NCBI GenBank assembly: GCA_951812745.1
Contig: OX638327.1
Span: 806,001 to 870,000 of the forward strand
Source of the DNA: an uncultured Nitrospirales bacterium
Lineage (GTDB): Bacteria > Nitrospirota > Nitrospiria > Nitrospirales > UBA8639
Reading direction: 5' to 3'
DNA: 64,000 bases
The notes under the pieces were generated by a model. It was not told where the DNA came from. It searched no databases and saw only the letters and a program-made list of their open reading frames with translations. Of this stretch, positions 1 through 64,000 are shown in pieces. Position 1 is the stretch's first letter, and every line of letters starts with the position of its first letter. The translations under genes were made by a program, and so were the position numbers.

Positions 1-1862
1 TTGCTTTTTCTGGGGAGTATCAAGGCGTCGCCTGGGGTGCCGACCTGAAGATGTTTGCCATACCGCTCAGGGAAGAACCGCCACCAGTCTATGACCCTAT
101 CCCCCTGACCAACTTGAGGCCTGGTTCATTCCAGGCGACTCCGTTTTTCGCTGCTCTTGAGGCTGCCCTGATGCAAAACGTTGATATTCTGAATTTGAGC
201 ATTAGCTATCAGGGAGTCATCGAAAACTACCCCGAACAAGATATCCGCAACCATTTGAGTAGGACCATCGCCACGTTTGCGCAAACGGGCGCTCAAGACA
301 AAACGATCCTCGTCTGGGGCGCAGGCAATGTAAATGGTCGTCCCTGTGCATCCGGGTCTGATAATTGCGTCGGGGGATCTCTCGATGCAAGTTCAGTGGA
401 ATTATTCGCCGGTTTGGCCGCACGAATCGAAGAACTGCGAGGGCACTCCGTTGCCGTGGTCGCGGTGGATCGGAATGGGGATATCGCCGATTTTTCCAAC
501 CGCTGTGGCATCGCGGACGAGTGGTGCATCGCCGCACCCGGTGTTGGCGTTGCCGTAGCCTACTTTGGCCCCGACCGAGACGGTCGCCCTGGAGAAAGGG
601 GAGTCAGATTCCCTTCCGGTACGTCTTTTGCCGCACCGATGGTCTCCGGCTCGCTGGCGGTGATGAAGCAACTCTTTCGCGATCAGCTTTCGAGCACGGC
701 GCTGGTGACCCGGCTTTTCGCCACGGCCGATAAGAGCGGCAGGTACGCGAATAGAGCAATCTACGGACAGGGCATGCTTGATCTCGGTGCGGCGACGTCG
801 CCCGAGGACGAGACCAGTATCGCCCTCGGGAACACGGTCGGCAGTCCAGGCATCAATATCCAAACGACCAGTCTCAGACTCGGAGGAGCACTGGGCGATG
901 GCCTGGGACGTTCGCTGGCAAGTCAGGAAATAGTCGCCTTCGACAGTCTGGGGGCCCCGTTCTGGTTCAAACTTTCTAATTTCACCGGTGCGACCCGCGG
1001 TCCGTCTTCACTGGTACGGCTTAGTGAGTTGACGGCGCAGTCCCCCATCACGCGACGCACCGCCGGGCGACTGACGACGTTCACGCCGGCCCGAGCCGGC
1101 GGTTCGATCGAACAGGATCTGGGGTATGGGATGCTGCGGTTCGGCTACAGGGAGAGACCGGCCGGTGCCAACGGCGGGCATTTTACATTGGCGGACAACG
1201 CCACGACGTTGACCTTCACCGGGTCCAACGGCATGTCGTTCTCGACATTTACCGCATCCGGGTTTGCGGGGAGAACACCGACCTCGGGAGTTGCGCTTGC
1301 ATGGCGGCCGTTTGACGTGCCGGTCGGCTTCCGGGCCGGCTGGCTGGCCGAGCAGGCAACCTTGTTGGGCACTATGGCAACCGGTGCTTTTGGGCAACTC
1401 TCGGCAGATGCCGCGGTGACGGGTCTTGAGACAAGTTTCGAGATCGGCCGCTGGCGCCTTGCCGCTGATGCCGAGATCGGCAAGGCACACCCGCAGGTTC
1501 GCGGTGGCATCATAACCCGTATGTCCTCCTTGACCACCAGCGCGTTTGCCTTCAACGCCACGCGTCGATTGGCAAATGGTGGCCTGATACGGATTACGCT
1601 CTCACAGCCTCTGCGCGTGGAGGGAGGCCGGGCGACGCTCTCCGTTCCCATCGGCCGTACCAAGGACGGGGCCGTGCTGCGACAAGCGGTGTCAGCCGAT
1701 GTTGCGCCGTCCGGCCGACAGATCGATGTTTCGGCGCAATGGTATTACCCGCTAGTCAATGGCGAATTGCGCTTCGATGCAGTCTGGATGCACAACCCGG
1801 GCCATAATGCGAACGCGGACCAGGCAGTGCACTTGCTGGCGGGCTGGCAATTCGAGTTTTAG
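1..1862 (+). CDS. S8 subtilisin-like serine protease autotransporter, 5' end cut by window edge
   Basis: The reading frame is open from base 3, so the gene starts outside the window; the first ATG at 51 is internal. Residues before it read GVAWGADLKMFAI, the usual stretch just after the subtilase His block. The GAGN oxyanion-hole motif lies near 322-333 and the catalytic-Ser motif GTSFAAPMVSG near 618-650; Asp and His must lie upstream. After about nt 850 the sequence becomes Gly/Thr/Ser-rich with alternating hydrophobic residues and ends in an aromatic Phe (GWQFEF), typical of a C-terminal autotransporter beta-barrel. It is therefore expected to be exported, inserted in the outer membrane and to display or release a protease domain. 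The substrate cannot be told. Confidence 0.85.
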   Translation, partial: AFSGEYQGVAWGADLKMFAIPLREEPPPVYDPIPLTNLRPGSFQATPFFAALEAALMQNVDILNLSISYQGVIENYPEQDIRNHLSRTIATFAQTGAQDKTILVWGAGNVNGRPCASGSDNCVGGSLDASSVELFAGLAARIEELRGHSVAVVAVDRNGDIADFSNRCGIADEWCIAAPGVGVAVAYFGPDRDGRPGERGVRFPSGTSFAAPMVSGSLAVMKQLFRDQLSSTALVTRLFATADKSGRYANRAIYGQGMLDLGAATSPEDETSIALGNTVGSPGINIQTTSLRLGGALGDGLGRSLASQEIVAFDSLGAPFWFKLSNFTGATRGPSSLVRLSELTAQSPITRRTAGRLTTFTPARAGGSIEQDLGYGMLRFGYRERPAGANGGHFTLADNATTLTFTGSNGMSFSTFTASGFAGRTPTSGVALAWRPFDVPVGFRAGWLAEQATLLGTMATGAFGQLSADAAVTGLETSFEIGRWRLAADAEIGKAHPQVRGGIITRMSSLTTSAFAFNATRRLANGGLIRITLSQPLRVEGGRATLSVPIGRTKDGAVLRQAVSADVAPSGRQIDVSAQWYYPLVNGELRFDAVWMHNPGHNANADQAVHLLAGWQFEF

Positions 1863-1873
1863 ACCCTATAGCA

Positions 1874-1911
1874 CCCTCTCCCCACCGCGGGAGAGGGTTG
1901 GGGTGAGGGGG
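1874..1911 (+). repeat. GC-rich palindromic repeat, family A (copy 1)
   Basis: A CCCTCTCCC arm pairs with GGGAGAGGG and is followed by TTGGGGTGAGGGG. It sits between the convergent protease and proA genes, immediately after the protease stop codon. Nine further copies lie in this window, all between genes. Confidence 0.8.
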
Positions 1912-1945
1912 CAGAAGACCTGGATCCCCGATAACTCCCTTCTTG

Positions 1946-3304
1946 TCACTCGCGAAGCTGCCCTGAACCGTACACGACATATTTGGAGCAGGTCAGATCC
2001 TCGAGTCCCATGGGACCTCGAGCGTGAATCCGCGTCGTGCTGATACCGATTTCCGCGCCCAAGCCGAATTGGTAGCCGTCGTTGAGTCGTGAAGAGGCAT
2101 TGACCATCACTGCCCCGGCATCGACCTCCTGTAAGAACCTCATGGCGCGACCGTAGTCCTTGGTCACAATGACTTCGGTATGCCGGGACCCATACGTCCG
2201 GATATGAGTCATGGCCTCATCCATGTCCTTGACGACCTTGACGGCCAACGTCAGCGCGAGAAACTCCTGACCATAATCGTCCTCGCTCGCGATTTGGGCC
2301 TCGGGAATATATTGACGGGTTTTTTCACAGCCACGTATTTCCACGTTGGCCTCGGTCAGGGCCTTACCCGCCTTCGGCAAAAAAGTTCTGGCAATGTTGT
2401 TATGAACCAATAACGTCTCCATGGCATTACACGTGGAGGGCCGTTGAACTTTGGCGTTGACACTAATGGTTTCAGCCATCGTGAGGTCGGCATCGGCATC
2501 GATATAGGTGTGGCAGACTCCTTTATCATGCTTGATCACCGGGATGGTCGAGTTTTCGGTAACGAGTTTCATCAGGGACTCCCCGCCCCGTGGAATAATC
2601 AGATCGACGAACCGGTCCTGATTCAGCAACTCCAAAACCGCCTCGCGTTCCGTTCGTTCGACCAGGGAGATGGCTCCTTCGGGAATACCGGCTTTTTGTG
2701 CGGCTTCGGATAACACGCGGGCGATCGCCATATTGGAATGAATGGCTTCCGAACCGCCTCGTAGCACGCAGACGTTCCCGGATTTGAGACACAACGCCAC
2801 GGCATCGGCCGTGACGTTCGGGCGGGACTCGTAAATGATCCCGATGACCCCGATGGGCACACGGACCCGTCCGACCTTCATGCCGTTGGGCCGTTCCTGC
2901 ATACCGGATGATTGCCCAACGGGATCGCGCAATTTGGCAATTTGCCGCAGCCCGTCCGCCATTTCCCGAACGCGCTCGGGAGTCAGTCGAAGCCGGTCAG
3001 CCATGGCCTCTCGACCATTACTCGTGTCAAAGGCCTCAAGGTCTTTTTCATTTTCTTCCAGGAGCGTGTCCGTGGCTTCTTCCAACCCTTCGGCCATGGC
3101 TACCAGAGCTTCATTTTTGGCCGATGCCTGCAGGCGGCCCAACTGGGGAGCGGCCGCTCGCGCCCGTTCCAAGAGCGCGCGAAGATACGTCGGGGTATCA
3201 ACAATCTCTTCTTCGACGATCTCTTCCTTGGGACTATCGACGGCTTCCGTCGATTCTTCTATCTCTTCTTCGTTCAGTTCTTCTTGGGTTTCTTCCGTGC
3301 TCAT
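1946..3304 (-). CDS. proA: gamma-glutamyl phosphate reductase with acidic N-terminal extension
   Basis: Catalyses NADPH-dependent reduction of gamma-glutamyl phosphate to glutamate semialdehyde in proline synthesis. The 452 residues align along the whole ProA family: RVPIGVIGIIYESRPNV, the catalytic-Cys block RPSTCNAMETLLV and the C-terminal FGLGAEIGIS-HARGPMGLE stretch are all present. Typical ProA is about 417 residues. The extra 36 N-terminal residues are almost pure acid (15 Glu and 2 Asp), and the ProA core begins around TPTYLRALL. An ATG start with GGAG upstream supports the long form. No proB is next to it, so it is a single gene here. Confidence 0.95.
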   Translation of the reverse strand: MSTEETQEELNEEEIEESTEAVDSPKEEIVEEEIVDTPTYLRALLERARAAAPQLGRLQASAKNEALVAMAEGLEEATDTLLEENEKDLEAFDTSNGREAMADRLRLTPERVREMADGLRQIAKLRDPVGQSSGMQERPNGMKVGRVRVPIGVIGIIYESRPNVTADAVALCLKSGNVCVLRGGSEAIHSNMAIARVLSEAAQKAGIPEGAISLVERTEREAVLELLNQDRFVDLIIPRGGESLMKLVTENSTIPVIKHDKGVCHTYIDADADLTMAETISVNAKVQRPSTCNAMETLLVHNNIARTFLPKAGKALTEANVEIRGCEKTRQYIPEAQIASEDDYGQEFLALTLAVKVVKDMDEAMTHIRTYGSRHTEVIVTKDYGRAMRFLQEVDAGAVMVNASSRLNDGYQFGLGAEIGISTTRIHARGPMGLEDLTCSKYVVYGSGQLRE

Positions 3305-3346
3305 GTTCTCCAGCCTTTACAATATGACGAGTTTATCCTGGATTCG

Positions 3347-3376
3347 AGAATACCCATGCGTCATGAACCGGGTCAA
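3347..3376 (-). promoter_or_regulatory. possible sigma-70 promoter of proA
   Basis: Read on the reverse strand: TTGACC, 18 nt, then TATTCT, placing the transcript start roughly 35 nt before the proA ATG. The -10 matches only four of six consensus bases, so this is tentative. Confidence 0.4.
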
Positions 3377-3486
3377 GACAGGCGAAACCATTTCCTTGAT
3401 TTTCCGCATGCAATCCTGTTACACATGTCGGCGCTGTTACTTCAGCAAACATAAATTCCTGCCTTCCCATCGCGATCCGACTTTGT

Positions 3487-3562
3487 GCCGAGGTAGCTCA
3501 GTTGGCAGAGCACAGCCCTGAAAAGGCTGGTGTCGGCAGTTCGATTCTGCCCCTCGGCACCA
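3487..3562 (+). tRNA. tRNA-Phe (GAA)
   Basis: A 76-nt cloverleaf. Acceptor GCCGAGG pairs with CCTCGGC, the D-arm begins GCTCAG, the anticodon stem CAGCC/GGCTG holds loop CTGAAAA with anticodon GAA, the T-loop is TTCGATT, and the encoded end is ACCA. Confidence 0.97.
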
Positions 3563-3754
3563 ATATCCTGACAAATACGGCAATTCTGTTTCTGCAAGAA
3601 GTTGCAAGCCTTGGCACGGCTCCCGGCAGATTGATGAAATACCGGCCAGAGGTAAGGAGTGGCGGATGCGGCGGCGTTATTCCCTGGGGTGCCTAGGTTG
3701 GTTCGGATTATACATCACATCCAAGGAAAATTCGCAGAGTCTCAGTCTGAAAGG

Positions 3755-3783
3755 CCCTGGTCCGGTGGATCGGACCCTTTTTT
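3755..3783 (+). terminator. rho-independent terminator
   Basis: The stem GGTCCG / CGGACC with a 6-nt loop is followed by a run of T. It is the first such signal downstream of tRNA-Phe, about 200 nt after it, and also lies just past the stop of the reverse-strand gene at 3792. Confidence 0.6.
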
Positions 3784-3791
3784 GTGGATGG

Positions 3792-4028
3792 TCAAGTTGT
3801 GGGGCGTTCAGGAATTTCTCCATTACGTATCAAATGCTTCACTGTGCCTCTATCCGTCAGTCCCGCTGACACTTTTCCGTTTCCCGACACAAATTTCAAT
3901 GCAAGTTCCTCGACTTGATCCTTCAGAGCAAAAAAATTCACTTCGTCCGACATATCACTCACGACGAGGTACATAGCCGGGCCCAGGCTACTATTATCAT
4001 CCACAATTTCATGTTTGGGAATGGGCAT
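3792..4028 (-). CDS. small hypothetical protein
   Basis: Encodes 78 residues beginning MPIPKHEIVDDNSS. A GTG five codons upstream is possible, but the ATG at 4028 has GAGGAAG placed correctly before it, so this start is preferred. The protein is soluble with mixed charge, containing a hydrophobic stretch YLVVSD and an amphipathic segment DQVEELALKFVSG. It has no signal peptide, membrane segment or Cys pair. No family is recognised. It lies 124 nt downstream of the Cys-rich gene at 4153 on the same strand and could share its transcript. The good ribosome-binding site is the main support for it being real. Confidence 0.55.
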   Translation of the reverse strand: MPIPKHEIVDDNSSLGPAMYLVVSDMSDEVNFFALKDQVEELALKFVSGNGKVSAGLTDRGTVKHLIRNGEIPERPTT

Positions 4029-4152
4029 GGCGTGCTTCCTCACGTTAAATGGTGACTCATTGATGATTTCTTTCTTCCTGCTTCTCTCAGCTGAGGATGA
4101 ATCCTAGTAGGGAGATGGCTGGAGCGTTTGTCAGTTACGCTCCGGTCGTTCA

Positions 4153-4326
4153 TCAATAAGAGTAGCCGTTAACGTCAGCGAGTCGTTCATTTTGCAAGCA
4201 AGTGAGGCACATCTTGCGACGCTTTCCTCTTCCAGACTCTGGCTTGGAGTAATCGGGCTGCCCTTTCCTCGTACAGAGTCCAGGATTGTGATCGCAAAAC
4301 TCAGTGCTAGGACATTCGCATTTCAT
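4153..4326 (-). CDS. small Cys-rich zinc-ribbon-like protein
   Basis: A 57-residue reading frame starting MKCECPSTEFCDHNPGLC. It has six cysteines and one histidine spaced C-x-C-x5-C-x-H-x4-C, then a basic linker (GRGKRRK), then C-x2-C. This layout would suit one or two bound Zn ions, as in short bacterial zinc-ribbon proteins that carry a C-x-HxPGxC knuckle. An AAAGG stretch lies about 10 nt before the ATG. The first 45 codons would be unlikely to keep such spacing by chance. The function is unknown. It is followed on the same strand by the hypothetical gene ending at 3792, with about 120 nt between them. Confidence 0.55.
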   Translation of the reverse strand: MKCECPSTEFCDHNPGLCTRKGQPDYSKPESGRGKRRKMCLTCLQNERLADVNGYSY

Positions 4327-4429
4327 CAGCGCTACGCCTTTCGTTTATTTGGTTAAAAAGCAACGCACATCAGGATGGCTGCAACGATCTCCGAAAATTT
4401 CGTCCATTTTTAACCTTTTTACTTACCGC

Positions 4430-4615
4430 TGTCAATAATCATTCTGTAAAATCATTAAAATAATATATAGATACTATATATAGATATTTACTTGTTAATA
4501 TTCTGTTGATAATCTATTCATAGGTGTTGTGAATTATGTTGATTATCATTTATTTTATACACTAAATATACTAGTTTATTATAACTAGGTGTTTAATTTG
4601 TTGATAGTTTTGGAG
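4430..4615. other. AT-rich island in a gene-free stretch
   Basis: Within the 430-nt gap from 4327 to 4759, roughly 4430-4615 is strikingly AT-rich, with TATATAGATACTATATATAG-like repeats and runs of TTAAT, against a GC-rich background. No gene, tRNA or clear promoter was found. The rest of the gap, 4327-4430, shows nothing recognisable. Confidence 0.6.
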
Positions 4616-4687
4616 TTCAGGGCATCTCTTTTCAAGACGAAAATGCAAAGACGAGGAACGGCATGTTGGATAAAGTGGATCAGTCTG

Positions 4688-4717
4688 GTAGGTCGGATTA
4701 GCGCAGCGTAATCCGAC
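4688..4717. repeat. palindromic repeat, family B (copy 1)
   Basis: TCGGATTA, an 8-nt spacer GCGCAGCG, and TAATCCGA form an inverted repeat preceded by GTAGG. Further copies are at 40355-40432 (two, inverted) and 54340-54369. Confidence 0.75.
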
Positions 4718-4759
4718 AATCCCACTTGATATGCGTACCGGAACACAGTACGGTTTCTT

Positions 4760-4879
4760 ATGATTCGGACGATTCGACATCGGGGACTCAAACGGTTGTA
4801 TGAGCACGGAGATCCCAGCAAAGTACGTGCTGACCAGGCAGAGCGAATCGCACTCGCCCTAGCAAATGAAGGAGACTCC
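4760..4879 (+). pseudogene. truncated higB/relE-type toxin stump, in frame with higA
   Basis: The first 40 codons, [18 protein letters not shown] and on to the Ala-rich ALALAN, match the N-terminal helix region of HigB-family mRNA interferase toxins (the I-x-S-F-x-H-K-G-L-K-K-L-F type opening). A normal HigB continues for about 50 more residues carrying the beta-sheet and catalytic residues. Here that part is missing and the frame runs straight into higA without a stop. An internal deletion probably removed the toxic core. No active toxin can be made from it. A read-through product would be a 137-residue HigB'-HigA fusion. Confidence 0.7.
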
Positions 4880-5173
4880 ATGGCTATGAAAGATCCGCCG
4901 CATCCTGGCTACAGCATCAAGAAGAACTGTCTCGATCCCCTGGGTCTGAACGTCACCGAGGCGGCAAAGGTCTTGGGCATAGCCCGCCACACGCTTTCTC
5001 GCGTGCTAAACGGCCACGCGGCCATTTCACCTGAGATGGCTATTCGGCTGGAGAAAGCCGGGTGGTCTAACGCCGAGTTCTGGCTGCGCCGTCAGACGAC
5101 ATACAATCTGGCGCAGGCGCGCAGGAGCGAAGATCGCATCAAGGTGGATCGCTACCAACCGCAGGCGGTGTGA
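4880..5173 (+). CDS. higA: HigA-family antitoxin, XRE helix-turn-helix regulator
   Basis: Encodes 97 residues starting [10 protein letters not shown]. The start is set by AAGGAG five nt before the [23 protein letters not shown] is the classic HigA opening, followed by the [23 protein letters not shown] and the tail [21 protein letters not shown]. HigA binds its own promoter and neutralises HigB. Here the partner is only a stump of about 40 codons immediately upstream and in frame, so the antitoxin is an orphan. It may survive as a transcriptional repressor or as protection against another HigB. The C-terminal [15 protein letters not shown] is also family-typical. Confidence 0.9.
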
Positions 5174-5419
5174 TGGAAATAAGATCAAGTGTGGGAATAC
5201 TGTTTGATCTACGTGAACTTTCTATGGCCGATGATTTAGGCAGGGACAGTCCTACTGTCACTGGGCGATGTACTGAAAGGCGGTGCACATTCAACTGGGC
5301 CGGGTTTGATCACGCACTGGGTGCGAGTTCTGGCGAGCACGTGCCTACTGAAGAACCAGAAGGAAAAGACACTGGATCTCCGATCAAGTCGGGGATGACC
5401 GAAGGAAAAAAGAAGAGAG

Positions 5420-6139
5420 CTAAGAAATCGTCTGCTTCTTGGCCTGCCCTGACGTGACCGTGTCGATCATGGAGCGAAACAGGAGTTGCCCGTCTTGGTT
5501 GCCAAGTACGGATTCCGCGCAACGTTCAGGATGTGGCATCAGACCCAACACGTTGCCTGCCCCGTTGCGAATGCCTGCAATGTTATCCAGGGAACCGTTG
5601 GGATTGGCCTGTTCCGTCACGATGCCGTCTGCCCGGCAGTACCGGAACACGATCTGGGCGTTGGCTTGCAGTGCGGCCAGCGTCACTGGATCGGTATGGT
5701 AATTGCCCTCGGCGTGGGCAATGGGAATTCGCAGCACGTGCCCGGATTCATAGTGTCGGGTAAATGGAGTGTCGGCATTTTCCACTTTCACCCAGACGTC
5801 TTCGCAAATAAAGGAAAGGCCGATGTTCGGAAGCATGGCTCCGGGTAACAATCCCGCCTCGAGCAGGATCTGAAAGCCATTGCAGATGCCCAATACCAAC
5901 CCGCCTGTCCGGGCGAATTCCTTGATCGCCTGCATAATGGGCGACAATCGCGCGATGGCCCCGGTGCGCAGGTAATCCCCGTATGAGAAGCCTCCCGGCA
6001 GAACGACGGCATCCACTCCATCCAGGGACGTGTCGCCATGCCAGATGAGACTGACGTCCTGCTCCAGCGTATCCGACAGGACGTGCGCGCAATCGCGGTC
6101 GCAATTGGATCCGGGAAAGACGATGACGCCCCATTTCAT
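5420..6139 (-). CDS. purQ: phosphoribosylformylglycinamidine synthase subunit PurQ
   Basis: Glutaminase subunit that supplies ammonia for FGAR to FGAM conversion in purine synthesis, acting with PurS and PurL. The 239 residues form a class I amidotransferase: the nucleophile Cys86 lies in LGICNGFQ, and His203 and Glu205 lie in MPHPERCAE. The opening [14 protein letters not shown] is typical of PurQ. Its ATG overlaps the purS stop by 4 nt (ATGA), so translation is coupled. It is the last gene of the operon from mazE. purL is not in this window. The C-terminus, rich in Gln/Lys, is slightly longer than usual. Confidence 0.96.
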
Positions 6140-6402
6140 GAGAGGGGCCGTGAGGGTTGGAGTTCCAGTTCGTAGCGGTATTCTTCAATGACCGTGTTGG
6201 CGAGCAGGGTCTCGCACATGGCCTTGAGTTGCTCTTCCGCCTGCGCGGGATCGTCCTGGTTCAATTCGATTTCCAAAAACTTTCCGACGCGAACGTCGGT
6301 CACGTTGGAAAATCCCAGGGTCTCCAACGACTGCCGGATCGTGCGCCCCTGAGGATCCAAGATGCCCGATTTCAAGGTAACGTGAATTCTTGCCCTGATC
6401 AT
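6136..6402 (-). CDS. purS: phosphoribosylformylglycinamidine synthase subunit PurS
   Basis: A small 88-residue subunit bridging PurQ and Pur[21 protein letters not shown] and the later [11 protein letters not shown] are diagnostic. A longer in-frame reading exists upstream, but it runs antiparallel through purB; the ATG at 6402, overlapping the purB stop by 4 nt, is the sensible start. The next gene, purQ, again overlaps by 4 nt. The presence of a separate PurS means the organism uses the three-subunit (PurS/Q/L) enzyme and not the single large PurL of enterobacteria. Confidence 0.95.
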
Positions 6403-7745
6403 GAGCGATTCCTGCTTTTCCGTGCGCGCGTTGTTTTCGAGGGAACGGCTTTCGAGCCGAAGACCCGGCGGTACACCTCGTCGAGGTGACGCACGTACCA
6501 TTTCGGCTCGAAGCAGGCTTTGATTTCGGCCGGCGTCAATTTTCTTGAGATGAACGGGTCCTGGGACACGAGATCGTAAAAATCCCCCTGCCATTCCCAG
6601 GCTTCCATGGCGTTCCGCTGCACGGCTTCATATGCGGCTTTACGCTCGACCCCACGATCCACCAACGCCAACAACACGCGCTGGGAGTAGACCAACCCAC
6701 CCGTCAGGTTCAAATTGTTCAGCATCCGTTCCGGATAGACCACCAGGTTCTTCAGAAGTTGAGTCAGGCGCACGAGCATGTAATCAATCAGAATCGTGCT
6801 GTCCGGAATAATGATACGCTCGACCGAGGAGTGGCTGATGTCTCGTTCATGCCAGAGTGCGACGTTTTCCAATGCGGCAAGACTATTGGCTCGGATGACC
6901 CGGGCCAGGCCGCAAAGATTTTCGGATCCGACCGGATTCCGTTTATGCGGCATCGCGGATGACCCCTTTTGTCCGGCGCTGAAATATTCCTCGGCTTCCA
7001 GGACTTCGGTCCGTTGGAGATGGCGGATTTCAGTCGCCACCTTTTCAACGCTGGCGGCAATCAGGGCCAGGGTGGTGACGAACGCGGCATGCCGATCCCG
7101 TTGCACGACCTGATTCGACACGGGAGCCGGTTTCAACCCCAGCTTCGCACAGGTGATTTTTTCGATCCGCGGCGGCAGGTGCGCAAACGTGCCCATGGCT
7201 CCGGACAGCTTTCCAACGGCAATATCCTCTCCGGCAGCGATCAGGCGCCGGCGTTGCCGGGTGAATTCCTCGTACCAGAGGGCAAACTTGAAGCCCAGGG
7301 AAATGGGTTCACCGTGAATGCCGTGCGACCGTCCCACCATCATCGTCTCCCGGTGCGCGAAGGCTTGATCCCGCAGAACCTGCAATAAGGCGTCCAGGTC
7401 CTCCAGGATGATGCCCACCGCCTCGACCAGTTGAATCGCCAATCCGGTATCGAGCACGTCGGAAGACGTCAGTCCCACGTGCAAATGCCGGGCTTGGGGA
7501 CCGGCCTGCTCGGCCACGGATTCCAAAAACGCAATCACGTCATGCTTGGTGATCCGTTCGATTTCCTCAATGCGCTCAGGATCGAGCACAACCTTTCGTC
7601 CGATCCGTCGCGCCACGCCCTTGGGGACTTCTCCTCTTTCTTCACGCGCCTCGCAGACAGCCAGTTCGACTTGCAACCAGGTTTCGTATTTCCGTGTCGG
7701 GGTCCAAACGGCCCCCATGCGGGGCAAGGTGTAGCGGTCAATCAT
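6399..7745 (-). CDS. purB: adenylosuccinate lyase
   Basis: Cleaves SAICAR to AICAR and adenylosuccinate to AMP, releasing fumarate. The 448-residue protein has the fumarase/aspartase-superfamily signature SSAMPHKRNPVGSEN, the GLTSSDVLDT block and the MVGRSHGIHGEP block that contains the catalytic His. Its C-terminus, in a Lys/Arg-rich tail, extends to the purS start. GAGGAG lies five nt before the ATG. The start overlaps the stop of a 27-codon ORF by ATGA, and that ORF in turn follows mazF by one nt, so purB appears to be expressed from the mazEF side. Confidence 0.96.
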   Translation of the reverse strand: MIDRYTLPRMGAVWTPTRKYETWLQVELAVCEAREERGEVPKGVARRIGRKVVLDPERIEEIERITKHDVIAFLESVAEQAGPQARHLHVGLTSSDVLDTGLAIQLVEAVGIILEDLDALLQVLRDQAFAHRETMMVGRSHGIHGEPISLGFKFALWYEEFTRQRRRLIAAGEDIAVGKLSGAMGTFAHLPPRIEKITCAKLGLKPAPVSNQVVQRDRHAAFVTTLALIAASVEKVATEIRHLQRTEVLEAEEYFSAGQKGSSAMPHKRNPVGSENLCGLARVIRANSLAALENVALWHERDISHSSVERIIIPDSTILIDYMLVRLTQLLKNLVVYPERMLNNLNLTGGLVYSQRVLLALVDRGVERKAAYEAVQRNAMEAWEWQGDFYDLVSQDPFISRKLTPAEIKACFEPKWYVRHLDEVYRRVFGSKAVPSKTTRARKSRNRS

Positions 7746-7825
7746 CGGTGCTCCTCGGCCATGCCTTCTTCAGCCAACGCCTTTTCAAAATCCTGATCGA
7801 GTTTCGCACATTCATGGGCTGACAT
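7742..7825 (-). CDS. 27-residue acidic small ORF between mazF and purB
   Basis: The ORF reads MSAHECAKLDQDFEKALAEE followed by GMAEEHR. It starts one nt after the mazF stop, has AGGA six nt before its ATG, and ends in a TGA that overlaps the purB ATG. It is acidic and predicted helical. The ribosome-binding site and double coupling suggest it is translated. It may be a real small protein or a relay ORF that carries ribosomes from mazF to purB. No family is recognised, and short length alone makes the call uncertain. Confidence 0.45.
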   Translation of the reverse strand: MSAHECAKLDQDFEKALAEEGMAEEHR

Positions 7826-7826
7826 G

Positions 7827-8174
7827 TTATTCCTGCGGGGTGTAGAGACAGGCATCCAAAATGCCTAGAACCTCATCAAGCACAAATCCAGGGGCTTTTT
7901 CAATAAATTTCACCCGTCGCCTTGCACTGTCAACGGACTTGAGCTGTTCAACCATAATGTACCCTGTCAGGGACGACCCTTCGGGGACGGCCACGTGAAA
8001 GGGAATTTTCTTGAACACCTTGGTGATAGGGCACACCATGGCAAGCCCCGTGTGGCGGTTGAACAACGTGTTACTAACGACCAGCGCAGGACGGCGCCCT
8101 TTTTGTTCGTGCCCGGCCTGCGGATCAAAGGTCAGAATCACGAAATCCCCCTTTTTCGGAACATAGACGGGCAC
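7827..8174 (-). CDS. mazF: MazF/PemK-family endoribonuclease toxin
   Basis: A 115-residue protein with the family landmarks: KGDFVILTFDPQAGHEQKGRRPALVVSN, containing the catalytic Arg of GRRPALVVS, then MVCPITK and the Thr/Ser position at SLTGYIMVEQLKS. The start is GTG directly abutting the mazE stop TAG, which is normal for a coupled antitoxin-toxin pair. MazF cleaves mRNA at short single-stranded motifs unless held by MazE. Nothing in the sequence suggests inactivation. Being followed without a gap by a small ORF and then purB-purS-purQ is unusual for a toxin gene. Confidence 0.92.
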   Translation of the reverse strand: MPVYVPKKGDFVILTFDPQAGHEQKGRRPALVVSNTLFNRHTGLAMVCPITKVFKKIPFHVAVPEGSSLTGYIMVEQLKSVDSARRRVKFIEKAPGFVLDEVLGILDACLYTPQE

Positions 8175-8423
8175 CTACCACACCTCTTTCCCCACGGGTG
8201 GTCCCCAGTCCTGTTCTTCAGGCTGATACCGTTTCGGCATTTTGGCGACCAACGTTTTCAAATCATATCTCCCCCGTACTTTGGTCACGGGTTCGACAAT
8301 AATCCGTCCCTTCCGGATAGAGACATTCACTTCGTCACCCACGTGAATTCGGGCTTCGTCCAAAAGCGTCTTCGTGAACCGAAGCCCCTGACTGTTTCCC
8401 CACTTCTGAACTTTGGTCAACAT
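8175..8423 (-). CDS. mazE: MazE-family antitoxin, AbrB/SpoVT DNA-binding
   Basis: Encodes 82 residues. MLTKVQKWGNSQGLRFTKTL is the signature MazE N-terminal swapped-hairpin DNA-binding domain, followed by a domain with VGDEVNVSIRKGRIIVEPV. The acidic/proline-rich C-terminus (PEEQDWGPPVGKEVW) is the typical toxin-binding arm. The start at 8423 is set by GGGGAGG about 7 nt upstream; longer in-frame readings lack support. It is the first gene of the six-gene reverse transcript ending with purQ, and as an autorepressor it may affect the downstream purine genes too. Confidence 0.92.
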   Translation of the reverse strand: MLTKVQKWGNSQGLRFTKTLLDEARIHVGDEVNVSIRKGRIIVEPVTKVRGRYDLKTLVAKMPKRYQPEEQDWGPPVGKEVW

Positions 8424-8523
8424 CGCCTGCCTCCCCACGTCACGAACTGTATAGCCGAAGTATATCCTCGGATACGTCGAATTGCAATGGTTCACGAGAA
8501 AGGCCGGAGCAGATCGGATTTCA

Positions 8524-8612
8524 CCGGGGTTGTCGGGTTACGCCCTTCGACAAGCCTGTCCTGAGCCTGCCGAAGGGCTCAGGACAGGCGCTTCACTCGG
8601 AATGACAGGAGG
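8524..8612. repeat. composite intergenic repeat with long inverted arms
   Basis: TGTCGGGTTACG is followed by CCCTTCGACAAGCCTGTCCTGAGC, whose reverse complement GGGCTCAGGACAGGC-like arm lies some 20 nt downstream, then AATGACAG. It fills most of the 220 nt between mazE and nusB. Such elements are common dispersed repeats of environmental bacteria. Confidence 0.6.
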
Positions 8613-8646
8613 AGAAACTGCGGGACTAGTCTGCCGGAATCGTTAT

Positions 8647-9132
8647 TCAGGAAGCGAGAGCGTCGCGTTTGGGCTCAAGACGCGCATCGTGTTTAATGAG
8701 TTGATCCAGTATGCCATTGACGAATCGCCGGGTTTCGTCGTCCGCAAAGTTTTTTGCCAATTCGAGGGCTTCGTCCATCGTCACTTTTGCCGGTACGTCA
8801 GGGACCCAGAGCAGTTCATAGATCGCTTGTCGCAATATATTCCGATCCACCACGGGCATGCGATCGACGGTCCAGTTTCGCGCATAGGCGGTAATCAGCT
8901 CATCGAGTTCAACTTGATGCGACCGAACCCCGGTGACCAGTTGGGCCACAAACGTTCGGACCGATTCCGACGCATCACGTTGCGCCCAGAATTGCTCCAG
9001 CCAAAATTCGGTGGACCCGTGAAAATCGCATTGAAACAGAATCTGCAGGGCCAATTCACGCGCATCATGCCGTGTATACCTTCGCTGAGGTTCAGGCGAT
9101 GAGTCTTCCGCTTGTGTCGTATTCGCAGGCAT
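8647..9132 (-). CDS. nusB: transcription antitermination factor NusB
   Basis: A 161-residue all-helical RNA-binding protein that, with NusE (S10), binds boxA of rRNA leaders for antitermination. RRYTRHDARELALQILFQCD is the family opening, and the central VDRNILRQAIYELL and the later ALELAKNFADDETRRFVNGI match NusB throughout. About 18 extra polar N-terminal residues precede the core. It sits 6 nt after ribH, the common ribBA-ribH-nusB order, and is the last gene of that transcript. Confidence 0.95.
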   Translation of the reverse strand: MPANTTQAEDSSPEPQRRYTRHDARELALQILFQCDFHGSTEFWLEQFWAQRDASESVRTFVAQLVTGVRSHQVELDELITAYARNWTVDRMPVVDRNILRQAIYELLWVPDVPAKVTMDEALELAKNFADDETRRFVNGILDQLIKHDARLEPKRDALAS

Positions 9133-9138
9133 TGGTCA

Positions 9139-9639
9139 TTACATCTGCCGGAAGCCGGTCGGCTTTCGATTGATTTCGTGCAGTTCCTTCATCAAGGTTG
9201 CCATCTCGATGGCGGTACACGCGGCTTCCGCGCCCCGGTTGACTTCAGTGGTGCCCGCCCTGGCCAAGGCCTCTTCCACGGTATTGGTGGTCAAGACCCC
9301 GAAGATAACGGGAATACCCGTATCCAACGAAGCCCGGGCAATGCCCCGGCTCATTTCCGCACTGATAAAATCGAAATGAGGGGTCTCGCCTCTGATGACC
9401 GCTCCCAGACAGATCACGGCATCGAACTGTTTGGAGTGGGCCAACTGTCTGGCTACCATTGGGATTTCAAAGGCCCCGGGGACACGAACGACGTGAAGAT
9501 TCTCCTCCGCGGCGCCGTATTTTTTCAGGGTCTCGACCGCAGCGGCTTCCAAACGGCTCGTGACAAATTCGTTGAATTTACTCACCACGATGCCGAATCG
9601 CAGGTCCCGGGCATTCAAATTTCCTTCAGTGGGTTTCAT
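9139..9639 (-). CDS. ribH: 6,7-dimethyl-8-ribityllumazine synthase
   Basis: Condenses 5-amino-6-ribitylaminouracil with dihydroxybutanone phosphate to lumazine in riboflavin synthesis; the family forms pentamers or icosahedral shells. The 166 residues hold VSKFNEFVTSRL, VPGAFEIPMVARQL and the active-site block GAVIRGETPHFDFIS with the catalytic His. Its substrate is made by the upstream ribBA product. A family A palindrome fills the ribBA-ribH gap. The C-terminal ALARAG-x-RGAEAA stretch is conserved. Confidence 0.96.
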   Translation of the reverse strand: MKPTEGNLNARDLRFGIVVSKFNEFVTSRLEAAAVETLKKYGAAEENLHVVRVPGAFEIPMVARQLAHSKQFDAVICLGAVIRGETPHFDFISAEMSRGIARASLDTGIPVIFGVLTTNTVEEALARAGTTEVNRGAEAACTAIEMATLMKELHEINRKPTGFRQM

Positions 9640-9659
9640 GGGAATGTACGGGCGGGGTT

Positions 9660-9695
9660 CCCCCTCACCCTACCCTCTCCCGCCAGGGGAGAGGG
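9660..9695 (-). repeat. GC-rich palindromic repeat, family A (copy 2)
   Basis: CCCTCACCCTACCCTCTCCC then GGGAGAGGG, in reverse orientation. It lies within the ribBA-ribH transcript, where it would form a 9-bp hairpin between the two genes. Confidence 0.8.
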
Positions 9696-9714
9696 TTCTA
9701 TAAGGCATGACTCG

Positions 9715-10920
9715 TTACACGTTATTCAAAATATGACCCAGCTTGCTCTTTTTCGTTCGGAGGTAGTGAACGTTCGTTTCCTGGGGGTCGATTTCAAGGG
9801 GGACACGTTCGACAACCTTCAACCCATATCCTTCAATCCCGACGATTTTTCGTGGGTTATTCGTCATGAGACGGATCTGTCTGAGTCCCAAACTCACCAG
9901 GATTTGCGCACCGATGCCGTAATCCCGCAAGTCCGGCTTAAAGCCCAGCTTGAGATTGGCCTCGACGGTGTCGCTGCCCTGATCCTGGAGTTGATAGGCT
10001 TTGATTTTATTCAGCAGCCCGATGCCCCGCCCCTCCTGATTCAAATACAACAGCACCCCTTTGCCTTCTTTCTCGATGACGGCCATGGCGCGATGAAGCT
10101 GATCGCGACAATCGCACCGCAAGGAACCGAACACGTCCGACGTGAGACAGCCGGAATGCACGCGGACGAGCGCGGGGGATTCGTCGATATGGCCCTTGAC
10201 CAGGGCGATATGCGTGCCGCTATCCAGCTCGTTCTCGAAAACCCAGGCTTCGAAATTTCCGAAAATCGTCGGTAGCTCCGCGCTCACGGATTTTTTGACG
10301 AAGGTCTCGCGTGACAACCGGTATTGAATGAGATCCTTGATGGTAATAAGTTTAATGGCGTGGCGCTTGGCAAATTCCACAAGGTCGGGAACCCTGGCCA
10401 TGGTCCCATCCTCATTCATGATTTCACAAATGACCCCGGCCGGATACCGGCCGGCCAGACGCGCCAGATCGACGGAGCCTTCGGTTTGGCCGGCCCGCTT
10501 GAGCACGCCACCATTATGAGCCCGCAAGGGGAAAATGTGTCCCGGCTTCGTGAAATCTGAGGGTTTACAGGAAAGATCCACGGCCATGCGGATCGTCGTC
10601 GCCCGGTCAGCAGCCGAAATCCCCGTGGTAACGTCCCGTGCCGCATCGATGGACACGGTAAACGCGGTGCCGAACGGCGCGGTATTCGCTGCAGTCTGGG
10701 GATGCAGGTGCAGTTGATCGGCCCGATCGGTCGTCAGGGCCAAACAGATGAGACCTCGGGCGTGTTTGGCCATGAAGTTAATGGCCTCCGGGGTGACGGA
10801 TTCGGCCGCCATCACCAAGTCGCCCTCGTTTTCCCGGTCTTCGTCGTCCACCAGGATCACGAATTTCCCGGCACGAATGTCCTCAAGGGCCTCGTCGATG
10901 GTATTGAAGGCGGTCGTCAT
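9715..10920 (-). CDS. ribBA: bifunctional dihydroxybutanone-phosphate synthase / GTP cyclohydrolase II
   Basis: Makes both precursors of riboflavin. The N-terminal half carries the RibB motifs [19 protein letters not shown] and [11 protein letters not shown]. The C-terminal half carries the GTP cyclohydrolase II Zn site in [17 protein letters not shown] and the catalytic QEGRGIGL. The 401-residue length is typical for the fusion. The ATG at 10920 ([12 protein letters not shown]) is preferred: the upstream GTG at 10938 lies inside a palindromic repeat, whose trailing GAGGGGG sits about 10 nt before the ATG and can serve as the ribosome-binding site. No FMN riboswitch fold is visible in the leader. 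Confidence 0.96.
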
Positions 10921-10929
10921 GGATGTAAT

Positions 10930-10966
10930 CCCCCTCACCCCAGCCCTCTCCCACAGGGAGAGGGAG
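10930..10966 (-). repeat. GC-rich palindromic repeat, family A (copy 3), in ribBA leader
   Basis: On the reverse strand CCCTCTCCC, TGT, GGGAGAGGG form a perfect 9-bp hairpin, followed by CTGGGGTGAGGGGG just upstream of the ribBA ATG. It lies between the predicted promoter and the start codon. Confidence 0.8.
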
Positions 10967-10987
10967 AAAAGCGCGGTAACCCTTAGT

Positions 10988-11017
10988 TTTATATGGGGTT
11001 TCTATTCGCCTTGTCAA
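10988..11017 (-). promoter_or_regulatory. sigma-70 promoter of ribBA-ribH-nusB
   Basis: On the reverse strand TTGACA, 18 nt, TATAAA. The predicted start is near 10981, leaving a leader of about 60 nt that contains the family A hairpin. Confidence 0.65.
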
Positions 11018-11053
11018 TGGATAGTCTATGACATACGGCGTGCAAGAGCGTGA

Positions 11054-12262
11054 TTACGGGGTATTCTCATCGATCGACAGACACAAAGACCGGTGAATGC
11101 AGATCACGCTGCCGGTGGCGATCCCCGTCAAGACGACGAAAACGAGAAACCCGCTTGCGTACGTCCCGGTCACGTCCTTTAACAGACCAAACCAGAACGG
11201 GAGACAGAATCCGCCGAGGCCGCCGGCCGCGCCGATGAATCCCGAAGCCGTTCCCATCATGTTCCGGTAGCGCAATGACGCCACCTGAAACACGACCCCG
11301 TTGCCGAAGCCCAAAAGAAGAAGGGTCGTGACGGTTAAGGGAAAAGCCCAGAACGGCGGCGGCAACCACGCCAGGAGAACACACAGCCCCCCGATAGCGG
11401 GAAATCCGATCTGGAGCAGGGTGAGTCCGCCGATCCGGTCGGCCCAATGGCCTCCGACCGGCCTGGCGATACTGCCCGCAAGCCCACATAACGCCGTCAG
11501 CGTCCCGGCAGCGACCATGTCCAAGCCATATTGATCATGAAAAAAAATCGGCAGAAAACTGGAAAACCCGACAAATCCGCCGAACGTCACCCCATAGAAG
11601 AAACACATCCACTGCATGAATCGTTCCTGAAACACCATGTGGAAAGAGGCTGCCAGATTTTTTCTTGATTGGTTGGGCAAAGGGGACTCACGGACGATGA
11701 TCGAAAACACCACGGCCGTAAACAGGACCGGCACAATCATCAGGCCGAACACCCCGTGCCATCCGACGTGGGCCGCAAGATGTGGGGCGAAGAACGTTGC
11801 CAGGAAAACCCCGCTGTTGCCGGTCGCCGCGATACCCATGGCCAGCCCCTGATGTTGCGAGGAGTAGGCGCGGCTTGCGACCGGAAGCGCCACGGCAAAA
11901 CTCGCACCCGCCGCTCCCAGCAAAAGCCCGATCCCGATCATTTGGGCGTAGGTTTGACCGAACAGCCAGCCCAGCACCAATGCCACCACTTCTATCCAGA
12001 GAATGCCGAGCCCTACCCGTTTCGCACCGAACTGATCGGTGAACGGCCCGACCACGATGCGTAACAAGGCCCCGCCGAGTAAAGGGATGGCGACCAACAG
12101 CCCTTTTTGTGTGGCACTCAAAGCGAAATCCTGGGCAATGGCGATGCCCAAGGCGCCGATCAACAGCCAGACGACGAAACTCACTTCGAAGTGGAGCCAG
12201 GCTCCCACTAACGAAGGCCAGTGACCGCTTTTCAGGGCATGCTTGAGCGCGTGCGGAGTCAT
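11054..12262 (-). CDS. MFS transporter of the nitrate/nitrite porter (NNP, NarK-like) family
   Basis: A 402-residue protein with about 12 hydrophobic segments. GPFTDQFGAKRVGLG is the MFS loop 2-3 motif, and the stretch GAAGASFAVALPVASRAYSS followed by GLAMGIAATGNSGV closely follows the NNP family pattern (G-x-x-G-x-S-F-A and GNxG). The likely role is import of nitrate or export/import of nitrite across the inner membrane, which would fit a nitrite-oxidising or nitrate-using organism. An ATG at 12262 is chosen over a TTG two codons earlier; neither has a good ribosome-binding site. It is transcribed away from the rpoH-like gene. Substrate direction cannot be read from sequence. Confidence 0.85.
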   Translation of the reverse strand: MTPHALKHALKSGHWPSLVGAWLHFEVSFVVWLLIGALGIAIAQDFALSATQKGLLVAIPLLGGALLRIVVGPFTDQFGAKRVGLGILWIEVVALVLGWLFGQTYAQMIGIGLLLGAAGASFAVALPVASRAYSSQHQGLAMGIAATGNSGVFLATFFAPHLAAHVGWHGVFGLMIVPVLFTAVVFSIIVRESPLPNQSRKNLAASFHMVFQERFMQWMCFFYGVTFGGFVGFSSFLPIFFHDQYGLDMVAAGTLTALCGLAGSIARPVGGHWADRIGGLTLLQIGFPAIGGLCVLLAWLPPPFWAFPLTVTTLLLLGFGNGVVFQVASLRYRNMMGTASGFIGAAGGLGGFCLPFWFGLLKDVTGTYASGFLVFVVLTGIATGSVICIHRSLCLSIDENTP

Positions 12263-12364
12263 GAGCAAAAGTGCATCAAAAAGGGTACACGAATGAAACG
12301 AGACGTTTTCAAACGACTGCGACTATAAAGCACTGCGATGAACTGTCGCAATTGAAGTCATCTT

Positions 12365-12393
12365 TTGTGATTCCTGTTCCCACGGTTTATAAT
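12365..12393 (+). promoter_or_regulatory. sigma-70 promoter of the rpoH-like gene
   Basis: TTGTGA, 17 nt, then a perfect TATAAT. The start would be near 12400, giving a leader of about 105 nt that contains a family A palindrome. Confidence 0.7.
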
Positions 12394-12445
12394 TTTGCAA
12401 CGATTGTATGAAGTGTGTGTAGGTGGTCTATTATTTGTTGACATT

Positions 12446-12480
12446 CCCCCCTCACCCTACCCTCTCCCGCGGGGAGAGGG
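12446..12480 (-). repeat. GC-rich palindromic repeat, family A (copy 4), in rpoH leader
   Basis: CCCCCTCACCCTACCCTCTCCC then CGGGGAGAGGG, in reverse orientation relative to the gene. It lies 26 nt upstream of the sigma-factor ATG, inside the predicted leader. Confidence 0.8.
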
Positions 12481-12506
12481 AGAAAACTGCATAAATCGAA
12501 AACCTG

Positions 12507-13523
12507 ATGCCTTCTTCCCGTAAAGAAGACGAAAAGCAACTCGAAGAGGAAGAAATTTCTCCTCCGGTCGAGGCTGAACTCTTATTCGATCCCGAGGAGA
12601 AAGCAGATCACTCCGGCGACGTGGCGGAATCCGTCGATGATTCCCAGTCGGAACAATCCGAGAGAACGGATCTTGTTCCCACCACGGCATTGGACCGCTA
12701 CCTCGTCGAGGTCCGTCGCTACCCATTCCTCTCCAAAGAAGAAGAAGTTCAGCTCTTTCACGAATACCGGATGACGGGCAGTCGAGAGGCAGCCGTCAAG
12801 TTGATCCTGGCCAATCTGCGCGTGTCGGTCGCCATCGCCAGAGAATACGCGCATACCGGTGCCGACCAGATGGACCTCATCCAGGAAGGGAACGTCGGCC
12901 TGATGCAGGCCATGAAAAAATTCGACGTGTCCCGCAACGTCCGCTTCTACGCGTATGCCGCCTGGTGGGTCAGGGCCTATATCCTGCGGTACCTGTTGCA
13001 GTCGCATCGCCTGGTGAAGATCGGCACGACGCAGGAGCAGCGAAAACTCTTCTACAACCTGAAAAAGGAAAAAGCCAAACTCGAACGGGAGGGGTTCGTA
13101 CCGGATGCCAAACTCATTGCCGACCGTCTCCATGTACGGGAACGGGATGTGCTGGAAATGGACCAGCGGTTGGGAAGCTGGGAACTCTCCCTTGACCAAC
13201 CCATCAGCAAAGAAAAAGAGGAAGGGACATTTCTCGACTTGCTCCCCGCCCCCACCCCCGCAGTCGACGAAGCTGTCGCCGACAAGGAACTGAAGCTGTT
13301 ATTCCGCAAAAAGCTCGGAGAGTTTTCAAAAACCCTCGACGAGCGCGACGAGGATATCCTGAGGAACCGGCTGCTGTCGGAAACACCGTTGACGCTCGAG
13401 GAAATCGGCCGCAAGTATTCGATCACCAAGGAACGATCTCGGCAATTGGAAGCCAGAATCATCAAGCGGTTACGTGACTTCATGAAAACCGAATTAAAGG
13501 ATTTCGACGCCATACGGGGTTAA
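12507..13523 (+). CDS. rpoH: RpoH-type (sigma-32-like) heat-shock sigma factor
   Basis: A 338-residue sigma-70-family protein. Region 2 reads LIQEGNVGLMQAMKKFDVSR through AYAAWWVRAYILRYLL. It is followed by QRKLFYNLKKEK, matching the RpoH box (Q-R/K-K-L-F-x-N-L-R) that marks sigma-32 proteins. Region 4.2 has the RpoH-like TKERSRQLEARIIKRLRDF in place of the housekeeping ERIRQIE. A strongly acidic 60-residue N-terminal extension is unusual. No clear Shine-Dalgarno precedes the ATG. groES and groEL lie directly downstream on the same strand, so heat-shock control of them by this factor is a reasonable inference. Confidence 0.88.
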   Translation: MPSSRKEDEKQLEEEEISPPVEAELLFDPEEKADHSGDVAESVDDSQSEQSERTDLVPTTALDRYLVEVRRYPFLSKEEEVQLFHEYRMTGSREAAVKLILANLRVSVAIAREYAHTGADQMDLIQEGNVGLMQAMKKFDVSRNVRFYAYAAWWVRAYILRYLLQSHRLVKIGTTQEQRKLFYNLKKEKAKLEREGFVPDAKLIADRLHVRERDVLEMDQRLGSWELSLDQPISKEKEEGTFLDLLPAPTPAVDEAVADKELKLLFRKKLGEFSKTLDERDEDILRNRLLSETPLTLEEIGRKYSITKERSRQLEARIIKRLRDFMKTELKDFDAIRG

Positions 13524-13715
13524 ACCTGCCAATACCCGGATCCCCTGCCGGTTCTCCACTTTTTTTCACTTTCAGACCTTGACTTTCGTCAGACAGGCCT
13601 TACCTGTTGACCTGACCATTGAATGAAATCCGCGAATCCTCGGGATTTCCAAATAATAGCGTACAGTTATCAAGCATCGAGAGCCGAGATTTTAACCAAA
13701 GGAGGAAGTTGTCAC

Positions 13716-14030
13716 ATGGCCACACAAACAAAGGAAAAAGAAGAAAGCAAGGGAACGGCAGCCAAAGGTTTTCTGCCCCTTGGCGACCGCATCTTCGTGA
13801 CGTATACGGAAGAACTCGAACGCACGGCCGGCGGCATTTACGTGCCCGACTCCGCCAGGGAAAAACCCCAACGGGGGACGGTTGAAGGTGCCGGACAAGA
13901 CGTCAAGAACCTGAAAGTCGGCGATCAAGTCCTGTTCGACAAGTATTCCGGAACCAAAATCAGGATTGAAAACGATGATTGCCTGATTCTGAGAGAAGAA
14001 GACATCCTGGGCGTCTTCGTCGATTCCTAA
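13716..14030 (+). CDS. groES: co-chaperonin GroES
   Basis: Encodes 104 residues; the heptameric lid of GroEL. FLPLGDRIFVTYTEELERTAGGIYVPDSAREKP contains the mobile loop that docks on GroEL, and DDCLILREEDILGVF is the usual C-terminus. The start is fixed by AAAGGAGG nine nt before the ATG; the frame upstream is open but unsupported. The N-terminal 15 residues (TQTKEKEESKG) are a short charged extension. No CIRCE operator (TTAGCACTC-N9-GAGTGCTAA) is visible upstream, which fits sigma-32-type and not HrcA-type control. Confidence 0.96.
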   Translation: MATQTKEKEESKGTAAKGFLPLGDRIFVTYTEELERTAGGIYVPDSAREKPQRGTVEGAGQDVKNLKVGDQVLFDKYSGTKIRIENDDCLILREEDILGVFVDS

Positions 14031-14098
14031 CGATTTGATCCATACCACAGAATAAAAATTCAAGAATTACTTTAATTTGATGGAGGAAGATTAAGATT

Positions 14099-15742
14099 AT
14101 GGCAAAGCAGCTATTGTATAGTGACCAAGCCAGGAGCGCGATTCTCCAAGGCGTGAACCAATTGGCCAATGCCGTGAAAGCCACGTTGGGTCCAAAGGGC
14201 CGGAACGCCATTTTGGATAAGAAATTCGGCGCACCCACGATCACCAAAGACGGCGTGACCGTCGCAAAAGAAATCGATCTGAAAGACCCCTATCAAAACA
14301 TGGGGGCCCAGTTGGTCAAGGAAGTGGCCAGCAAAACCAGCGACGTGGCCGGTGACGGCACCACGACCGCCACGGTGTTGGCCCAAGCCATTTTCCGCGA
14401 AGGGGTGAAACACCTCAGCGCCGGGGCGAACCCCATGGAATTGAAACGTGGGATCGAAAAGGCGGTGGAAGTGGCCACCGAGGACTTGAAAGCCCTCAGC
14501 AAGCCCTGTCAAGACAAGAAAGAGATCGGGCAAATCGGCTCCATTTCCGCGAACAACGACTCCACCATCGGCGACCTGATTGCCGAAGCCATGGACAAAG
14601 TCGGAAAAGACGGTGTCATTACCGTTGAGGAAGCCAAGTCCATGAGCACCTCGCTGGACGTGGTCGAAGGCATGCAATTCGACCGCGGGTACATCTCCCC
14701 CTACTTCGTCACCAACGCCGAACGCATGGAAGCCGCCCTCGAAGATGCGTTCCTGCTCATCCACGAAAAGAAAATCAGCGCCATGAAAGACCTGCTCCCC
14801 ATCCTGGAGCAAGTAGCCAAAATGGGCAAACCGCTCGTGATCGTGGCCGAGGACGTCGAGGGTGAAGCCCTGGCGACCCTGGTGGTGAACAAGCTTCGCG
14901 GCACTTTGAACATCGCGGCGGTGAAAGCACCCGGGTTCGGGGATCGCCGGAAGGCCATGTTGGAAGACATCGCCATCCTGACCGGCGGCCAGGTGATTTC
15001 CGAGGAAGTGGGCGTGAAACTGGAGAACGTGAAACTCACGGACCTGGGTCGCGCCAAACGGGTAACCATCGACAAGGACAACACCACGATCGTGGAAGGC
15101 GTCGGCGACCCCAAGAAGATCGAAGCCCGGGTCAAGCAGATCAAGGCGCAAATCGCGGAAACCACGTCGGAATACGATGGCGAGAAACTGCAAGAGCGGT
15201 TGGCGAAGATCGTGGGCGGTGTGGCGGTCATCAACGTCGGGGCCGCGACGGAAACCGAAATGAAAGAGAAGAAAGCCCGCGTCGAAGACGCCTTGCACGC
15301 AACGAAAGCGGCCGTGGAAGAAGGGATCGTCCCCGGCGGCGGCGTGGCGCTGCTCCGGGCCGTTCCCGCCCTGGAAAAAATGCAACTGGAAGGCGATCAA
15401 CAATTCGGCGTCAACATCGTGCGGCGGGCATGCGAAGAGCCGATCCGGCTGATCGCGGAGAACGCCGGCGTCGAAGGCTCGATCGTGGTGGACAAAGTCC
15501 GCAACGCCAAGGCCGCGCACGGGTACAACGCGGCCACGGACGAATACGTGGACCTGGTCGAGGCCGGCGTGATCGATCCGACCAAAGTGACGCGGTGCGC
15601 GTTACAGAATGCCGCGAGCGTCGCCGGGTTGATGCTGACCACCGAGGTCACCGTGACCGATCTGCCCGAAGAGAAAAAAGAACCGGTCGGCGGCATGGGC
15701 GGCCATGACCACGGCATGGGCGGTATGGGCGGCATGATGTAA
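14099..15742 (+). CDS. groEL: chaperonin GroEL
   Basis: A 547-residue chaperonin subunit. It has the ATP site [12 protein letters not shown], the apical-domain stretch [32 protein letters not shown] and the hydrophobic Gly-Met C-terminal tail (GGMGG repeats) with an embedded HDHGMGG. The start [15 protein letters not shown] is typical. GGAGGAAG precedes the ATG. The gap to groES is 68 nt and a strong terminator follows, so groES-groEL form a closed transcription unit. Confidence 0.98.
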
Positions 15743-15769
15743 GAACCCCGAAGCACTGCCGCTTCGCAT

Positions 15770-15812
15770 GGAAGGCCCGGAGGGAATTTTCCCCCGGGCC
15801 TTCGTTTTTTTT
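15770..15812 (+). terminator. rho-independent terminator of groES-groEL
   Basis: GAAGGCCCGG and CCGGGCCTTC pair as a 10-bp stem around AGGGAATTTTCCC, followed by GTTTTTTTT. Confidence 0.9.
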
Positions 15813-15822
15813 GGGGGGAACG

Positions 15823-16187
15823 TTTGGCCTGTACAGGATGGAGGAACCTAACTCAAGCACAGTGCAAGAGATCCTCATCAATGATCCGTCCATGGTCGTG
15901 TGGTGGGGTACGCCACCGAGTGTATCTCTGCACTGATGCGACAGGTACGAGAGAACGGTTTCACACCAACCGATGAGCGCGCCGCCCGCCACGTGCTGCA
16001 GAAACTGATGCAACCATGGACGGAGATACAACCAAGCGAGGCATTACGCAGCACGGCCGAACGGTTGCGCGCAGGGCATCCCTTACGGACAGCGGACGCC
16101 TTGCAACTTGCCGCAGCCATCCAGTGGTGTCAGGGAATTGCAACAGGACAAAGCCTGTTACATTCGGTCGACAACTGCATGATGTGA
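15823..16187 (+). pseudogene. remnant of a VapC-type PIN-domain toxin gene
   Basis: In one frame, bases from about 15826 read LYRMEEPNSSTVQEILI, the segment that follows the first PIN-domain Asp (the usual LVKLY-x-x-E). Near 15905 the match moves to another frame and continues TECISALMRQVRENG to TADALQLAAAIQWC, the diagnostic VapC C-terminal block. The first ten or so codons with the start and first catalytic Asp are missing, and there is a frameshift, so no functional PIN nuclease is expected. No vapB is next to it. It starts right after the groEL terminator, suggesting insertion or decay there. Confidence 0.7.
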
Positions 16188-16413
16188 GCTAGCGAGAGGG
16201 CTTTACTGGGCTTCCTGAGGCATTCTGATCGTATTCGACCTATTATCATGATGTTTGCGGCGAAGAGATTGAACAAGCTGAAATCGTGGCTCTTATTCGG
16301 CCAGAAAAAACAGCGCTATGAAACAAGGTGGAAACGGTCAACGAATGACTGAACACATACAAGGATGACGGCCGCTGTGGGCAGCAGCGGCTCACCACCA
16401 TGGCTGGCCGGAG

Positions 16414-19400
16414 TCAAAAGCCCCAGGTAACCTGGCAGTGGAGGCCTTGGTTAACCGGCTGGGGCCCGGCGGCTTTCTGGCGCTGGCCTTCCAGGCTGAT
16501 GTGCAACCCGGAAAACCGGCGTCCACCCACCTGCCAGCGGGTCCCCAGCCGCCACGTCCGGGCCGGGCCCGCCTCCAGCACTGTGCCCGCATAGGGGGTC
16601 ACCACCCCCAGGTTCCCCGGGGCGAACGCATAGCCGACCTCCGCGTGCAGCCGCCCGCCGGGAGCCTGCCGCGGGCCCGCCGGGGTCGGCCGCGTCCACA
16701 AGCCTTCCACCCCGCTCGTGGTCGCCCCCCAGGCTGGAGTGAGCGTTAAGGCCAAGCCCTGGCCTAGGCCGCCCGGCGCCAGCCGCACCGTGCCCCAGGC
16801 GCCCCATTCTTGATACGCACTGGCTGCATGCGCCAGCAGCACCCGGCCTCCCGCGTCCACCGTCAGCCCGTAGCCCGGGTCCGCGTACTGCACCTGGCCG
16901 CCGACCTCCACCCCCAGGCCCGTCTCCGCATCCCCCCAGTCATGCCGCAGGCCGATTTCCGCAGCCGGCCGGAGAGTCCGGCCTTCGGCCCACGTCACGG
17001 CCCGCGAGCCTTCCAGGACCAGCCGCAGCCGATGCACCGCCGCGTCCTCGGCCGGGAGGAGCCCCGCCGCGGCGGCGTCCGCCGTCATCCGCAGGAGCAT
17101 GACATCCGTCCGCGTGGCCAGTTCAAAGCCCCCGTGCTCCGGGGCGGCCAGCAGGATTCCCCGGCTCCCCACCGCCCCCAGCAGCAGCGCCGTGTCCGTG
17201 GTCGCGCGCACCCCCGGCGCCGGCGCCACGGTCAACTCGCCCCAGCCGTACCCGACCAGGCCCCACACCATCAGCCGGTCGGTGACCGCATACCGCAGGT
17301 AAGGCTGGAGACTCGTCAGGGTCTGCTCAAGTGCCCCGTCGTAGGCCTGGGCCCCGGCTTGGGTCAGCGCGCCGTCGCCCCGGCTGTGCGACACCGCGAC
17401 CCCGGCCAGCCACCGATCCCAGGCCCCATCCACCCCCAGGGTCCCCGTCAGCACGTCCCCGTCCACGGCCAGGGCGTCGGCGTGCCCGTTAAACTGCAGG
17501 GTCCCGACCCGGCCCCAGGCCGTCACCCGCGGGCCCGGCGCGGCCGCCGGGTCGCGCCCGAGGGTCAGCTGGAAGGTACTGCCCACCAACAGGTCGCGGA
17601 GCGTCACTTGGCGGGGCTGCACCTGGCGCGGGTCCGGGCCCCGGCCGGCTGCGCCGGCCGAGTCCGCCCCCCACCGGCTGGACCCCGGCGCGGCCCCCGC
17701 CCCGCGCTCGCCCAGCGGCAGCCGATAGCCGCCCACCGTCACCTGCGACCCCTGCCCCGGCGCGGCGCGCAACCGCGTGCCCACCGCGTCCGTTACCTGT
17801 GTCGCCACCGTCCGCCCAAACCGCGCCAGCCACGCCGTCAGCCCCGGGGCCGACACGACCCGCCGCGTCACCGTCACCGTGTAGGTCTGCCGGGTCAGGG
17901 TGTCCACGCCGGTCACCGTCACCTGCAACGTGGTGCGGCCGAAGGGCAGGGCCACGTCGTGCGCCGCCGTCGCCGCGTCCGCATCCGCGGGGGTCAGCGC
18001 CACCGTCGCCGCGGGGTCGGTGGGCGTCGCCGTAAGCGTGAGGTCCGCCACGTGGGACGCCACGGTCGCCGTATAGCTCAGCCGGTCCGGGGCGAACGCC
18101 GGGGTCAGCGGGACCCCAGGCAGCGTCAGTTCACTAAGCGTCGCGTCGACCAGAACCGTCAAGTACTCGCCTTGGAACGCCGCCACGGCGTTACCCGGCA
18201 CGTCCTGCAAGGGGGCCCGGCCGGGGGTGTAGGTCACCGTCCCCCGCGTGTTCCCCGCCACCGCCCGCGTCAGCGTGAGCGTCACCGTGGCCCCGTCGAG
18301 CGCGACGTCGGTCACTGTATAGTCGCCGGGGCGCTCCACGGCAATTGCGAAAGCCTCCGGCGCCGGGACCGCGTGCGAGGCCAAGGGCTTACTGAACGTC
18401 AGCACCAGCGCCCGGGAGGCCTGCGCCAGATCGAGCTCCGCCGCCTCGAGGGTCGGCGGGACCCCGTCCACCTGGTGCCCGGCCTGGGCCGGGACGGCCG
18501 GGTGGGGCACCCGGGCGTCCCGGGTCCCCACGAGGTTCTGGAGCGTGGCGCCGGCCGGCCGCGTCAGCGCGTTCGCGGGAATCGCGAGTCCGTCGGAGTC
18601 CACGTCGCCTGCCTTGATAGTATAGGCGAACACGACGTGCGGCGTGCCCGTGCCGCGGACGTAGGCGGCCGGCGCCCGCGTGCCGCCGAGGTCGAGCGTG
18701 AGCTGCGGCGTCCCCTGCACGGTGACGGCTTCGCTGAACGTCACCGTCACCTCCACCGTGGCGCCCCTGATGTAGGTATCGTCATCCGGGCTCCCGTCCG
18801 CCGCGTCGGGGTCCGAGGTCAGCGCCAGCGCGACAATCGTCGGCTCCCCCGTGGGGCGCGCCTGCGCCGTGTTCGACACCGCGCCCACGCCCAACTCGTT
18901 CACCGCGCGCACTTCGAACGTGTAGGTGGTGCCGTTGGTCAGCCCCCTCACCGTGTAGCGCGTAACATACGCCTCCCCGGAGGCGCTGGCCGGAATGGGG
19001 GTCCACGCCGCCCACGTGCCGCCGTCGTCGAGGCTCTGCCGGTACTGGTGCTCGGTGAGCGGGCGGCCCCCGTCGCCGCCCCGGGTCCACGCCAGCGTCA
19101 CCTGGGCGTCGTCCGCCTCCGCCGTCAGGTTCGTCGGCGGAGGCGGCACCGTCACCAGCTGCGGCGTCGCGCGCGCCGACGCCGACGCCGACCCCGCGCC
19201 CAACTCGTTCACCGCCCGCACTTGGAACAAATACTCCGTGTCGTTGGTCAGCCCCGTCACCGTGTAGCGCGTAACATGCGCCTCCCCGGGAGCGCTGGCC
19301 GGGATGCGGGTCCACGCCGCCCACGTGCCGCCATCGTCAGCGCTCTGCCGGTACTGGTGCTCGGTGAGCGGGCGCCCCCCGTCACCACCCCGGCGCCACG

Positions 19401-22400
19401 CCAGCCGCACCTGGGCATTCCCCGGCGTCGCGGTCAGGGTCGGCGCCGCGGGTGGGGTCGGCGCCACGGGCGTCGCGCGCGCCGACGCCGACGCCGACCC
19501 CGCGCCCAACTCGTTCACCGCCCGCACTTGGAACAAATACTCCGTGCCGTTGGTCAGCCCCGTCACCGTGTAGCTCATGGCGTGCGGCCCGTTCGCTTGG
19601 CTGTCCGGGATACGGGTCCAGTCGCTGAACGCCCCGCTCCCGGCCTGCTGCCGGTACTGGTGCTCGGTGAGCGGGCGCCCCCCGTCACCGCCGCTGTCCC
19701 ACGCCAGCCGCACCTGGGCGTCGTCCGATTCCGCCGTCAGGTTCGTCGGCGAGGGCGGCACCGTCACCGGTCGCGGCGTCGCACTCACCGACGCCGACCC
19801 CGCGCCCACGCCCAACTCGTTCACCGCCCGCACTTGGAACAAATACTCCGTGCCGTTGGTCAGCCCCCTCACCGTGTAGCTCGTAAAATTCACCCCCCGG
19901 GGGGCGCTGGACGGGATGGGGATCCACGCCCCCCACGTGTGGCCGGCGTCAGCGCTCTGCCGGTACTGGTGCCTGATGAGCGGGCGGCCCCCGTCACCAC
20001 CGCTGCGCCACGCCAACCGTACCTGGGCGTCGTCCGCCTCCGCCCTCAGGTTCGTCGGCGGAGGCGGCACCGTCACCCGCCGCGGCGTCGCACTCGCCGA
20101 CTCCGACGCCGCGCCCGCGCCCACGCCGTTCCCCGCACGCACCTCGAACTCGTACGTCGTGCCGTTGGTCAGCCCCGTCACCGTGTAGCTCATGGCGTGC
20201 GGCCCGTTCGCTTGGCTGTCCGGGATACGGGTCCAGTCGCTGAACGCCCCGCTCCCGGCCTGCTGCCGGTACTGGTGCTCGGTGAGCGGGCGCCCCCCGT
20301 CACCGCCGCTGTCCCACGCCAGCGTCACCTGGGTGTTCCCCGACGTCGCCGTCAAGTTCCGTGGCGCGGAGGGCCCCGTCGCCGGCGTCGCACTCACCGA
20401 CGCCGACGCCGCGCTCGCGCCCACGGCGTTCACCGCGCGGACCTCGAACGTGTACCGTGTGCCGTTGGTCAGCCCCGTCACCGTGTAGCTCGTCTCGTGC
20501 GCGCCCGCCGGGGCGCTGTCCGGGATAGGGGCCCAGTCGTCAACCGCCCCGCTCCCGGCCTGCTGCCGGTACTCGTGCCCGGTGAGCGGGCTACTGCTGT
20601 CGTCGCCGCGGGTCCACGCCAGCGTCACCTGGGCATTCTTCGGCGTCGCCGTCAGTTCCTGTGGCACGGAGGGCACCCCCGGCGTCGCGCTCTTCGCGTC
20701 AGATGCCGGGCCCTCGCCCACGGCGTTCACCGCGCGCACGTCGAACATGTACGGCGTGCCGTTGGTCAACCCCGTCACCGTGTAGCTCATAAAATGCGTC
20801 CCCCCGGGGGCGCTGTCCGGGATAGGGGTCCAGTCGCCGCCCCCCCCGCTCCCGACCTGCTGCCGGTACTCGTACTCGACGATCGGGCTCTGACCAGAGC
20901 CACCGCTGAGCCACGTCAACATCACCTCGGTGTCCCCCGCCCTCGTCCCTAGGGCCTGCGGCGCGGGCGGCGCCCCCGGCGTCACCCGCGCCTCGTTCGA
21001 CGCCGGGCTCTCACCCACGGCGTTCACCGCGCGGACAGTGAACGTATACGTGGTGCCGTTGCTCAGCCCCGTCACCGTGTAACTCGTCCCGTGCCTCCCC
21101 GCCGGGGCGCTGTCCGGGATAGGGGTCCAGTCGCCGCCCCCCCCGCTCCCGACCTGCTGCCGGTACTCGTGCCCGGTGAGCGGGCTCCCGCCCTCGCCGC
21201 GGGTCCACGTCAGCCGCACCTGGGTGTCGTCCGGCGCCGCGGTCAGGTCCCGCGGCACGGCCGGCGCCCCCGGCGTCGCCCGCGCCGCGTTCGACGCCGG
21301 GCTCGGGCCCACGGCGTTCACCGCGCGGACTTCGAACGTGTACGGCGTGCCGTTGGTCAACCCCGTCACCGTGTAGCTCATAAAATGCGTCTCCTTCAGG
21401 GCGCTGTCCGGGATAGGGGTCCAGTCGCCGCCCCCCCCGCTCCCGACCTGCTGCCGGTACTCGTGCCCGGTGAGCGGGCTCCCGCCCTCGCCGCGGGTCC
21501 ACGTCAGCCGCACCTGGGTGTCGTCCGGCGCCGCGGTCAGGTCCCGCGGCACGGCCGGCGCCCCCGGCGTCGCGCTCGCCGCGGGCGACGCCAGGCCCTC
21601 GCCCACGGCGTTCCCCGCGCGGACTTCGAACGTGTACGTCGTGCCGTTGCTCAGCCCCGTCACCCTGTAGCTCGCAACATGCGCCCCATCGGCGGCGCTG
21701 TCCGGGATGGCGCTCCACTCCGTCCACATGCTGCCGCTGTCGGTGCGCTGCCGGTACTGGTGTCCGGTGAACGGGCTGCCCCCGTCACCGCCGCGGGTCC
21801 ACGCCAGCGTCACCTGGGCATTCCCCGGCGTCGCCGTCAGGCTCGGCGGCGCGGCCGGCACCATCCTCGGCGTCGCGCTCGCCGCGGGCGACGCCAGGCT
21901 CGCGCCCGCGGTGTTCCCCGCGCGGACCTCGAACGTATACGTCGTGCCGTTACTCAGCCCCGTGACCGTGTAGCTCGCCCCGTACACGCCCGCCGGGGCG
22001 CTGTCCGGGATGGCGCTCCACTGCGTCCACGTGCTGCCGCTGTCGGTGCGCTGCCGGTACTGGTGCCCGGTGAGCGGGCTGCCCCCGTCGTCGCCGCGGG
22101 TCCACGCCAGCCGCACCTGGGCATTCCCCGGCGTCGCCGTCAGGCTCGGCGGCGCGGCCGGCACCGTCCCCGGCGTCGCGCTCGCTGCGGGCGACGCCGC
22201 GCCGTCGCCCTCGGCGTTCCCCGCGCGGACCTCGAACGTAGAGGAGGTGCCGTTGGTCAGCCCCGTCACCGTGTAGCTCTTCCCGTGCGCCCCCGCCGGG
22301 GCGCTGTCCGGGATGGCGGTCCACTCCGTCCACATGCTGCCGCTGTCGGTGCGCTGCCGGTACTGGTGCCCGGTGAGCGGGCTCCCGCCGTCGCTGCCGC

Positions 22401-25400
22401 GGGTCCACGTCAGCCACACCTGGGCGTTCCCCGGCGTCGCCGTCAGGCTCGGCGGCGCGGCCGGCACCGTCGTGGCCACCGTCGGCGTCGCCCTCGCCGG
22501 GCTGGACGCCGCGCCGTCGCCCTCGGCGTTCCCCGCGCGCACTTGGAACGTATAGCTCGTGCCGTTGGTCAAGCCCGTGACGATGTAGCTCCCCACGTGC
22601 GCGCCCTGAGGGGCGCTGTCCGGGATGGGGAGCCAGGTGTCAAACACCCCGCTCCCCGCCTGCTGCCGGTACTCGTGCCCCGTGAGCGGGCTGCCCCCGT
22701 CCCCGCGGCTGGTCCACGCCAGCCACACCTGGGTGTTCCCCGCGGTCGCCGTCAGGCTCGGCGGGGGCGGCACCGCTACCGGCGTCGCGCGCGTGCCGGC
22801 CGACGGCCCGCCGGGGCCCACGATGTTCACCGCGCGCACGTAGAACGAATACCTGATGCCGTTGGTCAGCCCGCTCACCGTGTAGCTCGCCCCGTGCGCG
22901 CCCGTAGCGGCGCTGTCCGGGATGGCGGTCCAGGCCCCAAACGCCCCGCTCCCCGCCTGCTGCCGGTACTCGTGCCCGGTAATCGGACTGCCCCCGTCGG
23001 CGCCTTGGGTCCACGCCAGCGTCACCCGGGTGTCGCCCGCGGTCGCCGTCAGGGCCGGCGGCGCGAGCGGCGCCCTCGCAGTCGTCGGCGTCGCGGTCGC
23101 TCGGTTCGACACCGTGCTCTCGCCCACGGCATTCACCGCGCGGACCACAAAACCGTACGTCGTGCCGTTGCTCAGGCCCGTCACCGTGTAGCTCATAAAA
23201 TGTGTCCCCTCGGGGGCGCTGTCCGGGATGCGGGTCCAGTCGCTGAACACCCCGCGCCCCGCCACCTGCCGGTACTCGTGCCGGGTGAGCGGGCTGCCCC
23301 CATCGTCGACGCGGGTCCACGCCAGCGTCACCCGGGCGTTGCCCGTGGTCGCGGTCAGGCTCGGCGACCCGCGCGGGATCATCGTCACCGTCGACGTCGG
23401 CGTCGAGGCCACTTGCCTCGACACCGGGCTGGGGCCCAGGGCGTTCACCGCGCGGACTTGGAACGTATAACTCGTGCCGTTGGTTAAGCCCGTGACGGTG
23501 TAGCTCGTCCCATTCAAGCCCTCGGGGGCGCTGGCCGGGATGGGGAGCCAGTTGTCGAACACCCCGCTCCCGGCCTGCTGCCGGTACTGGTGCCCGGTAA
23601 TCGGACTGCCCCCGTCACCGCCGTTGGTCCACGCCAGCGTGACCCGGGTGTTGCCCGCGGTCGCCGTCAGGGTTGTCGGCGCGGCCGGCACCGTTGCCGG
23701 CGTCGCGCTCGCTGGGGGCGAGGCCGGGCTCCGGCCCTCGGCGCTTACCGCACGCACGTGGAACGTATACCTCGTGCCGTTGGTCAAGCCCGTGACGGTG
23801 TAGCCCATCCCGTTCTGGCCCGCCGGGGCGCTGGCCGGGATGGCGGTCCACATGCTCACCGCCCCGCTCCCGGCCTGCTGCCGGTACTCGTGCCCGGTAA
23901 TCGGACTGCCCCCGTCGTCGCCTTGGATCCACTTCAGCGTCACCTCGGTGTCGCCCGGGCTCGCCGTCAGGCTCCGCGGCACAGCCGGCACGGTCACCGG
24001 CGTCGCGCGCGCTGCGGGTGACGCCGCGCCAGGGCCCACGGCGTTCCCCGCGCGCACTTGGAACGTATACGTGGTGCCGTTGGTCAGCCCGCTCACCGTG
24101 TAGCTCGTCCTGTGCGCGCCGTCGGCGGCGCTGGCCGGGATGGGGGTCCAGGCCGCCCACGTGCCGGCGACGGTGCTCACCCGGTACTCGTGCCCGGTGA
24201 GCGGACGGCCCCCGTCGCCACCGCTGGCCCACGTCAGCCACACCTGGGCGTTCCCCGCGGTCGCCGTCAGGGTCGGCGGCGCCGGCGGGACCGTCGCGGT
24301 CAGCATCGGCGTCGCACTCGCCGGGCTCGCCGCCGCGCCGTCGCCCACGGCGTTCCCCGCGCGCACTTGGAACGTATACGTGGTGCCGTTGGTCAAGCCC
24401 GTGACGGTGTAGCTCGTAAAATGCGCCCCCGTCGGGGCACTGGCCGGGATGGGGGCCCAGGCGCCGAACACCTCGCTCCCGGCCTGCTGCCGGTACTCGT
24501 ACCCGGTGAGCGGGCGGCCCCCGTCGCCGCGGCTGGTCCACGTCAGCCACACCTGGGTGTCGCCCGCACTCGCCGTCAGAGTCGGCGGGGGCGGGCTCGT
24601 CGCCGGCGTCGCATCCGCGTTGCCCGACGGCCCGCCGGGGCCCACGGCGTTCACCGCGCGCACTTGGAACGTGTAGCTCGTGCCGTTGGTCAGCCCGCTC
24701 ACCGTATAGCTCGTGGCGTGCGCCTCGTTCCCCGCGCTGTTCGGGATCGCGGTCCAGTCCGCCCACATGGTGCCGGTGTCGGTGCTTTGCCGGTACTCGT
24801 GCCTGGTGAGCGCGCTGCCCCCGTCGTCGCCTTGGGTCCACGCCAGCGTCACCCGGGTGTCGCCCGCACTCGCCGTCAGGGCCGTCGGCGCGGCCGGGGG
24901 ATCCGCGGTCATCGGCGTCGTGGACGCTGAGTGCTCCCAATCGCCGGGGCCCACGGCGTTCACCGCGTGCACCCGGTAACTGTAGGTCCTGCCGTTGCGC
25001 AGCCCCGTCACCGTGTAGCTCGAAAAATGCGCCCCATCGGGGCCGCTGTCCGGGATCGCGGTCACCGGCCCCCTACCGTCGCCCTCGTATTGCTGGTACT
25101 CGTGCCTGGTGATCGGGCTGCCCCCGTCGTGGCCGTTGGTCCACTCCAACTTCACTTGGGTGTGGCCCGCGGTCGCCGTCAGGTTCGTCGGCCTGGCCGG
25201 CGCCGTTGCGGCTGGCGTCGCGCTCGCTCCGAGCGACGCCGCGCTCTCGCCCACGGCGTTCCTCGCGCGTACTTGGAACGTGTATTCCACGCCGTTGCTC
25301 AGCCCCGTCACCGTGTAGCTCGTGGCGTTCGCCTGGTTCACCGCGCTCAAGGGGATCTCGCTCCACGTCGCCCCCGTGCCGCCTTGCCGGTACTCATGCC

Positions 25401-27183
25401 CGGTGAGCGCGCTGCCCCCGTCGTCGCCGTGGGTCCACCTCAGCGTCACCTGGGTGTGGCCCGCGGTCGCCGTCAGGGCTGTCGGCGCGGCCGGCACCGT
25501 CGCGTGCGCCGGCGTCGCGCTCGCTTGGGGCGATGGCGCACCTAGGCCCACGGCGTTCCCCACGCGTACTTGAAACGTGTATTCCACGCCGTTGCTCAAC
25601 CCCGTCACCGTGTAGCTCGTGGCGTTCGCCCCCGTCGCCGTGCTGTTCGGGATCGCGGTCCACGTCGTCCACATGTCGCCCTCGTCGGTGCTTTGCCGGT
25701 ACTCATGCCCGGTGAGCGGGCTGCCCCCGTCCTCGCCGGGGGTCCACGCCAGCATCACCTGGGTGTGGCCCGTGGTCGCCGTCAGGGCTGTCGGCGCGAC
25801 CGGCACCGTCGCGGCGGGCGTCGCGCTCGCTGCGGGCGACGCCGCGCTCTCGCCCTCGGCGTTCCTCGCGCGCACCGCGAACATGTATTCCACGCCGTTG
25901 CTCAGCCCCGTCACCGTGTAGCTCGCCCCGTTCGCCCCCGTCGCCGCGCTGTTCGGGATCGCGGTCCAGTCGCTGAACTCCTCCCCGCTCGCCGCCTGTC
26001 TGTATTCGTGCCCGGTGAGCGGGCTGCCCCCGTCGTCGCCGTGGGTCCACCTCAGCGTCACCTGGGTGTGGCCCGCGGTCGCCGTCAGGGCTGTCGGCGC
26101 GGCCGGCGCCGTCGCGGCGGGCGTCGCGCTCGCTGCGGGCGACGCCGCGCTCTCGCCCTCGGCGTTCCTCGCGCGCACCGCGAACATGTATTCCACGCCG
26201 TTGCTCAGCCCCGTCACCGTGTAGCTCGTGGCGTTCGCCCCCGTCGCCGTGCTGTTCGGGATCGCGGTCCAGTCGCTGAACTCCTCCCCGCTCGCCGCCT
26301 GTCTGTATTCGTGCCCGGTGAGCACGCTGCCCCCGTCCTCGCCGTGGGTCCACGCCAGCATCACCTGGGTGTGGCCCGCGGTCGCCGTCAGGGCTGTCGG
26401 CGCGGCCGGCACCGTTGCCGGCGTCGCGGTCACCTGGTTCGACTCCGCGCCGGGGCCCTCGGCGTTCACCGCGCGTACATAAAACGTGTACGTCGTGCCG
26501 TTGCTCAGCCCCGTCACCGTGTAGCTCGTGCCGTTCGCCCCCGTCGCCGCGCTGTTCGGGATCGCGGTCCAGTCGCTGAACTCCTCCCCGCTCGCCGCCT
26601 GTCTGTATTCGTGCCCGGTGAGCGCGCTGCCCCCATCGTCGCCGTGGGTCCACCTCAGCGTCACCTGGGTGTGGCCCGCGGTCGCCGTCAGGGCTGTCGG
26701 CGCGGCCGGCGCCGTTGCCGGCGTCGCGGTCACCTGGTTCGACTCCGCGCCGGGGCCCTCGGCGTTCACCGCGCGTACATAAAACGTGTACGTCGTGCCG
26801 TTGCTCAGCCCCGTCACCGTGTAGCTCGTGGCGTTCGCCCCCTCCGCCGCGCTGTTCGGGATGGCGGTCCACGTCGCCCCCGTGTTGTCGCCGCCGTCGA
26901 TGCTTTGCCAGTACTCATGCCCGGTGAGCGGGCTGCCCCCGTCGTCGCCTTGGGTCCACGCCAGCATCACCTGGGTGTTCCCCGCGGCCGCCGTCAGGGT
27001 CGGCGCGGCCGGCGCCGTCTGCGCCGCGGCCGGCCAGGCGACGGCCAGCAGCGCCGTCATCGCCAGCAGCGCGGCCACGGCCACGCGGCCCTCGCCCCCT
27101 TGCCCGGGCTGCGCCGGCCAACGCCGGAACGGCACTCGTTTCACAACGGGTGCCCACATGCCTGGTACGCGCCTGACGTCCAT
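16414..27183 (-). CDS. giant fibronectin type III repeat autotransporter, putative adhesin
   Basis: About 3,589 residues in one intact frame. A long basic N-region leads to the signal segment VAVAALLAMTALLAVAWPAAAQ. Then 27 fibronectin-III modules of about 100 residues follow (nt 18850 to 27015), each with patterns like PTALTATAGHTQVTLRW, GDDGGSPLTGHEYRQ and SYTVTGLSNGTTYTF. After these come a region with VTFSEAVTVQGTPQL and VDGVPPTLEAA resembling a SwmB-like domain, a cadherin-like sandwich (LSELTLPGVPLTP), and from about residue 3200 an autotransporter barrel ending in VTWGF. Only one Cys is evident. The ATG at 27183 has GGGGAGG just upstream; a TTG seven codons earlier is the alternative. 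It is likely a surface adhesin or matrix protein. GC is visibly higher than in neighbouring genes. Confidence 0.9.
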   Translation of the reverse strand: MDVRRVPGMWAPVVKRVPFRRWPAQPGQGGEGRVAVAALLAMTALLAVAWPAAAQTAPAAPTLTAAAGNTQVMLAWTQGDDGGSPLTGHEYWQSIDGGDNTGATWTAIPNSAAEGANATSYTVTGLSNGTTYTFYVRAVNAEGPGAESNQVTATPATAPAAPTALTATAGHTQVTLRWTHGDDGGSALTGHEYRQAASGEEFSDWTAIPNSAATGANGTSYTVTGLSNGTTYTFYVRAVNAEGPGAESNQVTATPATVPAAPTALTATAGHTQVMLAWTHGEDGGSVLTGHEYRQAASGEEFSDWTAIPNSTATGANATSYTVTGLSNGVEYMFAVRARNAEGESAASPAASATPAATAPAAPTALTATAGHTQVTLRWTHGDDGGSPLTGHEYRQAASGEEFSDWTAIPNSAATGANGASYTVTGLSNGVEYMFAVRARNAEGESAASPAASATPAATVPVAPTALTATTGHTQVMLAWTPGEDGGSPLTGHEYRQSTDEGDMWTTWTAIPNSTATGANATSYTVTGLSNGVEYTFQVRVGNAVGLGAPSPQASATPAHATVPAAPTALTATAGHTQVTLRWTHGDDGGSALTGHEYRQGGTGATWSEIPLSAVNQANATSYTVTGLSNGVEYTFQVRARNAVGESAASLGASATPAATAPARPTNLTATAGHTQVKLEWTNGHDGGSPITRHEYQQYEGDGRGPVTAIPDSGPDGAHFSSYTVTGLRNGRTYSYRVHAVNAVGPGDWEHSASTTPMTADPPAAPTALTASAGDTRVTLAWTQGDDGGSALTRHEYRQSTDTGTMWADWTAIPNSAGNEAHATSYTVSGLTNGTSYTFQVRAVNAVGPGGPSGNADATPATSPPPPTLTASAGDTQVWLTWTSRGDGGRPLTGYEYRQQAGSEVFGAWAPIPASAPTGAHFTSYTVTGLTNGTTYTFQVRAGNAVGDGAAASPASATPMLTATVPPAPPTLTATAGNAQVWLTWASGGDGGRPLTGHEYRVSTVAGTWAAWTPIPASAADGAHRTSYTVSGLTNGTTYTFQVRAGNAVGPGAASPAARATPVTVPAVPRSLTASPGDTEVTLKWIQGDDGGSPITGHEYRQQAGSGAVSMWTAIPASAPAGQNGMGYTVTGLTNGTRYTFHVRAVSAEGRSPASPPASATPATVPAAPTTLTATAGNTRVTLAWTNGGDGGSPITGHQYRQQAGSGVFDNWLPIPASAPEGLNGTSYTVTGLTNGTSYTFQVRAVNALGPSPVSRQVASTPTSTVTMIPRGSPSLTATTGNARVTLAWTRVDDGGSPLTRHEYRQVAGRGVFSDWTRIPDSAPEGTHFMSYTVTGLSNGTTYGFVVRAVNAVGESTVSNRATATPTTARAPLAPPALTATAGDTRVTLAWTQGADGGSPITGHEYRQQAGSGAFGAWTAIPDSAATGAHGASYTVSGLTNGIRYSFYVRAVNIVGPGGPSAGTRATPVAVPPPPSLTATAGNTQVWLAWTSRGDGGSPLTGHEYRQQAGSGVFDTWLPIPDSAPQGAHVGSYIVTGLTNGTSYTFQVRAGNAEGDGAASSPARATPTVATTVPAAPPSLTATPGNAQVWLTWTRGSDGGSPLTGHQYRQRTDSGSMWTEWTAIPDSAPAGAHGKSYTVTGLTNGTSSTFEVRAGNAEGDGAASPAASATPGTVPAAPPSLTATPGNAQVRLAWTRGDDGGSPLTGHQYRQRTDSGSTWTQWSAIPDSAPAGVYGASYTVTGLSNGTTYTFEVRAGNTAGASLASPAASATPRMVPAAPPSLTATPGNAQVTLAWTRGGDGGSPFTGHQYRQRTDSGSMWTEWSAIPDSAADGAHVASYRVTGLSNGTTYTFEVRAGNAVGEGLASPAASATPGAPAVPRDLTAAPDDTQVRLTWTRGEGGSPLTGHEYRQQVGSGGGGDWTPIPDSALKETHFMSYTVTGLTNGTPYTFEVRAVNAVGPSPASNAARATPGAPAVPRDLTAAPDDTQVRLTWTRGEGGSPLTGHEYRQQVGSGGGGDWTPIPDSAPAGRHGTSYTVTGLSNGTTYTFTVRAVNAVGESPASNEARVTPGAPPAPQALGTRAGDTEVMLTWLSGGSGQSPIVEYEYRQQVGSGGGGDWTPIPDSAPGGTHFMSYTVTGLTNGTPYMFDVRAVNAVGEGPASDAKSATPGVPSVPQELTATPKNAQVTLAWTRGDDSSSPLTGHEYRQQAGSGAVDDWAPIPDSAPAGAHETSYTVTGLTNGTRYTFEVRAVNAVGASAASASVSATPATGPSAPRNLTATSGNTQVTLAWDSGGDGGRPLTEHQYRQQAGSGAFSDWTRIPDSQANGPHAMSYTVTGLTNGTTYEFEVRAGNGVGAGAASESASATPRRVTVPPPPTNLRAEADDAQVRLAWRSGGDGGRPLIRHQYRQSADAGHTWGAWIPIPSSAPRGVNFTSYTVRGLTNGTEYLFQVRAVNELGVGAGSASVSATPRPVTVPPSPTNLTAESDDAQVRLAWDSGGDGGRPLTEHQYRQQAGSGAFSDWTRIPDSQANGPHAMSYTVTGLTNGTEYLFQVRAVNELGAGSASASARATPVAPTPPAAPTLTATPGNAQVRLAWRRGGDGGRPLTEHQYRQSADDGGTWAAWTRIPASAPGEAHVTRYTVTGLTNDTEYLFQVRAVNELGAGSASASARATPQLVTVPPPPTNLTAEADDAQVTLAWTRGGDGGRPLTEHQYRQSLDDGGTWAAWTPIPASASGEAYVTRYTVRGLTNGTTYTFEVRAVNELGVGAVSNTAQARPTGEPTIVALALTSDPDAADGSPDDDTYIRGATVEVTVTFSEAVTVQGTPQLTLDLGGTRAPAAYVRGTGTPHVVFAYTIKAGDVDSDGLAIPANALTRPAGATLQNLVGTRDARVPHPAVPAQAGHQVDGVPPTLEAAELDLAQASRALVLTFSKPLASHAVPAPEAFAIAVERPGDYTVTDVALDGATVTLTLTRAVAGNTRGTVTYTPGRAPLQDVPGNAVAAFQGEYLTVLVDATLSELTLPGVPLTPAFAPDRLSYTATVASHVADLTLTATPTDPAATVALTPADADAATAAHDVALPFGRTTLQVTVTGVDTLTRQTYTVTVTRRVVSAPGLTAWLARFGRTVATQVTDAVGTRLRAAPGQGSQVTVGGYRLPLGERGAGAAPGSSRWGADSAGAAGRGPDPRQVQPRQVTLRDLLVGSTFQLTLGRDPAAAPGPRVTAWGRVGTLQFNGHADALAVDGDVLTGTLGVDGAWDRWLAGVAVSHSRGDGALTQAGAQAYDGALEQTLTSLQPYLRYAVTDRLMVWGLVGYGWGELTVAPAPGVRATTDTALLLGAVGSRGILLAAPEHGGFELATRTDVMLLRMTADAAAAGLLPAEDAAVHRLRLVLEGSRAVTWAEGRTLRPAAEIGLRHDWGDAETGLGVEVGGQVQYADPGYGLTVDAGGRVLLAHAASAYQEWGAWGTVRLAPGGLGQGLALTLTPAWGATTSGVEGLWTRPTPAGPRQAPGGRLHAEVGYAFAPGNLGVVTPYAGTVLEAGPARTWRLGTRWQVGGRRFSGLHISLEGQRQKAAGPQPVNQGLHCQVTWGF
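18850..27015 (-). repeat. tandem array of 27 fibronectin-III-coding units of about 300 bp
   Basis: The units diverge in part, but several are near-identical: a shared stretch beginning GCGGTCCAGTCGCTGAACTC recurs at about 25961, 26261 and 26561, exactly 300 bp apart. Another long match at 21127 recurs 294 bp later at 21421, and 19576 matches 20191. This points to recent unit duplication or gene conversion. Confidence 0.85.
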
Positions 27184-27228
27184 ATCCCTCCCCAGGGTTC
27201 TCAAGATGAACGATTGAACCGGGGCGGT

Positions 27229-27257
27229 TGTATAGCATGCTAAACTTTAAATGTCAA
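27229..27257 (-). promoter_or_regulatory. strong sigma-70 promoter of the giant autotransporter
   Basis: On the reverse strand a perfect TTGACA, 17 nt, then TATACA. The expected transcript start is near 27222, giving a leader of about 40 nt before the ATG at 27183. Confidence 0.75.
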
Positions 27258-27470
27258 TTATACTGGTTTCTCTTTTTTGCATGCAGCCTGTTCTCGCCGG
27301 CAGGGGCCACCCCTGTCCTGGGGCTTGCCCAGACCCCGACGTTGTCAGCAGGGACCCGGGGAGGGCGAGCCGACTTGGTCCTCGCCTCGGGAATTGACTG
27401 GACCACGTCGACTATGCCACATTCGTTTTTGCTCTCTCGTACGCACTTGAAGACGAAGAAATGAATTGGT

Positions 27471-29141
27471 ATGGCTTCGGATCTCAAGCACAAAAGTCGT
27501 GAGTTGACGGAAGGCCCTGGACGGGCCCCGGCCCGGGCCATGTTACGGGCGGTGGGGCTGCGGGATGAGGATTTTGCCAAGCCGCTCGTGGCCGTCGCGA
27601 ATACCTGGTCCGAGGTGACGCCTTGCAATTTTCACCTGCGGGACATTGCCGAACAAGTTAAGTCTGGTATCCGCGAAGCCGGTGGGGTCCCCCTCGAGTT
27701 CAATAGTATTGTCGTATCCGACGGTATCAGCATGGGTACCGAAGGTATGAAAACCTCCCTGATCAGCCGGGAGGTCGTGGCCGATTCCATCGAACTGGTG
27801 GTCCGCGGTCATTTGTTTGATGCCGTGGTGGCCATCTCCGGGTGTGATAAAACCATCCCCGGTACGGTCATGGCCCTGGCCCGACTCAATCTTCCATCGT
27901 TGATGCTCTACGGAGGATCCATCATGCCCGGCCAATTCCAGGGCCGGGACGTCTCGATTCAGGAAGTGTTCGAGGCGGTCGGGGCTCACGCTCGCGGCAC
28001 CATGTCGGAGGCCGAGCTGCACGATCTCGAGAGTGAGGCGTGCCCGGGTGCAGGCGCCTGTGGAGGACAATTTACCGCCAATACCATGTCGATCGCGTTC
28101 GAGTTCCTAGGCATTTCCCCGATGGGATTTAACGGCGTCCCGGCTCTGGACCCCCGAAAAGAATCCGTCTCGGCCCAATGCGGGCATCTCGTGATGGACC
28201 TGTTGCAACGCGATCTTCGGCCCAAAGACGTGATCACGCGAGAGGCCCTGGAAAACGCGATTGCCGCAGTGGCTTCAACCGGCGGATCCACGAACGCCGT
28301 GCTCCACCTGTTAGCCATAGCCCATGAAATCGGCGTGGCCTTGGATATCGACGATTTTGACGCCGTCAATCAACGCATACCCCTGATCGCCGATTTGAAG
28401 CCGGGCGGACGATACATGGCCGCAGACTTGTATCAAGCCGGTGGCACTCGTCTCGTGGCCAAACGCTTGCTCGAGGCCGACTTGCTCAAAGGCGAATGCA
28501 TGACCGTCACGGGACGCACCATCAGAGAAGAAGCCCAGACCGCCTCGGAAACACCGGGCCAAAGAGTCCTCTATTGCACGGAAAAGCCGATTAAATCCAC
28601 GGGTGGCTTGGTCATTCTGCGCGGCAACCTGGCTCCTGACGGGTGCGTCGTCAAAGTCGCAGGCCATAACAAGCTGACCCATACCGGTCCGGCCAAGGTG
28701 TTTGATTGCGAAGAGGATGCCTTTGCCGCGGTGCAAAACGGGGAAATTGTGGATGGCGATGTGGTCGTGATCCGGTATGAAGGACCTCAAGGAGGACCCG
28801 GCATGCGGGAAATGCTGGGCGTGACCAGCGCCCTTGTCGGCGCCGGCCTTGGCGAAACCGTTGCCCTGCTGACGGACGGCCGGTTTTCCGGCGCCACGCA
28901 TGGATTGATGGCCGGACACGTGACTCCGGAAGCCACCAAAGGCGGTCCTATTGCGATCGTGCAACATGGAGATACGATTACGTTCGACGTCCCGAACCGG
29001 CAACTCGACCTGATGATTTCCACCGAGGAAATAGAAGCTCGGTTACGGCAATGGACCGCCCCGTCGCCGAAGTACACGAGCGGGGTCCTTGCCAAGTACG
29101 CTCATACCGTCTCCTCGGCGTCAAAAGGTGCCGTCACCTGA
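27471..29141 (+). CDS. ilvD: dihydroxy-acid dehydratase
   Basis: Dehydrates 2,3-dihydroxy-isovalerate and -methylvalerate in valine and isoleucine synthesis. The 556 residues carry the three cluster cysteines in [17 protein letters not shown] and [12 protein letters not shown], the [13 protein letters not shown] block and the Ser/Gly-rich [16 protein letters not shown] near the C-terminus. A frame beginning [20 protein letters not shown] is normal for the short-form enzyme. It stands alone between the giant gene and tadA; other ilv genes are not in the window. Confidence 0.96.
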
Positions 29142-29379
29142 AGCCTGTTTTCGCAAGAATACCCAGGCCTGGAGCGCGAGGCTGGAAGAGATAGGGCTCT
29201 CCCCTATAAAACTCGCGGGGATCACAACCGGCCAGTCGCGTGGCTCCACGCCACGGTCGAGATCGATGTGCGTGACCCACATCCCTGCCGGGAAAGAACG
29301 ACGGCCTCATGCGGCTAGAAGGAGCATCACAGGGCGGGTGAGAGACATACCCCACCGTTCCCTCTGAACGTGGAACATC

Positions 29380-29883
29380 ATGGCCCTCGAAACACCAACA
29401 AAGCCGTCTCTGCCAGTCGATGCAGCCTTCATGCGTGAAGCGCTGCTCGAAGCGGAACGAGCCGCTTCCGACGGCGAAGTGCCCGTGGGAGCCATCCTCG
29501 TGCATGAGCATACCATCATCGCCAGGGGACGAAACACCAGAGAACGCAAGCAAGACCCCACTGCCCATGCGGAACTCATCGTGATTCAGAATGCCGCCCA
29601 AAAGTTGCAATCCTGGCGATTAACTGGCACAACCATGTACGTGACGCTAGAACCCTGTCTCATGTGTACCGGCGCCATGCTACAAGCGCGGATTCCTCGT
29701 TTGGTCTTTAGCACCTGGGACCCCAAAGCCGGGGCCTGTGGGTCCCTGTTCACGCTCCACGAGGATCACCGCTTAAATCACCACATCGCCGTCACGCACG
29801 GTATATTGGAAAACGAGAGTCGTAACCTGCTGCAACGGTTCTTTCAACGGCTCAGGCAGCAGCAGCCTCTCACCATGAACTGA
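29380..29883 (+). CDS. tadA: tRNA adenosine(34) deaminase
   Basis: Converts A34 to inosine in tRNA-Arg(ACG). The cytidine-deaminase-fold Zn site is complete: TAHAELIVI supplies His and the proton-shuttling Glu, and PCLMCTGAML supplies the two Cys. The sequence VPVGAILVHEHTIIARGRN and the later DPKAGACGS, where Zn-site loop residues diverge slightly, match TadA. The length, 167 residues, is usual. It ends 14 nt before tRNA-Ser, on the same strand, so both may share a transcript. Confidence 0.94.
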   Translation: MALETPTKPSLPVDAAFMREALLEAERAASDGEVPVGAILVHEHTIIARGRNTRERKQDPTAHAELIVIQNAAQKLQSWRLTGTTMYVTLEPCLMCTGAMLQARIPRLVFSTWDPKAGACGSLFTLHEDHRLNHHIAVTHGILENESRNLLQRFFQRLRQQQPLTMN

Positions 29884-29897
29884 GTGTACCTCTATGC

Positions 29898-29985
29898 GGA
29901 GAGGTGCGAGAGTGGCCGAATCGGGCGGTCTCGAAAACCGTTGACCGGCAACGGTCCGTGGGTTCGAATCCCACCCTCTCCGCCA
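29898..29985 (+). tRNA. tRNA-Ser (CGA)
   Basis: An 88-nt type II tRNA. Acceptor GGAGAGG pairs with CCTCTCC, the anticodon loop is CTCGAAA (anticodon CGA), a long variable arm follows (TTGACCGGCAACGGTCC), the T-loop is TTCGAAT, and the encoded end is GCCA. Confidence 0.95.
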
Positions 29986-30044
29986 TAACGCAAAAAGCCG
30001 TGTAATACGAAGTGGAGCCATGGCCACATGCAATAGCTGGAAAA

Positions 30045-30181
30045 GAGGGTGGGATGCGAACGGGGGTTTTGAAGGGGGTGTGCCCCCTTCAGGGGGTGAC
30101 CGGCGCCTTGCGCCGGCGCGAGGGGGCTTGGCCCCCTAGCGAGAGCGCGGCGTCCGCGCGACTTCGAATTTCCCACCCTCT
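30045..30181 (+). other. four-hairpin structured element closed by a stem made from tRNA-Ser 3'-end sequence
   Basis: GAGGGTGGGA (30045-30054) can pair with TCCCACCCTC (30171-30180), reinforced by CGAA/TTCG inside. Within this closing stem are four consecutive perfect hairpins: GAAGGGGG/CCCCCTTC (30071-30090), CCGGCGC/GCGCCGG (30100-30116), AGGGGGC/GCCCCCT (30121-30137) and GCGCGG/CCGCGC (30145-30159). The 3' closing strand, TCCCACCCTCTCCGCCA, is a second copy of the end of the tRNA-Ser just upstream. It may be an RNA element, an integration scar or a mobile palindrome. No protein-coding content is seen in the 326-nt gap. Confidence 0.6.
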
Positions 30182-30260
30182 CCGCCATAACGGCAAAAGC
30201 CGTAGCGCCTCGAATGGCGCCACCATCGCACCCACTCGCCGGAAAAGCGGGGGGGGGGGG
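30166..30260 (+). repeat. degenerate direct repeat of tRNA-Ser 3' end and trailer
   Basis: This stretch repeats 29966-30056 at a distance of about 200 nt: CCCACCCTCTCCGCCATAACG, then CAAAA-GCCGT, CGAA, TGG-GCCA and finally GGAAAAG-GGG-GGGATG in the same order. It ends in a run of 12 G (30249-30260). Confidence 0.65.
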
Positions 30261-30312
30261 ATGAAAGTTGCATACAGGTGGCATCGCGATTGAAAGACAA
30301 CAGGCGAGCAGG

Positions 30313-31725
30313 TTACCGCGACAGCTTATTGAAAGCATCCAGCGCGGCCACTTTGTAACATTCGGCCATGGTCGGGTAGTTAAAAACCGTGGACAAAAAG
30401 TAATCCAAGCCTCCACCCAATCCCAACACGGCTTGGCCGATGTGCACCAATTCCGTGGCGCCCATTCCGATGACGTGCACGCCCAGCAGTTGGCGATTCT
30501 TGCGATGGAACAGCAGTTTCAAGAGTCCGCTGTCGTCTCCCATGATGTGCCCGCGCGCGATTTCCCGATAGCGGGCCAGCCCGATCTCATAGGGAATTTT
30601 TTTCATGGTGAGGTCCTGTTCATTCTCGCCTACCATGGAAATTTCCGGAATGGCATAAATCCCGATGGGGAAGTACGTCCTCATGGGCTCTGCCTTCACC
30701 CCAAAGGCGTAACAGGCCGCAAGACGACCTTGCTCGGACGAGGTGGCCGCTAAACTGGGATAGCCGATCACGTCCCCAGCCGCGAAAATATGCGGCACGG
30801 CAGTCTGAAATCGTTCATTCACCTTCAGCCGGCCCCGTTCGTCGGCTTCGAGACCTGCCCTCGCCAAATCTAACGATTCCGTCGCCCCCATTCGGCCGAC
30901 TGAAAACAACACCAGCTCGGACACGAGCTTTTTCCCCGACTCCAAACGAATGACGGCCTTCGAAGAAGGCCCCTCGGAACATTCCATCTTGTCGACCGTT
31001 TCCCCAAGTCGAAAGGTCACGCCGTAATTGCGCATCTGATGAATCAGTTCATCCACGATTTCGGTATCCAAAAATTCCAAGGGCCGCTGACGTGTATCCA
31101 CCAACGTCACGTCGACGCCAAGGGAGGCAAACATCGAGGCGTATTCGAGACCGATCACCCCTGCGCCCACGACGACCATGGTCCGCGGAAGGCGTTCCAG
31201 ACTCATCACTTGATCACTGGTAATAATCTGAGGATGATCGCCGACCCCTCCCCACAGTGGGGAAGGAACGGTCCCCACAGCCACCAGGATGTGTTGCCCA
31301 TGCACCCATTGCAGGGCATCGTCTCCGAAGACCTGGACCCTGTTGGCGTCAAGAAACGATGCTTCGCCCCGAATCATCATGACGTCATTGCGTTGCAGTT
31401 GTCGTTCGACTACCTCCCCTTCTCGTTCCACTACCTCGTTGACTCTCGAAAACAACTGATCGAGCCCTGGGCGGAACGGAGCGGCAAATCCATGACGTTT
31501 CCGAAATTGTTCGGCCTGCCGGCCAAACGCAAGGACGGCTTCGCGAAAGGTCTTGCTGGGGATGGTTCCCGTATCCAGACAGCCTCCCCCTACGATCCGC
31601 CGTTTTTCGATCACCACCACTCGCTTGCCCAACTTCGCCGCTTGCACCGCGGCCCGCTGGCCCGCCGGTCCGCTTCCAAGACACACAAGATCGGCGTCTA
31701 TCATGTCACGTATGGTTTTTGGCAT
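30313..31725 (-). CDS. sthA: Si-specific NAD(P)+ transhydrogenase (soluble pyridine nucleotide transhydrogenase)
   Basis: FAD-dependent enzyme exchanging hydride between NADPH and NAD+. The 470 residues have the FAD motif LGSGPAGQRAAVQAA, the NAD motif VVVGAGVIGLEYASMF and the second FAD motif FAAGDVIGYPSLA. Instead of the usual redox disulfide CxxxxC, it has GGGCLDTGTIPSKTFR, where the second Cys is Thr; this marks SthA against lipoamide dehydrogenase or glutathione reductase. The ATG at 31725 (MPKTIRDMIDADL) gives the family-typical N-terminus with GGAG about 10 nt upstream; an ATG 11 codons earlier is possible. It balances NADH and NADPH pools. Confidence 0.9.
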   Translation of the reverse strand: MPKTIRDMIDADLVCLGSGPAGQRAAVQAAKLGKRVVVIEKRRIVGGGCLDTGTIPSKTFREAVLAFGRQAEQFRKRHGFAAPFRPGLDQLFSRVNEVVEREGEVVERQLQRNDVMMIRGEASFLDANRVQVFGDDALQWVHGQHILVAVGTVPSPLWGGVGDHPQIITSDQVMSLERLPRTMVVVGAGVIGLEYASMFASLGVDVTLVDTRQRPLEFLDTEIVDELIHQMRNYGVTFRLGETVDKMECSEGPSSKAVIRLESGKKLVSELVLFSVGRMGATESLDLARAGLEADERGRLKVNERFQTAVPHIFAAGDVIGYPSLAATSSEQGRLAACYAFGVKAEPMRTYFPIGIYAIPEISMVGENEQDLTMKKIPYEIGLARYREIARGHIMGDDSGLLKLLFHRKNRQLLGVHVIGMGATELVHIGQAVLGLGGGLDYFLSTVFNYPTMAECYKVAALDAFNKLSR

Positions 31726-31883
31726 GTTCGACTTTCTCCGAGATTGCGACTCGTTCATGGTGGTTCAGCGTATCAGCCTGTTGCGGATGGCTGCGCAGAC
31801 GTTTGATAATATCCATCAGGATATCATGGTTCCATTAAAAAATTGGCTCATCACGGCTCTTTGCTCCTGCTTTCCATGACACG

Positions 31884-32285
31884 ATGACTGGTTCATTTTT
31901 CCGAGCGTCTAACCGGGCCCTGCGGATCATCCTGGTGGCCATGGGCTTTTTGTTCTTGGCTATTGTGATCTATCGAACCGGATCTCCGCAATGTGACCCC
32001 CGAGAGGCCGAAGCCGCGTTGGCCACGTATGCCGAACGGGGCATTCACGGCACGAGCCATCCGCCCAGCCTGTCTAACCTGCTGTGGGTCCACGTCGGAC
32101 CTCGATGGCACGCGCTTTCGCTTGCCGAGAAACGAGCGCTGGATCAAGTGGTCCGCTGTGCCGCAACCACGCTCGATGACCGGGAACACCCCACGTGGCA
32201 AGCCGCCTACTATGACAACACGACCGGAAAAATCGTCGCGCTGACCAGCCGACAATATGGATTCCGGCTCAAATCGTCCGAATAG
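31884..32285 (+). CDS. hypothetical membrane-anchored protein
   Basis: Encodes 133 residues. After a basic start (MTGSFFRASNRALR) there is one hydrophobic segment IILVAMGFLFLAIVIY near residues 15-30, followed by a periplasmic-type domain with two Cys (SPQCDPREAE and VVRCAAT). The C-terminal part, YYDNTTGKIVALTSRQYG, looks like a small beta structure. No family is recognised. It runs divergently from sthA with its start about 160 nt away. The frame uses codons like its neighbours and the topology is coherent, which supports a real gene, but no strong ribosome-binding site is seen. Confidence 0.5.
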   Translation: MTGSFFRASNRALRIILVAMGFLFLAIVIYRTGSPQCDPREAEAALATYAERGIHGTSHPPSLSNLLWVHVGPRWHALSLAEKRALDQVVRCAATTLDDREHPTWQAAYYDNTTGKIVALTSRQYGFRLKSSE

Positions 32286-32299
32286 TGTCAACTGGTTGG

Positions 32300-32425
32300 G
32301 TCCAGCCCCGGTGTCGGGTTACGCTGCGCTACCCAGACCTGCCCCGATGGCCCCCCTCGCCCCCCGGATCAAGTCCGGTCTGTACCGGGCAGGCTCTCTC
32401 CCGCACTGGGGAGAGGGAGGCCTGC
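32300..32425. repeat. composite repeat region with partial family A (copy 5) and family B-like pieces
   Basis: GTGTCGGGTTACGCTGCGCTACCC resembles half of family B. Further on CTCTCCCGCACTGGGGAGAGGGAGG (32396-32420) is a shortened family A palindrome. The region separates the hypothetical gene from the response regulator. Confidence 0.6.
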
Positions 32426-32487
32426 GGCTCTTTTCATACCGATGATTGAACAGCGTCTTTCAGGACACTCCTCCGCTTCGCTTTCCA

Positions 32488-32496
32488 TGCTATAAT
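32488..32496 (+). promoter_or_regulatory. extended -10 promoter of the two-component operon
   Basis: TGC directly followed by a perfect TATAAT at 32491-32496. No good -35 is seen. The expected transcript start, about 32502-32504, coincides with the GTG start codon at 32505, which has no Shine-Dalgarno, implying a leaderless mRNA. Confidence 0.65.
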
Positions 32497-32504
32497 GCTT
32501 CATC

Positions 32505-33182
32505 GTGCGCATCCTGATCGTCGAAGACGAACCCAAAGTCGCCTCGTTCATTCGTCGCGCGTTGGAAGAGGAAAGTTACGCGGTGGACGTGTGTTCCGAC
32601 GGCATTCAGGGCCGAGATTTGGCCTCGGAAGTCGACTATGATCTGATCATTCTCGATCTCATGCTGCCCGGCCTGCCCGGCATCGACGTGCTGAAAGCCG
32701 TACGAGACGCCAAGGTCATCACCCCGATTCTCATCTTGACCGCGCGCTCGAAAGTGGATCAACGCGTGAAAGGGCTGGATGCCGGCGCGGACGACTATCT
32801 GACCAAACCTTTCGCCATTGAAGAACTGATCGCCAGGGTACGGGCCCTGTTGCGTCGAGCCAGTGGCGACACGGCGGGTATTTTGCAAGTCGACGATCTC
32901 ATCCTGAACCCCATCAGCCACGAAGTCACGCGAGACGGGCAACGGATCGACCTGACCTCGAAGGAATATGCGTTGCTGGAATACATGATGCGGAACACGG
33001 GACGCGTGCTCACGCGCCCGATGATTGCCGAGCACGTGTGGGACCTTGATTTTGACACCTTCACGAACGTAATCGACGTCTACATCAGTTATCTCCGGAA
33101 CAAAATCGATCGAGGTCATGCCCACGGACTCATCCACACCATCCGCGGCAGTGGCTACACCCTGAAGCTGACCGATGGCTAG
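32505..33182 (+). CDS. OmpR/PhoB-family response regulator
   Basis: A 225-residue two-component regulator. The receiver domain has acidic pocket VEDEP, phospho-acceptor Asp51 in LIILDLMLPG, Thr in LILTARSK and Lys in LTKPF. The C-terminal winged helix has LTSKEYALLEYMM and the recognition-helix region VIDVYISYLRNKID, closest in style to the CusR/CopR metal-response group. The start is GTG (MRILIVEDEP), with the TATAAT of its promoter only 8 nt upstream. A structured spacer separates it from the histidine kinase that follows. The stimulus cannot be told. Confidence 0.93.
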   Translation: MRILIVEDEPKVASFIRRALEEESYAVDVCSDGIQGRDLASEVDYDLIILDLMLPGLPGIDVLKAVRDAKVITPILILTARSKVDQRVKGLDAGADDYLTKPFAIEELIARVRALLRRASGDTAGILQVDDLILNPISHEVTRDGQRIDLTSKEYALLEYMMRNTGRVLTRPMIAEHVWDLDFDTFTNVIDVYISYLRNKIDRGHAHGLIHTIRGSGYTLKLTDG

Positions 33183-33280
33183 CCCGCATTTTTCACCAGG
33201 CTCCTGCTGTGGGCACCGGTCCACTCGCTGTGCCGGGGCGTCTCGACGCCCTCGCAACAGAGGCTGGTGAGAAATGCGGG
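33183..33280 (+). promoter_or_regulatory. long RNA stem spanning the regulator-kinase spacer and the kinase start codon
   Basis: CCCGCATTTTTCACCAG (33183-33199) pairs with CTGGTGAGAAATGCGGG (33264-33280): 17 bp with one G-U. The 5' arm begins right after the regulator stop codon. The 3' arm contains the kinase ATG (33274) and its GGTGAG. Inside, GGCGT-CTCG-ACGCC forms a perfect hairpin and GGCAC/GTGCC another. Confidence 0.7.
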
Positions 33281-34695
33281 CGAACACCTCCATCCGCGTC
33301 CGGTTGACCATCTGGTATGGTGGAGGCTTGGCCTTGATCATGTTTCTCTTCGCGAGCGCGCTGTACGTCGTGATGTCCCGCGCGTTGCAGGACCAGATCG
33401 ATCGTTCGCTTGAGGAAGCGGCCGTCGCGGCCTCCCGGTCTCTCGAAGAACACCGCTTCGGCCCATTCCTCTTGTTGGACGACCTGACGCAGGCTTTTCC
33501 CGAGTTGGCCCTGATTGACAAGTTCTTCCAGATTTTCGGCCCGCAAGGTCAAATCACCCTCCAGTCCGCCAATATCAAAACGCGGAACATTCCTCTGAGT
33601 CAAACCGCTCTTCAGTCGACCCTGCAAGGCCGCGCCATCTTCGAAACCGTGCGATTCCACGATGAAATCCCCATTCGATTGCTCTCGTATCCAATTCGAC
33701 ACGGGGAGACCCTCGTCAACATATTACGGGTTGGGACGTCCCTTCAGCCCGAGGAAGAAATGCTGGCTCGCCTGGTGTTCGTCTTGCTCATCGGCTCTCC
33801 TTTGGCCGTGATAGTGAGCATGTTGGGCGGCTGGTTTTTGGCCGGACGGGCGTTGCGACCCGTCGACACCATCACCCTGACCGCCCAACGGATTGCGGGA
33901 GGCGATCTCACCCAGCGTATTGAAACGACGTCGAAAGACGAAATCGGTCGCTTGGCGTCCACGTTTAACGACATGATCGCCAGGCTGGAGGCCTCGATTC
34001 GACAAATCCGTCAATTCAGTGCCGATGCATCGCACGAATTACGCACACCTTTGACGATCACGAAGGGGGAAACCGAACTGGCGTTGCGAAAACCTCGTTC
34101 CCCTGAAGTCTACCGGGAAGCCCTGGAAAGTAACCTGGAAGAAATTGATCGGATGAGTCGGATCGTGGAGGAACTCTTGCTTCTCTCACGCGCCGACCTC
34201 GGTGAGGTGCACGTTGCGTCGGATCTCGTGCAACTCGATACGTTGGTCCAGGAAATTCAACTGCAAGCCATGGTCCTCGGAAAAGAGCGGCACGTTGAAA
34301 CGACTCTGGGAAAGGTCGAACCGCTCCAGGTGTTGGGAGACGAATGGCGGCTTCGGGAACTGATCCTGAACGTGGTGGACAACGCCGTCAAATATTCATG
34401 GCCTCAAGGAACCGTGCAACTCGGGTTAACGCAACACCACGGGATGGCCCGGATGACCATTCAGGATCATGGGATCGGGATGACCCCGGATGAACAACGT
34501 CTCGTCTTCGACCGATTTTACCGAACCGATGCCGCGCGGGCGCACGCTCAAAAGGGCACCGGCCTTGGCCTGTCGATTTGCAAATGGATCGCCGAAGCGC
34601 ACCACGGCACCATCGAGGTCACCAGCACCTTCGGCCAGGGTTCCTGTTTTACGATTTCCCTTCCCCTCCTGCCTGCCGCCTCTGTTCGTGGATAG
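33274..34695 (+). CDS. sensor histidine kinase, HAMP/HisKA
   Basis: A 473-residue partner of the preceding regulator. Membrane segments lie near residues 9-29 (LTIWYGGGLALIMFLFASAL) and near 165-190. A periplasmic sensor domain of about 130 residues lies between them. HAMP (RALRPVDTITLTAQRIAGGD) follows, then the H-box FSADASHELRTPLT with His near residue 254, the N-box LILNVVDNAVKYS, and G-boxes DHGIGM and GTGLGLSICK. The kinase start codon lies inside a 17-bp stem formed with the spacer, so its translation may be limited relative to the regulator. The sensor domain gives no clear hint of ligand. Confidence 0.93.
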   Translation: MRANTSIRVRLTIWYGGGLALIMFLFASALYVVMSRALQDQIDRSLEEAAVAASRSLEEHRFGPFLLLDDLTQAFPELALIDKFFQIFGPQGQITLQSANIKTRNIPLSQTALQSTLQGRAIFETVRFHDEIPIRLLSYPIRHGETLVNILRVGTSLQPEEEMLARLVFVLLIGSPLAVIVSMLGGWFLAGRALRPVDTITLTAQRIAGGDLTQRIETTSKDEIGRLASTFNDMIARLEASIRQIRQFSADASHELRTPLTITKGETELALRKPRSPEVYREALESNLEEIDRMSRIVEELLLLSRADLGEVHVASDLVQLDTLVQEIQLQAMVLGKERHVETTLGKVEPLQVLGDEWRLRELILNVVDNAVKYSWPQGTVQLGLTQHHGMARMTIQDHGIGMTPDEQRLVFDRFYRTDAARAHAQKGTGLGLSICKWIAEAHHGTIEVTSTFGQGSCFTISLPLLPAASVRG

Positions 34696-34746
34696 TTTCC
34701 CCCCGTATTAGGAAACAGCCATCATCCAACACAACGCATCCCATCT

Positions 34747-34829
34747 GTCATCCTGAGCGAAGCGAAGGATCGGCTTTTCCTCGCTTTCGGTGGTTGAACG
34801 AGAGATTCTTCACTGCGTTCAGAATGACC
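34747..34829. repeat. dispersed repeat of the TCATCCTGAGCGAAGCGAAGGAT type
   Basis: GTCATCCTGAGCGAAGCGAAGGAT at one end and CACTGCGTTCAGAATGAC at the other are imperfect inverted arms. A similar arm occurs at 62488-62541. The rest of the 312-nt gap to the protease gene holds only GGATTA-TAATCC and an AT-rich stretch at 34905-34945, possibly promoter DNA. Confidence 0.6.
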
Positions 34830-35008
34830 AATATGGCGTAACCAGCCCTTCATCCAACGCGATCATTCCGAGCAAGACGCTGATCTGCCTCATGCCGGAT
34901 TAGAGATTTTTAATCCGCGATTAATTTTCTTTTCATATTCCGGTGCTAGAACTGTTTCAACGAATGATTGACCAGGGCGAACATCGCCCCTACATGAAGG
35001 AGGAACCC

Positions 35009-36535
35009 ATGAAACAACCGCTGTACCGCTCATCGTTCATCTCGCTCACCGAAACGCAGGGCAGGAAGAAATTTCTGATCGCTCTCACGGTGAGCTTGTT
35101 CCTTACAGGAATGCTGGTCGCCGCTTTTTCATCCGGCGCGGTGGGATCGCCGGTCCATTCCCCTGTCTCGACTCCGCCTCATGCCATGACTCAACCCGGC
35201 CCTTCGCAGGCCACTCATGGATTTGCGCACATTGTCAAAGCGGTCAGACCCGCCGTCGTCAATATCACGATCTCCAAGGTCATGGGGGCCGGCTTCCCGG
35301 AAGTTCCCGGTCTCCCAGATTGGTTCAAGCACGGTCCGCAGGATAAACACTTCTTCGGAATGCCGCCCATGCCCAACCCACGGCAGGAGACTCGAGGGAT
35401 GGGATCCGGGGTCATCGTGAGTCCCGAGGGGTACGTGGTCACAAACCACCACGTGGTCGAAGGCGCGCAATCGGTGACCGTCGCCTTGCTCGACAAACGG
35501 GAATTCACCGGTTTGATCGTGGGGAGTGACCCGCAAACGGATTTGGCCGTGATTAAAATTCACGGCGACAACCTGCCGTCCATCCTCTGGGGTGATTCGT
35601 CCAAACTGGACGTCGGCGACTATGTCCTCGCGATCGGGAGTCCTTTCGGGCTGCACTCCACGGTCACGCAGGGCATCGTGAGCGCCAAGGGTCGCGGCGG
35701 CATCGGGATCACGCAATATGAAGACTTCATTCAAACCGATGCCGCGATTAATCCCGGAAACTCCGGTGGCGCCCTGGTCAACATGCGTGGCGAATTGGTC
35801 GGCATCAACACCGCCATTCTCTCAAGGTCTGGCGGATACCAAGGCGTGGGATTGGCGATTCCCGCCACCATCGGCCGTCACGTCTATACCAGCCTGGTGA
35901 CGACGGGGAAAGTGACCCGCGGGTTTTTGGGCGTCGGGATTCAAGCCGTGACCCCGGACCTGGCCAAATCGTTTCACCTGAATCGTCCCGATGGCGCCAT
36001 CGTGACCGAGGTCCGTGAACAAAGCCCGGCGCAACGTGCCGGACTCCGGCGAGGCGATACCATCGTTCGCTATCAGGACCAACCGATTGCCGGACCCAGG
36101 GAGTTGCAACGGGCGGTGACCACCACTCCTGTCGGGACTGAAGTCGCCATCACGGTCATGCGTGACGGTGCAGAACAATCCTTGCATACGACGATCGTCG
36201 AACATCCGATGGGTCAACAGGTCGCCTCCGCACCGAACCCCGATACCGAGTCCCAGCTGGCCGGACTGACCGTAGAGGATCTGACCCCCCGGCTGGCCAA
36301 ACAACTCGGCGTTGACGGCCGTATAACGGGTGTCGTGGTGACGGACATTCGCGTGGGCAGTCAGGCCGAGAAGGCTGGACTCGTTCAAGGCGACGTAATC
36401 CGTGAGATCAACCATGAACCGGTTCAATCGACTGAAGACTTTCGACAAGCTGTGAAAATCTTGCCGAACGAGCGACCGATTCTCCTGTTTATCAACCGTC
36501 AGGGGACGCCGTTGTTCCTGACCGTCAAGGTGTAA
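35009..36535 (+). CDS. Do-type (DegP/HtrA) periplasmic serine endoprotease
   Basis: A 508-residue envelope quality-control protease. The ATG at 35009 has AAGGAGG five nt upstream, so the open frame before it is not used. A hydrophobic N-terminal segment KKFLIALTVSLFLTGMLVAAF acts as signal or anchor. The trypsin-like domain has His in VTNHHVVEG, Asp in QTDLAVIKI and Ser in NPGNSGGALVN. Two PDZ domains follow (FLGVGIQAVTPDLA and the later VVVTDIRVGSQAEKAGL). A His/Met/Pro-rich loop (FFGMPPMPNP) lies before the protease core, as in DegP/MucD. A sigma-factor gene follows, separated by a perfect 17-bp palindrome. Confidence 0.95.
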   Translation: MKQPLYRSSFISLTETQGRKKFLIALTVSLFLTGMLVAAFSSGAVGSPVHSPVSTPPHAMTQPGPSQATHGFAHIVKAVRPAVVNITISKVMGAGFPEVPGLPDWFKHGPQDKHFFGMPPMPNPRQETRGMGSGVIVSPEGYVVTNHHVVEGAQSVTVALLDKREFTGLIVGSDPQTDLAVIKIHGDNLPSILWGDSSKLDVGDYVLAIGSPFGLHSTVTQGIVSAKGRGGIGITQYEDFIQTDAAINPGNSGGALVNMRGELVGINTAILSRSGGYQGVGLAIPATIGRHVYTSLVTTGKVTRGFLGVGIQAVTPDLAKSFHLNRPDGAIVTEVREQSPAQRAGLRRGDTIVRYQDQPIAGPRELQRAVTTTPVGTEVAITVMRDGAEQSLHTTIVEHPMGQQVASAPNPDTESQLAGLTVEDLTPRLAKQLGVDGRITGVVVTDIRVGSQAEKAGLVQGDVIREINHEPVQSTEDFRQAVKILPNERPILLFINRQGTPLFLTVKV

Positions 36536-36541
36536 CCGGGA

Positions 36542-36581
36542 GGGTTCGCGGGGAACGATGATCGTCGTTCCCCGCGAACCC
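36542..36581. promoter_or_regulatory. perfect 17-bp palindrome between protease and sigma-factor genes
   Basis: GGGTTCGCGGGGAACGA, loop TGATCG, TCGTTCCCCGCGAACCC. It starts 6 nt after the protease stop and has no T-run in either direction, so it is not a standard terminator. It could be a processing or stabilising hairpin, or an operator. Confidence 0.6.
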
Positions 36582-36620
36582 CAGTAATAGGATCCTTTCG
36601 TCACGAGAGAGGAGAAAGCC

Positions 36621-37856
36621 ATGAACCACAACGACCACAAACCATTCGACGTCGACAAAAGGGAGTATCAACAGCCGAAAAACGGCAAACCCTCGAATGT
36701 TTTCGCTCATGGTACTCCTACTCTGGATACCATGATCGAGGATTTCGATGAAAAAGGTAAAAGCAAGGAACCAAACGACACTGCGCTCGAACCGATCTAT
36801 TTTCGAACCTTTCGGTCTCGCCCCCTCCTGGGTAAAGAGGAGGAATTGGAACTGGCGAAACGTATCGATGAGAGCAGCGAAAACATCCGAGGCGTACTCA
36901 CCGAAGCGATTCAATTCGCCGGCGCTCTCGGCGACAGGCCCGAGTGTCATGAGGCGGTGCATTCCCTGACCGAAATTCGAGGCCTCAGCGGCTTATCGGC
37001 TCCGGCCTTAAATGAGGCAGAGGATCGATTGGCCGGGCTCAGCAACGCCTTACCCGATCGTGGACTCAAAACCCGTATGCTCGGGAAAGGCTTGCAACGG
37101 CTTCAACACGAGCTGGCTGAACACCGCGTCCAATTGGAACGGGCGAAGGAAGAGTTGGTGCAACGCAACCTCCGCCTGGTCGTTGATATTGCCAAACGCT
37201 TTACGGGACGCGGGCTGGGGTTTTTGGATCTCATCCAGGAAGGGAACATCGGGTTGATGCGGGCGGCCGAACGTTTCCAATATCGGAAAGGGTTCAAATT
37301 CAGCACCTATGCCACGTGGTGGATCCGCCAGGGAATATTACGAGCCATGGCCGACCAAGCCCGAACGATTCGGGTTCCGGTTCATACGACCGAAGCGTGG
37401 CAACGCATGATCAGGGTCTCCCACCGTTTGGCGCAAAAGCTTGGTCGCGAGCCCAGTCAGGAGGAAATTGCCCTGGCGTTGGCCATCAGTCCCGAACGGG
37501 TCCGACACACGACGCAGGCGTTTTTGGAACCGACTTCTTTTGACCAACCCAATGCCGAAGGGGAGCAGTTCCTTGATGAGTGTCTCCCCGATGACCAGGT
37601 GCCGCCTCCAGATGAACACCTTCAAGAGGCACAGATGAGGACCCAACTCCATCGGCTTCTTCTTCGGATCCTGACGCCGCGGGAAGAACAGGTGATCCGG
37701 TTACGTTTCGGCATCGACCACGGACAGTCCCGCACGCTTGAAGAAGTAGGCAAACTCTTGAACGTGACACGTGAACGAATTCGGCAAATCGAAATGCTGG
37801 CGCTAAAAAAACTCCGCGAGCCGACGATTCGGGAGCAGTTGGCCACGATGTGTTAG
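36621..37856 (+). CDS. RpoD/RpoS-like group 2 sigma-70 factor
   Basis: A 411-residue sigma factor lacking region 1.1. Region 1.2 is EPIYFRTFRSRPLLGKEEELELAKRI, and a spacer of about 70 residues precedes NLRLVVDIAKRFTGRGLGFLDLIQEG. Region 2.4 is STYATWWIRQGILRAMADQ, and region 4.2 is RTLEEVGKLLNVTRERIRQIEMLALKKLREP, as in housekeeping-type factors. The shorter N-terminus suggests a stress or stationary-phase factor and not the primary RpoD. GAGAGGAG precedes the ATG. It lies 85 nt after the Do protease and may be co-transcribed with it, a link to envelope stress that is only inferred. Confidence 0.9.
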   Translation: MNHNDHKPFDVDKREYQQPKNGKPSNVFAHGTPTLDTMIEDFDEKGKSKEPNDTALEPIYFRTFRSRPLLGKEEELELAKRIDESSENIRGVLTEAIQFAGALGDRPECHEAVHSLTEIRGLSGLSAPALNEAEDRLAGLSNALPDRGLKTRMLGKGLQRLQHELAEHRVQLERAKEELVQRNLRLVVDIAKRFTGRGLGFLDLIQEGNIGLMRAAERFQYRKGFKFSTYATWWIRQGILRAMADQARTIRVPVHTTEAWQRMIRVSHRLAQKLGREPSQEEIALALAISPERVRHTTQAFLEPTSFDQPNAEGEQFLDECLPDDQVPPPDEHLQEAQMRTQLHRLLLRILTPREEQVIRLRFGIDHGQSRTLEEVGKLLNVTRERIRQIEMLALKKLREPTIREQLATMC

Positions 37857-37867
37857 CCCATATTATT

Positions 37868-37902
37868 CCCTCTCCCGCTGGGAGAGGGTCAGGGTGAGGG
37901 GA
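37868..37902 (+). repeat. GC-rich palindromic repeat, family A (copy 6)
   Basis: CCCTCTCCC, GCT, GGGAGAGGG then TCAGGGTGAGGGG, just after the sigma-factor stop and before the convergent S9 peptidase gene. A second short dispersed repeat ending GGGGATGACAG lies at 38026-38048. Confidence 0.8.
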
Positions 37903-38079
37903 CCTTTGGCAGAGGGATACAAGCGCGGATAAGGCATGTTCCTGCCCCCGAGCAGGGATCGCGCGGCTACAACTGCCAAAGAGAAAGACTCTGGTTCCCC
38001 GATCAGAGCCTGTCCTCGACGTTTGTAATCGGGGATCGGGGATGACAGAAAAAGACAAAGGCAAAGTAGCCTAATGGGC

Positions 38080-40158
38080 TCACGAATCCGCCAGATTCGC
38101 CAGGTCCAGGAGAAAGGTGTAGATGAAGGCCAATTCCTTGTATCGCTGAAACCGGCCGGAGGCCCCGCCGTGGCCCGCGTCCATGTTGGTTTTGAGAAGC
38201 AGCCGGTTCCCGTCGGTTTTCACGCGACGCAATTTGGCCACCCATTTCGCGGGCTCCCAATATTGCACTTGGGAATCATGGAGCCCCGTGGTCACCAGGA
38301 GATGGGGATAGGCCCGTTCCGTGACGTTGTCATACGGGGAATAAGACAGCATATACGCGTAATCCTCTTGTCGGTTGGGATCGCCCCATTCATCGTATTC
38401 TCCCGTGGTCAGGGGGATCGCCGCATCCAACATCGTGGTTATGAGATCGACGAACGGAACCTGGGCCACCACCCCGTGAAACAACTCAGGCCGCATGTTG
38501 ACCACCGCCCCCATGAGCAACCCGCCGGCGCTGCCACCCATGGCATAGACCCGCTCTTTTGCCGCATAGCCTTCTTGCCCCAGATGTTCGGCACAGGCGA
38601 TAAAATCCGTAAACGTGTTTTTCTTGTAGAAGAGTTTCCCGGTCTCATACCATTCACGGCCTAACTCCTCCCCTCCCCGGATATGCGCGACGGCAAACAC
38701 GAATCCCCGATCGAGCAGGCTTAGGCGTGGAGAGCGAAAGTCCGCGTCCAGACTGATCCCATAGGCCCCATAGCCATACAGCAGGAGCGGGTTGCCTTCG
38801 GCTTTTCGAAGATTTTTCCGGTACACCAGCGAAATCGGAATCCGTTTCCCGTCCGGGGCCGTGGCCCACGTTCGTTCCGTGGCGTAGCGCGAGACCTCGA
38901 ACCCGCCCAGGACCTCTTCCTGTTTCAGCAAGACCTTGGCGCGGGTGTTCATGTCATAGTCGTAGACCGATTCCGGCGTCGTCATGGAGGTATACCCGTA
39001 CCGCAAGGTCGAGGTATTGAAATCGTAATTTTCCCGCAACGCCGCCGCATACGCCGGCTCCCCGAAATCCACGTCATGTTCGCCTTCGCCTTTCCACGGG
39101 ATGACCCGTAGCCGTATCAACCCCTGATGTCGCTCTTCCGTCACCAGGAAATCCCGGAACAGTTCAAAGGATTCGAGCAGAACGTCGTCACGGTGGGGCA
39201 GGACTTCCTGCCACGACGGCCGGTCCGTTTGCCGGAGAGGCGTCTTCATCAGACGGAAGTTCTTGGCCTCCCAGTTGGTTCGAATGTAAAACGCGTCCCC
39301 GTCATGATCGACGTCATATTCGTGAAACCGCTCACGAGGGAGAAACACCGAAAATTCGCCGTACGGATTGTCGGCCGAAAGATAGCGATACTCCGTGCTC
39401 ACGGTCTGATACGAGGCAATCATCAGGTACTGCTTCGACTTGGTCTTGAAGACGGTCGTGGAAAACGTCTCGTCTTTTTCTTCGAACACCAATTCGTCGG
39501 AAGACGGGTCACGACCCAGGCGATGTCGAAACACTTGAAACGCGCGCAGGGTATGCGGATCCTGTTTGCCGTAGAACAGCGTCCTGTTATCATTGGCCCA
39601 GGCGATGTTCCCCGTCACACCTTCGAGCACGTCGTTCAACGACTCCCCGGTTGCCAGGTTCTTGAATCGCACCATGTAGATGCGTCTCCCCTGCGTATCG
39701 AACGCATACGCGAGCAGATCCTGGGCAACACTCACGGCCATCCCGCCGATGGCAAAAAATTCATGGCCCTCGGCCAACACGTTCACATCCAACATCAGCT
39801 CTTCCCGGGCATCCAACGTCTCCCGCTTCCGGCAGTACAGGGGATATTCCCTCCCCTCCTCATATTTCGTGTAATAGTAGTAATCATCGAGTTTGTAGGG
39901 GACGGACAGATCGGTCTGTTTGATTCGGCCCTTGATCTCTTCAAAAAGGGTGTCCTCGAACGTCGCACGATGGGCCATGACTCCCCTGGCATAGTCGTTC
40001 TCTTCCTCAAGATAGGCCAGCACGTCGGGATTATCACGTTCCGACAACCAATAATACTGATCGACCCGCGACCAGCCGTGCATTTTCAACGTCGTGGGAA
40101 TCCTTTTGGCTCTGGGAGGATTTAACGCTCCGGGAGACACGTTCCAGTTGGCCGGCAT
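38080..40158 (-). CDS. S9A prolyl-oligopeptidase family serine peptidase (oligopeptidase B-like)
   Basis: A 692-residue cytosolic-type peptidase. The N-terminal half forms the beta-propeller gate, starting with family-typical HGWSRVDQYYWLSERDNPDVLAYLEEEN. The C-terminal alpha/beta-hydrolase domain has the nucleophile in MGGSAGGLLMG near residue 540, the Asp around LLVTTGLHDSQV and the His in MDAGHGGASGR. LYGYGAYGISLD and AHIRGGEELGREWYE are hallmarks of oligopeptidase B/PtrB. It cleaves short peptides, in OpB after basic residues; the exact specificity is inferred. No signal peptide is present. It is a single gene, with a repeat-filled gap upstream. Confidence 0.93.
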   Translation of the reverse strand: MPANWNVSPGALNPPRAKRIPTTLKMHGWSRVDQYYWLSERDNPDVLAYLEEENDYARGVMAHRATFEDTLFEEIKGRIKQTDLSVPYKLDDYYYYTKYEEGREYPLYCRKRETLDAREELMLDVNVLAEGHEFFAIGGMAVSVAQDLLAYAFDTQGRRIYMVRFKNLATGESLNDVLEGVTGNIAWANDNRTLFYGKQDPHTLRAFQVFRHRLGRDPSSDELVFEEKDETFSTTVFKTKSKQYLMIASYQTVSTEYRYLSADNPYGEFSVFLPRERFHEYDVDHDGDAFYIRTNWEAKNFRLMKTPLRQTDRPSWQEVLPHRDDVLLESFELFRDFLVTEERHQGLIRLRVIPWKGEGEHDVDFGEPAYAAALRENYDFNTSTLRYGYTSMTTPESVYDYDMNTRAKVLLKQEEVLGGFEVSRYATERTWATAPDGKRIPISLVYRKNLRKAEGNPLLLYGYGAYGISLDADFRSPRLSLLDRGFVFAVAHIRGGEELGREWYETGKLFYKKNTFTDFIACAEHLGQEGYAAKERVYAMGGSAGGLLMGAVVNMRPELFHGVVAQVPFVDLITTMLDAAIPLTTGEYDEWGDPNRQEDYAYMLSYSPYDNVTERAYPHLLVTTGLHDSQVQYWEPAKWVAKLRRVKTDGNRLLLKTNMDAGHGGASGRFQRYKELAFIYTFLLDLANLADS

Positions 40159-40211
40159 GAAACACTCCTTGTCAGGTGGTCTAAAGATAGATAGTCAATA
40201 TACGCCGAACT

Positions 40212-40275
40212 GTCATTCCTGCGTACGCAGGAAGGTGGATTCACATTTGAAGTGCAACAGATGGTTTCAAAAAAT
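40212..40275. repeat. repeat fragment resembling an IS30-type end
   Basis: TCATTCCTGCGTACGCAGGAA, GGTGGATTCACATTTGAAGTGCAACAG. The reverse complement TGTTGCACTTCAAATG resembles IS30-family termini. A related piece is at 42897-42945 beside the transposase remnant. Confidence 0.45.
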
Positions 40276-40276
40276 C

Positions 40277-40561
40277 TCGGCGGGCGTGGCTGCGCCCCAG
40301 TCCCGACACGTCTGTGGGGGCGAGGACTGTCTGAGCGAAGCGAGTTCCGCAGCCGTAGGTCGGGTTAGCCGAACAGGCGTAACCCGACGCCGGAACCATC
40401 CGTCGGATTACGCTACGCTAATCCGACCTACATTTTCCCCTGGGGCCACGCCCGGGCGCCACTGGTTTTGGGGCCTTTTGCCGAAACAAAAGGCCCTCGT
40501 CGCGCGGGGGCGAAACCCCGCATAAAAAACTCCGGACCCTCGATCAGGGCGGGGATGACAG
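40277..40561. repeat. cluster of dispersed repeats filling the gap upstream of the S9 peptidase
   Basis: Two inverted family B copies (40355-40432) share GTAGGTCGG and CCGACCTAC ends. GGGCCTTTTG-CCGAAA-CAAAAGGCCC (40471-40496) is a perfect 10-bp hairpin, GCGGGG/CCCCGC follows at 40504-40521, and CGATCAGGGCGGGGATGACAGG ends the cluster. No gene is visible in the 408-nt gap. Confidence 0.6.
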
Positions 40562-40567
40562 GAGAGG

Positions 40568-40975
40568 TTACAGGCCGACTTTTTCCCGAATTTCCTGTCG
40601 GAGCCTGTCGCGTTCCTGGTTCATCCAGGATTCAAGACGGGGAAAGAGGTGGGACCAGGAGCCTGTAAAAGGGTCGATCATGACGTCCCGGCGGTCGTTG
40701 AACAGGCTTTCTTCATTGGCGATGTCAAGCTTGCGATCCCCGATTGCGCGTCCGAGCAGTTGATTGATTCGAAGTTGCTGGCCCGCCGTTCCTCCTGAAA
40801 CCTGTAAAATCTTCGTCTTGAGCAGGTCCAATTCTGCTTCGAGATCGATTTTGACCCGAACCCCCTGCGGGGTCGCCCAATTCGGACGTTGAACGGAATA
40901 ATCAAAAGACAGGGCGGACTCTCTCGGTTCACGATACGGCCCCATCACCTTCAGGATCGTGTAGGGTTCAGCCAT
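40568..40975 (-). CDS. conserved-looking hypothetical protein coupled to rhodanese gene
   Basis: Encodes 135 soluble residues starting [21 protein letters not shown] central helical stretch, DLEAELDLLKTKILQVSG, precedes a charged C-terminal helix, WMNQERDRLRQEIREK. No Cys pair, signal or known motif is seen. The start overlaps the stop of the rhodanese gene by one nt (TAATG), so the two are translationally coupled and probably act together. No family is recognised. Confidence 0.65.
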   Translation of the reverse strand: MAEPYTILKVMGPYREPRESALSFDYSVQRPNWATPQGVRVKIDLEAELDLLKTKILQVSGGTAGQQLRINQLLGRAIGDRKLDIANEESLFNDRRDVMIDPFTGSWSHLFPRLESWMNQERDRLRQEIREKVGL

Positions 40976-41616
40976 TACGACTGTGCCCTTTCCAGATCAA
41001 CATCGGCGTGCGGGCTTTTGGATTGAATTTGCACTAAGTCGAGACTCCCTGTGCCCTGAACCGGGCCCGTCCACTTTTGAAAACCATCCCGCATATTCAC
41101 GAGGGTCGTATATCCATCCCGGCTCAGGAAGTCACACGCGAGACGACTTCGTTCACCCTGAGAACAATACACGAGAATTGTTTTCGTCTCCTTGGGAACT
41201 TCGGCCTGGAAACGCGTTTCCAGGTGTTCGAACGGAATATGCTTGGCACCAGGAACGTGGCTTTGGAGAAACTCTTTTTCATTGCGAACGTCCACGATAA
41301 GCAGATCCGAACGTGTCCCCGCGGCATGGCGCTCGACTATCTGTCGCGCCTCATCCGCACTGGCCTGATGATACAGGCTCCCCGTCCGAACCAGAGTATC
41401 ATCGAGTTCTCTGCCCGACACCAACTGGGCAAGTTGCACGCGCAGGATTGAGAGCGCTTCCGACTGTTGCCGGGCCGTCTCCCTCAATTCGTTCTCGCCG
41501 TCATACTGTTGGCGGGTTAAATCTTTGACCGTTTGGGTCAGTGCCCGGAGACGCCACCAGATCAAGGCAATCCCCGCTGCCATGATTGCGACTCCAATGA
41601 TTATCAGAACAGTCAT
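40975..41616 (-). CDS. membrane-anchored rhodanese-domain protein
   Basis: A 213-residue protein. One N-terminal membrane segment ([19 protein letters not shown]) is followed by a coiled-coil linker ([20 protein letters not shown] and following residues), then a single rhodanese domain with [20 protein letters not shown] and the active-site loop YCSQGERSR. The reactive Cys is intact. Such domains transfer sulfane sulfur or act in redox or sulfur-carrier roles. The inside-facing domain would be cytoplasmic or periplasmic depending on anchor orientation. It is followed without a gap by the hypothetical gene ending at 40568. Confidence 0.85.
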
Positions 41617-41646
41617 TGGAAATGGGTGACGACATACAGAAATGGC

Positions 41647-41700
<54 letters not shown>

Positions 41701-41723
<23 letters not shown>

Positions 41724-42852
41724 ACGACCTTGTTTCCGTTTCATATTTCTGAACAAGCGGCTCGCAGGGTAATCCGTGAGCCTCGGCGACCGCCGGATAC
41801 GTCACTGCCCCATGACGAACGTTCACCCCGCGAGCAATCCCCGGATCAGCTTGCAGAGCCACTTCGATTCCCCTGTTGGCCAACTGGACTATAAAAGGTA
41901 GTGTTGCGTGGGTCAAGGCATAGGTGGCGGTTTGTGGCACAATACCGGGAATATTGGTCACACCGTAATGCCGGACTCCATCCACTTCGAATATGGGGTC
42001 GGCGTGCGTCGTCGGCCTTGTGGTTTCAATGCAACCTCCCTGGTCAACCGCAATATCCATGATCAACGTCCCTTTTTTCATCGTCGCTACCGTGGATCGA
42101 GAAACTAAAACCGGGCTTTTCGCCCCTCTGATCATGACGGCTCCAATCAACAAATCCGCGCCTTTCACGGTTGCCGCAATCGTGAGCCGTTGAGAGGCCA
42201 GGGTCGTCAGGTTGTTCCCGAAGCGCTCCTGCAACCTTTGCAGTTGATTCATATCGTTACCGATGACGGTGACTCGCGCACCGACACCCAAAGCGACTTC
42301 CACTGCGGATGAGCCCACTCCGCCGGCACCGAGAATCACAACGTGTCCCCGGGGCGCCCCCGGAACACCACCCAGAAGAATCCCGTTTCCACCATGCGTC
42401 CGCTCCAGAAAATGCGCGCCGATTTGAATCGCCAGTTTCCCGGCAATCTGACTCATGGGCTGCAACATCGGAAGGTGCCCCCATGCATTTTCCGTTGTTT
42501 CGTACGCAATGGCCGTGCTCCCCGATTTCATTAAGGCCTCGGTTAAGGACCTCGAAGAAGCCAAATGGAGAAACGTGAACAACGTATGGCGGGGCCGTAA
42601 GTACGCCACCTCCGATGCCAGCGGATCCTTGACCTTCAGGATCAGTGCAGCCCGGTCAAAGAGTTCTTCTGCCGACGCGGCGATTCGAGCTCCCACGGCG
42701 TGATACGAGTCGTCAGGAAAATCCGCTCCCTGACCGGCATTGGTCTCGACCCACACCTCATGGCCATTCCGTACGAGTTCATCCACCCCCTCCGGTGTCA
42801 AGGCTATCCGAAATTCGTCGTCTTTCAGCTCTTTGGGAATTCCGATCTTCAT
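41701..42852 (-). CDS. ald: alanine dehydrogenase
   Basis: NAD-dependent interconversion of alanine and pyruvate plus ammonia. The 383 residues contain [20 protein letters not shown], the catalytic His region [10 protein letters not shown], the NAD motif [20 protein letters not shown] and the [24 protein letters not shown] block. Family length is about 370-378, so the C-terminus is a few residues long. Its last codons (SSGRSADR and stop) are read from the 5' half of the tRNA-Pro gene, so the stop codon lies inside the tRNA. ald and the tRNA are on the same strand. Confidence 0.94.
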
Positions 42853-42896
42853 CCCGATTCAACGGTGGTCATTGAGACCAAATCAGCCCGAATCCG

Positions 42897-43190
42897 TCAT
42901 TCCTGTGGAAGCAAGAAGATGGAGTCTCATTTGAAGGGCAACATAGACATCTCGGCTGGCGTCTGGTAGCCGAGGCAGTTCCTCAAGGTATTATTCTATG
43001 CCTGCGCCAGTCGTGTAAAGTCCCCCCCAGAGAGATCTGCCAAGTCGGTCTTCCAGGGCAGAGTCCGGCGCAGGCACCCGAGGCGTATTCGACGACGCCC
43101 TTTTGCCAAGGCGAGCAGGTATCGCAGAAGAAGGTGCCGAGGCCAGGGAATGCAGCGCTCCGCGGGCGCGTCCGGGTCCTATTGCGCTTC
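42897..43190 (-). pseudogene. IS30-family transposase remnant
   Basis: On the reverse strand one frame reads LGTFFCDTCSPWQKGVVEYA (about 43170 to 43095), the IS30 block normally written FCDxxSPWQKGxxEN. The match then moves one frame and continues CLRRTLPWKTDLADLSGGDF to a stop near 43002, equivalent to the family's GRLRRxLPRKTDL. The upstream catalytic core is gone and there is a frameshift. The flank at 42897-42945 (TTGAAGGGCAACA-type sequence) resembles an IS30 end and recurs at 40212. The element is dead. Confidence 0.65.
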
Positions 43191-43294
43191 AGTGCCCGAG
43201 CCATCACCTTCTGTCGCCTTGCGGCAAGAGACTTGTTCTTCGTATGATCCAGCCGAAAACCCTTTGGCAAGCATTCATTCATTTGGTGACATTC

Positions 43295-44122
43295 ATGCAC
43301 AACACAGTCTATTTTACATGTTCGCGTCTTCTTTCCCTACAACCCTCATTGAAAGCAACTCTTTCTCACGGCCTCCTCCTCGGCTTCGCCGCCTTGGTGT
43401 TTGTCTTGTGCTATGGCATTCCCGATCTTCTCGCGGAAGACGCCGAGCCCCTGAAAGAACTCCCTCGCGCCGTCTTACGGCATACGCCTCCGATTTTTCA
43501 GGAATGGACTTTCGAGAAGAACCTCGATGCGGCTCTCCCCCCCGGGTTTTCCTCCCATACCCTGGGACATGGTCACCTCGGGGAATGGACGCTCATAACC
43601 GATACCGACGCTCCAAGCCGAACTCATGCGTTGCTGCAAGCGACCTCCTGCCCCGCCGCCGGCTGCTATCAACTGCTGATCAACGACACGATTCACGTGG
43701 AATACCTCGACCTGACGGTGGGCATCCTTTCCAAACTCGGGAGCCCGACTGCGGCCGCCGGCCTGGTGCTGAACCTCCAGGATCTCGACAACTTCTATGC
43801 CGTCCTCATTTATCCGGCCAGCAACATGGTCAGGGCCTATCGTTTTTCCGATGGCAAACCAATCCTGATCGAGGAACATGAGGTCATTCCGAAGAAACGA
43901 ACGCCATGGCATTTTCTGCGAGTCCAGAGAAATACGATCGTCAGCAAAGATTTTTTTGAAATTTCGTTCGACAACCAATTCTTCCTCTCCGTGTATGATT
44001 CCACCTTCCGGACCGGCCGGATCGGACTCCTGACCACCGGGGATGGAAAATTCGCCTTTGACAATCTCCGAGCCGTGGAACTGGTGACAAGCGAACCACT
44101 CTCACGACCACCGGCCTACTGA
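43295..44122 (+). CDS. secreted hypothetical protein with LamG/ConA-like beta-sandwich
   Basis: A 275-residue product from the ATG at 43295 (MHNTVYFTCSRLLSLQPSLK). An in-frame ATG at 43244 is the alternative, and the frame further upstream overlaps the IS30 remnant, so it is unlikely to be used. A hydrophobic export segment LLLGFAALVFVLCYGIPDLLAE is followed by a domain with FEKNLDAALPPGF, AGLVLNLQDLDNFYAVLIY and the final VYDSTFRTGRIGLLTTGDG, the layout of DUF1080/LamG-like carbohydrate-binding sandwiches. Two Cys in TSCPAAGCYQ may pair. It stands alone. Binding of an extracellular glycan is an inference. Confidence 0.75.
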   Translation: MHNTVYFTCSRLLSLQPSLKATLSHGLLLGFAALVFVLCYGIPDLLAEDAEPLKELPRAVLRHTPPIFQEWTFEKNLDAALPPGFSSHTLGHGHLGEWTLITDTDAPSRTHALLQATSCPAAGCYQLLINDTIHVEYLDLTVGILSKLGSPTAAAGLVLNLQDLDNFYAVLIYPASNMVRAYRFSDGKPILIEEHEVIPKKRTPWHFLRVQRNTIVSKDFFEISFDNQFFLSVYDSTFRTGRIGLLTTGDGKFAFDNLRAVELVTSEPLSRPPAY

Positions 44123-44143
44123 TACAGCCTATTCGCCTTCTCC

Positions 44144-44180
44144 TCCCTCACCCCGGCTCTCCCGCAGTGGGAGAGGGAGG
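44144..44180 (-). repeat. GC-rich palindromic repeat, family A (copy 7)
   Basis: CTCCCTCACCCCGGCTCTCCC then GTGGGAGAGGGAGG between convergent genes. Downstream, at 44300-44352, CCTCCTTACAAAGGAGAGG belongs to another palindrome family also found near 54400 and 56500. Confidence 0.75.
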
Positions 44181-44383
44181 ATTGTATGTGACTTTACGGC
44201 CTCTCGTGGTTGTAGCGGCGGCATCTTATGCCGCCCAGGAAAGCCGCCGGGAAGAAGCGCCATAAGGCTTGACCCGTGACGGCGCGGCTACAAATAGTTG
44301 AGGTTCGACCTCCTCTCACCCCTCCTTACAAAGGAGAGGAACCGGATGAGGAGGTTCACTCGATCCATCGATTCCATCGTTTC

Positions 44384-44731
44384 TCATCGGAGAATGATTG
44401 TCGTCACCGAGACGACGAGACCGTACAGGATCATCGCGCCTGCAAACGCCACCCAGAAGCCCAACCGCGGCACACTGAAGAGCATCACAAACACGTAGAC
44501 GAACCAGGCAGAAAACAACCAGGTCAGATGCTTGGCAAAAGAAACGGTAGGCTGTCCGCTGACATTGAAAGAGAGCAAAATAAACGTCAGCCCGCTGATA
44601 ACCAGTAGCGTACTCGCCAAGGCGGCAAAAAACCCTTTCCGTGCGACTCCAAATACGTGGAAAGAGAGACCAACGTGCCGCCCGACAAAAAATAGATGGC
44701 CTATTTGGTCAATTCCGTCATGTGCCCTCAT
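44384..44731 (-). CDS. small predicted membrane protein
   Basis: Encodes 115 residues from the ATG at 44731, which has AGGA four nt upstream. Three hydrophobic segments are seen: FFAALASTLLVISGLTFILL, TWLFSAWFVYVFVMLF and FWVAFAGAMILYGLVVSV. The N-terminal 30 residues include several His (MRAHDGIDQIGHLFF). No known family is recognised. It lies on the same strand 75 nt downstream of the CPBP-like membrane protein and may be in its transcript. Confidence 0.6.
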   Translation of the reverse strand: MRAHDGIDQIGHLFFVGRHVGLSFHVFGVARKGFFAALASTLLVISGLTFILLSFNVSGQPTVSFAKHLTWLFSAWFVYVFVMLFSVPRLGFWVAFAGAMILYGLVVSVTTIILR

Positions 44732-44806
44732 CCGTTCCTGAGAGACCGACACCAGACCTCGCCCACGCGCAAATCCCGTGTCTCTCCGTCAACACCCACG
44801 CGGGAC

Positions 44807-45529
44807 TCACGTGAGCGCCGCTTTCACGCTGAGATACAAAATCATCACCTCAACGGCATGGGCCGCAATCACCGTCACCAGATTCCGCCATCGCAAAAAG
44901 AGGGCCGCCCAAATAAGGCCGTCCCAGATGGCGATCCAGTGGAGATGCCGAAACGTCATCACCATAAACGGATCGAACGCAAAAACCAACGCCGACATCA
45001 GCATCGCCACGAGCGAACCAAGCCGGAGACCGTTTGCACGCGCCGTCGACATCCATCGGCAACAGAAGCACTCCAGTCTGCCTAAGAGAAACCCCCGAAA
45101 GTTCAATTCAACTCCGACCGCAATCAGGACCGTGAACCAGGGGATCATTACGAAGGGGGGCACCTTGGCATGAGGCGTGTCGGCCAAAAACAGAACGTCG
45201 CCACCAAGAACCGGCAACATCCACAGGATCACGGTCGAGTTGACCGCCCCCAGGAGACACCCCGTGCCGATCCCCCATCCAACGCCCTGCTTCAGGAAGC
45301 CTCGAGAAAGGCCCAGCGCAGGCAGCGCGTCGGCATTGACTTTCCACCATATGACGAGCGCCCCGTATGCGACGAGTTGCGGTAAAAATTGCAGAAGCGG
45401 ATTCTGCTGAGTCGAGGCTGGGAGAAGATAAAAGCATCCCGTCAGACACACTGGCACAAACGCCAGCCACGTCATGCGCTCATCGGCTCGCACGGCATGT
45501 TGCCACTGCTTTTTTCTCCCCCAGGCCAT
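44807..45529 (-). CDS. CPBP (Abi/CAAX-type) membrane protein with degenerate active site
   Basis: A 240-residue protein with about six to eight membrane segments. The start ATG at 45529 has AGGA eight nt upstream; a GTG eight codons earlier is possible. GVELNFRGFLLGRL is the motif 1 position of CPBP glutamic intramembrane proteases (EExxFRG), but the first Glu is Val. Motif 2 (FxxxH) is represented by FAFDPF, with Asp where His is expected. HAVEVMI could be motif 3. The family processes prenylated or signal peptides, but loss of catalytic residues suggests a non-proteolytic role or a diverged active site. Confidence in the fold is moderate. Confidence 0.65.
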   Translation of the reverse strand: MAWGRKKQWQHAVRADERMTWLAFVPVCLTGCFYLLPASTQQNPLLQFLPQLVAYGALVIWWKVNADALPALGLSRGFLKQGVGWGIGTGCLLGAVNSTVILWMLPVLGGDVLFLADTPHAKVPPFVMIPWFTVLIAVGVELNFRGFLLGRLECFCCRWMSTARANGLRLGSLVAMLMSALVFAFDPFMVMTFRHLHWIAIWDGLIWAALFLRWRNLVTVIAAHAVEVMILYLSVKAALT

Positions 45530-45758
45530 AGACGCGTTCCTGCCTGTCAGCACTCATCCGTTGACCATGCCCGCTGCCTCCCCTTGAGACGGAACAGGTT
45601 CTCCAGGGTACCAGTTTCGGCTCTTGAGGCGCAGACGGCAAGCCTGCATGAAGGACTCCCGCTCTCTCGATAAGCTCGCATACGACTGGACACGAGAAAG
45701 TGTGCTCCTGTATTGTATTTTTTGTGCTTCGCCGGCAACGTTGCTAAGAGACGCAATC

Positions 45759-46145
45759 ATGAGCGGATTCAAACATCATATTTTCATTTGCATGAATCAA
45801 CGGCCCAAGGGCGACCCGAGAGGGTGCTGTGCCGATCACCGGTCCGCGGAACTGCACGCCTTCTTCAAACAGGAAGTCCAGCGACTCGGGCTCAAAGGCA
45901 TCGTCCGTGCCAACAAGGCAGGGTGTCTGGATCATTGCGAGTATGGTCCCAGCGTCGTCATTTATCCGGAAGGCGTCTGGTATTGGGTGGGGAATGAAGC
46001 CGACGTCACGGAAATTATGGAACGACACGTAGTCAAGGGTGAATTGGTTGAACGCCTGCTGATGCCGGGACACGACGTTCCTCCGCTCCGACTTGCATCT
46101 CGTGCGACCCCGATTTCCCCTGAAACGTCCAACTCCATGGCGTGA
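45759..46145 (+). CDS. thioredoxin-like [2Fe-2S] ferredoxin
   Basis: A 128-residue protein from ATG 45759 (MSGFKHHIFICMNQR); longer in-frame readings have no family support. The four cluster ligands are arranged as CMNQRPKGDPRGCC and later GCLDHCEYGPSVVIYP, the pattern of Clostridium pasteurianum/Aquifex-type ferredoxins and NuoE C-terminal domains. GVWYWVGNEADVTEIMERHVV follows, as usual. It heads a forward three-gene cluster with a hypothetical gene and a bacterial-type 4Fe-4S ferredoxin, so a shared electron-transfer task is likely. Confidence 0.88.
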   Translation: MSGFKHHIFICMNQRPKGDPRGCCADHRSAELHAFFKQEVQRLGLKGIVRANKAGCLDHCEYGPSVVIYPEGVWYWVGNEADVTEIMERHVVKGELVERLLMPGHDVPPLRLASRATPISPETSNSMA

Positions 46146-46205
46146 CGAGAGACCATATTTGCACCCAACCTCAACCGTTGCGATCAAAGCACGTACGAGC
46201 CCCAC

Positions 46206-46622
46206 ATGTCGGCGAATGAAGCGAAATGGAAAGCGAATCAGGAAAAAGTCGCGTTCCTGAAACAGTTTCCCGGCTTACTCCGGTCCTGGGACGAGATGGC
46301 CGGCCACGCCGTCACGTCCGTGACCTCGATTGAACAAAGCGAAGCCAAGGTCCTCATGCTCGATAATGGTTCGTTTGCCATTGTCCCACCTCTTGCACCG
46401 GAACCGCAGCAACTCCGGGATGGGCTCATTGCCGTTGCAACCCATCTCCGAACCCTTTACCCCGATGCCTATCGCGAATATGAAGCACTTGCTCAACGGG
46501 ATCGGGAAGCGACCCGGACGGCACGAATGGAAAACATCCTGGGTGCCATTCACAATAACGTGGACGACATCCCCGAGTTAAAGGATCGCATTCGTGCACT
46601 CGCCAAGAAGTGGAATTCTTAA
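46206..46622 (+). CDS. hypothetical protein between two ferredoxin genes
   Basis: Encodes 138 soluble, charged residues (MSANEAKWKANQEKVAFLKQ). There is a long helix-rich C-terminal half (YREYEALAQRDREATRTARM) and a central beta stretch, VLMLDNGSFAIVPPLAPEP. No Cys, signal or membrane segment. Its stop codon is followed after one nt by the ATG of the 4Fe-4S ferredoxin, so the two are co-translated. No family is recognised. Its position suggests a partner or scaffold of the flanking iron-sulfur proteins. Confidence 0.7.
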   Translation: MSANEAKWKANQEKVAFLKQFPGLLRSWDEMAGHAVTSVTSIEQSEAKVLMLDNGSFAIVPPLAPEPQQLRDGLIAVATHLRTLYPDAYREYEALAQRDREATRTARMENILGAIHNNVDDIPELKDRIRALAKKWNS

Positions 46623-46623
46623 T

Positions 46624-46914
46624 ATGCGACGCCCCGAAAATATGTTGGATCTGTTTTCCGGGGGGCTCTTTGAAGGAGTGAAACCCATGATGGTAACGCG
46701 GGATCATTTGGTTCGTCATCCGGATCGCTGCACGCATAAGGCCGTGTGTATTCCTGTCTGTCCAACCGGGGCCTGGTTATCGACCCCGCCGTATAAATTC
46801 GACGAATCGCGGTGCATGGAAACGTGTCGGATGTGCCTCGATGCCTGTCCTTCACAAGCAATTTATGCGGTGTTTCGAAAAGGCGAAAAGCTGCTCGTCC
46901 CCCAGCCCGAATGA
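46624..46914 (+). CDS. dicluster 4Fe-4S ferredoxin-like protein
   Basis: A 96-residue protein from ATG 46624, one nt after the preceding stop. Cysteines occur as RCTHKAVCIPVCPTG and RCMETCRMCLDACPSQAI, that is two four-Cys sets each ending in C-P, typical of two [4Fe-4S] clusters, though the first set has a longer C-x5-C spacing. An N-terminal segment of about 30 residues (MLDLFSGGLFEGV) precedes the clusters. It acts as an electron carrier or a small subunit of a redox complex. It ends 6 nt before the convergent squalene synthase gene. Confidence 0.85.
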   Translation: MRRPENMLDLFSGGLFEGVKPMMVTRDHLVRHPDRCTHKAVCIPVCPTGAWLSTPPYKFDESRCMETCRMCLDACPSQAIYAVFRKGEKLLVPQPE

Positions 46915-46920
46915 CCGTTG

Positions 46921-47964
46921 CTATCCGATGGCTTTTCGGAGATGCCTCCAATAGGCCGTGCCGTTGGATGTGGTTCCCGTCAGCGTGGAAGTGACAATGA
47001 TCCGATAGACCTCGAACCGGGAAATTTTCAATTTCCTGGCGGGATCCAGAACATTGTCGCACGTGGTCAGCAGGTGCAGCGTTTTCAGTGCGATGAGAAT
47101 CGGCCACATACAGGCTAAGCGCAGACGAACGTCGCGTCGTGGTATAGACAGCGTATACAGCCAGCCCTGATCCAAATGGGCGAGCGCCGTCTGCACCAAC
47201 GTGTGCAGGATAGGGCTGAAGCCGGCCATCGTGCGCTGATCCAATAAATCCCGGGGCTCCAAGCCCGCCGGCGTCAGCAACTCCAAGGGAATATAACACC
47301 GTCCGCGCCGCAGATCCGTGGACAGATCCTTCAAAATGTTGGTCAATTGGAGCCCCTTGCCGAACCGGATGCCCGTACGAATCTTGGCTTCCCTATCCCA
47401 AGTCCGGCGTATGCGGGGCAGATGGGCGTACATGACGTTGGTCCAAAACTCCCCGACACAGCCTGCGATCTTATACGTATAGACGTCGAGATCGTCCAGC
47501 GAAGGCAAGGCCACAAGCTCGGTCTCGGATTCCCCGGGGAAACGCTCCATATCCATTTCCATGCCACTGATGAGAATCGGCAGGACACGACGGATTTCTG
47601 TCTGATCGTCCGGGGCCAACGCTTCGTACGCCTGGAAACATTGGTCGAGGTGTTCGAGCAACGTGCGTTCGCCGGCATGCCCCTGCTGAGGAGCCGTCGC
47701 GGTTTGAATGGCTTTGATGTCTTCCCGATTCCAGGATTCCTGAACGAATTGGAGCTTGAGTTGCCGCAACAACGTGGCCCGGGTATTCCGGTCCAGCCGG
47801 CCCGCGTCCGCGATGGTGTCGGCCGCGCGCGCGAACAGGTACGCCAACCCCACCTGTTTGGTCACGGACCCGGGCAGGACGGCCAGGGTCAGATAAAAGG
47901 AACGCGACACCTGCTTTAACACGTCACGCAACAAATAGCGTTCGAGGAGTTTTGCGTTCATCAT
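46921..47964 (-). CDS. squalene/phytoene synthase family protein (farnesyl-diphosphate farnesyltransferase-like)
   Basis: A 347-residue head-to-head prenyl transferase. SRSFYLTLAVLPGSVTKQVGLAYLFARAADTIAD holds the first Asp motif (DTIAD), and GLQLTNILKDLSTDLRRGRCYIP holds the second (DLSTD), which bind Mg and diphosphate. The length and the YIPLELL segment resemble squalene synthase more than phytoene synthase. Squalene would feed hopanoid synthesis, but no cyclase is in the window. The ATG overlaps the stop of the cupredoxin gene by 4 nt, an unusual coupling of a lipid enzyme with a copper protein. Confidence 0.85.
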   Translation of the reverse strand: MMNAKLLERYLLRDVLKQVSRSFYLTLAVLPGSVTKQVGLAYLFARAADTIADAGRLDRNTRATLLRQLKLQFVQESWNREDIKAIQTATAPQQGHAGERTLLEHLDQCFQAYEALAPDDQTEIRRVLPILISGMEMDMERFPGESETELVALPSLDDLDVYTYKIAGCVGEFWTNVMYAHLPRIRRTWDREAKIRTGIRFGKGLQLTNILKDLSTDLRRGRCYIPLELLTPAGLEPRDLLDQRTMAGFSPILHTLVQTALAHLDQGWLYTLSIPRRDVRLRLACMWPILIALKTLHLLTTCDNVLDPARKLKISRFEVYRIIVTSTLTGTTSNGTAYWRHLRKAIG

Positions 47965-48395
47965 CGACTGGCCGGCCTCACCTCGAGACGGCCCTCCATC
48001 CCCTCTTCACGGTGACTGGGGAAGAACAGCAGTTGCTTGTCGCAATAAAACATGTACGTGCCGGGGATCTCCGCCGTGAACCGGATCGTGAGGCTGTCTC
48101 CGGCATCCACGTTGACGTCCTGCTGGAGCCCCGCCTCCGGATGGTCGATGATGAAATTGTGCGGGGTGATAAAACTCTGGTTTTCAAGCTGAAATTCGAC
48201 CGGCGCGCCCGCCTCAACGCTGATATGCGGCGGCGTATATTCATAACTGTCCAGCACGATAAAGGCCCGCTGTATCCCATCGGCATCCGGTTGAAGCATC
48301 AGCACCTCCTGTTCATCCTCCCCGAGCGCGATCCCCGAAGACAAAACCAGCCCGCCTGCACACATCAGCACGGCCAACCAAGATGTATGTTTCAT
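47961..48395 (-). CDS. exported cupredoxin (type 1 copper protein)
   Basis: A 144-residue protein with signal peptide MKHTSWLAVLMCAGGLVLSS, cleaved near GIALG. The cupredoxin domain has a first His in FITPHNFIID and the C-terminal ligand loop YCDKQLLFFPSHREEGM, giving Cys, His and Met. The C-x7-8-H spacing is longer than in plastocyanin. EFQLENQS and GTYMFYC are typical strands. It is predicted periplasmic, and could carry electrons or store copper. It is the first gene of a two-gene unit with squalene synthase. Confidence 0.85.
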   Translation of the reverse strand: MKHTSWLAVLMCAGGLVLSSGIALGEDEQEVLMLQPDADGIQRAFIVLDSYEYTPPHISVEAGAPVEFQLENQSFITPHNFIIDHPEAGLQQDVNVDAGDSLTIRFTAEIPGTYMFYCDKQLLFFPSHREEGMEGRLEVRPASR

Positions 48396-48493
48396 CAGTC
48401 ACTCCTTCGTGTTTCCCTCAATCGTGAACAATTCCCGTCTTCTTCTCCTTCTGTCATTCCCGACATCCTTAATCGGGAATCCAGGGTCTTTTT

Positions 48494-48531
48494 CCCCCTC
48501 ACCCCTACCCTCTCCCACATCGGGGAGAGGG
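48494..48531 (-). repeat. GC-rich palindromic repeat, family A (copy 8)
   Basis: CCCCCTCACCCCTACCCTCTCCC then CGGGGAGAGGG, preceded at 48452-48485 by a TGTCATTCCCGACATCC-type dispersed repeat. The remainder of the 328-nt divergent gap, 48532-48710, probably contains promoters for the cupredoxin and htpX, but none is clear. Confidence 0.75.
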
Positions 48532-48723
48532 CGTAGTAGCATCCCCGCCTTGACTCACGAAAAAATGATATTACTATAGCATGGTAGAATATAGACGGGA
48601 CTTTCGCGGGTTTCAAGAAGAGTCCCGGCCACGTCTCGAACGGCCCGTTGCAGCGTTGCATCGAACAGAATTCGTCACGCATCACTCATCAAAAAGTCCG
48701 GTTTTGTTATAGAGGAGGAACGC

Positions 48724-49608
48724 ATGAAAAAGATGAAAGGCATCGGCCTGCTGCTGTTGGCCAATATTCTGATCTTCATCACCCTTTCGATCACCTTCAC
48801 GATTCTCTCGGAATTCGTCCTTCCCGCGTTCGGGATCGACATCCGCGGTTCGTTCGTTCATCAGGATCTCTTGTGGGCCTTTGTCCTGGGATTCGGCGGA
48901 GCCTTCGTCAGCCTGGCGTTTTCCAAGCAAATGGCACGAATGATGCTGGATTGCAGGCAGATCACCCAACCCCGCCACCCCGCCGAATTGCTGGTCTATG
49001 AGACGGTCCAAAAAATCGCCAGCCGCCTGAACATCAAGACGCCGGAAGTGTGGATATACGACTCGCCGGATCCCAATGCCTTTGCCACCGGGCCCTCGAA
49101 GAACAACTCGATGGTGGCTGTGTCAACCGGCTTGTTGAGCAACCTGGACGAAGGAGAAGTCCGGGCCGTGCTGGCCCATGAAATGGGGCACGTCTATAAC
49201 GGCGATATGTTCACGACGACGATCCTGGCCGGCCTGATGAATACCTTCGTCTATTTTATCAGTAGAATCGTGTATCGCCAGGTCGCCGAACGCAATCCCA
49301 TGTTGGGCCTCGGCGTCTACTTCTTTCTCCAGATCGTCTTATCGATCCTCGCGATGATTCCCATCAGTTGGTGGTCACGCCGCCGGGAGTTTTCCGCCGA
49401 CAAATTTGCAGCCAACACGGTGGGCAAAGAGCACATGATCTCGGCGCTGCAGGCGATCGACCGGTGGGTCAAAGGGGTCGAGTACCAGTATCAGACGGAA
49501 GACGCCCTGGCGACCATGAAAATCTCGGGACAGACCCGAAGTTTCATGCAGGTTTTTTCGACGCATCCGCCCATCGAAGCCCGCGTCGCCGCCTTGCGAA
49601 AGCTGTAA
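48724..49608 (+). CDS. htpX: membrane zinc metalloprotease HtpX
   Basis: A 294-residue heat-shock membrane protease that degrades misfolded inner-membrane proteins. Two N-terminal membrane segments (GLLLLANILIFITLSITF and LLWAFVLGFGGAFVSLAF) precede the Zn site VLAHEMGHVYNGD, two further membrane segments, and the third ligand region RRREFSADKFAAN. The final DALATMKISGQTRSFMQVFSTHPPIEAR is typical. GAGGAGGAA precedes the ATG. Confidence 0.96.
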   Translation: MKKMKGIGLLLLANILIFITLSITFTILSEFVLPAFGIDIRGSFVHQDLLWAFVLGFGGAFVSLAFSKQMARMMLDCRQITQPRHPAELLVYETVQKIASRLNIKTPEVWIYDSPDPNAFATGPSKNNSMVAVSTGLLSNLDEGEVRAVLAHEMGHVYNGDMFTTTILAGLMNTFVYFISRIVYRQVAERNPMLGLGVYFFLQIVLSILAMIPISWWSRRREFSADKFAANTVGKEHMISALQAIDRWVKGVEYQYQTEDALATMKISGQTRSFMQVFSTHPPIEARVAALRKL

Positions 49609-49646
49609 CCTCACAGGACGTGTCACTCATTCGTTGACAGAATCTA

Positions 49647-49730
49647 CCCCTCAACACCCCTCTCCTGCGGGAGAGGGCCGGGGTGAGGGAAAAGGCAGGC
49701 CGGGTCAGCCGAACGTAACCCGACAGGAAG
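49647..49730 (+). repeat. family A palindrome (copy 9) plus GGGTCAGCC...AACCCGAC piece
   Basis: CCCTCTCCTGCGGGAGAGGGCC then GGGGTGAGGG at 49658-49690, followed by CGGGTCAGCCGAACGTAACCCGAC, a family B-like half. It lies between htpX and the convergent coiled-coil gene. Confidence 0.75.
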
Positions 49731-49766
49731 GGGCTTGCGCTGAGAGTGAGGATGGCAGGACGGCTT

Positions 49767-50060
49767 TTACAGCGCCTTGACCAGCGCAACGATCAGCCCG
49801 CCCTGGGCAATCATGGCCATTACCATCCATTTCAACAATTCGAATTTGGAAGCTTGAATGTCGGCCTTGACCGACTCGATGTCAGCCTTGACCGACTCGA
49901 TGTCGACCTTGATTGCCAGAATATCGACCTTGGTGGCCAGATTGCTGTTGAGCAGTTGGACCTGCTCTTTCGCAAGGGCCTCGGCCTGCTGTTCCGTAAA
50001 GCCGCTTTCCGTCAGATTTTTGACAAATTGGTGCGTGTCAAAGGCGATTGCTTCATTCAT
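49767..50060 (-). CDS. small coiled-coil protein with C-terminal membrane anchor
   Basis: A 97-residue protein from the ATG at 50060 (MNEAIAFDTHQFVKNLTESG). FTEQQAEALAKEQVQLLNSN is the conserved opening of the DUF1640/CCDC90-like group. A coiled coil follows, built of repeated 7-residue units (DIESVKA), with 21-bp repeats in the DNA at 49860-49915, and a terminal hydrophobic helix WMVMAMIAQGGLIVALV. Bacterial members have no established function; anchoring to the inner membrane and oligomerisation are inferred. Confidence 0.75.
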   Translation of the reverse strand: MNEAIAFDTHQFVKNLTESGFTEQQAEALAKEQVQLLNSNLATKVDILAIKVDIESVKADIESVKADIQASKFELLKWMVMAMIAQGGLIVALVKAL

Positions 50061-50218
50061 GCCGGGATTGTAATCCGCGAACCCACCAAATGCAATGCCC
50101 GTCAGCATTCAGCAACCGTTGGCGATCCATATTAGAAGCAACATCAGGCATAGTCCCCACGTCTATTTAAACGAAAACAGCCAACGACACAGGGAAAAGG
50201 CGGGGATGGCGTAACGGA

Positions 50219-50758
50219 CTATTTAGGAGGCGTGGGTTGCCATGGGCTTTTCGCAATAAGGTACCCGACCGTCGTGCCCAGGAGACCGCCGAGACACCAT
50301 CCCGCGAGCACGTCAGTTGGATAATGTGCGCCAAGATAGACGCGGGAGATGCCGCCAAGGACCAGAAGGGCCCCCACGACCCAACGGGTTGAAGGAAAAA
50401 GCACCCAAAGCAAGGCCGCGGTGGTGGCCGCGTTCACGGCGTGATTGGACGGCAGGCTGAACATTTTTCCGCATCCGGCCAGTTCATGGACGTCCAGCAG
50501 AACCTGGCATGGCCGCGGACGGGCGATCCAGGACTTGATTTGCGTCCCGATGAAATCCCCCACGCCCACCGAGACGCCCAAGGCCGCCGTGACCAGGATG
50601 CCCTGACGCCAGTCGAGCCATGCTCGCCAGGCCAGAAACGCCGCGACCAGCACGATGAAATTCGTCTCCGACGAACATTGCCGCATCAACCAATCCAGGG
50701 TCGCCGACCAGCCGGCCCATTCATTGACGGCGTGAAACAATACCGTATCCCAATCCAT
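50219..50758 (-). CDS. PAP2-family phosphatase
   Basis: A 179-residue membrane phosphatase. The three catalytic motifs are present: KSWIARPRP (KxxxxxRP), SLPSNHAVNAA (PSGH position, with Asn in place of Gly) and SRVYLGAHYPTDVLAG (SRxxxxxHxxxD). About five hydrophobic segments surround them. Family members dephosphorylate undecaprenyl diphosphate or phosphatidate; the substrate is not decided by sequence. It diverges from tatD, with the starts about 70 nt apart. Confidence 0.9.
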   Translation of the reverse strand: MDWDTVLFHAVNEWAGWSATLDWLMRQCSSETNFIVLVAAFLAWRAWLDWRQGILVTAALGVSVGVGDFIGTQIKSWIARPRPCQVLLDVHELAGCGKMFSLPSNHAVNAATTAALLWVLFPSTRWVVGALLVLGGISRVYLGAHYPTDVLAGWCLGGLLGTTVGYLIAKSPWQPTPPK

Positions 50759-50830
50759 CGATTCCCCCGGCTTCTTTGGTCACGGTTGATGTGCTAGGAT
50801 TCCCCGCTAACGTGAACACGGAGAGTGGTC

Positions 50831-51601
50831 ATGCTCATCGACAGCCATGCCCATTTGGATGATCTGAGATACGATACCGATCGGGACAACGTCCTTCAAC
50901 GTGCCGAAGCCGCGGGCATTGAAGCCATTGTCACAATCGGCTGCGATTTGGCCACCAGCCAAGCCGCCGTGGCTTTGGCACAAGCGCATCCCAACGTCTT
51001 TGCGACCATCGGCGTGCATCCGCACGAGGCCAAGGAAATCGAAGAGGGCTGGTATGAGTCGTTCCGCTCGCTCGCCGGGCAACCGAAAATCGTGGCCTAC
51101 GGTGAAATCGGGTTGGACTATCATTACGACCATTCTCCACGGGAAATCCAACGTGAACGGTTTCGTGAACAGATTCGCCTGGCACGCGAACTGGCCCTGC
51201 CTCTGATCATTCATACGCGTGAAGCCCAGGAAGATACCGTGACGATCCTTCGGGAAGAAGGCGCGGCGGACGTCGGCGGCGTCTTCCATTGTTTCTCAGG
51301 AGACGCGTGGCTAGCCAAGGACGCGCTGGACCTGGGCTTCTACCTTTCCTTCTCCGGGGTGCTGACGTTCAAAAACGCGACGATGCTGCGGGACATCGCG
51401 AAAACGGTTCCTTTGGACCGTCTTATGGTGGAAACGGATTGTCCCTATCTCGCGCCTGTCCCCTATCGCGGAAAACGCAATGAACCCGCCTATGTGCAAT
51501 ACGTGGCCGAAACCTTGGCAGAGGTCCGTGGGAACGGGTCCCTGGAATCCATTGCACGGGCCACCGTTGACAATACGAAACGGGTCTTCAGAATCCCCTG
51601 A
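50831..51601 (+). CDS. tatD: TatD-family metal-dependent hydrolase / DNase
   Basis: A 256-residue TIM-barrel hydrolase. MLIDSHAHLDDLRYDTDRDN holds the HxH metal site; GVHPHEAKEIE, GEIGLDYHYDHS, LIIHTREAQED, GVFHCFSGD and METDCPYLAPVPYRGKRNEP complete the family motifs. The ATG at 50831 with GGAGAG upstream is preferred over the GTG two codons before. Members act as 3' exonucleases or D-amino-acyl hydrolases. Its 3' end overlaps the convergent NYN gene by 14 nt. Confidence 0.94.
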   Translation: MLIDSHAHLDDLRYDTDRDNVLQRAEAAGIEAIVTIGCDLATSQAAVALAQAHPNVFATIGVHPHEAKEIEEGWYESFRSLAGQPKIVAYGEIGLDYHYDHSPREIQRERFREQIRLARELALPLIIHTREAQEDTVTILREEGAADVGGVFHCFSGDAWLAKDALDLGFYLSFSGVLTFKNATMLRDIAKTVPLDRLMVETDCPYLAPVPYRGKRNEPAYVQYVAETLAEVRGNGSLESIARATVDNTKRVFRIP

Positions 51602-52136
51602 GTTGGCGTTTCCGGGTGCGGACCGCTTTAGGTAATTTGCGAGGATTACCCTTTTTATCGGGCCGTCCCTGAGGCCCCTCGTCTTCAGTCTTTCTCCAGG
51701 GTTGCATTGGGGGAACGGACCTCTCTACAAGGTGGTTCTTATTACCAAAAGATTCAAGTTTTACTTGAAATTCATGAGACTTCATGACAAAGGCCCCATG
51801 AGATTTGGCGGTCTGAATGATCTCCAGATCCGACGAAACCACGGCGCAGCCTCGACCATACTCCCGGGCCAGACGTTGGAGGACCTGGTCGGCACGTTCT
51901 CCCCGCTTGGTGAACACCACCTTCACCCCTGTCCGGTGTTCATGACGCTCAAGCCCTGTCGGCTCCTGCCAGGCATCGAACACCACGGTCACGGGATGCC
52001 CCTTACGTTGGCTGTACAACGAAAGCCGATGAATGAGGGCTTCCCTCGCCCCGGCACCGTCGATCAGCCGTTCCGACGTTCTCTTGCCGAGAGATCCCAA
52101 CAAGTTGTATCCGTCTATGAAGATAGAGAGTGGCAT
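51588..52136 (-). CDS. YacP-like NYN-domain RNA-binding/nuclease protein
   Basis: A 182-residue protein from ATG 52136 (MPLSIFIDGYNLLGSLGKRT). DGYNLL carries the first acidic residue of the NYN/PIN-like fold; VVFDAWQEPTG, KRGERADQVLQRLAREYG and VVSSDLEIIQTAKSHGAFVMKS match the YacP (PF05991-type) group, which includes Rae1, a ribosome-associated nuclease. A basic tail (RKLPKAVRTRKRQLRG) of about 40 residues suits RNA binding. A TTG 13 codons upstream is possible but unsupported. Confidence 0.88.
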   Translation of the reverse strand: MPLSIFIDGYNLLGSLGKRTSERLIDGAGAREALIHRLSLYSQRKGHPVTVVFDAWQEPTGLERHEHRTGVKVVFTKRGERADQVLQRLAREYGRGCAVVSSDLEIIQTAKSHGAFVMKSHEFQVKLESFGNKNHLVERSVPPMQPWRKTEDEGPQGRPDKKGNPRKLPKAVRTRKRQLRGF

Positions 52137-52235
52137 ACGGCGACACACGCTATCCCAGAGTTCGTATACTGTCAATGACAGAACACGAAGAGTTTGTTAT
52201 GCTGAAACAACGTCATCGTCCTTTCGTCAACTCAC

Positions 52236-53558
52236 ATGAAAAACGCATTTGCCCTTGCCCTGATCTGTTACGCGGCCTTCTGCGGAAGTGCAGCCGGACC
52301 GGTATCGGCATCAGAATCATCTCCTTACCCCGCGCGGGCTGATTCGGCATTTCCAGGACACGTGCGTGTGGCAAAACAAGGAACCTCGCCCGATCGAACG
52401 ACCTCGACAGCCACCGTCAACAACGTCCGGTATCACCCTCATGAAAAATACACCCGCGTCGTGCTGGACCTGACCCGTCGGGTCAAAATCAAAGAAAACA
52501 AGGGCCAACGCAAAGCGATAATTTCCTTGACCAACGTCAGGCTGAGCAAGCGCGCCCGGCAACAAATCAAAGGCCAGGGTCTTCCGCGAGCCATTGTGAT
52601 CGCTCCGGGAGACGCTCGGACCGTCAATATCGTTCTGGACCTCCAAGCCCTCCGGACGTACCGGATCTTCACCCTCAGTCAACCCGACCGGGTGGCGATG
52701 GATCTCTTTTACGCTAAAAAAACGCCTGCAATCGCGGCGAAACCTGAAACGGGTAAAAGGAAAACCACCAAACCGGCTCGGCCGGGGCAGTCTCGCGTCG
52801 CGGCATCGCCCGTTCCTTCCGCGAAGACCCCGAACGGCATCTTGGTCGTCATCGACCCCGGTCACGGTGGAAGGGACCCCGGAACCATCGGGCGAAAGGG
52901 CACAAAGGAAAAAACCATCGTTTTACAGATCTCGAAGTATTTACGCGATCTCATTCAACAACGGCACAAAGCCAAAGTCCTGTTGACCCGGTCAAAAGAC
53001 ATGTTTCTCGATTTGGAAGATCGCGTGAAATTCGCCAACAAGAAAAAGTTGGACTGGTGCGGGAAGGACATGGGAGCAAACGTCGAGGCCAAGAAAAAGT
53101 CACGGACCTGTTTGTTCATTTCCATTCACGTCAATTCTCATCCCCGGAAATCCGTTAAGGGACTGGAGGTGTACCATTTCGGAAAAGCCAGCGATCCCCG
53201 GGCTCTGCAAGTCGCCGCCCGGGAAAACGGCATGAGATTGGAAAGCGATACGCCTCCCTGGCAGTTCATTATTACCGACAGTCTGAACGACCACAAGATC
53301 AAGGAATCCCAGACCTTTGCCGAGGCCACTAACGACACGCTCGTCAGCACATTGCGCAGGCATTACAAAATCAAAGACCATGGCGTCAAAACCGCCCCGT
53401 TTTACGTCTTACGCTTCACGACCATGCCGAGCATCCTGGCTGAAGTAGGGTTCGTCTCCAATGCGATCGAAGAAAAACGATTGAGGACGAAAACCTTTCA
53501 GAAAAAGCTGGCCGAAGGCATCTATCAGGGCATCCAGGCATACTTGAAGGCACTGTGA
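52236..53558 (+). CDS. amiC: N-acetylmuramoyl-L-alanine amidase with AMIN domain
   Basis: A 440-residue periplasmic cell-separation amidase. Signal peptide MKNAFALALICYAAFCGSAA. The AMIN domain spans about residues 60-160 (VRYHPHEKYTRVVLDLTRRV to QPDRVAMDLFYA) and targets the division site or peptidoglycan. A Lys/Pro linker follows. The Amidase_3 domain (about 205-437) has Zn ligands in VVIDPGHGGRDPGT, the Glu region after it, LFISIHVNSHP, and the catalytic Glu in ILAEVGFVSN. An insert, ANKKKLDWCGKDMGANVEA, lies in the position of the regulatory helix of AmiB/C enzymes. It is followed 35 nt later by truA. Confidence 0.92.
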   Translation: MKNAFALALICYAAFCGSAAGPVSASESSPYPARADSAFPGHVRVAKQGTSPDRTTSTATVNNVRYHPHEKYTRVVLDLTRRVKIKENKGQRKAIISLTNVRLSKRARQQIKGQGLPRAIVIAPGDARTVNIVLDLQALRTYRIFTLSQPDRVAMDLFYAKKTPAIAAKPETGKRKTTKPARPGQSRVAASPVPSAKTPNGILVVIDPGHGGRDPGTIGRKGTKEKTIVLQISKYLRDLIQQRHKAKVLLTRSKDMFLDLEDRVKFANKKKLDWCGKDMGANVEAKKKSRTCLFISIHVNSHPRKSVKGLEVYHFGKASDPRALQVAARENGMRLESDTPPWQFIITDSLNDHKIKESQTFAEATNDTLVSTLRRHYKIKDHGVKTAPFYVLRFTTMPSILAEVGFVSNAIEEKRLRTKTFQKKLAEGIYQGIQAYLKAL

Positions 53559-53593
53559 ATGAATGAGTGAACAGTGCCCAACGGCACTCATTT

Positions 53594-54343
53594 ATGACCA
53601 CGTACAAGCTCCTGCTGGAATATGACGGGACCACGTATGCTGGATGGCAACGACAACCCGACCGGCCGACCATCCAAGCTGCGCTCGAAGATGCGCTGCG
53701 CCAAATTACCCGATGCACGATCGCAGCCACAGCGGCAAGTCGAACGGACGCGGGTGTGCACGCTCTCGGCCAAGTCGTCGGGTTTCAATCGGATAGCCCG
53801 CTCTTGCCCCATGAGTGGACTCGCGCCTTGAACGGGGTACTTCCGAAAACCATCAGCGTACGCCAAACGGAGGTGGCGGCCGACGATTTCCATGCACGGT
53901 ACGACGCGCGTGCCAAAACGTACGAATATCGCATTCTCAACCAGCGGACGCGTCCGGCGGTGGATCGTCTCCGCGTGTGGCAGGTGGCCAAACCGCTGGA
54001 TGTGCACCTCATGCGCGAGGCTTCACGTCACGTCCTGGGGCAACACGACTGCACGTCGTTTCAAGGCCCGGCGGCCGGCACGAAAAATCCCGTCTGTACC
54101 ATCCACGGGATTGACTGGTGGCAGGACGGCCCCTTGATTCGTTTCACCATACAGGCCGACCGCTTTTTGAAACAAATGGTACGGGCCTTGGTCGGAACCT
54201 TCGTTGAAATCGGTCATGAGAAAAGGAGTCCTGATGCCTTGGCGACAATCCTGGGAGCTAAGGATCGCCGCGAGGCGGGGCCCACGGCGCCCCCTCAAGG
54301 GCTCTATCTGCTTCGCGTCCATTACAAGACGGAAGAATTGTAG
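53594..54343 (+). CDS. truA: tRNA pseudouridine(38-40) synthase TruA
   Basis: A 249-residue enzyme modifying the anticodon arm of many tRNAs. TYKLLLEYDGTTYAGWQRQP is the opening; the catalytic Asp lies in ASRTDAGVHALGQV, and the later AKTYEYRILNQ, FLKQMVRALVGT and PPQGLYLLRVHY are conserved. The ATG at 53594 fits the family start; nine upstream codons are probably untranslated. Its stop TAG is the first base triplet of a family B palindrome (GTAGGTCGG), so the repeat supplies the stop codon. Confidence 0.95.
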   Translation: MTTYKLLLEYDGTTYAGWQRQPDRPTIQAALEDALRQITRCTIAATAASRTDAGVHALGQVVGFQSDSPLLPHEWTRALNGVLPKTISVRQTEVAADDFHARYDARAKTYEYRILNQRTRPAVDRLRVWQVAKPLDVHLMREASRHVLGQHDCTSFQGPAAGTKNPVCTIHGIDWWQDGPLIRFTIQADRFLKQMVRALVGTFVEIGHEKRSPDALATILGAKDRREAGPTAPPQGLYLLRVHYKTEEL

Positions 54344-54369
54344 GTCGGATTAGCGAAGCGTAATCCGAC
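54340..54369. repeat. palindromic repeat, family B (copy 4), supplying the truA stop codon
   Basis: GTAGGTCGGATTA, GCGAAGCG, TAATCCGAC. TAG at 54341-54343 within it is the truA stop. Confidence 0.75.
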
Positions 54370-54387
54370 GCCTAGGTTCTACTCCAC

Positions 54388-54502
54388 CCTGCCCTCCCCT
54401 TACAAAGGGGAGAAAACAGATGGGCACGCCTTTCTGATGCCCCTCCTTTGTAAGGACAGGAACTTTTTCCGAAGAGGGAAAAGTTGGGAGGTAGAGGATT
54501 CG
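54388..54502. repeat. family D palindromic repeat, downstream of truA
   Basis: CTCCCCTTACAAAGGGGAG, then CCCCTCCTTTGTAAGGACAG, then CTTTTTCCGAAGAGGGAAAAGT and GGGAGGTAGAG. The right part recurs inverted at 56499-56577. Confidence 0.65.
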
Positions 54503-54533
54503 AGGATTGTCGGGGAGTGAAGCGGAGGACCGG

Positions 54534-54908
54534 CTACAATTCCGTAACGCTGGGGTTGGGTGCCATCCGTTTCACGTGAAGACGACCGCGCATGAACGGA
54601 TGGATCTCGCAATGATAGGAATACGTTCCCGGAGACAACCCGCTCACGCTGAATTGTTCGCCGGGATGAAGGTGTTCGGAGGCAAAGGCGCATGTCCCGC
54701 CACGCCCGCACCCATCGTGCGTCACGGTATGAGGCTGCATGGACCGGTTGTACCACTGGACCGGCTGCCCCGGGAGGACGGTTATGGACGCGGGCGCATA
54801 GAACGGCGTCCGATCCAAAAGGAAAATTTGAGAACCTCCTGCCTGACCCAAGTCGACCGGAAGGACGACGACAAGCATGATCCAGCCGAGACAAAAACCC
54901 TTCAGCAC
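54534..54908 (-). CDS. plastocyanin-like blue copper protein
   Basis: A 124-residue protein. The GTG at 54908 has GGGGA six nt upstream and starts a signal peptide MLKGFCLGWIMLVVVLPVDL; a GTG nine codons earlier is possible. Copper ligands: His in QPHTVTHDGC, and Cys, His and Met in YSYHCEIHPFMRGRL, the C-x2-H-x2-M spacing of plastocyanin/amicyanin-type sites. The loop GCGRGGTCAFAS carries two extra Cys that may pair. It is periplasmic and probably an electron carrier. It diverges from the glutamate dehydrogenase gene. Confidence 0.88.
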   Translation of the reverse strand: MLKGFCLGWIMLVVVLPVDLGQAGGSQIFLLDRTPFYAPASITVLPGQPVQWYNRSMQPHTVTHDGCGRGGTCAFASEHLHPGEQFSVSGLSPGTYSYHCEIHPFMRGRLHVKRMAPNPSVTEL

Positions 54909-55136
54909 TACGGGTCCCCTTTCCGGAAACGACACGAAGGCCGTCCCTGCAGAAGTCTGTCATCTGACAAGTTGCGAAACGTCGCGTCAAGCAGATGCAC
55001 ACGGACGCGATTGGAGGGCGGGCTCCGGCCACTCCCCGTCTCACGTAACCGATGTTGCCCAAGTGACATTGCCTTGCGCAAGGAGTAAAATTTTAGCAGA
55101 AAGCTTGTTTTCCAACCGTCACATGAAACCGAACCC

Positions 55137-56393
55137 ATGATCCCCGAATTCGATCACCCGACGTTTCGTCTGGCCGTGGCTCAATTCGACCGGGTGGCGG
55201 AAGCCATGAACCTGGAGACGAATTTGAGGGAACGCCTGAAGAAGCCGCAACGATCGTTGCTGGTGGCGCTCCCCATCCGGATGGACGACGGGCACGTGCG
55301 CGTCTTTCAAGGATACCGGGTCCAGCATGATTCCGCTCGCGGGCCATCCAAGGGCGGGCTCCGCTATCACCAGGATGTGACTTTGGGAGAAGTGGCGGCA
55401 TTGGCCATGTGGATGACCTGGAAAACCGCCCTGGCCGGACTCCCGTATGGAGGGGCCAAGGGTGGCATTCAAGTCGATCCGCATACGTTGTCACTGGCCG
55501 AACTGGAACGGCTCACCCGGCGCTATGCGGCTGAAATCTTTCCATTGATCGGCCCGGACAAGGATATTCCGGCAACGGATATCGGCACGAACCAGCAAGT
55601 CATGGCCTGGTTCATGGACACCTACAGCCAGCAGGTCGGGTTCTCTGTCCCCGGCGCCGTCACGGGTAAGCCCCTGTCAATCGGCGGGAGTCTCGGTCGC
55701 GAAGAAGCCACCGGACGCGGCGTGGTCAACGTCACGATAGAAGCACTCCGCCACAAGAAGATCGACATAGAAGAGACGAGCGTGGTGATCCAGGGGTTCG
55801 GCAACGTCGGCTCACATACCGCCAAAATCTTCAACGATGCCGGGGCGCGGGTGATTGGCATCAGTGACGTCAGGGGCGGCATCTTCAATCCGAAGGGATT
55901 GCCGATCGCGGAAATCTATCAACGGCACCGGCTCGGCGTGCCCCTTCAAGACATGAACGTGGGTGATCGCCTGACCAACGATGAGCTGTTAGCTTTGGAA
56001 TGTACGGTCCTGATTCCCGCCGCGCTCTCGGAACAAATTACCGGCGACAACGCCGAGCGCCTCCGCTGCCGTATTCTGGCTGAAGCGGCCAACGGGCCGA
56101 CAACCTTAGAGGCAGACGCGATTTTGGACGATCGGGACGTCTTTATTATTCCCGATATTTTAGCCAACTCAGGCGGAGTGATCGTCTCGTATTTTGAATG
56201 GGTCCAGGACGTCCAACGCTTTTTCTGGAATGAAAGCGACATCCGGCAACGGCTTCAGGAAATCATCACCGCGGCCTTTCATCGGACACTCCACTTTGCG
56301 GAAGAGAAAAAAACCACGATGCGGATGGCCGCCCTGATGAACGGCATCGATCAAGTGGCCCAGGCCCATACCGCCCGAGGGCTCTATCCCTAG
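55137..56393 (+). CDS. gdhA: Glu/Leu/Phe/Val dehydrogenase (glutamate dehydrogenase)
   Basis: A 418-residue hexameric-type dehydrogenase interconverting glutamate and 2-oxoglutarate plus ammonia. GYRVQHDSARGPSKGGLRYH, the catalytic Lys region PYGGAKGGIQVDP, the dinucleotide motif VVIQGFGNVGSHTA and AEAANGPTTLEAD are all present. Cofactor choice cannot be read with confidence. A 5-codon ORF (MKPNP) just upstream ends in a TGA overlapping its ATG, and CCTTGCGCAAGG, a 12-bp palindrome, lies at 55072-55083. Confidence 0.94.
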   Translation: MIPEFDHPTFRLAVAQFDRVAEAMNLETNLRERLKKPQRSLLVALPIRMDDGHVRVFQGYRVQHDSARGPSKGGLRYHQDVTLGEVAALAMWMTWKTALAGLPYGGAKGGIQVDPHTLSLAELERLTRRYAAEIFPLIGPDKDIPATDIGTNQQVMAWFMDTYSQQVGFSVPGAVTGKPLSIGGSLGREEATGRGVVNVTIEALRHKKIDIEETSVVIQGFGNVGSHTAKIFNDAGARVIGISDVRGGIFNPKGLPIAEIYQRHRLGVPLQDMNVGDRLTNDELLALECTVLIPAALSEQITGDNAERLRCRILAEAANGPTTLEADAILDDRDVFIIPDILANSGGVIVSYFEWVQDVQRFFWNESDIRQRLQEIITAAFHRTLHFAEEKKTTMRMAALMNGIDQVAQAHTARGLYP

Positions 56394-56407
56394 TTGGAGG
56401 TCGGATT

Positions 56408-56577
56408 TGCGTTCTTGTCCCTCCCCTTTGTAAGTGGGCGCATTTCCGAAGAGGGAATGCGGGTGGGATAGAAACGCATTTCCATAGGCCGACGGCTCTC
56501 ACAAGCCTTGCCCAGTCTCTACCTCCCGACTTTTCCCTCTTCGGAAAAAGTCCCCGTCCTTACAAAGGAGGGGAAAG
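56408..56577. repeat. pair of family D palindromes between gdhA and the aldolase gene
   Basis: CTCCCCTTTGTAAG and TTTCCGAAGAGGGAA at 56418-56458. Then CTACCTCCC, ACTTTTCCCTCTTCGGAAAA and CCGTCCTTACAAAGGAGGGG at 56509-56577, the latter an inverted copy of the element at 54440-54500. Confidence 0.65.
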
Positions 56578-56587
56578 GAAGCCTTAC

Positions 56588-57523
56588 TTAGGCCACGTCC
56601 CCGGCATAAATCTTCATGCAGGCGTCCAAAAACTCCAGGGCATCGGGCTTCGCACGCTGGAACGAATTCCGGCCGATGATCGACCCGAAGCCGCCCCCGT
56701 CGCGAATCGCCCGCACCTCGTCAAAAACGGTTTTGTCCGAACCCTTGGCGCCGCCGGAGAAAATGACGATGCGTCTCCCGTTGAACGCACTTTGCACCAC
56801 GTGACGGATACGCTCAGCCTGGGTACTGATCGGGATGTTCTCGGCTTCATAAACCTTTTTGGCTTCCGGTTGAAAAATCTGATCCGTCGGCACTTTGACC
56901 TTGATGATGTGCGCGCCCAGTTGGGCCGCGATCTGAGCGGCATAGCTCACCACGTCGATAGCCGTCTCTCCCGCCTTGGTCAATTTCCCGCCACGGGGAT
57001 ACGACCAGACCACTACGGCGAGTCCGACGGACTTGGCTTCCTCGGCAATCTCCTGCAAATTCTCATACATCTCCTGGCTGTACGACGACCCGGGGTAAAT
57101 GGTGTACCCGACCGCGCAACACCCCAAACGCAGGGCGTCCTGCACGCTGCCCGTTACGGCTTGACTGTAGTCGTCGCCGCCGAAAAGAGAGTCGCTGTTG
57201 TTCAGCTTGAGGATCAAGGGAATGTGGCCGGCATATTCCGCTGCGCCGGCCTCCAGGAATCCCAACGGAGCCGCATAGGCATTGCATCCGGCATCGATGG
57301 CCAGTTCAAAGTGGTACAGGGGATCGTACCCGGAAGGATTGGCTGCGAAACTTCGGGCAGGACCATGTTCAAAACCTTGATCCACCGGCAGGATCAGGAG
57401 TTTGCCGGTTCCCGCCAAACGGCCGCTCATCAATAATCTGGCCAGATGAGCCCGAATGCTCGGCGCGTCACTTTGATAATACCCGAGGATTTCTTGTACA
57501 CGTTTGGTGATTCCTTCGCTCAC
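56588..57523 (-). CDS. fbaB: class I fructose-bisphosphate aldolase, DhnA type
   Basis: A 311-residue archaeal/DhnA-type aldolase. LLILPVDQGFEHGPARSF, ILKLNNSDSLFGGDDYSQA, the CCAVGYTIYPGSSY stretch, the Schiff-base Lys in AHIIKVKVPTDQI and IVIFSGGAKGSDK are family hallmarks. It splits or forms fructose 1,6-bisphosphate without metal. It lies 31 nt downstream of cysE on the same strand. With FBPase in the same run, it serves gluconeogenesis or carbon fixation. Confidence 0.94.
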   Translation of the reverse strand: MSEGITKRVQEILGYYQSDAPSIRAHLARLLMSGRLAGTGKLLILPVDQGFEHGPARSFAANPSGYDPLYHFELAIDAGCNAYAAPLGFLEAGAAEYAGHIPLILKLNNSDSLFGGDDYSQAVTGSVQDALRLGCCAVGYTIYPGSSYSQEMYENLQEIAEEAKSVGLAVVVWSYPRGGKLTKAGETAIDVVSYAAQIAAQLGAHIIKVKVPTDQIFQPEAKKVYEAENIPISTQAERIRHVVQSAFNGRRIVIFSGGAKGSDKTVFDEVRAIRDGGGFGSIIGRNSFQRAKPDALEFLDACMKIYAGDVA

Positions 57524-57554
57524 AAGCCATTCCTCCTGTGCTGAATGGGGACGA

Positions 57555-58193
57555 TCAGTCTTCCGTGTTTTCCAGTTTTTTTCGCAGGTCGATCAGTTCC
57601 CGCTCCATGGCATCAAACCGTTCGGCGATCGGGTCGGGGATATTCGCATGGTCCATGGCTTCTTCAGGCACCCGGGCCCCGGTCGCCTTGACGACGCGTC
57701 CCGGAATGCCGGTGACCGTGGAATTGGACGGGACGGAGCGCAGGACCACCGAATTGGCTCCGATTTTCACGGAATCCCCGATTCGAATATCGCCCAACAC
57801 CTTGGCACCCGACCCCACGACCACGTGATTGCCCAACGTGGGGTGGCGTTTCCCTTTTTCTTTCCCCGTTCCGCCCAACGTAACCCCTTGAAACAACGTG
57901 ACGAAATCGCCGATTTCCGCGGTCTCACCGATCACCACGCCCATGCCGTGATCGATGAAAAACCCGTATCCGATCGAGGCCCCGGGATGAATTTCGACGC
58001 CCGTGACCCACCGGGCGACCTGCGAGACCAGCCGGCCCAATAACCGAAGCCGCATCTTCCACAACCGGTGAGCCAACCGATGTGCCAGCAACGCCTGAAA
58101 CCCGGCATAGGTCAAAAACACTTCGAGCGTGGTTCTCGCGGCGGGGTCGCGGTCAAATACGGCCCGAAGATCTTGTTGAATCGTGCTGAACAT
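57555..58193 (-). CDS. cysE: serine O-acetyltransferase
   Basis: Acetylates serine for cysteine synthesis. The 212-residue short-form CysE has a helical N-terminal part ([20 protein letters not shown] and [17 protein letters not shown]) and a left-handed beta-helix built from hexapeptide repeats, with [41 protein letters not shown] and [13 protein letters not shown]. The C-terminus continues with a charged coiled helix ([20 protein letters not shown]). The ATG at 58193 follows a TTG one codon earlier and sits directly after the ispF stop. Confidence 0.94.
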
Positions 58194-58196
58194 CAA

Positions 58197-58691
58197 TCAA
58201 ATCGCTTTCTCATCAGACGACGTACGAGCAAGAAGACAGACGGCTTGGGCGGCGATTCCCTCTTCTCTGCCAATTGCCCCGAGACGATCATGGCTTTTGA
58301 CTTTCACGTTCACGAGCGACGGATCGACTCGTAAGACCCGGGCCAACTGTTTACTCATCTCAGCCACATAGTTTCCCAACCGAGGCGCTTGAGCCACCAC
58401 GACCGTATCGAGATTCACGAGACGAAACCCCCGCTCCTCAAGTTTGACGTGAACGCCTTCCAGCATATCCAGACTCTTCATATTGGCAAATTGCGGATCA
58501 CTGCTGGGATAATAACGGCCCAAATCCCCTTCTCCCATGGCGCCCAACAGCGCATCACACACCGCATGCGTGAGCGCATCCGCATCGGAATGGCCATCCA
58601 GGCCATGCGTATGCGGGATCTGCACCCCACCCAGAATGAGCGGCCTGCCTTCTTTCAGTTGGTGAATATCGTACCCGATGCCAACCCGCAT
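58197..58691 (-). CDS. ispF: 2-C-methyl-D-erythritol 2,4-cyclodiphosphate synthase
   Basis: The fifth step of the MEP isoprenoid pathway. The 164 residues contain the Zn-binding GYDIHQL and HTHGLDGHSDADALTHAVCDALLGA, then GDLGRYYPSSDPQFAN and the C-terminal VNVKVKSHDRLGAIGREEGI, all typical. It is followed immediately by cysE (TGA then TTG-ATG). ispD lies 93 nt upstream on the same strand. Confidence 0.96.
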   Translation of the reverse strand: MRVGIGYDIHQLKEGRPLILGGVQIPHTHGLDGHSDADALTHAVCDALLGAMGEGDLGRYYPSSDPQFANMKSLDMLEGVHVKLEERGFRLVNLDTVVVAQAPRLGNYVAEMSKQLARVLRVDPSLVNVKVKSHDRLGAIGREEGIAAQAVCLLARTSSDEKAI

Positions 58692-58784
58692 ACTCGTCCT
58701 CTGCTATCCAGCCTCTCAAACTTGTAAGGATACAGGAAAAAAGCAACAAGTGAAAAGAACGGAAATGCGGTTTGCCCCGTCATG

Positions 58785-59504
58785 TCAGTCGGGAAAAAGA
58801 CGGCTCCTTGGGGCGGCCAGAATCGCTTCTCCCATCACCAGGTCTTCCGGGCGGGTCACTTTGATATTGTACGGACTGCCATTGACAATGGAAACCCGAT
58901 GTCCGATCCGCTCCACCAAAAACGCGTCATCCGTCGCCTCCACGCCGGTCTCTTGGCTTGACCGGTGTGCTTCCCGCAGCAACTCGATACCGAAAGCTTG
59001 CGGGGTTTGGACCGACCACAGCCGTTGCCGGTCAAGGGTGGTTTCGATCATCCCGTCCGGAGCCGCCCGCTTCACCGTATCATGGAGAGGGATCGCCACG
59101 ATCGCCGCGCCGTGGGTCCTGGCACCATCAACCACTCGTTCGACCATTGTGTCCGTCACGAACGGCCGGACGGCATCATGGACCACGACGATCGTGGTCC
59201 GCCCATCGACGGCTTGTAACCCGTTCCAAACCGAATCTTGTCGCCGGGTGCCGCCACCAACGACGTTGCTGATTTTGGAAAAGGCATATGGCGGCAAGAG
59301 TTCTTCTGCACAAGACGTCACCGCGTCATGGGGAACGACCACGACGATTTCACAAATCGTCCTATTCGATTCTAAAACCCGCAGGGCGTGGACTAGAAGC
59401 GGAATGTCACCGAATTGAAGAAACTGTTTGGGGATCTCGTTCCCCATTCGCGTACCATGCCCTCCGGCCGGTACCACCGCGGCAACCCATTCATCCACGG
59501 GCAA
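58785..59504 (-). CDS. ispD: 2-C-methyl-D-erythritol 4-phosphate cytidylyltransferase
   Basis: Couples CTP with MEP in the isoprenoid pathway. A 239-residue protein with AAVVPAGGHGTRMGNEIPKQ (nucleotide site), the DAVRPFVT motif, TVKRA and TPQAFGIELLREAH. The start is uncertain: TTG at 59504 and GTG at 59498 are the candidates, and both overlap the end of the PIN-TRAM gene, implying coupling. Any of these gives a complete nucleotide-binding motif. Confidence 0.94.
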   Translation of the reverse strand: MPVDEWVAAVVPAGGHGTRMGNEIPKQFLQFGDIPLLVHALRVLESNRTICEIVVVVPHDAVTSCAEELLPPYAFSKISNVVGGGTRRQDSVWNGLQAVDGRTTIVVVHDAVRPFVTDTMVERVVDGARTHGAAIVAIPLHDTVKRAAPDGMIETTLDRQRLWSVQTPQAFGIELLREAHRSSQETGVEATDDAFLVERIGHRVSIVNGSPYNIKVTRPEDLVMGEAILAAPRSRLFPD

Positions 59505-60516
59505 AACTCAACACGTCCCGATCAGTTTCTTCTCGCAGACGGGTAAAGATCATCCGGCCTGCACTCGTTTGTAATATGCTGGTCACGACCACGTCCACAT
59601 TTTTGCCTATATAGCGTTTGGCATTATCGACGACAACCATGGTTCCATCATCTAAATACGCCACCCCTTGCCCAGCCTCCTTACCTTCTTTCAAGACAAA
59701 GACCCGCATGGTCTCGCCGGGCAGGACGACCGGCTTGAGCGCGTTGGACAATTCGTTGATATTCAGCACCTGCACGCCCTGAAGTTCGGCGACCTTGTTC
59801 AGGTTCAGGTCATTAGTCAGAATTTTGGCGCCTAGCTTTTTGCCCAGTTCCACCAACTTGGCGTCAACCTCTTTGATGTTGGGAAAGTCGTCCTCAACGA
59901 TCTCCACCAGGACGTCGTCATTCTTTTGAATATGATTCAGAATATCGAGCCCCCGGCGACCTCGCGCGCGTTTCAACGAATCGGCCGAATCGGAAATATG
60001 TTGCAGCTCCTGCAAAATGAATTGCGGAATGACGAACTCTCCCTCCATGAAGCCGGTTTCACACAAGTCGGCAATACGGCCGTCGATAATCACGCTCGTA
60101 TCCAGCAATTTGGGAGTCCGAAATCGTCCCTTGGGTTTCAAGCCGGTCACGGTTGCGTCGCCCCTGTACGCTTCGTTGCCATAACGAACACCCAAGGTGA
60201 GTCCGAAATACGGAAACATCAGAAGCGTGGCGAATGCCACCAACCGGATGACGGCGTGTGGCGCCAGAAAGAACGTCAGCACAACACACGTCCCCGAGAG
60301 AAGCAGTCCCAGACTGAAGCCGATCCCGCCGTACACGAGGGGACGGGCAGGGAGACGTGCCATGAAGGACGTCTCCAAAAACACCAGCGTGCCACTGAGC
60401 AAGGCCCCGACTCCGGCGCCGACGACGGCATGAAGCACCTTCCCGTCTCCCGTCACGTAGCCCACCGTGAACCCGAGCAGAACGCTGATGACCAGAAAAC
60501 CGGCTCGAAGAGCCAT
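59491..60516 (-). CDS. PIN/TRAM-domain membrane protein (YacL-like)
   Basis: A 341-residue protein. AGGAG six nt before the ATG at 60516 selects that start (MALRAGFLVISVLLGF). Four membrane segments occupy residues 1-110, including a GAGVGALLSGTLVFL stretch. The cytoplasmic PIN domain has LLDTSVIIDGRIADL with its first Asp pair, and later ILTNDLNLNKVAEL. A C-terminal TRAM domain (LPGETMRVFVLKEGKEAGQG to VVVTSILQTSAG) suggests RNA binding. Such proteins commonly precede ispD-ispF. The nuclease activity is an inference. Confidence 0.92.
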   Translation of the reverse strand: MALRAGFLVISVLLGFTVGYVTGDGKVLHAVVGAGVGALLSGTLVFLETSFMARLPARPLVYGGIGFSLGLLLSGTCVVLTFFLAPHAVIRLVAFATLLMFPYFGLTLGVRYGNEAYRGDATVTGLKPKGRFRTPKLLDTSVIIDGRIADLCETGFMEGEFVIPQFILQELQHISDSADSLKRARGRRGLDILNHIQKNDDVLVEIVEDDFPNIKEVDAKLVELGKKLGAKILTNDLNLNKVAELQGVQVLNINELSNALKPVVLPGETMRVFVLKEGKEAGQGVAYLDDGTMVVVDNAKRYIGKNVDVVVTSILQTSAGRMIFTRLREETDRDVLSFARG

Positions 60517-60613
60517 GCGGTCTCCTTCTGAGTGGTACATGCCTGGACATAAACGATACTCCTAGTATTCCAGGCAGTTACTGCCTACACGAACCAAGAC
60601 AACTAAACCCCTG

Positions 60614-61585
60614 TTACGCTCGACACAAAAAATGTTCTGCGACTTCAACGTCTTCACGACTGCCGATGACAAGCGGAACACACTGGTGAGGCGTCTTGGG
60701 GTGAATGCCGGAGATCCGTTCCACGCCCGTGCTTCCCAACCCGCCGGCTTGTTCCACCACGAAACTCAACGGTGCGGCCTCATACATCAAACGCAGTTTT
60801 CCTTCAGGCTTCTGCACTTCACCGGGATACAGGTAGATCCCGCCCTTCAAGAGAATTCGATGGACGTCCGCCACGAGACACCCGGTGTACCGTGAGGAAT
60901 AAGGCCTGCCTGTTTCTTTATCGTCATCACGAAAGTAGCCGACAATATTTCTCATATTTTGTAACCACTTATAACTGTTTCCTTCATTGACACTATAAAT
61001 ATTTCCTCTGGCAGGAATCTGCACGTTCGAGGCGGACAAGAAAAACTCGCCGGCCACCGGATCAAGCATAAACTGATGAACTCCGTCTCCGCACGTATAC
61101 ACCAAAATCGTGCTCGCTCCATACAAAAGATACCCGCCGGCGACCTGCTCACAACCCGCCTTCAGAAAATTTCCGGTAGGGTCCAAACGGTGGATGGAAA
61201 AAATCGACCCGAGGGAAGCATTGACGTCGATATTCGAGGAACCGTCCAGAGGATCGAAAAACACGGCATACTTGCCCGACCCTTCGGCATGCGCCACGAC
61301 AAACGGTTCATCCATTTCTTCGGACACCACGATTTGCACGATGTCACAATCCTGAAAGGCCTCCACAAAAAGCTGGTTGGCGCGGGCATCCATTCGTTGC
61401 ACCTGTTCGCCATGGACGTTTCTCGCGTCGGTCGCGCCGAGACGATCACTGAGTCCGGCTGCACTCAGGTCCCGGGCAATGCTTTTCCCGCCCGAGACAA
61501 TCCGGTTTATGATGGTGGAGAATTCTTCGGCACGATCAGGCTGGAGTCGGCACCGTTCGAATATGTGGTGGGTGAGAGAGACCAT
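60614..61585 (-). CDS. fbp: class I fructose-1,6-bisphosphatase
   Basis: Hydrolyses fructose 1,6-bisphosphate. The 323-residue form from ATG 61585 (MVSLTHHIFERCRLQ) matches the family; a longer frame to 61672 overlaps the upstream DUF3108 gene and seems less likely. The metal and phosphate sites are in IVVSEEMDEPF, FFDPLDGSSNIDVNASLGSI and SRYTGCLVADVHRILLKGGIYLYPG. LIGSREDVEVAEHFLCRA ends the protein. It acts in gluconeogenesis or the Calvin or related cycles together with the aldolase of the same region. Confidence 0.94.
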   Translation of the reverse strand: MVSLTHHIFERCRLQPDRAEEFSTIINRIVSGGKSIARDLSAAGLSDRLGATDARNVHGEQVQRMDARANQLFVEAFQDCDIVQIVVSEEMDEPFVVAHAEGSGKYAVFFDPLDGSSNIDVNASLGSIFSIHRLDPTGNFLKAGCEQVAGGYLLYGASTILVYTCGDGVHQFMLDPVAGEFFLSASNVQIPARGNIYSVNEGNSYKWLQNMRNIVGYFRDDDKETGRPYSSRYTGCLVADVHRILLKGGIYLYPGEVQKPEGKLRLMYEAAPLSFVVEQAGGLGSTGVERISGIHPKTPHQCVPLVIGSREDVEVAEHFLCRA

Positions 61586-61643
61586 GACCGGATTAAGCAG
61601 ATAAAAGAAGTTATTATAGGATCTTTCACGAAAAAGTCGAGAC

Positions 61644-62417
61644 TCATTTCGGTGACGGAACCCATTTTTCAATCAATGCCGTAGCCGACCCGACGATCAC
61701 ACGGGCTTCCATCATAACGGGAACCCGCTCCGGCGTATTGGTGAGCCAGATTCTGATGTTGCCTTCATTCAAAAAAATTCCTCGAAACGGCATGATCGCC
61801 AACAGGCGAATCGCCTCGACCTCGCCCCAGGAGCCCCTGACCGATTCGATGGCCTCGACTTTGACCTCAACCTTGTAGTTTTTCCGGTCGTGATGAATAT
61901 TCATGAACACGGAAGAGCCCGGCACGAGATTCGGCATCGTGCGCAAGAAATACAAACAGGACAGGGGACCATGCGTGCCGGGAGGAACGTCATGAACCGA
62001 CGGCTTACCGTCCTTCATGACCGTGACTTGGTTGGCCACGCGATCGAACGTGACGTCAAACTGTTCATGGCGGCCACCTTCCCGACGCTTAAAAAATAAA
62101 TGCCGAGGAAGCATGGTCCGGGAATCAACCAGCGAATCCACGTGGTTCTTGACTGGGAAAAAGACAGAAATAAAGTCGTTCGAGCGAATCGTGGTCGTCA
62201 GGTGCCGGGCCGCCCCCCCGTCAGCGTCAACCAGTGTTTCGTTTTTCATATATGCGTGTCCAGCCGGAATACCCCACAGGGAGATGCCATAGCGATAGTC
62301 TTCTTTTTCCTGAACAGCAAAAGCGGAAGGTGACAGAGCCATCCCCCACAAGAAGCCCAGGATCAGGCCGCCCACTCCGAACACGAACAGTTGAGGTCGA
62401 ATGAATACCGTACGCAT
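61644..62417 (-). CDS. DUF3108-family exported protein
   Basis: A 257-residue protein from ATG 62417 (MRTVFIRPQLFVFGVGG). The signal segment LFVFGVGGLILGFLWGMALS ends near PSAFA. The mature part, with YGISLWGIPAGHAYMKNETL, RSNDFISVFFPVKNHVDSLVD, LPRHLFFKRREGG and PLSCLYFLRTM, follows the DUF3108 pattern of periplasmic beta-rich proteins. No biochemical function is established. It is the first gene of a reverse run that continues with fbp 58 nt later. Confidence 0.85.
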   Translation of the reverse strand: MRTVFIRPQLFVFGVGGLILGFLWGMALSPSAFAVQEKEDYRYGISLWGIPAGHAYMKNETLVDADGGAARHLTTTIRSNDFISVFFPVKNHVDSLVDSRTMLPRHLFFKRREGGRHEQFDVTFDRVANQVTVMKDGKPSVHDVPPGTHGPLSCLYFLRTMPNLVPGSSVFMNIHHDRKNYKVEVKVEAIESVRGSWGEVEAIRLLAIMPFRGIFLNEGNIRIWLTNTPERVPVMMEARVIVGSATALIEKWVPSPK

Positions 62418-62487
62418 ACGTATCTGCAGAGATTGTACACCATACGGAAGGAACCGGCACAAGAGAAAAAGCGGCCGGTGCGACGGG

Positions 62488-62645
62488 CTGTCATTCCAAG
62501 CTTGTCCTGAGCAACGCGAAGGACCTCGCGAGGAATCTCGTAATTCCCCTCTCCCTCTGGGAGAGGGCCAGGGTGAGGGAAGAGCATGTCTTTGCCTTTG
62601 TTTTATCCGTCATCCTCAACATCTTTAATCGAGGATCCAGGATCT
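62488..62645. repeat. composite repeat: TCATTCCAAGCTTG-type arm, family A palindrome (copy 10) and ATCCTCAAC-type repeat
   Basis: CTGTCATTCC to GGAATCTCG (62488-62541), then CCCCTCTCCCTCTGGGAGAGGGCC and GGGTGAGGG (62546-62580), then CGTCATCCTCAACATC and ATCGAGGATCCAGGATC (62606-62643). These are dispersed repeats clustered in one gap. Confidence 0.7.
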
Positions 62646-62870
62646 TTTCTTTGTCTTTGTAGCCGCGCCATCTCATGGCGCATCTCTTCCGTGCCTCGGA
62701 AAGTAGTGATCAAGCCTACCGTCGCCACAGACGGGTCAGATTTACCGTGGAACCCTCCAATCGCCCACTGCCCTCAGCGGGTAAAATTTCATCAACCCCT
62801 GATGGATCCACCTGGATCCAAATAGGATGGAAGGTCAACCTGACGACCACAAGATTTCGCCCCGCAATCG
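62646..62870. other. gene-free stretch with nothing recognised
   Basis: Short open frames occur on the plus strand, but they lack ribosome-binding sites and family features. It separates the repeat cluster from the AT-richer ATPase-like gene at the right edge. Confidence 0.4.
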
Positions 62871-64000
62871 TCAGGGTTTTCGTTTTACTGACTTGATCCC
62901 AAGCGCTCGATGGAAAGTTGTGTGAACTACTACGTGAGTCGTGTCGTCTATTTCGGAAAGAGAAACCGTTTGTCCTGTTTCATCTACCCAAGATGCGCTC
63001 TCAAAAGTTTCAAGCTTTAGACCTATCAAACCGACTCTGTAGAAAACCATAAACAATGTTCTCTTGAAGTCTGCTACGTTTACTAATTCCTCTACGACGT
63101 TTCTTGCATGTTCTCTTAGTACCCCATGCTCTTCTGGATGCTGAATTGCAGACTTTAGACAGAGATCGGCAATATCCGCGCGTTCAACTTGACTAATCGA
63201 AAATGATGATGGCCGGTTCTTTAGGATATCGGTAAAATCCAATAATCCAGTGTAATTTGCATACCATTCATCTCCAAGGGCTCTCAGTCGTTGTCGTGAA
63301 TACTCTCCTTCAGCACGCTTGAGCGTGTCTACATTCAACTGCGGCCTTCCTTCGGCTACTTCGATGCACTTGTTAAAAAAGCTGATCACATCTCGCGGCC
63401 TTGGTGCCCGGCTAGTAATGAAATCTTTAATAGGGACTTTATCAACTTGCTTAGGAAGTAGATCTTGATGCGTTACGCTTTTGCTTCTTTGGTATTGCCG
63501 AGCAACAAGTGCGTCTACTCGCTTATCTAGTAGTTCAATTATCTGCCTCGAAGGCCAACGCAGAGGCAAGTAAAGAGATTGATATTTCTCCTCTTGGAAT
63601 CCCGCCTCACGCACCAGATTGAAGACTCTTTCGATCAGATCGCGCCTGATGGCGACCAAAACTTTGACATTTCGCACTTGGCTGATCTTTCTCAGTGAGT
63701 CCAGCAGCGCCATAATTAGTCGATAACGTAGCTTCTCCTCAATCCAATTCTCGTCAAGACGGTCAATTAGCACGTAGTAATGTTTCTGTGGATCAGACAG
63801 CACCCTTTCTAAGAGATCACCCACCTTTTTTAGGTCTTGGACTTGAGTCTCGCTGACTACGCGCTGGCCTCGATTCACCACCTCAGCCTTTTCCTCTTCT
63901 GATAGAAGCGATTGCACATTGGATGCTGCCTTTGCCTTGAGAAAGCGTGGCCCTAAATCACCCCCAAGTGCATCAGTTATTTTTTTCTCTAGCGTGGAGG
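62871..64000 (-). CDS. P-loop ATPase-like protein (Sll1717-type), 5' end cut by window edge
   Basis: The frame is open through base 64000, with STLEKKITDALGGD read before the internal GTG at 63917, so the start lies outside. Visible features: a Walker-B-like YYVLIDRLDENW, KVLVAIRRDLIERVFNL, then EKYQSLYLPLRWPSRQIIELLDKRVDALVARQY and RAPRPRDVISFFNKCIEVA. These resemble STAND/KAP-like P-loop ATPases of the Sll1717 group; the Walker A motif must lie off the window. About 376 residues are visible. Base composition is AT-richer than in the neighbours, suggesting horizontal origin. Such ATPases often sit in genomic islands, but no role can be assigned. Confidence 0.7.
   Translation of the reverse strand, partial: STLEKKITDALGGDLGPRFLKAKAASNVQSLLSEEEKAEVVNRGQRVVSETQVQDLKKVGDLLERVLSDPQKHYYVLIDRLDENWIEEKLRYRLIMALLDSLRKISQVRNVKVLVAIRRDLIERVFNLVREAGFQEEKYQSLYLPLRWPSRQIIELLDKRVDALVARQYQRSKSVTHQDLLPKQVDKVPIKDFITSRAPRPRDVISFFNKCIEVAEGRPQLNVDTLKRAEGEYSRQRLRALGDEWYANYTGLLDFTDILKNRPSSFSISQVERADIADLCLKSAIQHPEEHGVLREHARNVVEELVNVADFKRTLFMVFYRVGLIGLKLETFESASWVDETGQTVSLSEIDDTTHVVVHTTFHRALGIKSVKRKP

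Follow-up and report, generated by a model that had tools for sequence, protein, structure and literature searches.

What kind of protein is encoded by a single GC-rich reading frame of 10.8 kb in a Nitrospirales genome, by what route would it leave the cell, and did the gene come from another lineage? The stretch analysed (the window, 64,000 nucleotides) comprises positions 806001-870000 of a complete one-contig genome of 2,346,994 bases. We propose, with a probability of about 0.75, that the product of this frame, FN3-A, is a giant member of the type V autotransporter family that is exported and kept uncleaved as a surface fibre, most likely serving attachment. The fibre is proposed because of the architecture of FN3-A, which is set out here together with the neighbouring features.

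16337-16355, minus strand: IS/MITE-like end TGTTCAGTCATTCGTTGAC, 19 bp, about 60 bp 3' of FN3-A
16414-27183, minus strand: FN3-A, giant autotransporter-like gene (uninterrupted ORF, Pfam matches, GC3 0.92)
16417-17577, minus strand: predicted C-terminal outer-membrane beta-barrel with an aromatic last residue (TIGR01414; AlphaFold; best matches type Va translocators)
17767-17850, minus strand: predicted helix with WLARFGRTVA, a motif conserved in relatives
17860-18129, minus strand: Cadherin-like beta-sandwich domain (PF12733, residues 3026-3115, E 7e-15)
18223-18468, minus strand: SWM repeat domain (SWM_repeat PF13753, residues 2913-2994, E 6e-9)
18838-27009, minus strand: 27-module FN3 array with a spacing of 98-104 aa (27 PF00041 stretches; module spacing)
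27019-27183, minus strand: signal segment with basic start, hydrophobic core VAVAALLAMTALLAVAW and PAAAQ, read from the sequence by eye
27184-27386, minus strand: upstream segment of 203 bp common to FN3-A and its sister gene FN3-B (203 of 205 alignment columns identical)
27229-27257, minus strand: promoter-like TTGACA-17-TATACA, the sole match in the window

Reading frame and upstream region

A first-pass annotation of this DNA had described one uninterrupted gene of about 3,590 residues, and the frame is indeed open throughout, giving 3,589 aa from the ATG at 27183 that lies behind GGGAGGGAT. An alternative TTG start at 27204 would extend the ORF to 16414-27204 and the product by seven residues to 3,596 aa. 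Among these 3,596 residues there is one cysteine, located in the barrel six residues before the end, so that the passenger is cysteine-free; the mean cysteine content of ORFs in the window is 0.9%. The near-consensus promoter described by the same annotation stands in part: the -35 box is a perfect TTGACA followed by a 17-bp spacer, but TATACA agrees with TATAAT at only four of six positions and lacks the final T, which is why a stricter promoter scan did not report it. An exact copy of the promoter-like string precedes FN3-B, although its conservation proves little because the copy lies inside duplicated DNA.

Two further calls overlap the gene on the plus strand. ARAGORN places a tRNA-Gly at 26683-26758, antisense within an FN3 module, which Rfam does not confirm and which is probably false. 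An antisense ORF of 1,380 aa at 16810-20952 was rejected as a gene and taken as a high-GC mirror frame of the kind expected opposite a GC-rich repeat gene.

Passenger domains and predicted barrel fold

The passenger is dominated by FN3 modules. Pfam reports 27 stretches of PF00041 (E 1e-273), every one above the curated cut-off of 25 bits applied in the genome search. The beta-helical passenger that is usual, though not universal, in type Va proteins is absent from FN3-A, in which FN3, SWM and Cadherin-like sandwiches are found instead.

Assignment of the C-terminal part required several lines of comparison. The Pfam barrel families gave no match above cut-off in FN3-A, just a weak outer-membrane barrel match, and the NCBIfam autotransporter barrel model TIGR01414 scored 22 bits against a cut-off of 16. 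The Pfam Autotransporter family PF03797 was matched by 14 of 77 relatives (best 9e-14; the majority of members score under the Pfam cut-off) and was above cut-off in the shortest, 862-aa barrel member of the same genome. A barrel profile run against the sequences of solved structures found no convincing relative, and the autotransporter link thus rests on family models and fold; a viral structure library likewise yielded nothing convincing.

An AlphaFold model built from the alignment of 77 relatives (pLDDT 79, pTM 0.75) contained a helix at 11-38 and 18 strands, and a second model, of the short member from the same genome (pLDDT 84), contained a helix at 18-60 and again 18 strands. The highest-ranking structural matches of the first and second models, respectively, were EspP (Z 22.8 and 19.6), NalP (22.4 and 18.0) and Hbp (21.8 and 18.6), followed by AIDA-I, EstA and BrkA, such that all best matches of both models are type Va proteins with Z of ~15-23. 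This fit is incomplete: the type Va matches of the first model cover the helix plus strands 1-12, after which six more strands follow, and both models predict 18 strands versus the 12 of classical autotransporters. WLARFGRTVA recurs within three or fewer substitutions in 65 of 74 relatives, and the helix that carries it is predicted in both models and falls inside the aligned range of the EspP and NalP matches; we take it as the putative pore helix. The last residue is W or F in 66 of 73 complete relatives. Substrates of the BAM machinery usually end in an aromatic residue such as W or F, and the genome encodes one Omp85 protein.

The domain reading of the first-pass annotation (FN3, SWM, cadherin-like and barrel) accordingly proved correct in all parts. 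The HMM searches that it had suggested recover PF00041 and PF12733 and detect the barrel by TIGR01414, and by PF03797 in relatives; structure prediction for the C-terminal part yields a barrel whose best matches are solved type Va autotransporter barrels; and the FN3 and barrel matches are both significant.

Distribution of the barrel family

The annotation had regarded the fusion of an FN3 array to an autotransporter barrel as unusual, and the gene is less isolated than this implies: FN3-A is one of five barrel proteins in its own genome and has about 200 relatives elsewhere. The other four are FN3-B, a protein whose LRR repeat array spans 2,786 aa, a 3,181-aa Calx-beta protein and the 862-aa member (G000:C1:1321352-1323940). 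Another genome of the genus that consists of one contig (G013, 2.90 Mb) carries barrel loci L111-L119 (G013:C1), among them single ORFs of 13,339, 12,360, 9,186 and 9,176 aa that end in an FN3-A-type barrel. The 9,186- and 9,176-aa proteins are 82% identical over 8.7 kilo-residues. These giant ORFs contain many Calx-beta matches, and the complete G013 genome contains just three FN3 matches. The largest autotransporter of a 2012 survey was BigE at 10,429 aa (PMC3419190), a length that the 13,339-residue relative exceeds.

The window genome is that of a nitrite-oxidising bacterium whose genus is, we infer, GTDB bin75 (Ca. Nitrosymbion); the barrel of one nearest-relative record (Nitrospirales / 'Nitrospira sp. 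bin75') is identical to that of a genome of the window's genus. Members of bin75 are lineage IV Nitrospirales, mostly from sponges, with a mean genome size of 2.36 Mb and 56.9% GC (PMC11812461). The barrel was present in 14/14 genomes of the genus and in 0/182 genomes from 34 other Nitrospirales genera, and in a sample of the phylum it was present in 10/10 genomes of the genus versus 0/285 from 134 other genera. The window genome is the sole case of a giant FN3 array, a count to be read with the caution that draft genomes may hide repeats.

Scanning 84,980 species genomes returned 199 barrel relatives, and plasmid records contained none. The best 80 of the 199 come from MAGs titled Nitrospirota, Nitrospinota, Alpha-, Gamma- and Deltaproteobacteria, Latescibacterota, Gemmatimonadota, Acidobacteria, Binatia and Dehalococcoidia, and span at least eight phyla in sponge- and coral-symbiont MAGs. 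The sources that were traced are all sponges (Aplysina aerophoba bins and Ircinia jk18x bins), while attribution to the coral Porites lutea (Plut) and to further sponges was taken from MAG names; outside Nitrospirota a restriction of the barrel to sponges is suggested, although not firmly. In 30 relatives whose passengers were scanned, Calx-beta occurs in 27, SWM in 12 and FN3 in nine, with some SRCR, cadherin or Big domains, and near relatives add LRR, PKD and DUF285 passengers. The closest architecture is that of L023 (titled Deltaproteobacteria, sponge label), which combines FN3, cadherin and SWM domains with a barrel 61% identical to that of FN3-A. A search of the open-access literature, with subscription papers outside its scope, returned no description of this barrel family.

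Proposed export route and role of the fibre

In the route that we propose, FN3-A would be exported by Sec and its C-terminal barrel would be inserted by the BAM machinery, to which the single Omp85 may belong, with the conserved helix seated in the barrel pore. The cysteine-free passenger would then pass to the cell exterior, where the 27 FN3 modules may fold into an uncleaved fibre of roughly 90 nm whose base is formed by the SWM and cadherin-like domains. Such a fibre would display host-like domains and most likely mediate attachment to the sponge matrix or to neighbouring cells. Export and a fibre are likely on the predicted architecture, and adhesion to the host is plausible.

The strongest competitor, to which we give somewhat less than an even chance, accepts the exported fibre and assigns it a main role other than attachment to the host, namely binding neighbouring bacteria or polysaccharide, protecting the cell against phage or phagocytosis, or mimicking host surface patterns. 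Bacterial proteins of carbohydrate binding and of biofilms likewise contain FN3, cadherin and Calx-beta domains, as discussed in PMC8163846 and PMC10947273. Variation between modules, for which the median dN/dS is ~0.8, peaks in loop regions, as expected for a variable surface, and the pooled dN/dS of the FG-loop segment is ~1.6 as a rough estimate. Against this, the restriction to a largely sponge-associated genus and the recurrence among symbionts of sponges and corals from many phyla favour a role linked to the host, without distinguishing between such roles. A second alternative, which we regard as unlikely, is that the passenger is released after export as a cleaved fibre or soluble decoy and is not kept on the cell. 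Some type Va autotransporters, those of the EspP family, do cleave themselves in the pore, but in this family the helix and linker are conserved and no obvious conserved cleavage pair was apparent by eye.

GC content and possible transfer between phyla

The annotation had noted a GC content visibly above that of the flanking genes and had taken it to suggest horizontal acquisition. The compositional contrast is real, with GC 73.8% and GC3 0.92 in FN3-A versus 50-60% and 0.55-0.78 in 15 other window genes, but it does not establish acquisition. Barrel-family genes exceed their flanking ORFs in GC3 at 59 of 67 loci across hosts, by a mean of 0.10 (Wilcoxon p ~2e-10, the 67 loci not being independent), and family GC3 tracks flank GC3 weakly (rho 0.25). 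Elevated GC3 characterises the barrel family across hosts and the genome also carries a recent sister of FN3-A, so composition does not show transfer of FN3-A. The bias could stem from biased conversion during repeat recombination or from circulation among GC-rich hosts. That FN3-A alone was recently acquired from a GC-rich donor is correspondingly improbable: its GC3 stands out from that of its neighbours and the gene is missing from the same place in relatives, yet the high-GC3 tendency is found in all family genes and all hosts, the barrel is present throughout the genus, and the nearest relatives outside it are ~60% identical in the barrel, such that a recent donor is not apparent.

GC by itself is poor evidence of transfer, and the barrel tree serves better. 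On this quick tree, 19 changes are required to place the labels of nine phyla, against a minimum of 8, with the caution that bins may contain contaminants and that paralogy can look like transfer. A fully supported group of 12 unites FN3-A and FN3-B with rows from Gemmatimonadota, Latescibacterota and Deltaproteobacteria, and the remaining barrels of the window genome lie outside it. One pair was examined more closely: the 862-aa gene and positions 8609-11149 of L090, a Gammaproteobacterial sponge MAG, are 66% identical over their length. Misbinning of L090 as a piece of the genus was tested against the neighbouring nuoD and rejected, since this gene is just ~50-56% identical to that of the genus; a transfer between phyla is the likely origin of this pair, judged from sequence comparison. 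For the family, then, horizontal acquisition is plausible from its restriction to one genus and the mixing of phyla in the tree, and this much of the earlier suggestion survives.

A sister gene and a mosaic of modules

FN3-B (2239445-2253028 of the genome) encodes 4,527 aa comprising 36 FN3 modules, its barrel is 96% identical to that of FN3-A, and the two genes account for 63 of the 64 FN3 matches in the whole genome. Homology between them starts abruptly at the shared upstream segment and ends ~10 bp past the stop codon, which indicates that the gene and its promoter region were duplicated as a unit. Within the arrays, modules 98-100% identical alternate with others at 80-88%. Modules A8-A11 correspond to B11-B14 at 98-100%, A14-A17 to B17-B20 at 99-100% and A26 to B35 at 99.7%, and between these lie divergent pairs such as A12/B15 (~80% or less) and A7/B10 (86%), so that differences per module pair number 0-7 in some and 59-76 in others. 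This alternation is not what one duplication followed by even divergence would leave, and exchange or conversion between the copies can explain it; we conclude from the alignments that FN3-A and FN3-B appear to have recombined with each other. Modules have also been duplicated locally (B24-B25 as B28-B29; B5, B7 and B8; A3/A4; A19/A20).

Assembly errors in long repeats could in principle inflate such genes or make them falsely mosaic, and highly repetitive genes are hard to assemble, but we consider this very improbable given a one-contig genome, ORFs open over 10.8 and 13.6 kb, differing flanks, divergent modules at defined positions and giants in the second single-contig genome of the genus.

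Taken as a family, the barrel genes may diversify through the swapping of passengers on a common barrel, tandem amplification of modules, recombination between sister genes and transfer between phyla.

Genomic locus and mobile elements

The order sigma factor, groES, groEL is kept in relatives and the genes after groEL vary. Seven relatives carry a 310-323-aa ATPase-like gene and a transketolase ahead of ilvD, and six of these seven neighbourhoods also hold phosphogluconate pathway genes (all names read from sequence). None of the seven contains the giant gene, and their ATPase-like, transketolase and phosphogluconate genes are absent from the window. The variable order after groEL and the absence of the giant gene place FN3-A at a gene-order breakpoint. 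The comparison of related genomes at this locus that the first-pass annotation had called for thus finds the gene missing in the relatives examined. A single ancestral groEL-ilvD junction was sought without success in relatives, in which the two genes lie far apart or on separate contigs. Elsewhere in the window, a 255-aa ORF on the plus strand (31039-31806) has no Pfam match.

The element end TGTTCAGTCATTCGTTGAC occurs in 22 exact copies in the genome, versus none of a reversed control pattern. Three of the five barrel genes have it at a distance of less than 1 kb: FN3-A as listed above, FN3-B at ~400 bp on its 3' side, and the LRR member on either side. Its copies include 245-bp inverted pairs, for example L006 15934-16178. 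This placement suggests, without proof, that mobile elements may have helped to move or duplicate barrel genes. Between FN3-B and the next gene, a broken transposase-like frame was judged by eye at L006 16350-16890.

Significance and relation to known systems

In sponge MAGs, FN3 and cadherin genes are enriched and inferred to be laterally transferred, and Calx-beta is enriched (PMC8163846, PMC9531527); PMC8163846 describes few lineages as owning secretion systems to deliver eukaryotic-like repeats. A shared self-exporting barrel would offer a direct answer to how the FN3, cadherin, LRR and Calx-beta domains of sponge symbionts find a route outward, and its recurrence in symbionts of many phyla suggests a shared and exchanged way to display host-like proteins. 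We tentatively extend this, at somewhat less than even confidence, to the idea that one exchangeable 18-strand barrel family is a common symbiont export route for eukaryotic-like domains, with recombining sisters varying the fibre. The barrel could serve as a marker for counting such display proteins across hosts, and through the recombining sister genes one could learn if symbionts vary their surface within one sponge. FN3-A is an autotransporter-type protein with an FN3-array passenger, one of a symbiont-linked family in which passengers are swapped and giant genes recombine.

FN3-A shares with the type Va proteins EspP, NalP, Hbp, AIDA-I, BrkA and EstA the order of putative signal segment, passenger, predicted helix and predicted C-terminal aromatic-ended barrel, and differs from them in its beta-sandwich array, where theirs is mostly a beta-helix, and in six extra predicted C-terminal strands. 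Known autotransporter passengers are mostly beta-helices, and long beta-sandwich arrays are atypical. Inverse autotransporters (intimin and invasin, type Ve) also present Ig-like sandwich arrays on an outer-membrane barrel, but they need that barrel at the N terminus and in FN3-A it is C-terminal, so we rejected this assignment. Like the FN3-A family, BigE (PMC3419190) is a giant autotransporter grown by repeat amplification; it is kin to BrkA-type passengers and belongs to Betaproteobacteria, whereas the FN3-A family builds on FN3 and Calx-beta modules in other phyla and reaches up to 13,339 aa. Giant adhesins of the type I secretion route (RTX proteins and others, for example SiiE) are likewise giant surface proteins of repeated beta-sandwiches, but they depend on a type I exporter and FN3-A carries its own barrel. 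The eukaryotic-like FN3, cadherin and Calx-beta proteins of sponge MAGs (PMC8163846, PMC9531527) share with FN3-A their domain classes, habitat and inferred lateral transfer; these studies count domains, and their passages on such proteins do not describe the shared export barrel by which the FN3-A family links these domains.

Follow-up and report, generated by a model that had tools for sequence, protein, structure and literature searches.

Putative structured RNAs with arms antisense to their host tRNAs form a repeat family behind tRNA genes of Nitrospirales

The window analysed here, a 64,000-nucleotide stretch of an uncultured Nitrospirales genome, contains a TadA-like deaminase gene (29380–29883) that ends 14 bases ahead of a tRNA-Ser(CGA) gene. 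Co-transcription of this gene, which resembles that of the tRNA-editing enzyme TadA, with the tRNA is possible. Behind the tRNA and on the same strand lies an element (30044–30187) composed of an arm antisense to the tRNA (I), a core of four hairpins (HP1 to HP4) separated by linkers, and an altered second copy of the tRNA 3′ end (D):

29898–29985, plus strand: host tRNA-Ser(CGA) with encoded CCA (ARAGORN; Rfam RF00005, 51.7 bits)
29986–30043, plus strand: fast-evolving spacer (mean pairwise identity 0.60 among six orthologues, versus 0.86–0.90 in I, core and D)
30044–30061, plus strand: I, antisense arm AGAGGGTGGGATGCGAAC, matching 29962–29979 of tRNA-Ser(CGA) at 17 of 18 nt
30062–30069, plus strand: linker L1, GGGGGTTT, conserved in alignment A2 and unpaired in the model
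30070–30091, plus strand: HP1, TGAAGGGGG-TGTG-CCCCCTTCA, with both-side changes at 6 of 9 pairs among 61 distinct sequences
30092–30099, plus strand: linker L2, GGGGGTGA, in which GGGGTGAC is invariant across the 15-sequence alignment
30100–30116, plus strand: HP2, Watson-Crick here, elsewhere usually an internal loop of purine mismatches
30117–30141, plus strand: HP3, CGC-G-AGGGGGC-TTG-GCCCCCT-A-GCG, whose outer pair (91/151 of A3) varies between GC, AU and CG
between HP3 and HP4, plus strand: short GGA linker, placed by the order of parts in the element
30145–30159, plus strand: HP4, variable in sequence with pairing preserved (both-side changes at 6 of 6 pairs)
between HP4 and D, plus strand: GAC, placed by the order of parts in the element
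30163–30187, plus strand: D, second copy of the 3′ portion of the host tRNA (T-loop to CCA), altered by an insertion of 1–2 nt ahead of CCCACC and by C in place of G53

The targets of I in the upstream tRNA are the T-loop, the 3′ strand of the T-stem and, over part of its length, the acceptor 3′ strand. Repetition of the tRNA 3′ end extends over 33 nt (29969–30001 and 30171–30203, 94% identical), and the fold in the window is more stable than those of 200/200 dinucleotide shuffles (z = −4.8). An earlier note on this DNA had described a pairing of GAGGGTGGGA (30045–30054) with TCCCACCCTC (30171–30180) around four perfect hairpins, competing with a second pairing inside tRNA-Ser. The enclosing pairing is present in the sequence and the four hairpins exist, but HP3 carries one G.A mismatch. 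The tRNA segment ATCCCACCCTC also pairs with I; it begins at 29968, one base before the position given earlier, and the part of it repeated at 30171 is limited to the final 10 nt. Both competing pairings of I, with the tRNA and with D, are real in the sequence. Elsewhere in the window, a 3,596-codon open reading frame on the minus strand (16414–27204) encodes many fibronectin-like repeats and an autotransporter-like end; a tRNA-Gly(GCC) called by ARAGORN within it (26683–26758) was missed by Rfam and is probably false.

The complete unit, beyond the hairpins alone, recurs behind tRNAs across the order Nitrospirales at a level far exceeding chance, and the element in the window is apparently one member of an undescribed repeat family of that order. 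In its general form, the host tRNA is followed by a spacer of 40–80 nt, an I of 15–19 nt, the four-hairpin core with its conserved linkers, and D, with I antisense to the host T-arm and, in Ser and Leu, also to the 3′ acceptor strand. By-eye numbering places the start of I and D at the T-loop (position 53/54) in Ser and Leu tRNAs, which have a long variable arm; for Gly, Thr, Asp, Ala and Met hosts the start falls near position 45, within the variable loop. D is often unfaithful, with one or two extra bases right after the T-loop in Ser and an altered T-stem 5′ strand in Gly, Asp and Ala, and changes in D thus recur in independent isotypes. HP2 is missing from the variant of most Nitrospiraceae.

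In this genome, 6 of 42 tRNAs have I (all four Ser, Leu-GAG and Gly-GCC), and all others score 9 or less. The unit is present behind Ser(CGA), as a single copy, and behind Leu(GAG); Ser(GGA) has a unit whose HP3 holds another, related group of hairpins, the unit of Ser(TGA) is shortened, and at Ser(GCT) I alone remains. Three tandem units spaced 183–190 lie behind tRNA-Gly(GCC), and two in the relative G011. A covariance model of the core (R1) matched 64 of 118 relatives, and in a phylum sample of 296 genomes it matched 63, which with few exceptions belong to the same order; three close relatives (G002, G008, G010) gave no R1 match, which implies that the element is dispensable. The related four-hairpin group nested in the HP3 loop was seen both at Ser(GGA) of G000 (L153, 6212–6321, where R1 scores 49.8 bits) and in G027 (L015), and has a distinct GC-rich consensus, GGGGATGTTTCCCCTTCGAGGGGTTA...AGGCCCAGT...

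A scan of 84,980 species with a pattern of HP3 only, blind to tRNAs, returned 85 stretches with 84 distinct core matches, of which 73 follow a tRNA on the same strand at a distance of 61–338 nt. The remainder comprise seven at contig ends, two adjoining tRNA-Thr 3′ halves, one by a broken tRNA-Gly and one chance match. Host tRNAs across the scan were Ser, Leu, Gly, Thr, Asp, Ala and Met, and the matches include Candidatus Nitrospira defluvii (FP929003) and N. moscoviensis (NZ_CP011801). All but three stretches are Nitrospirota by title. Two of the exceptions carry Nitrosospira in their titles, probably through mislabelling; one of these contigs (L238) includes the 3′ half of a tRNA-Thr together with I and D. 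The third (L229) comes from a deltaproteobacterium and lacks all three of tRNA, I and D. Orphan cores, likewise with none of these parts, occur in the stretches L144 and L146.

Our analysis of 61 distinct cores revealed changes on both sides of 20 of the 32 core pairs. Double-change cells numbered 207, compared with 57.8 in shuffles (0/500 shuffles reached the observed value) and at most 20 in slid structures, and 15 seed sequences with a hand-made structure gave the same covariation result; the alignment was fitted to the model, and as the sequences are related, these counts do not represent independent events. The helices contain 32 G.T versus 3 A.C combinations (p = 4e-7), the pattern expected if the tRNA-sense strand folds as RNA, although part of this excess could result from transcription-linked mutation. 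Rfam models at the gathering score matched tRNAs only, and down to E = 10 there were just weak, overlapping or chance matches, with no T-box match. Compensatory changes in homologues, whose absence the earlier note had named among the grounds for refutation, are present, and its suggestion of a previously undescribed structured RNA is well supported by the covariation, the lack of any non-tRNA Rfam match at the gathering score, the G-U excess on the tRNA strand and a degree of conservation equal to that of neighbouring coding DNA. The element is very probably a structured RNA and, judging from sequence, is likely to be co-transcribed with the tRNA. No promoter or terminator consensus was found near the tRNA, and an intrinsic terminator was rejected because no U-tract was found.

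Conservation along the locus follows the parts of the element. Among six Ser(CGA) orthologues, mean identity in the tadA coding sequence (0.87) is matched by that of I (0.86), the core (0.87) and D (0.90); the tRNA stands at 1.0, the spacer at 0.60 and the DNA past D at 0.28. Gene order is preserved from tadA through D. Shortened and decayed copies are common, as they would be if the element were neutral debris, an old inverted or direct duplication of tRNA ends that persists without function. However, I, core and D are conserved like tadA while the spacer and downstream DNA are not, and the strong covariation also speaks against neutrality; this explanation is largely refuted by the two lines together, and we regard it as very improbable.

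The elements appear to be inherited with their hosts. The nearest neighbour of a core is nearly always a core of the same isotype from another species. At the Leu locus, the element is complete in three species and not seen in three others, and in four it has been cut back to I, with the point of loss of core and D varying; decay at the Gly locus is similar. Loss proceeds from the distal end, with the tRNA side as the fixed end, and this, together with the clustering of cores by isotype across species, makes recent active mobility unlikely. A reading as a MITE or dispersed mobile repeat was rejected on similar grounds, as nearly all copies lie behind tRNAs and cores group by isotype between genomes.

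These patterns also bear on the possibility that the unit is a DNA element inserting at tRNA 3′ ends, comparable to an integron cassette or an island attachment site, with D as the displaced copy and the hairpins as a single-stranded recombination site. Such an origin would be consistent with the direct repeat of the tRNA 3′ end that flanks the unit, the tandem units at tRNA-Gly (three here, two in G011), the sharing of one core by several unrelated isotypes, and the non-syntenic DNA past D, where islands occur (in L141, an integrase-like frame seen by eye only). Like attC stems, the I:D helix is an imperfect hairpin with extrahelical bases, and a repeat of the tRNA 3′ end is shared with tRNA-targeted integrative elements. 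Unlike these, the Nitrospirales unit has no gene, shows no evidence of excision and is inherited with its tRNA. Isotype clustering of the cores is against such an element, the tandem units are accounted for by unequal crossing-over between repeats, and the G.T excess indicates that it is the tRNA strand that folds, an asymmetry that does not favour an attC or tyrosine-recombinase site. No Y1 transposase (PF01797) was detected in the carriers G000, G005, G012 and G028, and a non-autonomous REP/RAYT or IS200/IS605 reading was rejected for that reason. The window element had no blastn match in phage and plasmid records, nor did the core pattern match in IMG/VR. We therefore consider a DNA element improbable, and the earlier note's alternative of a mobile palindrome, in the sense of a currently mobile element, is not supported, on the same evidence: inheritance of cores with the tRNA isotype, a genome lacking Y1 transposase, and the absence of matches in phage, plasmid and viral sequences.

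Both I and D are matched to the host. Their own isotype was the best fit for I in 59 of 72 elements and for D in 70 of 72, and the match also holds for Asp, Ala and Met hosts; the score of I as antisense to its own tRNA averages 15.2, whereas shuffled upstream sequence never exceeded 11. In a test without anchoring on the tRNA, I showed higher complementarity to the tRNA than to D in 48/48 elements. At 135 of the 142 sites that distinguish tRNA from D, I agrees with the tRNA, a figure biased by I having been located through its match to the tRNA. Predicted duplex energies were −30.8 kcal/mol for I:tRNA versus −24.1 kcal/mol for I:D, with I:tRNA the stronger in 57/60, and joint folds of tRNA and element (ViennaRNA) placed I on the tRNA in 55 of 72 and on D in 2 of 72. 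The gain of joint over separate folding was 9.6 kcal/mol with the cognate element and 3.8 kcal/mol with an element of another isotype, under an energy model that omits tRNA tertiary structure and modifications. D as the conserved partner of I was rejected because I follows the tRNA, and the better fit of I to the tRNA (48/48; duplex 57/60) identifies I as an arm antisense to the tRNA, for which D competes less strongly. One joint fold also showed L1 and D forming a second T-stem; compared by eye, L1 is apparently constant across host tRNAs, and the idea was dropped.

The preference of I for the tRNA, with D weaker, is what a switch would require, and is equally expected from a simple inverted copy under selection. 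That I follows the tRNA (48/48) fits the earlier note's suggestion of a switch in tRNA folding, with I:tRNA rather than I:D pairing predicted by ViennaRNA for most precursors. The same trailer RNA might instead act without any switching by I, either in trans, as an I-core-D small RNA (for example as a sponge, or by binding tRNA 3′ fragments), or as a processing or termination domain that insulates the tRNA 3′ end. Covariation, G.T excess and conservation fit this alternative equally well, D terminates in a tRNA-like CCA, and the E. coli annotation lists rttR, at tyrT/V, as a small RNA. Taken alone, however, it leaves unexplained why I matches the tRNA over D in 48/48 elements and why I survives in shortened copies, and we judge it unlikely, though less so than a DNA element.

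The closest architectural parallel, and the only other case of this layout encountered in the analysis, is the tyrT/tyrV locus of E. coli (NC_000913), where 19 nt copies of the tRNA 3′ end, a spacer of about 58 nt, an arm antisense to the T-arm, hairpins and a 3′ end copy occur in tandem. The antisense arm of tyrV, GGGGAAGGATGAGAAGCTTCGA, extends over 22 nt (0/2000 shuffles), and the predicted fold has an I:D stem. As in the Nitrospirales unit, tRNA 3′ end copies bound hairpins after a spacer in the tyrT repeats/rtT; the tandem repetition of the tyrT repeats (about 180 bp) has its counterpart at the Nitrospirales tRNA-Gly(GCC), and the locus in the window has a single unit. In E. coli tyrT one tRNA is served, whereas the Nitrospirales family spans at least seven amino-acid isotypes at many loci, and the cores have no likeness in sequence or covariance model: RF00391 (rtT) had no match to E = 10 over 29880–30260, and R1 had none on the E. 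coli tyrT/tyrV locus (L168). On sequence grounds, the Nitrospirales element is built like the tyrT repeats but lies outside RF00391, and it belongs to a new family, serving several tRNAs, of a kind about which little is known. In E. coli, processing of the tyrT transcript releases rtT RNA, which has been linked to the stringent response. T-box riboswitches are also RNA devices that pair with and read tRNA, acting in trans from mRNA leaders; this likeness as tRNA-pairing RNA is accompanied by no match of the Nitrospirales element to Rfam T-box models. A literature search on rtT/RttR/tyrT repeats and Nitrospira tRNA repeats, with subscription tyrT papers outside its range, returned nothing on point. 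In 3′ETS-leuZ, the 3′ external transcribed spacer of a tRNA operon is used as an RNA regulator that pairs with the sRNA RyhB (PMC6191717); it resembles the Nitrospirales element as a tRNA trailer with a second role, which is putative in Nitrospirales, and as described has neither an antisense arm to its own tRNA nor a tRNA 3′ end copy (PMC6191717).

The position and strand of the unit, its host-matched I and D, its covarying hairpins, the purifying selection on it and its inheritance with the host tRNA are established. From these, the explanation that we favour, and consider probable, is a Nitrospirales-wide family of structured RNAs in tRNA 3′ trailers, with a tyrT-like layout and an unrelated core, in which each element would gate its own tRNA. 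In this explanation tRNA and element would be made as one transcript, and I would invade the T-arm and 3′ acceptor strand of the tRNA. D, made later and representing an imperfect tRNA 3′ end, would then compete for I, closing the four-hairpin domain and freeing the tRNA. The element could thereby control whether or when its own tRNA matures, and the excised I-core-D piece might constitute a small RNA. A switch of the tRNA operated by I is plausible, if somewhat less likely than not. A full switch would not be essential at every locus, because shortened elements keep I and lose core and D. Transfer RNAs fold within milliseconds, so invasion by I, made about 60 nt later, may be kinetically blocked.

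If functional, the elements would represent tRNA-gene-specific RNA control inside the tRNA's own precursor, mainly for serine tRNAs, and this control would be present in nitrite oxidisers and comammox Nitrospira. The long-known and unexplained tyrT repeats of E. coli would gain a definable anatomy (antisense arm, hairpin core and altered tRNA 3′ end), and the role of such repeats would become testable in two unrelated lineages. A broader and more speculative reading, which we hold to be rather unlikely, is that a trailer antisense arm and a decoy tRNA 3′ end, re-matched to each tRNA, form a general bacterial device, a two-fold switch of tRNA maturation that arose or persisted in both Nitrospirota and enterobacteria (tyrT).

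The elements would also be a source of false positives when islands and partial tRNAs are annotated. Two species with about 86% identity elsewhere share a 1.28 kb stretch at 98% identity (L154 4964–6237 versus L153 6361–7637), which begins exactly at the tRNA-Ser 3′ end and lies behind different tRNA-Ser genes (Ser-GGA in G000, Ser-CGA in G006). Recent transfer or island traffic at tRNA 3′ ends, at D, is suggested by this stretch; inspection of its right end found no second tRNA copy, and it therefore does not demonstrate site-specific integration. At a tRNA-Gly(CCC) of G309 (L141/L248), the 5′ part of the tRNA runs into I-core-D with no 3′ half of its own, and an integrase-like reading frame, identified by eye, lies just past D.
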